IMG/VR virus record: IMGVR_UViG_3300028840_001676
Span: 1-29,547 of that record
Length of the DNA stretch: 29,547 nucleotides
Direction: 5' to 3' (one strand)
Origin: a virus
A model generated the notes under the pieces. That model was given only the letters and a program-made list of their open reading frames with translations. It ran no database searches and was not told the DNA's origin. The translations under genes were made by a program, and so were the position numbers. Below are positions 1-29,547 of this stretch, one piece after another; position 1 is the stretch's first letter; each line of letters opens with the position of its first letter.

Positions 1-165
1 CATCACGCTCTTCACCCATTCGACGTGGAATCCGTCAGCGCCTTTATTGCCGAGCCGCCTTTGAATCGATGGGCGGCAATCCGCAACAGCAAGCAATATC
101 ACGGCGAAGATCAAGCGGTTCTCTGGAACTTCCCAGTTCACCAGATCATCGTCCACGTCATCCAT
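1..165 (-). CDS. Hypothetical protein, 3' end beyond window
   Basis: An open frame starts with ATG at 165 and runs off the left edge, giving 55 residues. The N-terminus is very acidic (MDDVDDDLVNWEVPENR) and is followed by a hydrophobic stretch at about residues 19-28 (IFAVILLAVA). Its start overlaps the last bases of the resolvase-like gene by 8 bases, the usual arrangement of coupled phage genes. I do not recognise a family in the visible part. Confidence 0.55.
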   Translation of the reverse strand, partial: MDDVDDDLVNWEVPENRLIFAVILLAVADCRPSIQRRLGNKGADGFHVEWVKSVM

Positions 166-484
166 TTGCGGCGGTATAAATCTCAAGGAACTTCTCCGCT
201 GTTAAAATTACGACCCAATCTCTGTTATTTTTCCGGTGCCAAACTGTTGGGATGCCTTGTCCTAATGAGTCGAATTGACTCTGAGAAAGAGCCGCATACA
301 AGTTGAGTTTCTCGGTACGCTTTACTTCAATATGCACGCCCGGCAACGTCTCGCATATCACGTCAGGCGAATCAGTGCCTCCAGCGTATTGTTGACCTCG
401 ACGCGCCTCGTGTCCTCTTTCTTTCAGCCAATGAACAAGCTCAAGTTCTCCGCGCTTGCCTTTCTGTTTTGAGTTGATACTCAT
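158..484 (-). CDS. Holliday-junction-resolvase-like PDDEXK nuclease
   Basis: A 108-residue protein with the layout of the small archaeal-type resolvase / VRR-NUC-like PDDEXK endonucleases. A conserved N-terminal Glu sits at residue 13 (KGKRGELELVHWLKERG), followed by an Asp at 41 (DSPDVI) and the Glu-x-Lys pair at 53-55 (HIEVKR). These are the metal-binding and catalytic positions of the fold. In phages such proteins cut branched DNA before packaging. It lies in the same block as SSB, and a Sak4-like annealase candidate is encoded nearby, so a role in recombination or branch resolution fits. Its ATG overlaps the stop of the tiny upstream membrane gene (ATGA), implying translational coupling. 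The fold call is from motifs only; the substrate is inferred. Confidence 0.75.
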   Translation of the reverse strand: MSINSKQKGKRGELELVHWLKERGHEARRGQQYAGGTDSPDVICETLPGVHIEVKRTEKLNLYAALSQSQFDSLGQGIPTVWHRKNNRDWVVILTAEKFLEIYTAANG

Positions 485-573
485 TTAAATATGATTCCCA
501 GTAATACACCTATTCCCATACCTACAAAATAGGCGGCTAATAAACTCACAACTATAATCCCCGCATTAAGCAT
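481..573 (-). CDS. Tiny single-span membrane protein (30 aa)
   Basis: A 30-residue frame, almost entirely hydrophobic (AGIIVVSLLAAYFVGMGIGV), which would form one transmembrane helix ending in a Lys. It overlaps the end of the DUF6378-like gene by 8 bases, and its stop overlaps the ATG of the resolvase-like gene (ATGA). This tight packing on both sides is the main reason to call it. No homologue is recognised; roles for such phage mini-membrane proteins range from lysis to host takeover and cannot be told from sequence. Confidence 0.5.
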   Translation of the reverse strand: MLNAGIIVVSLLAAYFVGMGIGVLLGIIFK

Positions 574-826
574 CGCTAAACCTCTTTAATGAATCCACAA
601 CTCTAAGCGCGTATCCTGCCACGTCATTCCAGTGATCTGTATGACTGCAATCACCGACAACGATTCTGGATATTTTCGTGCATATCATTTCAAGCGCTTC
701 TCTTTGCACGTCGGGAAGTTTGTTCCATTCATACGTGTGAAGAACCTCTTTAAGTTCCTGAGCGACTCGGAACTGCTCTTGGTAGTCCCCATGCGTTTCA
801 TTTCGTTTCTTTAGTAAAGAATCCAT
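566..826 (-). CDS. DUF6378-like phage protein
   Basis: An 86-residue helical protein that matches my memory of the phage DUF6378 family: an N-terminal Arg-x-x-THGD signature (RNETHGDY) and a central REALEMICTKISRIVVGD segment, then HTDHWNDVAGYA. The conserved Asp/His/Glu residues give it a metal-dependent, MazG-like look, but no activity is established. It starts at an ATG preceded by a strong AGGAGG. The family name is from recall, not a search. Confidence 0.6.
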   Translation of the reverse strand: MDSLLKKRNETHGDYQEQFRVAQELKEVLHTYEWNKLPDVQREALEMICTKISRIVVGDCSHTDHWNDVAGYALRVVDSLKRFSDA

Positions 827-856
827 AACCTAAAACCTCCTATAGTAAATTATTGT

Positions 857-1012
857 TTACTCTTCCCCTTGCTCAATTAGTTTTTCAAAAAACCCCTGAT
901 AGTAGTAGGCAAGCTCCTCGTGGTCCCAGTCACCGACGTGCGAGCAATATTCCCGCATCGCCTCAACTAAAACCTTGAGCTTAAATCTTAGTTCCTCGAC
1001 CTCTTCGCTCAT
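857..1012 (-). CDS. Small acidic hypothetical protein (51 aa)
   Basis: A 51-residue acidic, helix-rich frame with a Tyr/Phe-rich C-terminal half (ELAYYYQGFFEKLIEQGEE). It starts at ATG 1012 behind AGGAGGCTATGAG, one of the shared early start boxes, directly after the SSB stop. Its stop is followed by AATTTACTATAGGAGG leading into the DUF6378-like gene. An AGTAAA/TTTACT inverted repeat (844-861) spans the junction. Function unknown. Confidence 0.6.
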   Translation of the reverse strand: MSEEVEELRFKLKVLVEAMREYCSHVGDWDHEELAYYYQGFFEKLIEQGEE

Positions 1013-1023
1013 CTCATAGCCTC

Positions 1024-1416
1024 CTAAAAAGGTATCTCATCATCAGCTAAGGAAACTTCTGGCAATGGTGACGGCTGCTCGAATGGTGGCAGATCGTACT
1101 TTTTCTCCAAATCTTCGTCCGAAACTCCGTCACTTTTCCCACCGAGATTCACAAATTGAAATTGTTCGACAATTATATTGGTATAGGTGCGATCATCTTT
1201 TTTTGAGTATTCAACCCGTCCAGTGACCCAAACCGGTTTCCCTTTCTTCATCCATTTCATGAAAAGATCTGCTCGATTCCAAAGGCTGCAATTGTGCCAA
1301 TTCGTCCCGCCTTCTTTTCCGGGTATATCATCGGCAATACTAAACCGGCAGCCGTTGCCTCCAATTGCTTCAGGATCTTTTCCCAGCCGTCCTATAATTG
1401 TTATCGAGTTACTCAT
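1024..1416 (-). CDS. ssb: Single-stranded DNA-binding protein
   Basis: A 130-residue SSB. An OB-fold core starts right at the N-terminus (SITIIGRLGKDPEA), continues through WHNCSLWNRADLF and the GKPVWVTGRVEYSKKDDRTYTN strand-loop-strand, and reaches a linker rich in Pro and Glu. The last six residues are DDEIPF, the acidic tip with terminal Phe by which SSBs recruit replication and repair partners. It coats single-stranded DNA during phage replication and recombination and would work with the Sak4-like ATPase encoded at 6302. Its ATG overlaps the stop of the gene upstream (ATGA). The core is shorter than in bacterial SSBs, which is common for phages. Confidence 0.9.
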   Translation of the reverse strand: MSNSITIIGRLGKDPEAIGGNGCRFSIADDIPGKEGGTNWHNCSLWNRADLFMKWMKKGKPVWVTGRVEYSKKDDRTYTNIIVEQFQFVNLGGKSDGVSDEDLEKKYDLPPFEQPSPLPEVSLADDEIPF

Positions 1417-1679
1417 TTTTTTCCTCCGTACAAATGTGAATCATCGATTCTGAATTCTTTTTTCTCTTTTAAAAAACCGTCGAGTTTTATGGAAACCACC
1501 GACCCGCCTCGCTCTGGTGTGATCGTTAGGCTCTGGATCAACGGTTTGTTTTTCTCCAAGGCTCTGAGTAATGCCGGAAAATCTGAAAGCGATAGACTGC
1601 TAACGAATGGCAGCGGCTCGCGTGCTTGCACCTTTTCGGCTGCAATATCTGATCTAACGTCGCTTGGTGTTACTTGCAT
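1413..1679 (-). CDS. Hypothetical protein upstream of ssb
   Basis: I place the start at ATG 1679 (MQVTPSDVRSDIAAEK), 88 residues, behind an AGAGG-type site; an upstream ATG at 1760 would lengthen it but would overlap the previous gene by more than 100 bases. A central segment (SLSLSDFPALLRALEKNKPL) is followed by two likely beta strands (IQSLTITPE, GSVVSIKLDGF). The C-terminus is basic and Gly-rich. The stop is coupled to the SSB start. No family recognised; the position next to ssb suggests a replication accessory role, as inference only. Confidence 0.6.
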   Translation of the reverse strand: MQVTPSDVRSDIAAEKVQAREPLPFVSSLSLSDFPALLRALEKNKPLIQSLTITPERGGSVVSIKLDGFLKEKKEFRIDDSHLYGGKK

Positions 1680-1845
1680 CTTCTTGTTTCCTCTTACTGG
1701 CTTCGATTGCTCTACCTTGTTGTAGCGCTTTTTCGTTTGCTTGTCTCCTTGAAAATTCATCGTTCAGAGAATAGGTGTAACAAGTTCCTTCATATCCCCA
1801 TTTATATCCCGGCTTTCCGTCCTTAGTGCAATTTCTTACTGGCAT
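1654..1845 (-). CDS. Small Cys-containing phage protein (63 aa)
   Basis: The start is set at ATG 1845 (MPVRNCTKDGKPG) because AGGAGATGAA precedes it and because the longer frame from 1893 would run into the methyltransferase gene. The N-terminal half has the pattern NCTKDGKPGYKWGYEGTCYT, a short Cys-containing module that I recall from many small phage proteins of unknown function. The C-terminal half is a basic helix (RRQANEKALQQGRAIEASKR). The two Cys, about 17 residues apart, could bind metal with other ligands, but this is speculative. It overlaps the next gene by 26 bases. Confidence 0.6.
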   Translation of the reverse strand: MPVRNCTKDGKPGYKWGYEGTCYTYSLNDEFSRRQANEKALQQGRAIEASKRKQEDASNTKRR

Positions 1846-1853
1846 TTCATCTC

Positions 1854-2612
1854 CTATAAAAACAACGGGCGCTGCTGCCTTGCTGTATGACACTTCGATA
1901 TTCGAGTTTGTGCTATTTTGAAATATTTTTCATCCAACTCAATCCCGATAAAATTTCTATTCATACTTTTGGCAGCGATGCCTGTTGTACCGGTTCCCAT
2001 AAATGGATCTAATATCGTATCGCCCTCATTGGTGAAATTACTAATCACTTTTTCAGCTAGTTCTAACGGAAAAATGGCGCCATGACATTTCACTGGTTTT
2101 TTGCCGCGCTTAATTGCCCAACAGTTTGATAGCGTTCCGCGTGCAAAATTCCCACATTGAAACTTTCTTGAGATTGCATTGTTTCTATCAAATACAAGTA
2201 TTACTTCAAATTGACTATTTAAAACCGATTCTCCGATGGCAGGCTGTGCGTTCACCTTATCCCAAACAATTATTTCTTTTAAATACTCGGCATACTTACC
2301 TATGAGTCGGAAAAGTGCAATTTTATTACCGGTAAGAAACTGAACATTATAGAAGAGCATTGGAGATAACCGCAAACACTGATCTATAACTTTGCAATTA
2401 AAATCGAAATAATCTTCCATCGACAAGTTGTCGGGGAAATTCTCATATTTTGTAGAAATTTCTTTTATTATTTGCCTAGAGCAATGCTTACCATTCCTTA
2501 CTCGTAAATTCATATTGTATGGTGGGGAAGTAAAAACAATATTCGCAATGTCCTTCGGTTTCTTTTTCATTACTTCCAAACAATCACCATGTGTTAAATC
2601 GATGTTAGACAT
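1854..2612 (-). CDS. DNA methyltransferase (N4-C or N6-A, beta-class order)
   Basis: A 252-residue amino-methyltransferase. The catalytic motif IV is TSPPYN at residues 28-33 and the AdoMet-binding motif I, DPFMGTGTTG, is at 202-211, followed by GIELDEKYFKIAQTRI. Catalytic motif before cofactor motif is the beta-class order. TSPPY rather than DPPY leans towards N4-cytosine, but N6-adenine cannot be excluded. It methylates phage DNA, most likely as protection against host restriction or as a regulatory mark; no restriction endonuclease partner is adjacent, so it is probably an orphan. Upstream of ATG 2612 only an A-rich weak ribosome site is seen, and a terminator separates it from the gene before. 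Confidence 0.88.
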   Translation of the reverse strand: MSNIDLTHGDCLEVMKKKPKDIANIVFTSPPYNMNLRVRNGKHCSRQIIKEISTKYENFPDNLSMEDYFDFNCKVIDQCLRLSPMLFYNVQFLTGNKIALFRLIGKYAEYLKEIIVWDKVNAQPAIGESVLNSQFEVILVFDRNNAISRKFQCGNFARGTLSNCWAIKRGKKPVKCHGAIFPLELAEKVISNFTNEGDTILDPFMGTGTTGIAAKSMNRNFIGIELDEKYFKIAQTRISKCHTARQQRPLFL

Positions 2613-2637
2613 ACTTTTTGTTTTTGAAAAGTTTCCG

Positions 2638-2664
2638 AAAAAACGGCGGGCATTGCTGCCCGCC
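2638..2664 (-). terminator. Rho-independent terminator between small membrane gene and methylase
   Basis: A perfect 8-bp stem (GGCGGGCA on both strands, loop TTGC/GCAA) at 2645-2664 is followed on the minus strand by six T (2638-2643). It lies just after the stop at 2676, so transcripts of the upstream genes would end or be reduced here before the methyltransferase. Confidence 0.8.
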
Positions 2665-2675
2665 TATCCTCGACC

Positions 2676-2798
2676 TTATCCTATTGCGATCCGTCCTGAG
2701 ATTGTTAGGTAACAAAATCCCAGTGCGAGAAATCCGATACAACTTGCACCTGCAAGTGCCGCAAATACCCACTTGTTTAGAATAACTTTATTTTCCAT
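2676..2798 (-). CDS. Tiny membrane protein (40 aa)
   Basis: A 40-residue frame starting MENKVILNK and continuing with one long hydrophobic segment of about 25 residues containing two Cys (FAALAGASCIGFLALGFCYL). The start sits behind AAAAGGGCTATACG, an instance of the shared early start box, which is good support for translation. It follows the lipoprotein gene by 22 bases and is followed by a terminator. Function unknown. Confidence 0.6.
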   Translation of the reverse strand: MENKVILNKWVFAALAGASCIGFLALGFCYLTISGRIAIG

Positions 2799-2820
2799 CG
2801 TATAGCCCTTTTAGGTTAAA

Positions 2821-3051
2821 TTATTGTTCTGGATTCACCTGTATTTGTAGCGTCGAGCGCTCATCATACCAACGCTGCCCGCGGTGATAAGAGTCATCCT
2901 TATCAGCCGATGCCTTCCCAGTTACGACAAGCCCGTTCTGCCCGCGATAAAATTCCCGCACACCGTTCGGTGTAGCGACTAGCGCCATGCATCCGCTTAC
3001 GACGAACGCCGTCACGTTTATTGCAATAAGTGTATATAGTAGTTTAGCCAT
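2821..3051 (-). CDS. Small phage lipoprotein (76 aa)
   Basis: The N-terminus MAKLLYTLIAINVTAFVVSGC has a short positive end, a hydrophobic core and a lipobox (VSGC, Cys about residue 21), so the mature protein would be a lipid-anchored periplasmic peptide of about 56 residues, rich in charged residues and beta-prone. The start is preceded by AGGAGGCTATT. It lies in the early block, not with the lysis genes. Small lipoproteins of this size in early regions include superinfection-exclusion proteins such as T5 Llp, which block the phage receptor; that is an analogy from size and location, with no sequence match claimed. Confidence 0.72.
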   Translation of the reverse strand: MAKLLYTLIAINVTAFVVSGCMALVATPNGVREFYRGQNGLVVTGKASADKDDSYHRGQRWYDERSTLQIQVNPEQ

Positions 3052-3157
3052 AATAGCCTCCTATGTTTGCTAACCTTAATAACCTTCGAGCATTTCGATT
3101 CATATCTCAACAAAAAGATTCCAAAATTCTTCGATATTAAAACCTTGTTAAACATTT

Positions 3158-3616
3158 TTATTCGAATGGCTTCAAGATACTTTTATCCACTAAATAGACC
3201 GGCGGTCTGTTGTACGATAAACTTCTAGGGATGATTCTTTTGAACGCTGGATCTTGTGTGCTAATCCAGCCGAGCATGTAGAAATCAGGCATTGAGTTGA
3301 GTACGAGTAGGAAATTGCGATCCCGTTTTGCCTCATCGAGTTTAATGATGAGGTTTCTTGTTTTGTCTTTGATTGTTCTAACTTCCCAACCGCTGAGATC
3401 GTCTTCGTTTCGATTGCCGAATCCTTTCGGGAATTTATCGAGGAATTTTGCCGCTGCAAGCTCGCCGAGCGAACCGGAGATAGAATCATCCCACTTTGCA
3501 TCTCTGTTGTAGTTACTCGTCCAACCATGCCCGTCTTCCATTGTTTGCATCACGCGATCAACGCCGTTGCGTGCTGCATAGCTAATTTCTCTTATTGTTA
3601 GTGTGATTTTATGCAT
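3158..3616 (-). CDS. PDDEXK-nuclease-like phage protein
   Basis: A 152-residue protein resembling a common uncharacterised phage family with a GSLGELAAAKFL segment, then an acidic DDLSGWEVRT segment and a C-terminal LLVLNSMPDFYMLGWI strand. Glu ... Asp ... Glu in the first two segments matches the spacing style of PDDEXK nucleases, although the usual Lys of ExK is replaced by Arg (EVRT). The start is read behind AAGGGG inside the end of the upstream gene, with an 8-base overlap. Nuclease activity is inferred from motif order only. Confidence 0.6.
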   Translation of the reverse strand: MHKITLTIREISYAARNGVDRVMQTMEDGHGWTSNYNRDAKWDDSISGSLGELAAAKFLDKFPKGFGNRNEDDLSGWEVRTIKDKTRNLIIKLDEAKRDRNFLLVLNSMPDFYMLGWISTQDPAFKRIIPRSLSYNRPPVYLVDKSILKPFE

Positions 3617-4121
3617 TCAAATACCCCTTCCCAATTCCAAACGCTTCAAGCTCAGATCCCGGTTCCACGTCTTTGAAAACCTTTGGATATTTCCTACGGA
3701 GTTCAAAGATTTGCTCAAAGATCTGAGTTTTGTCAGTAAGAGGCTTTCCCGATTCGGCTGGCGGGTAATCGCTTATTAGAGCGGTATAGACATATGCCCG
3801 CGCACCGCTGTCGAGTTTCTTTAAGTCGTCTCGACGCATACCCCAGCGGAGCATTGTTGCGTGATATTCTTTTTCGAATTTCGACGGAGGCGCTTTACGG
3901 TCGAAAGCAACACGGTAGTTTTCTTTCTCGATGTGGTTGGCAACATCAAAAGCTAGGCAGGTAGTTTTGGCGCAAAAATGGGCGGTCGCTTTTTTGAGCA
4001 CCTCAAAAGATGCTTCTCGGTATAGCGCCCGAAGCCGATTGAAATTAAAGGGATCATTCTTTAGCGCTCGATGCCGGTCGAGTAGCTTCGCTAACAGTTC
4101 ATTCTTTTGTTCACTTTCCAT
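3609..4121 (-). CDS. Hypothetical protein, first gene of the left block
   Basis: A 170-residue, mostly helical, charged protein with a Cys pair (HFCAKTTCLAF, about residues 49-54) and a segment SKFEKEYHATMLRWGMRRDDL. No family is recognised. The ATG at 4121 follows GGAGGGTTGACAA, a strong ribosome site. It is the promoter-proximal gene of the minus-strand early block, downstream of the gene-free region 4122-4788. Confidence 0.65.
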   Translation of the reverse strand: MESEQKNELLAKLLDRHRALKNDPFNFNRLRALYREASFEVLKKATAHFCAKTTCLAFDVANHIEKENYRVAFDRKAPPSKFEKEYHATMLRWGMRRDDLKKLDSGARAYVYTALISDYPPAESGKPLTDKTQIFEQIFELRRKYPKVFKDVEPGSELEAFGIGKGYLNA

Positions 4122-4283
4122 TTGTCAACCCTCCACAATGCCCGTTACAACTTTCGAGTATGTGATGCTAAATGTGAACAAAAAAAACGCAGGGCGGCTC
4201 CATAATAAACCACCGTTACCAATTTTTTATAGTAATAAGATATGGAAGTATGCTAGAAGATTCTTGTAGTCGTTTGCTAACCG

Positions 4284-4297
4284 ACCATATATAGCCC
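4284..4297 (-). promoter_or_regulatory. Orphan early start box with three-codon frame
   Basis: On the minus strand, GGGCTATATATG at 4296-4285 is the same start box that precedes real early genes, but the frame reads only Met-Val-Gly-stop. It is either a leader peptide or the remains of a lost gene. Confidence 0.4.
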
Positions 4298-4299
4298 GA

Positions 4300-4327
4300 A
4301 GCGTCTCAGAAATGAGGCGCTTTTTTT
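4300..4327 (+). terminator. Plus-strand rho-independent terminator with no gene upstream
   Basis: A 9-bp stem (AGCGTCTCA / TGAGGCGCT, one G-T pair) with a GAAA loop is followed by seven T on the plus strand. All annotated neighbours are on the minus strand, so it must end an unannotated transcript, block read-through, or act as a 5' hairpin in the minus-strand leader. Confidence 0.7.
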
Positions 4328-4411
4328 ATGCCCGGCGATTACCCTAAAAATTGATCTGGCTTCGCCTGCCGCAACAATAACCAATTCGGAATCGAAAAGT
4401 TACAAAATCAA

Positions 4412-4484
4412 ATTTGGATTCAAGAATTGAAACGAAAAGAAAAAACAGTATTCAACTGAACGGATTCAAGAATGTAATCCAAAT
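4412..4484. repeat. Short direct and inverted repeats
   Basis: GGATTCAAGAAT occurs at 4416-4427 and again at 4462-4473. ATTTGGATT at 4412-4420 is the inverse of AATCCAAAT at 4476-4484. CTTGAATC, the inverse of the repeat core, recurs at 4593-4600. This may be a binding-site cluster or an origin element. Confidence 0.4.
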
Positions 4485-4618
4485 GAATGAATATCGTATA
4501 GTGACGTCGCTTAGTTACAATAAGCAGGACAAATTTATTTTGGTTTTTTTAGGGAAAAGTGACTGAATCGATTAAAGCCGAGATAGCGTAAGCTTGAATC
4601 GGCAGGGCAGATAAGGAA

Positions 4619-4647
4619 TATGTACAGGTAAAAAAAGATGCTGTCAA
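4619..4647 (-). promoter_or_regulatory. Candidate promoter for left early operon
   Basis: On the minus strand a perfect -35 TTGACA (4647-4642) is followed after 17 bases by TACATA (4624-4619), with a TG just upstream. The -10 is weak. Transcription would run toward the gene at 4121 with a leader of about 490 bases. Confidence 0.35.
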
Positions 4648-4725
4648 GCCCAGAAAGTTATTTATTAGAATGACCATTTTAATGGCTGGTGTAAGTGTTT
4701 GATATTGTTAAGGCTGCTAGGCATG

Positions 4726-4748
4726 AAAAAAGCCCCGAAATGGGGCTC
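4726..4748 (-). terminator. Terminator after PP-loop gene
   Basis: AGCCCC (4731-4736) pairs with GGGGCT (4742-4747) around a five-base loop, followed on the minus strand by a run of T. It ends transcription about 40 bases after the stop at 4789. Confidence 0.8.
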
Positions 4749-4788
4749 ACTTTAGTTGAGTAAAGTACTGCACCACAGTAAAGTGATG

Positions 4789-5538
4789 TTAAATACAACG
4801 TATACAAGGCGCATTTACCCCACTATCTTCATCAATAAAGAGCGCGAGTTGCTTTTCGTAGTCTTCTCTTAATTGCCGCAAACTATAATCTTTCATAAAG
4901 GTATATTGCCCGCCCTTGAAATTTTTCTCGAAATCTTCCATTTCCTTAAATCGTTCCGGGAACATTCTTAGCAAATGCCGCCAATGCTGCAACTTGCCCC
5001 GAACGCAACGCCCGCCACAATTCGCATGGGCAAACTGCATCTCATACATTCTTGGTGTTTTAATACCCCAATTTTCTTCGATATGCTGTTTTGTGCTCAT
5101 TGTTAAATATGGCTTTTCACATAACGGGAAAGCACATTGCACCCCTAGTTCCGCATACCGTTTTGTTACCCTTTCTGCTCTATGCAATTCTTTATAATCA
5201 AACCCAAAATATAACGTTACTGGCATTTCTTGAGTTTTCAACCATTTTACGGTTTGTTCACTTTTCAAAATTCGGGAACATACCGGGATGCGATCGCAAC
5301 CTAAAACGCCTTGATCTTGAAATATTTGCAGCGGATTCCTACCTTCTTTTAAGTGTATGAAATCGAAATAATACCTTTGGCTCTTATAATATCTTAATAC
5401 GTCGTCTAAAAATCTGTAATTGTCCTCATCTTCAAATTGGGTATCAGTAAACAATAACGTAGCTTTACGCTTTTGTAATACCCTTTCGGCTGCCAGTGCG
5501 GAACTAGCACCCGTCGAGAACAAAACTACGTGCTTCAT
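4789..5538 (-). CDS. PP-loop / PAPS-reductase-like protein
   Basis: A 249-residue member of the adenine-nucleotide alpha-hydrolase (PP-loop) superfamily. The ATP-binding loop is FSTGASS at residues 7-13, followed by a TDTQFEDE acidic segment. Further family marks are CSRILK, FGFDYKELHRAER and the Cys-bearing segment NCGGRCVRGKLQHW, with a C-terminal CIRC. Phage proteins of this type are usually labelled phosphoadenosine phosphosulfate reductases, but the conserved Cys and PP-loop equally suit adenylation-dependent modification of nucleic acid or tRNA (DndC- or TtcA-like chemistry). The start carries the shared start box AAGGGGCTAT. It is the last gene of the leftward operon from the control region at 6085-6301. 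True substrate unknown. Confidence 0.75.
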   Translation of the reverse strand: MKHVVLFSTGASSALAAERVLQKRKATLLFTDTQFEDEDNYRFLDDVLRYYKSQRYYFDFIHLKEGRNPLQIFQDQGVLGCDRIPVCSRILKSEQTVKWLKTQEMPVTLYFGFDYKELHRAERVTKRYAELGVQCAFPLCEKPYLTMSTKQHIEENWGIKTPRMYEMQFAHANCGGRCVRGKLQHWRHLLRMFPERFKEMEDFEKNFKGGQYTFMKDYSLRQLREDYEKQLALFIDEDSGVNAPCIRCI

Positions 5539-5560
5539 ATAGCCCCTTTATTTAATGTAC

Positions 5561-5788
5561 TCAAAGACCCTTTTCGAGCGCGATTTGCTTAATATACGCC
5601 GCCGCCCGGAGGAGTTTGTCCCGTTTCGAGACGCTCGTTCCTAGCTTCATCGTGCCGACCTCCTGCTGGTACATGGTCGAAATAGCCGCTCTGATAGCCT
5701 CTGAGCGGTTCATGCTGTACAGGTCGCACAGGTATTGCAGCTCTTCCATAAACTCGTCAGAGCCGCTTATAGTCACTAGATTTTGCAT
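5561..5788 (-). CDS. Ribbon-helix-helix DNA-binding protein
   Basis: I choose ATG 5788 (MQNLVTISGSDEF), giving 75 residues, because AGAAGGCTATACC lies just before it; the frame extends upstream without a better start. A short beta strand (NLVTIS) is followed by a helix (EFMEELQYLCDLYSM) and a second helix opening with NRSEAIRAAI, the standard CopG/Arc-type ribbon-helix-helix layout. A basic helical tail follows. Such dimers bind short inverted repeats and often repress their own operon, so the repeats at 6105-6270 are natural candidate sites. The role is inferred. Confidence 0.72.
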   Translation of the reverse strand: MQNLVTISGSDEFMEELQYLCDLYSMNRSEAIRAAISTMYQQEVGTMKLGTSVSKRDKLLRAAAYIKQIALEKGL

Positions 5789-5832
5789 GGTATAGCCTTC
5801 TAGGTTTGGCGGGCATTTGTCCGCCGTTATAG

Positions 5833-6084
5833 TTAAAAAGAAAACCAACTTAATCCTTCGTCATACCCAAGCCCATCTACTGCGGCTTCTAGGGTCGCAG
5901 CTTGCCTAATCGTTAGAGGTGAGCCGCTCACCTCATCTATCTGTTCGGCATCTTGAACAAACCACTGCACCGATTCAAATCGCGTATGTACCGCGAATAC
6001 TGCATATCTTGAGAATTCACCGAAAAGATGCTTTACAGATGCTAGTTGTCCCGCCTTAGCTGAATTGTTCTCTTGCGTGTTCAT
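5833..6084 (-). CDS. Conserved phage hypothetical protein
   Basis: An 83-residue protein with a central motif of the type RYAVFAVHTRFESVQWFV followed by DAEQIDEVSGSPLTIRQA, which I recall from many unrelated phage genomes without a known function. It is the first gene leftward from the control region, with the start box AGGAGGGCTATATATG, so it should be among the first genes expressed. Confidence 0.65.
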   Translation of the reverse strand: MNTQENNSAKAGQLASVKHLFGEFSRYAVFAVHTRFESVQWFVQDAEQIDEVSGSPLTIRQAATLEAAVDGLGYDEGLSWFSF

Positions 6085-6104
6085 ATATAGCCCTCCTAGT
6101 TATT

Positions 6105-6217
6105 GGCGTAATTGCCTCACCTCTTGTTATTATATTATTATATTAAGACGCCCCACGCAACCACTTTTCTTCACTTTTTTTACTTTTTTTATCGTAAAGA
6201 TTCAGGCTAGTTACGCC
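6105..6217. repeat. Inverted pair of GGCGTAA-type sites
   Basis: GGCGTAATTGCC on the plus strand (6105-6116) and GGCGTAACTAGCC on the minus strand (6217-6205) face each other across the AT-rich core. Their placement on both sides of the leftward -10 boxes suggests operator sites. Confidence 0.45.
6129..6160 (-). promoter_or_regulatory. Candidate leftward promoter with two TATAAT boxes
   Basis: On the minus strand perfect TATAAT hexamers occur at 6142-6137 and 6134-6129. The nearest -35-like element is TTGCGT (6160-6155), 20 bases before the second box, so spacing is not ideal. It would serve the gene at 6084. Confidence 0.4.
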
Positions 6218-6235
6218 TATACCGTAAAACTACCG

Positions 6236-6270
6236 TTGAACAATTGCGCCGAATGATCGATATTTATCAT
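6236..6270 (+). promoter_or_regulatory. Candidate rightward promoter overlapped by an operator-like repeat
   Basis: TTGAAC (6236-6241) is followed after 17 bases by GATATT (6259-6264). The inverted repeat ATGAT (6253-6257) / ATCAT (6266-6270) straddles this -10, which is where a repressor would act. Both hexamers are imperfect. Confidence 0.35.
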
Positions 6271-6301
6271 CGTAGGATATATACAACTATGGAGGCTATA
6301 T

Positions 6302-7315
6302 ATGAAATTGAACATTCAAAAGGCAGCACGTACGCAACGAAAAGCGAAGATCTGTTTGGCAGGTCCAAGCGGCAGCGGCAAAACGATGACCGCTTTAAGG
6401 GTCGCTCGCGGGCTTGTGGGCGATGCTGGCAAGATCCTGGTACTTGATACTGAACGCGGCAGCGCGTCGCTCTATAGCGATGTCACCGATTATGACGTGG
6501 CGGAGCTGCCTAACTTCTTATACGACACATATATTTCGGGCATCAAAGAGGCTGAAAAACTAGGCTATGACTGCCTTGTCATCGATTCGCTATCCCACGC
6601 TTGGCAGGAATTTCTCGACCAACATACGAAGATGCAGGGTAATAGCTACGTCAACTGGTCAAAGATCACGCCGAAATATAACGAGCTTATACAGGCAATC
6701 GTAAACTATAGCGGGCACATTATCGTGACGATGCGCGCCAAAACGAAATACGAGATGGATGAGAAAAACAGACCATCACGCCAGTATATCGGGACAATCA
6801 TGCGAGACGGCACCGAATATGAGTTCGACGTGGTAGGGATGATCTCAATTGATCACAATATGACGATCGAAAAATCGAGGATCGCTAAACTCCAAGATCG
6901 AATCATCACAAAACCCGGTGAAGATTTCGGTGTTGAGGTAGCGGAATGGCTCGGCAATGCACCCGCGAAAAGCCCGGTGAACATTAAACCCGCGCCAGTA
7001 GCGAAAGAAAAGAAAGTTGTCGATATGAGTCAAATTATCGCCAAGTTTCACGCGATAGTTTCGACGCAAGTTATGACCGAAGAGACTGCTATTCAGGCGA
7101 TGCCGAACCGCTACGAATTTCCTGAAGGTATGACGCCGGAGGAAAAGCTGGCAATCCTTGAGCGCGTTATCCCGCAAGGTGGCTGCTACTCAAAACAAAA
7201 AAAGTGTGTGTTTAGCGTCAAAGCGCTGCCGCTCATGGAAAAGGTCTGGATTGAATGGCAAGCGCCGCACCACCACGAAGAAAATGCAACTGTTGAAATG
7301 ATGGAGGCTGAATAA
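6302..7315 (+). CDS. Sak4-like RecA-fold ATPase (recombination)
   Basis: A 337-residue protein with a RecA-type ATPase core. Walker A is GPSGSGKT at residues 21-28, a conserved LVLDTERGSASLY follows, and the Walker B strand is DCLVIDS. The IIVTMRAKTKYE and GTIMRDGTEYEFD segments fit the phage AAA_24 / Sak4-type family, which pairs single-stranded DNA and works with an SSB in phage recombination. The C-terminal third (from about 230) is a separate charged region with a GGCYSKQKKC patch. The gene starts behind GGAGGCTATATATG and leads a three-gene rightward operon. The family call is firm for a phage RecA-like NTPase; strand annealing is inferred. Confidence 0.82.
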   Translation: MKLNIQKAARTQRKAKICLAGPSGSGKTMTALRVARGLVGDAGKILVLDTERGSASLYSDVTDYDVAELPNFLYDTYISGIKEAEKLGYDCLVIDSLSHAWQEFLDQHTKMQGNSYVNWSKITPKYNELIQAIVNYSGHIIVTMRAKTKYEMDEKNRPSRQYIGTIMRDGTEYEFDVVGMISIDHNMTIEKSRIAKLQDRIITKPGEDFGVEVAEWLGNAPAKSPVNIKPAPVAKEKKVVDMSQIIAKFHAIVSTQVMTEETAIQAMPNRYEFPEGMTPEEKLAILERVIPQGGCYSKQKKCVFSVKALPLMEKVWIEWQAPHHHEENATVEMMEAE

Positions 7316-7316
7316 G

Positions 7317-7826
7317 ATGAGTATAGCAAAGAGAATATTTGATCTCGCTGAATGGATGGCTGTTTTAGAGCACGAAATATTGTGCGCTGGTGGCGAATTG
7401 ACTCCAGCTCTTGAGAAAGAACAAGAGTTGATTGATCAAGCGCGTGAAGACGGCGTACAAAGGCTTGTAGGCTGGATCTACGCTGTCGAAGCTGAGATAG
7501 CTGGATTGGAAAAAATTCGGGATGAAATTCGAGCGGCGCTCAAGTCGCAAGAAAACTTGCTCGAATATATTAAATTCCTAGCGTCTCAGATTGTAGACGT
7601 CAAAACCAAAACGCCTCTTGGCACCGTATCCCCGCGTCTAAAACGTGAAATCAAAGTTGATAACTTAATCGACCTAGAAGATCGTTTTTTGCGCGTGCGG
7701 AAAGAAGTCAATAGAACGGCAATCAATGAAGCTCTTGAGGCTGGCGAGAAAATCGACGGCGTGACTGTTGAAAGCCGTCCAACTATAACGCTCTACAAAC
7801 CAAGAGGTAAAAAGAATGGGCAATGA
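7317..7826 (+). CDS. Gp157-like siphovirus protein
   Basis: A 169-residue protein with a long helical or coiled-coil middle (AVEAEIAGLEKIRDEIRAAL) and a beta-prone C-terminal part (TPLGTVSPRLKREIKVDN, then INEALEAGEKIDGVTVESR). This matches the Siphovirus Gp157 family, first linked to phage resistance in Streptococcus thermophilus phage work and often found beside recombination genes. It starts one base after the stop of the ATPase gene, so the two are cotranscribed and probably coupled. The molecular activity is not known. Confidence 0.72.
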   Translation: MSIAKRIFDLAEWMAVLEHEILCAGGELTPALEKEQELIDQAREDGVQRLVGWIYAVEAEIAGLEKIRDEIRAALKSQENLLEYIKFLASQIVDVKTKTPLGTVSPRLKREIKVDNLIDLEDRFLRVRKEVNRTAINEALEAGEKIDGVTVESRPTITLYKPRGKKNGQ

Positions 7827-7953
7827 TAAAAAAATTGTAGGATTCCGCGCCACGCTTAGAGATTTGAAGAACCTTAAAAAGCTCATGAAAAGATGGGGCG
7901 AATCGGCAAGCGGCGCCATAAAACGCGCTCTTGAGATGTGTGCGAATAAATAA
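7816..7953 (+). CDS. Mini ribbon-helix-helix protein (45 aa)
   Basis: A 45-residue frame overlapping the Gp157-like gene by 11 bases, with AAGAGG before its ATG. A beta strand (KIVGFRATLRD) is followed by a helix (LKNLKKLMKRWG) and a second helix (ESASGAIKRALEMC), the complete minimal ribbon-helix-helix fold of Arc/CopG type. It is very basic. It closes the rightward operon and may regulate it, opposing or partnering the other such regulator at 5561. Confidence 0.65.
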   Translation: MGNDKKIVGFRATLRDLKNLKKLMKRWGESASGAIKRALEMCANK

Positions 7954-7985
7954 AAAAAGAGGCGGGCAAATGCCCGCCTTTATTA
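7952..7985. terminator. Bidirectional terminator between convergent operons
   Basis: AGGCGGGC (7960-7967) pairs with GCCCGCCT (7972-7979). On the plus strand it is followed by TTTATTAT, and on the minus strand by a run of seven T (7958-7952). It ends the rightward recombination operon and the leftward late operon. Confidence 0.85.
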
Positions 7986-8120
7986 TAGCCCAAGAAAAGG
8001 CTTAATGAATTCAACAATCGCCTGAGCAAATTGCGGCAACCCGAGCACCTCAAGAAATTGCGTGATGAACGCAATCAACCCAACGGCACCGGCTAATTTT
8101 AGTTTGTCTTTATTGATCAT
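7983..8120 (-). CDS. Small hydrophobic protein, holin candidate (45 aa)
   Basis: A 45-residue frame with a Lys-rich start (MINKDKLK), one clear hydrophobic helix (LAGAVGLIAFITQFLEVLGL) and a second shorter amphipathic one near the C-terminus (AIVEFIKPFLGL). GAGGAG lies before its ATG, inside the end of the upstream lipoprotein gene (11-base overlap). Being last in the lysis block and membrane-active in appearance makes it a holin or antiholin candidate, but no family match is recognised. Confidence 0.6.
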   Translation of the reverse strand: MINKDKLKLAGAVGLIAFITQFLEVLGLPQFAQAIVEFIKPFLGL

Positions 8121-8973
8121 CTTGTATACTCCTCAAGAGTTTATTGATTTCTATTCTATCATGCTCCGAAACCCTTATAGTTCGCTGATAAGGCGGAAGA
8201 GTCCCGCCACTATCGCCCAATAACCCGTTGAAACTGGCTTTCCAGATATATATAGCTCGCGCTCCTCGAAATCGCTCGGTGATTCTACCAAGCACATCTT
8301 CTCGCGTATATTTATACGGTAACCGCCAGATGTTTCCTCCGAGATCGAGATCGTACCCGTCGTTCGACCATCCGTGATCTGCATTGTCGAATAGGGCGAC
8401 GGCTTCATTGTGCAGCTCGCAAAAATCAGCGGCAGCGCAATCATCATCAGTGACTTCAAGCCCATTTTTGTTCCGTCCAATTCTAGCCTCCGGTAGAAAT
8501 TCTCTGAGCTTGTTTGCGACATATTCAAAATCTGAATTTTTCAAATCGTCTTCAAGCGCTGGCGTGATTATTAGCTCATCTCGATCTTTTATGTATGGGA
8601 TGATCTCATCATATGCGCTCATAGCCTTTTCAAGAATCGTATCATAGCCCGGCGCATCTGGACCGCTGCAGTTGCCCTTCCTCAAACAAACCGCATTTAC
8701 TAAAAAGACCTGCACGCTCTTAGGTCTCGAATCGCTCAAGAATGAAAGTAAGCAATCCGAATCTTCTCCGAACGAATCCCACAAAAACGAAACCGCTGGT
8801 GCGTCAATGCCATCCAGCATTTCAAACAATTGACCGCATTCAAAAGTTTCTGAGCGAAGCCCCAGAAGTGTTAAGCCGTGAAAGCGCGTCGGCTCTGGTC
8901 TGACATCGCTACTCTTTGAGCAACTAACACATAATAGAAAAACGATAAAACAAGCGCCTAAGATTTTCTCCAT
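8110..8973 (-). CDS. Large phage lipoprotein in lysis block
   Basis: The start is put at ATG 8973 (MEKILGACFIVFLLCVSC) because AAGGA precedes it and a signal sequence with a lipobox-like end (CVSC) begins there; an earlier ATG at 9006 is possible. The mature protein, about 270 residues, has at least seven Cys and alternates beta strands ending in polar residues with helices (APAVSFLWDSFG, SVQVFLVNAVCL, ELIITPALEDDL, ALFDNADHGWSNDGYDLD, ARAIYIWKASFNG). That pattern suggests a TIM-barrel or glycosidase-like fold on the outside of the inner membrane, but no family is recognised. It overlaps the endolysin gene by 16 bases and contains a second gene in another frame. Confidence 0.7.
   Translation of the reverse strand: MEKILGACFIVFLLCVSCSKSSDVRPEPTRFHGLTLLGLRSETFECGQLFEMLDGIDAPAVSFLWDSFGEDSDCLLSFLSDSRPKSVQVFLVNAVCLRKGNCSGPDAPGYDTILEKAMSAYDEIIPYIKDRDELIITPALEDDLKNSDFEYVANKLREFLPEARIGRNKNGLEVTDDDCAAADFCELHNEAVALFDNADHGWSNDGYDLDLGGNIWRLPYKYTREDVLGRITERFRGARAIYIWKASFNGLLGDSGGTLPPYQRTIRVSEHDRIEINKLLRSIQDDQ
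8175..8465 (-). CDS. Nested lipoprotein gene, spanin candidate (96 aa)
   Basis: Entirely inside the larger lipoprotein gene but in a different frame. From ATG 8465 it encodes a textbook signal peptide, MGLKSLMMIALPLIFASC, with Cys 18 as the lipidation site, then about 60 residues of strand-prone sequence (MQITDGRTTGTISISEE, GGYRINIREK) and a hydrophobic C-terminal segment (GYWAIVAGLFRLI). A GGAGG lies well placed before an in-frame TTG five codons upstream, and GGA again before the ATG. A nested lipoprotein gene in the lysis block recalls Rz1 of lambda; lipobox plus strands plus a C-terminal hydrophobic segment recalls the single-molecule spanin of phage T1. Either reading is inference. Confidence 0.55.
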   Translation of the reverse strand: MGLKSLMMIALPLIFASCTMKPSPYSTMQITDGRTTGTISISEETSGGYRINIREKMCLVESPSDFEERELYISGKPVSTGYWAIVAGLFRLISEL

Positions 8974-9383
8974 TGCGTGATCCTTCCATCGCCGTAGCGA
9001 TCCCACGTGTCAAGATGAACGAAAGTATTATAAAGCCCGATCCCTTTCCACTTTTTAAAATCAACGGCTAGGCTCCGAAAAGTATGTAAAGGCATGTTAT
9101 CCGGTGTTACATCAAAAGCGCAGCCTCTTGAATGCGCGCTCATACTAGCCCCATGACCTAGCCCTAAATGCTCTTTCGGCGTTCTATAGCCGCGTAGATT
9201 GAGACCTCTATGGTTGACTCGAAAACGCACGCCTAATTTCAGGCGAAACTCTTGCAAGATATCAAGCGCGTTTAAATCAATGCCAATAATGCCATGCGCT
9301 TCATAGCGTTTCATCGCTATAGGTGAAAGCACCTCTTCAGGTAAAAAGTTCGGGAAACGTTTATGCCAGTCTTCTACCTTCAT
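8958..9383 (-). CDS. M15-type peptidase, endolysin
   Basis: A 141-residue single-domain peptidase of the M15 (D-Ala-D-Ala carboxypeptidase / L-Ala-D-Glu endopeptidase) type. The zinc site reads SAHSRGCAFDV with His 84 and Asp 91, and the third ligand His 123 is in FVHLDTWDR. An NHRGLNLRGYRTP segment precedes them. It would cut the peptide stems of host peptidoglycan at lysis; no separate wall-binding domain is present, as usual for phages of Gram-negative hosts. No signal peptide is seen, so export depends on a holin. Coupled by ATGA to the XhlA-like gene upstream. Confidence 0.85.
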   Translation of the reverse strand: MKVEDWHKRFPNFLPEEVLSPIAMKRYEAHGIIGIDLNALDILQEFRLKLGVRFRVNHRGLNLRGYRTPKEHLGLGHGASMSAHSRGCAFDVTPDNMPLHTFRSLAVDFKKWKGIGLYNTFVHLDTWDRYGDGRITQWRKS

Positions 9384-9637
9384 TTGTGTGCGACCATGTT
9401 ATTGATTACCGCAATTAAACCCGCCATTGCACCACCGACTGTTGTCACGATCAAAGTATAGAGTTTAATATTGCTTTTATTTTCAGGCATGAAGAAATTC
9501 TTTAATGCGTGAAGCTCGGCTTTTAACTCTTGGTTTTCAAGCCGTAAGGATACTACCTCCGCTGAAACGTGCTTAATCTCTTTCTGAAGGCTGCGAATCT
9601 CAAAGAGTAATACCTGAATTAACTTGTCTTCGCTCAT
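9380..9637 (-). CDS. XhlA/holin-like membrane protein
   Basis: An 85-residue protein with an N-terminal coiled coil of about 50 residues (SLQKEIKHVSAEVVSLRLEN) and one C-terminal transmembrane helix at about 60-79 (LYTLIVTTVGGAMAGLIAVI). The architecture matches XhlA-type lysis accessory proteins that assist a holin. It lies between the fibre-associated gene and the endolysin gene, coupled by ATGA overlaps at both ends. It could be the holin itself or an inner-membrane spanin subunit, though the helix is C-terminal rather than N-terminal. Confidence 0.65.
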   Translation of the reverse strand: MSEDKLIQVLLFEIRSLQKEIKHVSAEVVSLRLENQELKAELHALKNFFMPENKSNIKLYTLIVTTVGGAMAGLIAVINNMVAHK

Positions 9638-10035
9638 GGCAATGCATCAAACCTCGCCTTGATTTGTGACAAGTATTCATCAGGTAAAAGCATCAACGCT
9701 TCGAGAAGCTCCTGCGCTCTTTGCTGATTAGCTGCTTGCTCGCGCTCTTCCTGATCTGTCATTGCTGGATCATGCGCTGCTATAGCCGCTTCGAATGCCG
9801 CTCGGTTGTCCTCTTCACCGTTTGGTATCTCTATCCAGAAAGGCGATATCCAAGGCGCGTCGATGTCATCTGGTGGCGTTATGTGATCCGGGCATGTTAG
9901 ACCGTCTCGGTATGGGAAACGGTTCCAGTTCATGCTTTGGTTAATGTGTATCTTTGCATCGGCTTGAATTGCTTCAAGCTCTTGACACAGTATGCGCTCG
10001 TTTAGTTTGTTGTTTGGTTGTGTAGTTATAATCAT
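9634..10035 (-). CDS. Tail-fibre-associated hypothetical protein
   Basis: The start is set at ATG 10035 (MIITTQPNNKLNER), which has GAGGCGG in front; an ATG at 10053 lacks a site. The 133-residue product has a Pro/Asp-rich middle (DHITPPDDIDAPWISPFW) and a long C-terminal helix rich in Glu and Gln. It follows the fibre gene by one base, so it may be a fibre chaperone or tip component. No family is recognised. Confidence 0.6.
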   Translation of the reverse strand: MIITTQPNNKLNERILCQELEAIQADAKIHINQSMNWNRFPYRDGLTCPDHITPPDDIDAPWISPFWIEIPNGEEDNRAAFEAAIAAHDPAMTDQEEREQAANQQRAQELLEALMLLPDEYLSQIKARFDALP

Positions 10036-10036
10036 G

Positions 10037-10777
10037 TTAGACCGCCTCGTCATATATCAACGTGCCATAGATGAAAAAGTTTGCGTCGATTGCCCAGTTT
10101 GCTTGATCTGTTCTTACAAATCGGGCGTTACTGCCGACTATAAAAACCTTAGCGCCATAACTAGTATAGCCTGAAACTCCAGTGGTATAACCTACTCCAA
10201 AAGTGTTATCATCATGAGCAGCAGGAGTAGCAGGCAGGCTGACGGTTAAATACTGAGCAGTCGAACCCGACAAACCGAGTTGAAGTTGCCAGTGTACCCT
10301 GATAGTTGTCGGACCTATATATTGCCACCAATTATCGAGACTGCCGCCAACTCCTATTGTCCCTGACGGACTAGAAACCGATGGAGTGTATGCAGTTGTT
10401 TGATATCCGAAAGTCGGATTCGCGATTTGAAAAGAATTCGCTGAACTTATATAAGTGACGACATATGCTTCACCTGCGGATAATTCGCCAATGATAGGAT
10501 CTCTTCGTCCAGATCCAGCCGTTGTTATCTTCAAATCTTTAGCCCCCAGCCCATTGACATTTAGTGTCGCACCGGTACTTATTAAAGTGCTATGAATTAC
10601 TATGGTAAAGCTCATTCCATCATAATATGCTGCCGGGGCTGGTGTGAGCGTTACAGTATAGTTTGGTTGCGTTCCTGCTGTAAGAACTGCCTCATTGATA
10701 AAACGATTGCCATCAATTAAATCTGCAAGCTCTTCCCGCGTGTAGTCTGTTGTTCGTATCGAATCAGCGTATGCCAT
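10037..10777 (-). CDS. Tail fibre / receptor-binding protein
   Basis: A 246-residue protein. After a short helical start (TREELADLIDGNRF) comes a strand-rich domain with the repeating style of phage fibre shafts (GATLNVNGLGAKDLKI, GELSAGEAYVVTYISS), then a Gly/Ser-rich linker and a C-terminal beta domain with many aromatic residues (NWWQYIGPTTIRVHWQLQL), probably the host-contact tip. Position between hub and lysis genes fits. It is short for a complete fibre, so it may sit on the hub protein as a trimeric tip. Confidence 0.7.
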   Translation of the reverse strand: MAYADSIRTTDYTREELADLIDGNRFINEAVLTAGTQPNYTVTLTPAPAAYYDGMSFTIVIHSTLISTGATLNVNGLGAKDLKITTAGSGRRDPIIGELSAGEAYVVTYISSANSFQIANPTFGYQTTAYTPSVSSPSGTIGVGGSLDNWWQYIGPTTIRVHWQLQLGLSGSTAQYLTVSLPATPAAHDDNTFGVGYTTGVSGYTSYGAKVFIVGSNARFVRTDQANWAIDANFFIYGTLIYDEAV

Positions 10778-10783
10778 AAATCA

Positions 10784-13135
10784 TCATCCCCAGATCGGAT
10801 CTTGAGAATCAAGCGCTATTCGTGCAGTACATCGCCAAAACGGCGCTTGATTGCTGGTTAAAAATAGTTTTTTGCTTTCTATTTGTCCTCGGTATTTCTG
10901 CAGCCGTTTTTCAGTAAACTTCCCTTCATTTACCACCGCTCGATCATACGTCGGCGGATAAGCATCGGAGCTTGTCCCGAAGTATGCGGGCATCTGTGGG
11001 AACCTGAAGTCATACACCTGAAAAACTTCAAGGCTCGGGAAACTTATATAGGGCACCTCAAAAGTAATTAGCTGCACCGGCTTTCGACCATAAACACCGG
11101 CGTATCGTTCTATTACCTCCAGAGCATGCGCCTGCGTTGTTGCAAATAAAAATTTATTGTTGCCTAGTTCACGAATGCCAAAAAGGCTTTCTGAGTTATT
11201 CAGCGCTGCTGATAGCGTCGCATCATCTCGCAGCAAATACCCCACAAAATCCCGGAGGTCGTTTTCATTTGCCGCAGCGTAAAACTCGTTACTGGATAGC
11301 TGCTGGCCATAGTTCACAAGAAACTTGTTCACTATCGTCTCTTCAGCGCTTAGGCTCCGCAGTTCTATCAGTCTCGCATTTTCATCTGAGATCGTGCCTG
11401 ATAGCGCTGGCTGGTAGCCCACCGGGTAAAGCGTGATCCCGCTGCTTGTAATACCAACCCTGCAAGCCGTTGAGTAGAGCAAGTTCCTGAGCGTTGTCGT
11501 GATGCTATCTCGTCCAGATGTTCGTCCTGCGACCTTAACGCCATCGGCTGCCAATGCATCGAGACCTGTTGAATAGGTTGATACATCAACATCGGAGTTC
11601 ACGTTCCAGTTTGCGCCGTCATATTCGCAAGTAAGTAGCTTAAACACATCTGCTGGGTCTTCTATCAGTTGCGAAGCTGATCCGGTTATGGTTCCCGATC
11701 CGTCGTCGGCTATCCCGTCACAATTGACAATAAAAGACTCATCTGAAAGAACCGCTTTCGGTGTTCCGTATTGTGTAAATGATAAATAGCTATATCCGAA
11801 ACCGGTTTCGTTCTTATTCGACGTGCTCAAGTTCGGCGTATATTCAACGCCGAAAATTGCATATTGTGGTCGCGGTAAATTGCCCGCGCCGCCTGTTAAA
11901 CTCGATGCAAGAAATCGCCATGCGTTTTCATTTAAATCAGCATTTCGATAGTAATAATCGACCGTTTGAACAGTTCCGGTTCCGTTAATAGAACCCCAAT
12001 AGAAATCGACCGGCGACTCAGCATAGAAATTCAGAGCCATATAGTGATCTTTGTTCGGCTCCATCGCGACCGGCGGATCAAAGATAAATGTCGCGGTGTA
12101 AGACGTACCCGAGGCGGCTGTTATTTGCGCCGTATAGTCGTCTGAGTTGATCGTCGATTGTCCGAGCGGCTCTGGATCGGGAACGTCCCCTGCTGGCTTT
12201 GAGTAAATCCCGCAGGTTAAGTTCTGATTGTTCGTTGAAGCTGCTCCGAGGCTCAAACAAGTAATTTCCAGCCGATTGATTAAATAGCCGCTCGATAAAT
12301 TGCTGTTATCAATTTCCCAAGCAAACCAAGCTTTTTCCTGCGTTCCTACTGCTGTAATAGTCCAAGTAAATGAAGTCGCGTCCGCTCGGATGGTATAGCT
12401 ATCTGAAAGCACCGCAGCTGCATCGTTACCATTTGCAAATGGTACATACACGCCCGCTCGGTTCTTGAATTTTACCGAGTTGACTGCTTTTACCTCAAAG
12501 TCGTCGCCGAAGTTACTAGCAAAGGCAAAATCTGGCTCTGTCGAATCACTGTTAAGTGTAAATGCTTGCGCCTCTACGTTTTCACCGAGCACGATTGGAA
12601 GCGTCCTTCCTAAGCTGGATTGCGTCGCGTCTGGATTATCCGTCGCGTTGATCTGATAGCCTAAAGCACGATTCCCAATAGGGTCAAAACTGATCCCTAA
12701 AGTCATTTGATCACGCTCGTAATTTACTTCCCAGTTTCGCACCTTACTCTTGAGAACGGCAGTACCGGTGGCGCTTGGATCTGTTAGCGGAGTATCTGGT
12801 CGCCTCAACGTCGCATAAATTGTAATCGACTGCTCTATAGGTGTATACCGCTGAAACAAGTCAATCAGCCGCCGTTCATACGCGAATGTATGCGGCTTAA
12901 TATTAAGCGAAATCGTGCCGGTAGTTTGACGCGGCAGGAAATCCGCAAGGGTAGAACCTATACCAGAAATGTTTTCGAGAATTGGATAATGCTCCGAATC
13001 CGTATCGGATAGCGCAGCGCCAAGCGTGCGATTCGTGATCAATATTGTATCAGGCGCAAGCGTATCCCAATTCTTGAGCGTCAAGTAAAACCAGATATAA
13101 AAATCGTTCTCGCTGATCGGCTTCGCTGTTGACAT
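10784..13135 (-). CDS. Tail hub / tip protein
   Basis: A 783-residue protein, the largest after the tape measure. The N-terminal part (about 1-180) resembles distal tail or hub proteins; the middle (about 230-450) is a strand-rich insert with the look of a carbohydrate-binding domain (YSKPAGDVPDPEPLGQST, VDFYWGSINGTG). The C-terminal part (HALEVIERYAGVYGRKPVQL, ITFEVPYISFPSLEVFQVYD) is typical of phage hub proteins. It would cap the tail tube and carry the fibre. The insert may bind host sugars. Six bases separate it from the fibre gene. Confidence 0.72.
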   Translation of the reverse strand: MSTAKPISENDFYIWFYLTLKNWDTLAPDTILITNRTLGAALSDTDSEHYPILENISGIGSTLADFLPRQTTGTISLNIKPHTFAYERRLIDLFQRYTPIEQSITIYATLRRPDTPLTDPSATGTAVLKSKVRNWEVNYERDQMTLGISFDPIGNRALGYQINATDNPDATQSSLGRTLPIVLGENVEAQAFTLNSDSTEPDFAFASNFGDDFEVKAVNSVKFKNRAGVYVPFANGNDAAAVLSDSYTIRADATSFTWTITAVGTQEKAWFAWEIDNSNLSSGYLINRLEITCLSLGAASTNNQNLTCGIYSKPAGDVPDPEPLGQSTINSDDYTAQITAASGTSYTATFIFDPPVAMEPNKDHYMALNFYAESPVDFYWGSINGTGTVQTVDYYYRNADLNENAWRFLASSLTGGAGNLPRPQYAIFGVEYTPNLSTSNKNETGFGYSYLSFTQYGTPKAVLSDESFIVNCDGIADDGSGTITGSASQLIEDPADVFKLLTCEYDGANWNVNSDVDVSTYSTGLDALAADGVKVAGRTSGRDSITTTLRNLLYSTACRVGITSSGITLYPVGYQPALSGTISDENARLIELRSLSAEETIVNKFLVNYGQQLSSNEFYAAANENDLRDFVGYLLRDDATLSAALNNSESLFGIRELGNNKFLFATTQAHALEVIERYAGVYGRKPVQLITFEVPYISFPSLEVFQVYDFRFPQMPAYFGTSSDAYPPTYDRAVVNEGKFTEKRLQKYRGQIESKKLFLTSNQAPFWRCTARIALDSQDPIWG

Positions 13136-13930
13136 CTATACTATCTCCTCGACCGTCATCGTCACTGTATTGCTGTTGCTGGATAGCGCTTGGTGTGAAT
13201 AATCGATGACACGCGCAAATATTGCACGATCACCGCCTAACACCGCGTCCGCTGCATCGTAAAATACAAGCCCCGTCTGGATCGTGTAAGGCATAATCAG
13301 CGCGTTAAATGTATCCAGTTTATCATTGCTCACGCCGCGCCATGTAAAGAAATATTTTTTTGCTGTATGACGCTGAAATTTCATCGCGCTGCCTTGCTGC
13401 ATCGGCAGGCTGTATTCTGGATCTCTTCCAAAATCAAATAACTTGCAAACGAATATTTTACTCAAGCGAATCTTTGCTGCATTGACCGCCGCTGTTTGCA
13501 TACGAACACGCCAATGCGTGTAGCCTGTTGTATTGACAACATCGATCGCAACGTCTTCAAGTCGCGGTCCTATTAAGTTGTTGAGGCGCAGAGTTGCGGT
13601 CGTCAATGTGTTGGAGTATGCCGTTGAATTATCGGCGCGAACTCGCACCGTCCCGCCTGCCACATCCCATCGATCAAACACCGACTTGAAATTCGCCATA
13701 TAAACGAAATCGGCTGCAAATGAATCGCAGTTTACAAAATCAAAATCATATATATGATCCGAAACCGAGCTTTCATAGTAACGCGCTCTACTGCCGTTTA
13801 CTAAGTTATTGAGACCCGCGCCAGTGATCGGCGCATTGTCTACCTCTAAATTGTCGGCGCTGATTACGTTGCCGATATGTGCGATCTTCAAATTGACCGA
13901 TGCTGTGTCATCTATTGTCTGAATTGTCAT
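13136..13930 (-). CDS. Distal tail protein, paralogue B
   Basis: A 264-residue protein started at ATG 13930 (MTIQTIDDTASVNLK), where ATGA couples it to the upstream gene. Its C-terminal region (KYFFTWRGVSNDKLDTF, then AVLGGDRAIFARVIDYSHQ and a final VTMTVEEIV) lines up with the end of the neighbouring gene (SWRGVNQVKIEALE, DVILGGQKLRYCKITDVRHE, LSMTFEELER). The two are evidently products of an old duplication. Position between tape measure and hub suggests a Dit-like or adaptor ring at the tail end. Confidence 0.65.
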   Translation of the reverse strand: MTIQTIDDTASVNLKIAHIGNVISADNLEVDNAPITGAGLNNLVNGSRARYYESSVSDHIYDFDFVNCDSFAADFVYMANFKSVFDRWDVAGGTVRVRADNSTAYSNTLTTATLRLNNLIGPRLEDVAIDVVNTTGYTHWRVRMQTAAVNAAKIRLSKIFVCKLFDFGRDPEYSLPMQQGSAMKFQRHTAKKYFFTWRGVSNDKLDTFNALIMPYTIQTGLVFYDAADAVLGGDRAIFARVIDYSHQALSSNSNTVTMTVEEIV

Positions 13931-14739
13931 CTTTCCAGCTCCTCGAAAGTCATCGACAAAACAAACCAACCGGCGAATATCTTCTCATGACGCACATCAG
14001 TGATCTTGCAATACCTAAGTTTCTGACCGCCCAGAATGACGTCATCCGTCGGAGCATAGAGATACACGAATCGATTATAATCTTTTTTGAGCTTGTCCTC
14101 TAATGCTTCGATCTTTACTTGATTTACGCCGCGCCATGAAACTGTGAATTTTAATAGCTCATCTTGTATCTTCGTTGAAATCAGAGATTGATCGCTGGTA
14201 ATAAAATACGGCGATATTTCATTCAGATAGGAGACTGAACTACTGCTGACACTGGTGGCTGGTGTGAACCATTCACCGATGTGAATACCTTGAATTTTGT
14301 ACGATCTATCAGACGCTGCCGGATAATTCCCTAGCCTGAGTTCATAAAACTGCTGCTTAGTCAGAGTAAATTCTTCGAGAATATAGCGGTCGTCTTTTCC
14401 TAGCCTTGTAAAAAATGACGGTGCAACAATATGGAATAGGCTGGTATATGTAGCCCAAGCGCTGGCTGCATAAAGTAGCTCAACATCTCCAATGTTATCC
14501 GCTACCGTCAGATCCGCATTCGCCATAATGAAATGATCGGCGCCGGTGTTATCATCCATAACCCAACGCATCGCAACGTCACCGGAGGCAATGCTCTGAA
14601 TATAGGTGAAGTAGTGATGATGCCCGAGTACGTCCCGCAGTTTCTTTTCGTTCGTATCGACGTATTCAGTATTGCTATCGAGTTCAATCGCAATCGCTTC
14701 AGCCGGTACACCGGGAAATGATATTTGTAAATCTGCCAT
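13927..14739 (-). CDS. Distal tail protein, paralogue A
   Basis: A 270-residue protein following the tape-measure gene by one base. An N-terminal strand-rich part (MADLQISFPGVPAEAIAIEL) leads to a middle domain and a C-terminal half shared with the next gene (see there). In siphoviruses the gene directly after the tape measure usually encodes the distal tail protein that opens into the hub. Identity is inferred from position and the paralogy. Confidence 0.68.
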   Translation of the reverse strand: MADLQISFPGVPAEAIAIELDSNTEYVDTNEKKLRDVLGHHHYFTYIQSIASGDVAMRWVMDDNTGADHFIMANADLTVADNIGDVELLYAASAWATYTSLFHIVAPSFFTRLGKDDRYILEEFTLTKQQFYELRLGNYPAASDRSYKIQGIHIGEWFTPATSVSSSSVSYLNEISPYFITSDQSLISTKIQDELLKFTVSWRGVNQVKIEALEDKLKKDYNRFVYLYAPTDDVILGGQKLRYCKITDVRHEKIFAGWFVLSMTFEELER

Positions 14740-14740
14740 A

Positions 14741-17500
14741 TTAGAGCGTTAATCCTAGCTGACCCGAATCAATTACCTGTTGAGCACCATTATCGGCTGC
14801 TCTTGTCTCGACGTTAATAACTATTCTGGATTCTATCTCCTCTGGTATGTTTTCAAGCCTCGATATCAAGTCGTCCGCTGCTTGGTTTGTCGTCTCCAAG
14901 AATCCAAACGCCAAAGTTTCCAAATCGGCGAGAACCTGAATTGCTTCTCTATCGGTTACGTTTGCAAGTTCTTCAACGCTATCAACTCCAACCTCGGCAA
15001 GTGACTCGAAAAACTTATTCAAGTCATCAGTAGCAACCCCAGCATCTTCAAGCGCTGCTCGTAAATCCTGCAAAGTAGTTGCTCCTAGCTCGGCAGCCTC
15101 CGCACCGATGTCTCTGAGCGCGTCGACTGTAAAAAGTCCGCCTTGCTCACCGGCTGTCTTTAGGTTGTTAAATGCTTCCGTTACCGCCCCAATTTGCCCG
15201 GGAATACCAGATTCTGCTAGTTGTCCGATGTTCCTTAACGCGCTTTCTGCTTCCAAGAATGATGTCTCACCATTTAAGGCAGCTTCGATCATTGCATCTT
15301 CAAGTTCTTGAAAGCTGATATCCAAACTTTGAATCAATATCTGTAAGTTATTAAGCGAACCGCCAAGATTTTGACTTAATAGAGCTGCAGCCTGACCTGC
15401 ATCCAGATTCACATCATCGAAGACCTGCGTTATGGCTTGCCCAACTCCTAAGAATGCAGATTGAACCTCTGGCGCTTGCGCGAATAGCTCTTCAAAAATT
15501 GGTACAATTCCGCCTTCTTGTGGATCGAAAATGTCTCTATTCAGTTCCCTGAATAGTTCGCCTATTGGTCTAAACTCATCCTCTATAAGTACAAGCGCTT
15601 CGTTTCTGCCGATTGCATCTCGTAGAAAAGAAAAGAAGTTTTCACGGGCATTTGCTGCCGGATCTGATTTGTTGTCGAATATGCGATCAAAAATATCACT
15701 CAAGCCCGCGCCAAGTTCTTCACCTGCTTTTTCGCCGAATACATCTCCAAGGAAGCGTCCTAATTGCGGAGCGCCTAACGAAAGCCCTATAGCTTCACCA
15801 ATTGCACCACCAAACTGAGCACCAAGCGCAGCACCCGTTTCCTTGCCCGTTGCACCTTCAAACAATGCATCTGATAAAACGCCCGCAAGTCTTCCATCTG
15901 TAAGGATGTTTTGAAATTCTACAACGAAACCAAGACCCGCCTCGCTGCCTTTGTTCATCAAATCATCAAAGAACGAATCTACTTCTGGCAGCGTTTCTTT
16001 CGTTGCTTCTGGTAGACCTTCAATCGCTTTCTTTAAGCGATTCATGCCTTCTTCATTGCCTTTGGTAATTTCTAGCAATAAAGCGAGTTCTTCCTTGAAA
16101 TCCTCTAGATCGCCCGAGGCTGCGAATGCTGCATAGGCATCGTCAACGCTCTTCTCCAAGGCTGGCAATGACCCGTCGAATCGTTCCGCGGTTAGTTCCT
16201 TAATCGTCTTAGAAACGTCCTGATACTTCTCATTCGCCTTGTCGATTTTCGGAGCGCCTTTTACAAATGCTTCTGTGATATCCTCTTGACCCTTTTCGGC
16301 TTCCGATGCTGCCTTTTCAAAACGAAGCAATTCTAGCCCAAGATTGCGAAGCTGACCTTCTGTGATTCCTAGAACTATATTTTGTTTGTCAACTTCTCCT
16401 CTTAGGTCTTGGAAAATCTGGTTTAAGTGCAGAAAGTTTTCCGCTGTTGGTTTTAACTGGTCGAGTCCTGCCTTTAGCGTTCCGGCAAGTTCTCGCGATT
16501 GTTCGGTAAAAAACGCTAATTGAATCGCACCGGCTTGAAATTCATCGCTTGCAAAATACTCTTTCCAAGCGGAAAGACTAAAAACGTTTACAACCCGAGA
16601 AGCTGCTGCGGCAACGTCGAGGAGAACAGAGGCGAAAGTTGCTAGATCGTCGGCTACTGCCTCCACGTTAATCTCGTTTATGCGTTTGTTGAGATTCTCA
16701 ATCGATTTTCTCAAGTCTTCATTTTGGGAAAATGCAGTAGCGAAACGATCTGTAAGATTTTCAATAGTAACGTCAAAACGTCCAGCGCTCTGAGCGGCTG
16801 TTTCTTGCGCGTCTGTTAGTTTTGCTGACTCTTCCCGAATGCCCTTGATAGCTGCCGTAGCAAAGGCTGCCTTTCTTTCTTGATCATCCAACGCCGCTGC
16901 GCTCTTTCCAATAGACGCCGCATATTCTTCATTTGCCTTTACCGTATCGATAAGTACACCGAGGTCGTCAAGTCGCAACTTTGACTGGCGACCTATACCA
17001 ATTACCAAGGAATCAATTGCTTGTTTTGCCGTGACGCCTTGCGCCTGTCCAAGTTTAAGCGCCGCCGCAGTCAATTCATCAAACGCAACTTTCCCATCGT
17101 CAACGCCTAACAATACCGCATTGTTCGCTGCTTGTAGTAAATCCTGATCGGCGATCAGACCTTTCGTAGCTGTTCTTAAGGCATTAATTTTATCGGTGGC
17201 ATTGGCTCCAATGCTTTCCTGTAGGTTCTCAAAACTTCTTGTTAAGTTCTCAACCTGAGCGGCACGATCTAAAGTGTCAAAAGTGAACGCCGCAACGCGC
17301 TGAATCCCGTCAAATGCTCTATTGGCAAGATTGAGCGCAGCCTCTGCAGTTAAAAGACTAGCTTGAAACTTACTGAAACCGTCACCGGCTTTCTCCGCTG
17401 ATTTACCTGCACTATCAACAGCATCGTCAACGCCTTCGATCTTCTGGATCGCGCCGGTATCATCAACGGTAATTTTGATTTTCAGTTCTTTATCTGCCAT
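14741..17500 (-). CDS. Tail tape measure protein
   Basis: A 919-residue, mostly alpha-helical protein and the longest gene of the window, placed right after the frameshifted chaperones. The N-terminus (KELKIKITVDDTGAIQKI) is a typical tape-measure start, followed by long Ala/Leu/Glu helices, a Gly/Ala-rich hydrophobic section at about residues 560-600 (ALGAQFGGAIGEAIGLSLG) that may insert in the host membrane, and more helices. At about 0.15 nm per residue it predicts a tail near 138 nm. It overlaps the chaperone frame by 11 bases. No peptidase or lysozyme motif is evident. Confidence 0.88.
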   Translation of the reverse strand: MADKELKIKITVDDTGAIQKIEGVDDAVDSAGKSAEKAGDGFSKFQASLLTAEAALNLANRAFDGIQRVAAFTFDTLDRAAQVENLTRSFENLQESIGANATDKINALRTATKGLIADQDLLQAANNAVLLGVDDGKVAFDELTAAALKLGQAQGVTAKQAIDSLVIGIGRQSKLRLDDLGVLIDTVKANEEYAASIGKSAAALDDQERKAAFATAAIKGIREESAKLTDAQETAAQSAGRFDVTIENLTDRFATAFSQNEDLRKSIENLNKRINEINVEAVADDLATFASVLLDVAAAASRVVNVFSLSAWKEYFASDEFQAGAIQLAFFTEQSRELAGTLKAGLDQLKPTAENFLHLNQIFQDLRGEVDKQNIVLGITEGQLRNLGLELLRFEKAASEAEKGQEDITEAFVKGAPKIDKANEKYQDVSKTIKELTAERFDGSLPALEKSVDDAYAAFAASGDLEDFKEELALLLEITKGNEEGMNRLKKAIEGLPEATKETLPEVDSFFDDLMNKGSEAGLGFVVEFQNILTDGRLAGVLSDALFEGATGKETGAALGAQFGGAIGEAIGLSLGAPQLGRFLGDVFGEKAGEELGAGLSDIFDRIFDNKSDPAANARENFFSFLRDAIGRNEALVLIEDEFRPIGELFRELNRDIFDPQEGGIVPIFEELFAQAPEVQSAFLGVGQAITQVFDDVNLDAGQAAALLSQNLGGSLNNLQILIQSLDISFQELEDAMIEAALNGETSFLEAESALRNIGQLAESGIPGQIGAVTEAFNNLKTAGEQGGLFTVDALRDIGAEAAELGATTLQDLRAALEDAGVATDDLNKFFESLAEVGVDSVEELANVTDREAIQVLADLETLAFGFLETTNQAADDLISRLENIPEEIESRIVINVETRAADNGAQQVIDSGQLGLTL

Positions 17501-17858
17501 GCTTTTTCTTCATCTGAGATTCAACGTTCTTAACTCTTTTATACTCGCCCCATACGCCTTCAAGCGTCATCAATAGATCCAAATCATCAAGCAAGCCGCT
17601 TGCCCTATACACTTCAGACGCTGCTAAATCGTTTTGATAGCTCTGCAAGAATTTTGCCTTGAGGTAATTCGCTACTACCTCTTCAAGTTCAGGATAAGGC
17701 GCAGCGTCTCCTATTGGGCATCTATGCAACTCGCGACCGCTATCACAATACGTCTGAGCACCGAACTCTTTTGATTGCTGAATGCAGTTAGCGCAATTCA
17801 AACCCGGATCGAGTATTAGCCTGTATCTCAGAAGGCGTTCTACTCTTTCGAGGTAGTT
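17490..17858 (-). CDS. Tail assembly chaperone GT extension (-1 frameshift product)
   Basis: This frame is open from the A9 run at 17857 to the stop at 17490 and has no good independent start; a TTG at 17801 lacks a ribosome site. A -1 slip in the upstream gene joins residue 110 of G to NYLERVERLLRYRLILDPGL and onward, giving a fusion of about 232 residues. The extension has a Cys-rich start (NCANCIQQSKE, YCDSGRELHRCPIGD), possibly a metal site, then helices. In lambda-like phages the fusion binds the tape measure and recruits tube subunits. It overlaps the tape-measure start. Confidence 0.8.
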   Translation of the reverse strand, partial: NYLERVERLLRYRLILDPGLNCANCIQQSKEFGAQTYCDSGRELHRCPIGDAAPYPELEEVVANYLKAKFLQSYQNDLAASEVYRASGLLDDLDLLMTLEGVWGEYKRVKNVESQMKKKHGR

Positions 17859-18187
17859 TTTTTTTCTTGCTCCTCTTCGAGATTCATTTCCTCGGAGTAT
17901 TGCTTGATCTTCTCGGCATATTTGCCAACGGCTTCAAATAGCACGCCAATAGGCAGCTCGTAAGCATCCGAAGGCTTTAGCTCTTCACCGTCTTCGAATT
18001 CGACGCCCTTAATTGCAGTAAGTTTCGTTTTGAGAACCCACTTTGCAAGTGCTTCAAAATCTGGCGATGTTGTTAAAAAGAAGTAATCAGTTTTGAGCAC
18101 CGGCAGAAAATGCATTTCGATCTTCTCGCCATCAACTTCAATTGCGATTACTTCTTGGTTTTTCTTTTCGGCTCTTTTTATTTTCAT
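17840..18187 (-). CDS. Tail assembly chaperone G
   Basis: A 115-residue protein between the tail tube and tape-measure genes, the standard place for the G chaperone. It has an N-terminal beta part (VIAIEVDGEKIEMHFLPVL) and a helical C-terminal half (PIGVLFEAVGKYAEKIKQYS) ending in a Glu/Lys-rich tail in which the slippery A run lies. Most ribosomes should finish here, with a minority shifting to make GT. The start, ATG 18187, follows GAGATGA. Confidence 0.82.
   Translation of the reverse strand: MKIKRAEKKNQEVIAIEVDGEKIEMHFLPVLKTDYFFLTTSPDFEALAKWVLKTKLTAIKGVEFEDGEELKPSDAYELPIGVLFEAVGKYAEKIKQYSEEMNLEEEQEKKTTSKE
17857..17866 (-). other. Programmed -1 ribosomal frameshift site
   Basis: On the minus strand GAAAAAAAAAC carries an in-frame A-AAA-AAA slippery heptamer. 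AGGAG lies a few bases upstream, like the stimulatory site in dnaX. Just downstream CTACCTC can pair with GAGTAG (one bulged C) around a GAAA loop. The 0-frame stops within 20 bases (17842-17840). Confidence 0.82.
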
Positions 18188-18201
18188 CTCGGCTTCCCAA
18201 T

Positions 18202-18240
18202 AAAAAAAGAGGCGGCTCGTGGAATAGTTACAAGCCGCCC
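18202..18240 (-). terminator. Terminator after tail tube gene
   Basis: A 10-bp stem (GGCGGCTTGT with ACGAGCCGCC, one G-T pair; 18211-18220 and 18230-18239) is followed on the minus strand by seven T (18208-18202). It would end most transcripts after the abundant tail tube gene, with read-through into the chaperones. Confidence 0.85.
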
Positions 18241-18254
18241 CCGGAGGCTAAACA

Positions 18255-19310
18255 CTATGCGACGTATGCGGTCGTTCTAGTATTTGTTAGTTCATTGTAC
18301 GGGGTCGTATCGCCCATTCCGGTCGGATTCGAAGCCGCTTCGAGAATATCGAAGTTGATTCCGTATCCATTTAAACCCGGCGAGCTAAGTTCATATGAAG
18401 GAGTTTCAATCAACATCATACGTGGCACGTAGAAAGTGAAAGATTTGTTGTCACCAGATCCAATCTGCGCACCGTCAAAAGAAAGCAAACACTTGTATTC
18501 GGTGCTGCTCTGAGCGGCAGTCAAATAAGTATTGTCATCGAGCTGCTTTAGGTTGATAGCAAGCGATCCAGTGACCTTATCAGTTTGAACCGGTTCACCG
18601 TTACCAGATGCGCCGCGAATCTCGCGTGCGAATTCCTGCGGGCGATTCAATGTAAGTGAGTAACTTGTGATGTCGAGCTTATCGGAACCTGAAAGCGCCC
18701 CACCTGCTTGCGCGTTGATTTGAAAAGAATCCGCTGGATCGATAAGCGAAAGCTCTGAATCAGTCAATGTAAGCGCGTCAAGAGCTGTGTTGTTGTTGGT
18801 CACACCGGAGGTCTTTGCTTCGCTTGCAAGAAAGTCGATAGTTGCATTGACATAGTTTGGAGCTGAATCAGCGCTGATCTGGATCTGAGTTACTGCAACC
18901 GATGGAAATTCGACAACTGTTGTCGAGCTGGTCTCAACTGCGATAGTTAAGAACACGTTGTTCAGTGTGCTGTTCATTGTCATCGTGTGAAGATAGTCAC
19001 CTTCACCGGCGTTCTGCTCCGAAGGCGTTCCAGAAGTGCCGAGAAATTGTGCAAGAATGAGCGGAAAACCGTTCCCATACCCTACACGCATTTGAATCTG
19101 TCCTGATACGCTGACCGCGCCTCTTTGCATGTTATCGCTCATCAAACCACCGGAACCAATCCCAGCGCTTTCGAGCTTCTCTGGATTTTCGTTCCAGCTC
19201 ATAGACTCAACTACGAGCTTCTCTGTGACTGATTTTGCAGTGCCCCACGAATCAGAAACCGCACTGATAGCGATCCCGATGGAGCTGTTAATTCCTAAAA
19301 TTGCTGCCAT
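18255..19310 (-). CDS. Major tail tube protein
   Basis: A 351-residue, strand-rich protein with Ser/Thr/Asn-rich composition (e.g. GDYLHTMTMNSTLNNVFLTI, DKLDITSYSLTLNRPQEF). Size, composition and its place between the tail-terminator-like gene and the chaperones identify it as the tube subunit, here larger than the usual 200-250 residues, probably through an added surface domain in the middle or C-terminal part. The start, ATG 19310, is preceded by AAGGGAAAATAAA. A terminator directly downstream fits high expression of a structural subunit. Confidence 0.82.
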   Translation of the reverse strand: MAAILGINSSIGIAISAVSDSWGTAKSVTEKLVVESMSWNENPEKLESAGIGSGGLMSDNMQRGAVSVSGQIQMRVGYGNGFPLILAQFLGTSGTPSEQNAGEGDYLHTMTMNSTLNNVFLTIAVETSSTTVVEFPSVAVTQIQISADSAPNYVNATIDFLASEAKTSGVTNNNTALDALTLTDSELSLIDPADSFQINAQAGGALSGSDKLDITSYSLTLNRPQEFAREIRGASGNGEPVQTDKVTGSLAINLKQLDDNTYLTAAQSSTEYKCLLSFDGAQIGSGDNKSFTFYVPRMMLIETPSYELSSPGLNGYGINFDILEAASNPTGMGDTTPYNELTNTRTTAYVA

Positions 19311-19324
19311 TTTATTTTCCCTTA

Positions 19325-19783
19325 TTAAATATACTTTTCGGCTCTGAAATCTTGAGCCACTAAAACTACTCTTTTTCCTGAGACATCGATTTCGTCAATG
19401 CTTGGCTCCGACGCAACATCAAGCCACCTATCAACTGTGTTGTTCCAAGTCGCTCCTAGTTCTGTGATGACTAGCCCCGAAAGCGTTTCCATATCATCAA
19501 GCACCGCAACGTGATTCGTGCTGTTTGGCTCAAGTTCGCGATGCATTCTTACTGTGACAACGTACTCAAAACGCCGTTGACCTATAGCGCCGCCGTTTGG
19601 ATAACGCTGCACAACATACTCGATCCAGTTGTAATCCTGCTGGTATTTCAAAAGAGCCAGTTGCGAAGTCGTCCCATCGCGTTGCATGGTCTTGTCATAG
19701 ATCTTTGTTGTCATCGCCTGGATAGTGGCGTTGTCAAAGATCTTACTTTTCCACGCTGCTCTTACTTGCGCTGCTGTGCTCAT
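19325..19783 (-). CDS. Tail terminator-like protein
   Basis: A 152-residue mixed alpha/beta protein with a pattern seen in tail terminators and tail completion proteins: an N-terminal helix (STAAQVRAAWKSKIF), strands (YNWIEYVVQRYP, RRFEYVVTVRMHRE), and a C-terminal strand pair (KRVVLVAQDFRAEKY). The gene lies immediately before the tail tube gene. The start has AAGGAAGAGA in front and lies inside the upstream gene. Confidence 0.7.
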   Translation of the reverse strand: MSTAAQVRAAWKSKIFDNATIQAMTTKIYDKTMQRDGTTSQLALLKYQQDYNWIEYVVQRYPNGGAIGQRRFEYVVTVRMHRELEPNSTNHVAVLDDMETLSGLVITELGATWNNTVDRWLDVASEPSIDEIDVSGKRVVLVAQDFRAEKYI

Positions 19784-19925
19784 TCTCTTCCTTCTTGGCT
19801 GCTTTCTTTCTGTCCTTTGCTTCTTGCTCTACTAGCGCAAATACTGAAGCCGGTAAAATTTCCTTGAGCGCTTTCTTATCGTCTTGAAACGCTTTTCTCA
19901 TCCAATTTCTAATCGCTGGTTTCAT
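19743..19925 (-). CDS. Small basic head-tail region protein (60 aa)
   Basis: A 60-residue helical, Lys- and Ala-rich protein (KKALKEILPASVFALVEQEA, then KDRKKAAKKEENE). It starts at ATG 19925 with an ATGA overlap of the connector gene and overlaps the terminator gene by 41 bases. The position suggests a neck component, but nothing specific is recognised. Confidence 0.6.
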   Translation of the reverse strand: MKPAIRNWMRKAFQDDKKALKEILPASVFALVEQEAKDRKKAAKKEENEHSSASKSSVEK

Positions 19926-20653
19926 ATCATAATCCTCATGTAATTCCCGAAGTTCTGCGGTCGTTCTGGCTCGCCGTCTAAATCGGTATCTAGCCTAACC
20001 TTGAGCCGTTCCATTGCATTGCCATAATTTTCTTTTGACTCTTCAAGCAACACACTAAAGCCCGCCTCCTGCTCGCTCAATTCCGCAAGTGCAATCTGAT
20101 ACAGTGACCGCCAGATCACCGCGCTTCTTAATTCGCCCGGTTCTGTGATCATCCAGTATTCCCAATTGCGTGATTTTAAAACGCCTTTGACGTGCTCGGC
20201 TGCCTCTTCGATGATATCGGCTTGATCTGTATCCGACACAAAACCGTCGATTGCAGGGTAATACTTTTCTAAAACTGCAGCGGTAACATTTAGTTCCTCA
20301 CCATACCCCACCGGGCGGCTCATGATAAGCTCTATCAATGCCGTCTGTGTTTGCTCGCCGCTTGCAAGTTTGAAATTTATCGCTATCCAGTATTGGCGCT
20401 GATATTCGTCCGATGATGTATCAGGATCGTCGATAGCTGTAACGGTTAAGTCGTACCCGTTGCCATTTGCCGACCACGCCGCAATCGTTTGAAGCGCGTT
20501 TGTTCCCGCTATTGCAGCCGCTCGATCTGGTTTGTTTGCATCGGTAAACACGTAAGCATTTACCAAGCTATCGGCTGTTATCGCGTTGCCTTTGTCATCG
20601 ATTGGGAAGAACGTAAATGTGAAATCTTTTCCAAATAAATATCTTTTAGCCAT
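19922..20653 (-). CDS. Head-tail connector with N-terminal Ig-like domain
   Basis: A 243-residue protein in two parts. Residues 1 to about 115 are strand-rich (KDFTFTFFPIDDKGNAI, GYDLTVTAIDDPDT, QTALIELIMSRPVG), like an Ig-type decoration domain. From about 120 on it is helical (AVLEKYYPAIDGFVSDTDQA, AAEHVKGVLKSRNWEYW, SLYQIALAELSEQE) in the style of gp6-type connectors. A fused connector is unusual. The ATG follows AAGGATTGATGA. The family call rests on position and helix pattern. Confidence 0.6.
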   Translation of the reverse strand: MAKRYLFGKDFTFTFFPIDDKGNAITADSLVNAYVFTDANKPDRAAAIAGTNALQTIAAWSANGNGYDLTVTAIDDPDTSSDEYQRQYWIAINFKLASGEQTQTALIELIMSRPVGYGEELNVTAAVLEKYYPAIDGFVSDTDQADIIEEAAEHVKGVLKSRNWEYWMITEPGELRSAVIWRSLYQIALAELSEQEAGFSVLLEESKENYGNAMERLKVRLDTDLDGEPERPQNFGNYMRIMI

Positions 20654-20731
20654 TCATCAATCCTTAAATAGAGGCGCTCTATTTTCACGCCGGAGCGCCA
20701 CGGCGGAGCCGAGGAAAAAACTCGTAATGCG

Positions 20732-21004
20732 CTACTGATCGCGCTTTCGCTCGACCTTCTCCGCAATCCTTTGAGCTTCTTTCCTCATCTCAGATTCCGT
20801 AACATCTTTCCCGAGCTTGTCATTGTACTCTTTAAAATTTTTCGTCATCTGATCCATCGCAGCCCGTGCTTTTTGCTCGTGGCTCATTCGCTGCTGTTGT
20901 TGATAACGCGAATCAGATTCCTTCTTGTGTTGCAGTTGTTGCTGGAACATCCTCTTTTTTGCGGCGACCGCGCTTAACAACTGTCTCAGTTTCTCCTCGC
21001 TCAT
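20732..21004 (-). CDS. Basic coiled-coil protein overlapping its neighbour
   Basis: Started at ATG 21004 (MSEEKLRQLLSAVAAKK), 90 residues, behind GCGAGGCTTGAAGAAT. It is a charged, Gln- and Lys-rich helix throughout. It overlaps the 3' end of the upstream gene by 92 bases in another frame, a long overlap for this genome, so one of the two ends could be misread. The first 78 bases after it (20654-20731) hold a GGCGCTC/GAGCGCC inverted repeat and no gene. Function unknown. Confidence 0.55.
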   Translation of the reverse strand: MSEEKLRQLLSAVAAKKRMFQQQLQHKKESDSRYQQQQRMSHEQKARAAMDQMTKNFKEYNDKLGKDVTESEMRKEAQRIAEKVERKRDQ

Positions 21005-21428
21005 ATTCTTCAAGCCTCGCTTTAAGTGCGCTGATTTCCTCGTTGCGCTTTTCAATTATCTGGCTGTTACCATTTGCCAATGCTTCAATCTCTGGTCGCA
21101 TATGCGCCAAGAACGGGCGATTGTCCCAAGTGTGCTCTGCACCTTGTGGGATAAATGCTTGCGTTAAATTGTAGCAAAGTATTGCCCACTTTTTGTCGAC
21201 AACATAACGACGCACCATCGACATGTCGCCTTTTGATAAGTCGTAACAGAAACACGCCTTGCGCGTTGGCTTGTTGCCTATCGCATCGCCCTTATATTCG
21301 GCAAGAAAAACGATAAAAGGCTGCTTTCTGTTGCGCGTTCTCGGTGGCTGCACCTTCGAAAGCATTTCTTCAAGTTCTGGCTCTTTGCCTAGTACAGTAA
21401 AGACTGTTCCTTCTGGAAAGTTCTGCAT
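20913..21428 (-). CDS. Hypothetical protein downstream of capsid gene
   Basis: A 171-residue protein with a globular N-terminal part of about 120 residues (TVFTVLGKEPELEEML, PFIVFLAEYKGDAIG, DMSMVRRYVVDKKWAILCYN) and a charged helical tail (NEEISALKARLEEYERGE) ending in a basic patch. GAGGAG precedes the ATG. Lying between the major capsid and connector genes, it may be a head-surface or neck protein; no family recognised. Confidence 0.6.
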   Translation of the reverse strand: MQNFPEGTVFTVLGKEPELEEMLSKVQPPRTRNRKQPFIVFLAEYKGDAIGNKPTRKACFCYDLSKGDMSMVRRYVVDKKWAILCYNLTQAFIPQGAEHTWDNRPFLAHMRPEIEALANGNSQIIEKRNEEISALKARLEEYERGETETVVKRGRRKKEDVPATTATQEGI

Positions 21429-21451
21429 GATTATTTTCTCCTCGACTCGTT

Positions 21452-21480
21452 AAAAAAAACAGGGCAGCCGAAGCCGCCCC
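21452..21480 (-). terminator. Terminator after major capsid gene
   Basis: On the minus strand GGGCGGC and GCTGCCC form a 7-bp stem (one G-T) closed by a TTCG tetraloop, followed by eight T. It lies directly after the capsid stop at 21490 and should boost capsid over downstream genes. Confidence 0.88.
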
Positions 21481-21489
21481 ATCATTAAA

Positions 21490-22356
21490 TTATGTAGCTG
21501 AAAGAACGCCAACCCCAGCACCATCGTACCATTCTACGAAAGTGTTGAAGATGTATGCGGCATATTCCTTGAACATACCATCTGCAGTTACGGTGTTTTC
21601 CCAAACCGTTACCGCAGGATCTACCATCCCAGCGATTGCGATATCAGGATTGAATACAAGAGCAACATCATCAGATGAGGCTGTTGGTAGTCCTGAAGTC
21701 GCGTAAAGATCAACGCCCGGAATTGAGCCGATGAAACCATTTGCCGCAGCAAACGGACCATCGAGAAGAGTTGAACGCTCTGGCTGGCTGTAAATTGCAG
21801 CCGCAGCGCCGTTCACATCTTTCTTGATTTCAAGAGCACCTTTGAAATCTACAACTCCAACGAGCTGACGACCAAAACCGGCGTTAGCTGCATAGACGCT
21901 GTAAGCTGCTTCCATAAGTGTCTCGACATCAAGTGTAGTTCCAGAACGATCACTGTTCTGAGTTGAGAAACCTGAGAAAAGTGCAAGAATCTTATCATCG
22001 AGTCTTCGAGCAAGTGCTCGTCCAGCCTCGGCAACGCTCTTGTTAAGTGCATTCGAATGAAAACGCTCCGCTTCCGCAGTGATTTTCATGTAAACGATAG
22101 ACTTCGCAAGCGTTGCAGTGATTTCGGTTTCTGTGTACTCGTCACCAGATGCATAAGTGTGCGAAGCCGATTCAGCAACATCTTGAGCTGTAAGAGTTCC
22201 AGCCTTTCGGAAGAGCTTCACATTCGTTTCAAGAGGTGCAGTTTCAGTATAAACAAGAGGAGCAACCACAACCGCGTCGGCTAGAGCTGGTCCAAGTGCA
22301 TCGGAAATCACATCGGTAGGATGACCGAAGTTTCCGAATTCTGTTTCATATGCCAT
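21490..22356 (-). CDS. Major capsid protein (HK97 fold)
   Basis: A 288-residue protein with features of the HK97-fold shell subunit: an N-terminal arm, a strand-rich E-loop region (SHTYASGDEYTETEITATLA), a spine helix (SVAEAGRALARRLDDKILAL), a P-domain and a long C-terminal strand set (VFNPDIAIAGMVDPAVTVWE, YAAYIFNTFVEWYDGAG). It follows a scaffold-like gene and a small gene, the normal order. About 400 copies would build a T=7 head. No delta-domain is attached, which agrees with a separate scaffold protein. A strong terminator follows. Confidence 0.88.
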   Translation of the reverse strand: MAYETEFGNFGHPTDVISDALGPALADAVVVAPLVYTETAPLETNVKLFRKAGTLTAQDVAESASHTYASGDEYTETEITATLAKSIVYMKITAEAERFHSNALNKSVAEAGRALARRLDDKILALFSGFSTQNSDRSGTTLDVETLMEAAYSVYAANAGFGRQLVGVVDFKGALEIKKDVNGAAAAIYSQPERSTLLDGPFAAANGFIGSIPGVDLYATSGLPTASSDDVALVFNPDIAIAGMVDPAVTVWENTVTADGMFKEYAAYIFNTFVEWYDGAGVGVLSAT

Positions 22357-22399
22357 TTTATATTTCCTTTATTATCTTCCTTCTCGGAATTAGTTAAAT

Positions 22400-22603
22400 C
22401 TATGAAGTAGTAGTAATGAAGTTGCCGGGGAATAGCGCTTCTAGATCCTTGATTAGAGTTGCTACCACGTCGGCTAATTCTGCCACTGCTACGGTATCAG
22501 CATCGAACGCACGATCTGTTGCGTCATTGTCGATGGTGAAAGTCTTTGCTGCTGCGTTTGAAAACTCAACGCCGCTCGCATTTTTAAAAACGTCTCTTGC
22601 CAT
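22400..22603 (-). CDS. Small protein between scaffold and capsid, decoration candidate
   Basis: A 67-residue acidic protein (VEFSNAAAKTFTIDNDATDR, then a helix AVAELADVVATLIKDLEALF). Its location directly before the capsid gene is where head decoration or accessory proteins often lie, but it is short for a typical gpD-like protein. AAGGATAAATGA precedes the ATG. Confidence 0.6.
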   Translation of the reverse strand: MARDVFKNASGVEFSNAAAKTFTIDNDATDRAFDADTVAVAELADVVATLIKDLEALFPGNFITTTS

Positions 22604-22616
22604 TTTTCATTTATCC

Positions 22617-23327
22617 TTATCGATTCATCCCGAGAACTTTACGCGCTAGCTCACCTCTTGTTTTCGAGTCGAGTTGCCGTCGTTCTGCGGGCGTCATTGT
22701 CATATATTGTTCTGTTGTTATTCCTGACTCGGAGCCACCTGAGCGGCGCTCACCTTGTGGCTTAGCACCTCCTCGAAAGTCGCTCTTTACGATGCTCGGA
22801 AATTTTGTTGCAAGCTCATCAAGATACTCATCGAGATTCATGTGGCGGCTCGGATCTTTCGGTGAACGCCGGATCTCTGCATTGACATCTTTCACCACGA
22901 TATCGCCATCAACGAAATCAAGATCCCGCTCAATAGGCGATTGAATAAGCTCAAGCGCATCGGTGGTAAAACGTGCCGCTGCTTTGCTCTTGGCTCTATC
23001 AACTACTCTGAGTTGTTTCAGCTCGCGTTCTAGTTGCTCGGCTCTGCCTCTTGCCTCTTCAAGATGCGACTTGTAAGCACCTTCGATCTCTTGCTTCTTT
23101 TCAGAAATCAAACGATCAATTTCTTCAGGCGAGCCGCTTGCCTTTTCCTTTCTCAAGTTCTCATAGTCCTCAAGAATTGCATGATATCGCTCTGGATCAA
23201 TCCCCTTAAAGCGTTCCATTTGTTTTTGAGCGTCAGCATATTGCGCCTCAAAACGCCTTGCGCGTTCTTCGATTGCCGCAACATCAACTTTGTTTTCTAC
23301 TGGCTTTTCCTCGGTTTGTTCAGTCAT
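22617..23327 (-). CDS. Scaffolding protein
   Basis: A 236-residue, highly charged helical protein with a long coiled coil at about 15-110 (IEERARRFEAQYADAQKQM, LEEARGRAEQLERELKQLR), then a short folded part and a Gly/Ser/Arg-rich tail with a final basic helix (GELARKVLGMNR). That is the standard scaffold design: coiled-coil core with a basic C-terminal capsid-binding helix. It guides capsid assembly and leaves the head before packaging. It overlaps the upstream gene by 8 bases. Confidence 0.82.
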   Translation of the reverse strand: MTEQTEEKPVENKVDVAAIEERARRFEAQYADAQKQMERFKGIDPERYHAILEDYENLRKEKASGSPEEIDRLISEKKQEIEGAYKSHLEEARGRAEQLERELKQLRVVDRAKSKAAARFTTDALELIQSPIERDLDFVDGDIVVKDVNAEIRRSPKDPSRHMNLDEYLDELATKFPSIVKSDFRGGAKPQGERRSGGSESGITTEQYMTMTPAERRQLDSKTRGELARKVLGMNR

Positions 23328-23805
23328 TTTTAAATAACCTCAAGTTTTCTTTTAATGTTTCAACGAACTTTTCCTTCTCTTTCTCAGAGATGGCGAAAAA
23401 CTCGCGTTTATGCTTAATAAACTTGTTGCCTTCTTGAATGCCACGCGCTTTAGCTGCTTGGCTTGCCGGTACTGAGATAACAACCTCTTTCCCTTTCTTG
23501 CCGACTTTGTACGTGATGCTGTCGAGCATCTTCCCAGTCACATTCAAGTTCACTGGATTGAGCGCCTTTGAACGATATTGACCGCGCCCGATTTGCACCT
23601 TGCCAGTCTCTTCAATCTGCTTCTTGTAGCTGCCTTGATATTCAGTAAAGTCTCTACCGTTAACGTCTTTCCCCTTGCCAGTGCGCTCGAGCATATCCGC
23701 AATGAAATTAGATGCCGCAGCGCTTAAGGCTTTAGTGTAATCGCCTTCTAGTTCTCGCGTGTATTCTTCGAGAAGTGATTTCGGCGTATCAACTGTGAAT
23801 CCCAT
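23320..23805 (-). CDS. Gp10/gpG-like head morphogenesis or neck protein
   Basis: Started at ATG 23805 (MGFTVDTPKSLLEEYT), 161 residues. Helical N-terminal part (ALSAAASNFIADMLERTGKG), then DVNGRDFTEYQGSYKKQ, a pattern shared with HK97 gp10-like and virion-morphogenesis (gpG) proteins, and a strand pair (MLDSITYKV, KEVVISVPAS). Such proteins form head-tail joining parts. It overlaps the metallopeptidase-like gene by 17 bases. The family is a moderate-confidence match. Confidence 0.6.
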   Translation of the reverse strand: MGFTVDTPKSLLEEYTRELEGDYTKALSAAASNFIADMLERTGKGKDVNGRDFTEYQGSYKKQIEETGKVQIGRGQYRSKALNPVNLNVTGKMLDSITYKVGKKGKEVVISVPASQAAKARGIQEGNKFIKHKREFFAISEKEKEKFVETLKENLRLFKND

Positions 23806-24169
23806 TCTTTCTATCCAGTGTGATGAAAGCCCATGAAAGAAGTTCAATCATTTGCTCCATCGCTATATATTCAAAACTTCCCGGCGTCTCTAAAACTGAT
23901 AGATCCGCTGTATACAAGTGAAGCAACTCATGCACGATCACCTGCTCCATATCAAACGGAAGCGGCTGATCGTCGTGATCGATTTCGCTTCGTATCGTGA
24001 TGACAGCTTGCTTGCTGCTGATATTCGGCTGACATAATCCATAACAATCCCGGTAATCATCGGGCATGTCCCGGCGGCGCTTGACCTCAACAAACACCTG
24101 CCAGTCTTGCAGCCTCAGAATCTTTTGCCATTTAGCAACCAACAATTCAGCGCGCGCACCTTCGCTCAT
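23789..24169 (-). CDS. Zinc-metallopeptidase-like phage protein (HExxH)
   Basis: A 126-residue protein from ATG 24169, coupled by ATGA to the MuF-like gene. It carries VIVHELLHLY, with His 80, Glu 81 and His 84 forming the HExxH zinc site, followed by helices (YIAMEQMIELLSWAFITL). Short SprT-like or gluzincin-like proteins of this kind recur in phage head clusters. A third ligand cannot be fixed; Glu 102-106 is a possible site. It could process a head protein or act only as a structural fold. Proteolysis is untested. Confidence 0.7.
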   Translation of the reverse strand: MSEGARAELLVAKWQKILRLQDWQVFVEVKRRRDMPDDYRDCYGLCQPNISSKQAVITIRSEIDHDDQPLPFDMEQVIVHELLHLYTADLSVLETPGSFEYIAMEQMIELLSWAFITLDRKNGIHS

Positions 24170-24945
24170 GATGGATATCCTAGCCGCTTGGCTTCCTCTT
24201 CCGTTATTGGTCTCCACTGGTGGCGGCAGTTCCAGCCTCCGCAGTAGGTAAGAACATCAAGCCCCTGTCCATTGCTCATCTGATCAATCTCGTCGCGTGT
24301 ATAGACCCGGCTATCCCGTTGAACTGGCACCTCTACGCGCTTTGGTAGCTTGGCAATATCGCCCAAAACGTAGTCGCAAAACGGACGCGTTACGCTGTCG
24401 TTTGGTCCGAAATATCGGTAGTAAGTAAGCCCAGCCTCATCCGCTTTTCGTGCTGTCACTGCTCTGCTCATCGCTGCAGTTGCAGTTTCTATCTCTGTTG
24501 CAAGATTGCGGAATGTCCTCGCCGATAGCGTATCGTAAAAATCATCGATGTTTATCGTCTGACCTGTTATGACCTGCCGCGTCAATTCAGCTTGTAAGTC
24601 GATGCCGACTTCTCGAATCGTTGCGAATGTTGCTTGCTCATAGCTATCAAGCAATCCCGTGATCAACGTCGCATCAACATCAGAGTAAGTCACTTCAGTA
24701 TTTAAGCGCGTCCTGAATTCCGACCTAATCGCTTCAAGTTCTTCGGCGAATAGCTCTTCGAGACGTTGCGCTACGTCCTCAAGATTAGCCTCGACGAGCG
24801 CTTCTGGTAGGTTGTTGAGAACGTTCGCTTGTTCCAGTGCCTGGACATCATCAAGTTCTGTGACAATGCGTTGGATAGCTCTGCTGACGTTTTTCTCTAT
24901 CAGCTCAGCCAATCGCTTCGACGCCTCTTCGAGATCCGCCATCAT
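24166..24945 (-). CDS. MuF-like minor head protein
   Basis: A 259-residue protein. The helical N-terminal two thirds lead to a C-terminal Cys/His region typical of phage Mu gpF-like minor head proteins (YRYFGPNDSVTRPFCDYVL, YTRDEIDQMSNG, YCGGWNCRHQW). Three conserved Cys and a His may hold a metal. MuF proteins attach to the portal and are carried in the head, and in some phages the C-terminus carries an injected toxin; no toxin domain is visible here. The start overlaps the portal stop. Confidence 0.8.
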   Translation of the reverse strand: MMADLEEASKRLAELIEKNVSRAIQRIVTELDDVQALEQANVLNNLPEALVEANLEDVAQRLEELFAEELEAIRSEFRTRLNTEVTYSDVDATLITGLLDSYEQATFATIREVGIDLQAELTRQVITGQTINIDDFYDTLSARTFRNLATEIETATAAMSRAVTARKADEAGLTYYRYFGPNDSVTRPFCDYVLGDIAKLPKRVEVPVQRDSRVYTRDEIDQMSNGQGLDVLTYCGGWNCRHQWRPITEEEAKRLGYPS

Positions 24946-26417
24946 TCACCTGTAAGAGCTTGCAATAACCTGCCCGCTTGAGGCGCTAAGAAGTTGGCTT
25001 CGTCAACCTCCTCCATTGCTGCCTGAATGTCTTCAAGAGGCGCGTCCTTGATCATCGCTTTCAAGAATTGCTTCTTAGTATCAGGAAGCTGTCTAAACTC
25101 ATCTCTGAGCGCTTGGAATAGTGTTAGCGTTTGCGTGATATCCTGATCGGTAATGTCGTCATCGAGCTTAACCCGGTACTCACCGCGTTCTTCCACGCCC
25201 ATATAAAGAGAATAGAAGTAAAGCGCATCATTGAGCATAACTTGGTAGTCACCTAATCGGCTCTTAATGATTGCCACCATATTATTCTGCTCTTCTCGTA
25301 GCGTATCGGCTGATTGAACGGCTCTTGAATCGCTCGGCAGTGCCCGAAGCTGGCGCATCGCCTTTCTAAAAATTAAATCTTGCTGGCGTTGAATACGGCG
25401 CTCAAGTGCATCGGGATTCGCTGGATCGATTTGTCCCATCGTCCCGCCTTCAGGTAGTAAAAAGAGCGTGTACGCTGTAAGCGCTGCAACTTGTCCCGCG
25501 TCCGTGTTGTCAATGCCGGTGGCGTAAAGTCGCTGCCATGCTTGCGCTGCAAGTCCGTTATCAAGAGAAGACTCTAGTTTATGGTGCCGAAGATTCTCTT
25601 CGCTGTAATCTTTTACAGAGGAATCGCCGAAGCGCTTCCAAACTACCGGCAATTCATTAAACCCAGCAACCTCGACCGGCTCGCCTTCCATTTCCCAGTT
25701 CTTTGCGCCATGCGAATAATCATCAATTTCAGCGCTGTAAATAGTGCTGCGGAATCCATTTTCTGTTAGCTCTAAAACTCTAGTAAAGAGCTTCTCTTTC
25801 GGCTCATTCATTAGACTGGTTCGAGGAGGTATAGCGATATACTCATACCGCATCGACAAGAGCTTACCATTTTCTGAGACGCTCCAGTCTTTCACGCTCA
25901 TCGGATCGAGTACGCTAAAGTATGCACGCGCTCCAAGAGCCTCGGCTTCAGGCTGATTCGCTGGCGCAATGGCTGGCGCATCAATCAAGATGATTGGTCG
26001 TCCGTAAAGATAATCGGCTTCAAATATCTGATCGCGTAAAAAGCCTTGCAAGCTAGTACCGGAGCCATCGATATCATTCACGACATCTTCTAACATCTCC
26101 TTTGCATCTGCAGAAAGCATGATATCCTTTCTGAAGTATAACCCCTTCCAGATGTCTATGATCGGTCGGATGAAATTCGTGTAGTTTGTATTTTGAACAC
26201 GTAACGCCCGAAGTTCTGAGCGTTGCCTTACCGCTGACGTTGGAAAGTTTAGAGTCGCATCTTGGTTTTCACGTTGCAGCTCAAGCTGGTGAAAAGGCAA
26301 ATACTTCGGCGAAGTCATCACCCGATGTTTACCTTCCCAAAGATCGCGGTAAACTTCCCAATCCGGTTTCTTTTCCTTGTATTCAGGATGTTCAAAAAAT
26401 TTATACGTTGACGCCAT
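24942..26417 (-). CDS. Portal protein
   Basis: A 491-residue protein following the large terminase gene and overlapping it by 17 bases. It has the portal layout: N-terminal wing (YRDLWEGKHRVMTSPKYLPF, IRPIIDIWKGLYFRKD), a middle with clip-type strands (LGARAYFSVLDPMSVKDWS), a crown-stem part (LERRIQRQQDLIFRKAMRQL), and a helical C-terminus. Twelve copies form the ring at one head vertex through which DNA enters and leaves. The position is decisive; the sequence is of the SPP1/HK97-portal style. Confidence 0.85.
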   Translation of the reverse strand: MASTYKFFEHPEYKEKKPDWEVYRDLWEGKHRVMTSPKYLPFHQLELQRENQDATLNFPTSAVRQRSELRALRVQNTNYTNFIRPIIDIWKGLYFRKDIMLSADAKEMLEDVVNDIDGSGTSLQGFLRDQIFEADYLYGRPIILIDAPAIAPANQPEAEALGARAYFSVLDPMSVKDWSVSENGKLLSMRYEYIAIPPRTSLMNEPKEKLFTRVLELTENGFRSTIYSAEIDDYSHGAKNWEMEGEPVEVAGFNELPVVWKRFGDSSVKDYSEENLRHHKLESSLDNGLAAQAWQRLYATGIDNTDAGQVAALTAYTLFLLPEGGTMGQIDPANPDALERRIQRQQDLIFRKAMRQLRALPSDSRAVQSADTLREEQNNMVAIIKSRLGDYQVMLNDALYFYSLYMGVEERGEYRVKLDDDITDQDITQTLTLFQALRDEFRQLPDTKKQFLKAMIKDAPLEDIQAAMEEVDEANFLAPQAGRLLQALTGE

Positions 26418-27780
26418 AAGTCTTTTTTCTCATTTGAAGCGCATCAAGCACTTCGAGCTGATAAATCAAATATTTAGTTGCATCCGACACGTGCGAAATA
26501 GTTTCGCCGCTCGGCTTATGTAGTTTTCTTTCCCCGTCCTTCCATCTCATCGATTGCCAAGAGCGCTGTAGCTGTGTGCATGATGGATTACACATCAAAC
26601 GCCGAAGTTTGAACAGGCGATTGCAAACGTCCACCGATTCAGATTCGGGCGCTACTAACTTGCTCGCCTGAATCGACACATGATCATAGACCGTTGATAG
26701 TTCCTTTCGGATAAAATCATAGTCCGATAGCTTAACCCGGTGATGCGAAGCGTGCCCGCTTCTATCGCCGTAAACTTTGATCTCTGATTTGCGCCACTGC
26801 TTTCTCGGAAACTTCTTGACGAAATCAAATAGCGCCTCATCAAGCCCCTGCAAGCTCTTGCTTGCCTCTTTAGCAATCAGGTAAACCATTTCGCCTTCGT
26901 ACGGCATCGTCTGAGCGGCAACCCACGCCATCGGATATGCGTTAAAGTCAAAACTCAAATAAAGCGGTCTATATGGATCTGGCTCAAACTCCTCCGGGGC
27001 AACGTGCCGCGCTGGTAAGAAATCATAAGCACCGCCCTCGAATAGCGCACAAAACACGCCGTAGATGTACGAGTTGACGAGCGCTTGGTTGTGCCCATAT
27101 TGGCGCATCAATCGTTTGCAATACGTAAGAACCTCGCCGCCGTTCACGTGCGGATTGTCGAACGTCCTTAGCTGTATTCGACGCCGTGAAAGTCGCTCGT
27201 TGACGAAATCACGACTAGCGATCTCTTCCCAATCAGAGTCAGACCCGCCTTCTGCTTGCGTACCAAATAACTTAGCGAAGTGCGTTATTCCCTGCGGCGC
27301 TCCGACGTGTAACCCCTGCCGAATAACTGCTTGCGAACATCGAGTACGAGCTTGCAAGTTTTGAAACGCAAGCGGTTCCGATTCGCCTGCCTCATCCATC
27401 ACGAAACTATGATATTCATCAGCGACAATGCTTTGAGGCGTTGACGCGCTGAACAAGAGAATCTCTTGATTTGTGCGCTTCAGCTTAATCGACGGCACCG
27501 GGGCGCCCTGATTCACCTCGTAGTCACTACCTTCTGACCATTCAAGCGCGTGCAATACCTTGCGAAAAGTCGGAATTGCTGCCGTCCTTAGTAGCCTAAA
27601 AAGCGGTTCGGTGAACGCCATTTTAGGGCTCTTACTGTTGACCATGCACCGGTGAATAGCCCACTGGCAAGCGCCATGCGTTTTACCAGAACCTAGCCCG
27701 GCTGATACTGCAAGCTCTTCGTGCGTCTCATCTTCAATAAGACGTTCAACCCACGGCTCAACATCAAAATTCAGATTCAT
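26401..27780 (-). CDS. terL: Terminase large subunit
   Basis: A 459-residue packaging motor. The ATPase half has Walker A GLGSGKT (residues 28-34) and Walker B FVMDE (126-130). The nuclease half of the RNase H type shows the acidic triad Asp 278 (YLSFDFN), Asp 339 (KVYGDRSG) and Asp 433 (HVSDATKYL). It cuts concatemeric DNA and pumps it through the portal. It overlaps the small-subunit gene by 17 bases and the portal gene downstream. All key residues are present, so the enzyme should be active. Confidence 0.95.
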   Translation of the reverse strand: MNLNFDVEPWVERLIEDETHEELAVSAGLGSGKTHGACQWAIHRCMVNSKSPKMAFTEPLFRLLRTAAIPTFRKVLHALEWSEGSDYEVNQGAPVPSIKLKRTNQEILLFSASTPQSIVADEYHSFVMDEAGESEPLAFQNLQARTRCSQAVIRQGLHVGAPQGITHFAKLFGTQAEGGSDSDWEEIASRDFVNERLSRRRIQLRTFDNPHVNGGEVLTYCKRLMRQYGHNQALVNSYIYGVFCALFEGGAYDFLPARHVAPEEFEPDPYRPLYLSFDFNAYPMAWVAAQTMPYEGEMVYLIAKEASKSLQGLDEALFDFVKKFPRKQWRKSEIKVYGDRSGHASHHRVKLSDYDFIRKELSTVYDHVSIQASKLVAPESESVDVCNRLFKLRRLMCNPSCTQLQRSWQSMRWKDGERKLHKPSGETISHVSDATKYLIYQLEVLDALQMRKKTYGVNV

Positions 27781-28156
27781 CGAGTAAGGCTCTTTCGATA
27801 GCGTCTGGATCGTGTTTGTTTTCGCTACGCTTTACAGTGACGACAATTTCCTTGTCTTGTTGTACCGCGCCTTTATCGCTCCAACCCATTCGAGCCTTTG
27901 CCCAAAATATAAGACTCGGAACAGATCCATTCATTGCTTCATTAAAGAGCTGATTGACAACCTTCGCATTTATTTCAGCCTCGCCCATTTCAAGCTCTGG
28001 CTTATAGTATTTCTTGAGCGTATTGACTGACGTAATGCCCAACATCTCGCAGATGTTCTCATTAGTTACCCCGGCAATACGTGCGAATTTCACGAGATTT
28101 TTATTCTTTTCGCTGACCTCGTGTGATGGTCGTCCTCGTTTTTTTTTGGCTGTCAT
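27764..28156 (-). CDS. terS: Terminase small subunit
   Basis: A 130-residue DNA-binding protein. A basic start (MTAKKKRGRPS) is followed by a helix-turn-helix (VTNENICEMLGITSVNTLKKYY), an oligomerisation helix (EINAKVVNQLFNEAMNGS) with the LIFWAKARMGW motif common in small terminases, and an acidic tail. It recognises the packaging start on phage DNA and loads TerL, whose gene overlaps it. Confidence 0.88.
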   Translation of the reverse strand: MTAKKKRGRPSHEVSEKNKNLVKFARIAGVTNENICEMLGITSVNTLKKYYKPELEMGEAEINAKVVNQLFNEAMNGSVPSLIFWAKARMGWSDKGAVQQDKEIVVTVKRSENKHDPDAIERALLDESEF

Positions 28157-28163
28157 AAATCAG

Positions 28164-28748
28164 TTATTCGCCGAACTTCCCCGCCTTGAATCTCTTTTTA
28201 AAATCGGGCGTTGTCGGCAATCTCCTTGTAGCATTCGGCTTGATTACGTGTTTAAAGAATGATTCCGCGTCCGTCACTACTATGAGTTCAGAGTTGGCAA
28301 CCTGCTCATTTCTGTTCTGCCTGATAGTCCAATGGCGCTTTTGCGCGTATTCTTCAAGGATATGACTTCTAAAAATTTCTTTTAATTCGAACCTCTTGTA
28401 CTCGTCAAGCGTCTCGGCAAAGCGCTTTAGTTGACGATATACTTGAGGATTCATTTCACGGCTCAAGATTATTGGATGGAATTCGACGAGCTGCTCTTTT
28501 ACTTTGAAATCGACCGTTTTCTGGTGTCCAATCGGCACCTGATAGGTTTTACCTTCCAGCATTTGCCATCCGGTATAGCATTCGAGCGCCTTGATACAAC
28601 TAAGCTCTGCCCGGCTTGCGATTGGCGTTCCTCGATAGTAAAGACCTTTTTTACCGATGTATGACCTCCGAAAATCGCTGAGCGCGTTTGATAATCTTTC
28701 CTCGCTCAAATTGACTTGCTCCTGCTGGCGATTCTGTTTGTGCCTCAT
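28164..28748 (-). CDS. PDDEXK-like nuclease candidate next to terminase
   Basis: A 194-residue protein with an N-terminal basic-helical part, then SRAELSCIKAL (Glu), TYQVPIG, and DFKVKEQLVEFHP with an Asp about nine residues before a Glu in a VEFH strand, followed by a QVYRQLKRFAETLDEYKR helix. This order of conserved Glu, Asp, Glu and a Q/Y helix is that of PDDEXK nucleases. Location next to terS suggests a part in packaging or late DNA processing. It could instead be a nuclease-dead fold. ATGA overlap with the next gene upstream. Confidence 0.55.
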   Translation of the reverse strand: MRHKQNRQQEQVNLSEERLSNALSDFRRSYIGKKGLYYRGTPIASRAELSCIKALECYTGWQMLEGKTYQVPIGHQKTVDFKVKEQLVEFHPIILSREMNPQVYRQLKRFAETLDEYKRFELKEIFRSHILEEYAQKRHWTIRQNRNEQVANSELIVVTDAESFFKHVIKPNATRRLPTTPDFKKRFKAGKFGE

Positions 28749-28996
28749 TGCAACCAGAAAGAATCAATCAGTTCCGCTAGTTTTCGCCACTTTCGGCGGT
28801 CGAGATCCGATGGATGTTGCAAGCCCAGCTCCTCGAAAAGTGTAAGATAAATCGCTTCTTTACTGCTCAGTTCTGGATAGGTCTCGGCGATCCGGTTAAT
28901 CAACGAGATGTCCTGATATCGCTCGTCGTCAGGATATTGATCTGCCTGATCTGCAATTTGTTGCAAGAAATCAAGCGCGCCTCGTAAAGTGATCAT
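28745..28996 (-). CDS. Hypothetical acidic helical protein (83 aa)
   Basis: An 83-residue acidic helical protein (ALDFLQQIADQADQYPDD, then SSKEAIYLTLFEELGLQHPS and WRKLAELIDSFW). Its frame is coupled at both ends by ATGA overlaps to the HTH protein and the nuclease-like gene, showing a single translational unit. No family recognised. Confidence 0.62.
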   Translation of the reverse strand: MITLRGALDFLQQIADQADQYPDDERYQDISLINRIAETYPELSSKEAIYLTLFEELGLQHPSDLDRRKWRKLAELIDSFWLQ

Positions 28997-29358
28997 TTTG
29001 GAATTACTTCAAGTGCCTTCATACGGCTGTCGAGATAGTCCCATGCTTCTCGTAATTGCCTTTTAATTGTCCTCGGTGAACATCCAAAATCCGATGCTAT
29101 ATCTTCGAGCGCATCCGGTGGCGTTTGCAGATAATACCGCTCAAACGCTTCTCCAGAACGCCTGCAACGCTCTGTGTAGCTCTTATATTTCTTTATTTCT
29201 GCGAAGAGTTTGGCGCTGATTATGCCCCAAATACGGAGCGGATGAGGCTCGCCATGTACGGAGTCGGATATCTCAAAGCGCCGAAAGCGCGCCGGATTGC
29301 TGAAATGCACATATGCGACAACTTGACCCAAGTGTGTGAAAGGATAAGTTTCGCGCAT
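28993..29358 (-). CDS. Helix-turn-helix regulator upstream of terminase
   Basis: A 121-residue protein whose C-terminal third is a helix-turn-helix of sigma-region-4/ArpU-like style (DALEDIASDFGCSPRTIKRQ, followed by LREAWDYLDSRM). The N-terminal part has strands and a basic middle helix (AKLFAEIKKYKSYTERC). Phages often carry a late-gene activator (RinA/ArpU or Q type) just before the terminase genes, and this is the natural candidate here. The ATG follows AGGAGACTGGGGAA. Regulatory target inferred. Confidence 0.6.
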   Translation of the reverse strand: MRETYPFTHLGQVVAYVHFSNPARFRRFEISDSVHGEPHPLRIWGIISAKLFAEIKKYKSYTERCRRSGEAFERYYLQTPPDALEDIASDFGCSPRTIKRQLREAWDYLDSRMKALEVIPK

Positions 29359-29405
29359 TTCCCCAGTCTCCTTGTATCACAAAATTCACGGGACAACAAA
29401 TAAAA

Positions 29406-29547
29406 TCACTTTCCCCACAAACGCTGTTTTGTATACATATAACGCGGCTTGTAATTCTCTGCTCTTTTCTTCGCTCGTAGTATCTGATTATAGAGCTGCT
29501 CCTCTTTGCCAAAGTGCGCTATTTGTTCACAAAAATCTTTCACATCT
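29406..29547 (-). CDS. Hypothetical protein, 5' end beyond window
   Basis: An open frame enters from the right edge and stops at 29406, giving the C-terminal 46-47 residues of a basic, Lys- and Tyr-rich protein (HFGKEEQLYNQILRAKKR, then NYKPRYMYTKQRLWGK). It precedes the HTH regulator by 47 bases. Too little is visible to name it. Confidence 0.55.
   Translation of the reverse strand, partial: DVKDFCEQIAHFGKEEQLYNQILRAKKRAENYKPRYMYTKQRLWGK

Follow-up and report, generated by a model that had tools for sequence, protein, structure and literature searches.

Can a small lipoprotein gene lie out of frame inside a larger lipoprotein gene that is not of the Rz type, and if so what might its product contribute to lysis? 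The question is raised by a minus-strand gene block in IMG/VR record IMGVR_UViG_3300028840_001676, the complete record being the window of 29,547 bases that was analysed here.

Organization of the lysis block

The first gene of the block in order of transcription encodes an 85-amino-acid protein (9380-9637, minus strand, as are all features of the block), which has a coiled coil and a C-terminal transmembrane (TM) segment and is a candidate holin. It is followed by an endolysin gene of the peptidase M15 family (8958-9383; Pfam PF08291, 3.3e-06; PHROG 894 endolysin, 1.5e-13), by the outer gene (8110-8973; 864 bases, 287 amino acids) with the inner gene (8175-8465; 96 amino acids) nested within it, and by a gene for a 45-amino-acid hydrophobic peptide (7983-8120) that overlaps the 3' end of the outer gene. 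This peptide was not assigned to a family and is a candidate holin, antiholin or small membrane partner. A hairpin (7960-7979) with a T run, resembling an intrinsic terminator, closes the block at 7950-7979. On the opposite strand, at 6302-7315 (+), lies a gene for a Sak4-like recombinase/ATPase (PHROG 1366, 1.3e-70; PHROG 124, 2.7e-19).

A single relative was found, record IMGVR_UViG_3300025674_000280 (L002), with an identical gene order. Both frames are open from end to end in L002, with 57% identity for the outer protein and 63% for the inner protein; the endolysin is 68% identical and the 45-amino-acid peptide, at 82%, is the most conserved of all the block products. Searches of viral contigs with the outer protein, the inner protein, the endolysin, the 45-amino-acid peptide and the motif WKASFNGL returned no relative beyond L002, and two scans of genome contigs gave none either, the 34 pattern matches of the second including no relative. 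Phage and plasmid collections likewise gave no relative, the one weak match being to Salmonella phage SPFM1 (E 1). None was detected among 369 genomes of one bacterial class, a result that says little as this search had no positive control.

Evidence that the inner frame is a gene

The first-pass annotation of this DNA had described a 96-residue frame at 8175-8465, with the lipobox FASC, inside an 864-base gene with a signal of its own, and the coordinates, frames and signals were all reconfirmed. The inner frame is +1 relative to the outer frame and falls fully within 8110-8973, the inner ATG being at 8465 and the outer ATG at 8973. No out-of-frame sense ORF in the 20 same-strand genes checked is longer: counted from its first ATG it runs to 115 codons, and the runner-up to 74.

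We regard the inner frame as almost certainly a real gene nested in the +1 frame, because L002 keeps both frames, synonymous divergence drops in the nest and random recoding never reaches the real similarity. Synonymous divergence, taken as Nei-Gojobori pS in the outer frame between the window and L002, was 0.92 in the unnested 5' part and 0.42 in the nested part; for the endolysin it was 0.84. Where the amino acid was conserved, codons were identical at 30 of 86 positions outside the nest and at 41 of 61 inside it (Fisher p 1.2e-4). Substitutions that are silent in both frames were enriched 4.6-5.7 fold, a value that rests on 4-5 sites. Purifying selection is therefore seen in both frames, with synonymous suppression over 8175-8465, and the sole relative is not one that keeps the outer frame and breaks the inner one. 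When the outer codons were redrawn synonymously at random (20,000 draws for the window and 8,000 for L002), the inner frame stayed open in 2-5% of draws and inner identity was about 0.29-0.30, with a maximum of 0.50 in the window draws and 0.45 in the L002 draws, against a real value of 0.625. Outside the nest the +1 frame has 20% identity and 9-10 stops per phage, compared with 62.5% and no stops inside it.

Another explanation for the reduced number of synonymous changes is that the inner frame is untranslated and that the DNA or RNA itself is constrained. Under a null that conserves nucleotides generically, inner identity by itself can indeed match the real value; however, the frame was open in just 9-10% of these draws, and an open frame with a BLOSUM score at least equal to the real one occurred in 0.5-3.5%, at a nucleotide identity above that of the real pair. 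The suppression also peaks at the third codon position of the outer frame; this is the second position of the inner one, as expected if the inner frame is coding, and the lipobox is retained in L002 while the signal peptide sequence itself has diverged. Constraint on RNA or DNA as the cause of the conservation is disfavoured by the simulation, and we consider it very improbable.

Start of the inner gene

The GGAGG reported ahead of the inner frame is present, at 8487-8491, but its relation to the ATG did not hold up, as it lies 21 nt from that codon and only 6 nt from an in-frame TTG at 8480. The TTG is missing in L002. The inner ATG is kept in L002, and in both phages a weak Shine-Dalgarno-like site is found six bases 5' of it (8466-8475), reading CGGA in the window and AGGA in L002. 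Given that L002 retains the ATG and the weak upstream site and has no TTG, the ATG is the better-supported start for translation of the inner gene. The TTG with its GGAGG (8478-8491) could be a second start, giving a product of 101 amino acids, in the window phage only.

The outer protein

The first-pass annotation had held that a lipoprotein gene is nested in the lysis block within a gene that is not Rz-like. This is borne out. Rather than the N-terminal TM segment and periplasmic coiled coil of an i-spanin, the outer protein of each phage carries a lipobox-like signal by motif scan and inspection, non-canonical in the window (CVSC) and canonical in L002 (LISC). Pfam and PHROGs gave no family match, at cut-offs of E 1 for the window phage's protein and E 10 for its L002 counterpart.

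The model of the outer protein is weak (pLDDT 47) and has an alternating strand-helix pattern that resembles a TIM-barrel glycoside hydrolase. Its best match among solved structures was 3wfl, a GH5 mannanase, with Z 8.8 and an rmsd of 4.0 across 175 residues. This likeness to GH5 and related enzymes concerns the outer protein only, and it differs from an established family member in that identity is 10%, the model is of the low confidence given above and catalysis is putative. The best matches by far among viral models (BFVD) were A0A6J5M538 (E 1.5e-08) and A0A6J5SYH0 (E 6e-06), uncharacterized proteins of uncultured Caudovirales with 20-22% identity to the outer protein.

The inner protein and its possible role in lysis

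By the same motif scan and inspection, the inner protein has a signal peptide with the lipobox FASC (Cys18) in the window and TASC in L002, the kind of N-terminal lipoprotein signal that a unimolecular spanin (u-spanin) carries. Its AF2 model is of low confidence (pLDDT 58) and consists of four beta strands and a C-terminal helix (residues 80-95; GYWAIVAGLFRLISEL / GFWAILLTAFRLLNEL). The inner protein matched no Pfam or PHROG family, and no meaningful match to a spanin or any other family was obtained in Pfam, PHROGs or the PDB; structure searches with the model returned common small beta sheets only, none of them trustworthy. No i-spanin-like partner was recognized within the block.

An outer-membrane lysis role for the inner protein is plausible. 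As the likeliest reading, at somewhat less than an even chance, we propose that its product is a non-canonical outer-membrane lysis lipoprotein that is o-spanin-like in its place and its anchor. The product would be exported and lipidated at Cys18, and the lipid would hold it on the inner face of the outer membrane with the small beta-rich domain and the amphipathic helix in the periplasm. Once holin and endolysin had opened the inner membrane and the wall, the inner protein would serve in the final step of lysis, at the outer membrane, in the manner of an o-spanin but by a non-canonical route. Its C-terminal helix might insert into or pull on a membrane, or dock on a membrane protein of the block, and would not span the inner membrane. 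A bolder proposal, and one we think rather unlikely, is that the block represents a new outer-membrane lysis system in which two lipoproteins from overlapping frames, one hydrolase-like and the other small and beta-rich with a helix that seeks membranes, disrupt the outer membrane together in the absence of any canonical spanin, the cassette moving between unrelated phages.

The first-pass annotation had suggested, with the single-molecule spanin of T1 in view, that the inner protein may be a spanin linking the two membranes, its C-terminus being the inner-membrane end, and this is the part of it that the analysis does not bear out. Such a protein, of the T1 gp11 type, would have its lipid in the outer membrane and its C-terminal helix in the inner membrane and would fuse the two; the position of the gene downstream of the endolysin, the lipobox and, in the low-confidence model, the beta-rich middle with a C-terminal helix would fit, and the mature part of 79 amino acids is not obviously too short, as two-component spanin complexes have 62 to 300 periplasmic residues (PMC6139136). 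However, the C-terminal helix is a short amphipathic one in which Arg91 and Glu95 do not vary, and it is no canonical TM segment: its best 19-residue KD mean is 1.15 (0.91 in L002), compared with 2.97 for the TM segment of T1 gp11 by the same calculation. In addition, Cys58 in the mature part is conserved in the window phage and L002, and a periplasmic cysteine occurs in none (0/58) of the catalogued u-spanins (PMC6139136). A true u-spanin is for these reasons a doubtful assignment, and we judge it distinctly unlikely.

The main rival to an o-spanin-like lysis lipoprotein has the inner protein working with the larger hydrolase-like lipoprotein, as its partner, inhibitor or regulator, both of them on the outer membrane. 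Nesting would secure the co-inheritance of two such genes, both are common to two otherwise unrelated records, both products have lipoprotein-like signals, and a small beta domain of the kind modelled is a common shape for a binder. Nesting alone does not imply interaction, however, and the inner protein has no fold or family match to an inhibitor or a binder, which leaves this an unlikely account of the locus. It is also conceivable that the gene is in the lysis operon by chance and specifies superinfection exclusion or receptor masking, as do the small phage lipoproteins T5 Llp and Cor. Phage lipoproteins of about the size of the inner protein are known to act in this way; against this, the gene sits within a shared lysis block and its product has no sequence match to a known family, and we take this to be an improbable reading.

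A shared and probably mobile module

The possibility of a non-canonical lysis lipoprotein draws further weight from what the two phages have in common. A protein-level comparison across both full records identified as shared only the block, that is the 85-amino-acid protein, the M15 endolysin, the outer and inner genes and the 45-amino-acid peptide, together with one small lipoprotein gene. This pattern suggests that the block travels as a unit and is probably a mobile lysis module exchanged between otherwise unrelated phages. Such exchange argues that the parts of the block work together, and by this linkage it becomes more probable that the nested gene functions in lysis. The additional lipoprotein gene lies at 2821-3051 (minus strand) in the window and encodes 76 amino acids with the lipobox VSGC; the relative's copy, at 6284-6556 (minus strand) in L052, encodes 90 amino acids, and the two are 40% identical. 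No Pfam match was obtained for this second lipoprotein, and the window protein also had no PHROG match.

Comparison with embedded and unimolecular spanins

Nested lysis lipoprotein genes are known in genes of the Rz type, and the present arrangement differs in that the host gene is a large, enzyme-like lipoprotein gene. In the literature searched, coverage of which was incomplete, there was no description of a lipoprotein gene nested in a gene of this kind. Nested genes such as this one are easily overlooked: of the 528 two-component systems in a spanin survey, 196 lacked an annotated CDS for the o-spanin (PMC6139136). It has also been considered that other topologies could act as spanins (PMC6139136), and among 677 surveyed phages that infect Gram-negative hosts, 91 have no recognizable spanin (PMC6139136); the inner lipoprotein is therefore a concrete candidate for an alternative route through the outer membrane.

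In an embedded two-component spanin, the o-spanin lipoprotein gene is nested in the i-spanin gene (PMC6139136), and the inner gene is likewise a lipoprotein gene embedded out of frame, with the outer product as its putative partner. As in lambda Rz/Rz1, a small lipoprotein gene lies wholly within a larger gene and directly after the endolysin gene; unlike in lambda, the gene around it encodes a lipoprotein-like signal and a globular, hydrolase-like body (287 amino acids), with neither an N-terminal TM segment nor a coiled coil. With the unimolecular spanin T1 gp11, the inner gene shares a place late in the lysis block, a lipobox and, in the low-confidence model, a beta-rich middle with a C-terminal helix, whereas it differs in that its protein combines the absence of a canonical C-terminal TM segment with one conserved periplasmic cysteine, and in that the gene is nested and not free-standing.
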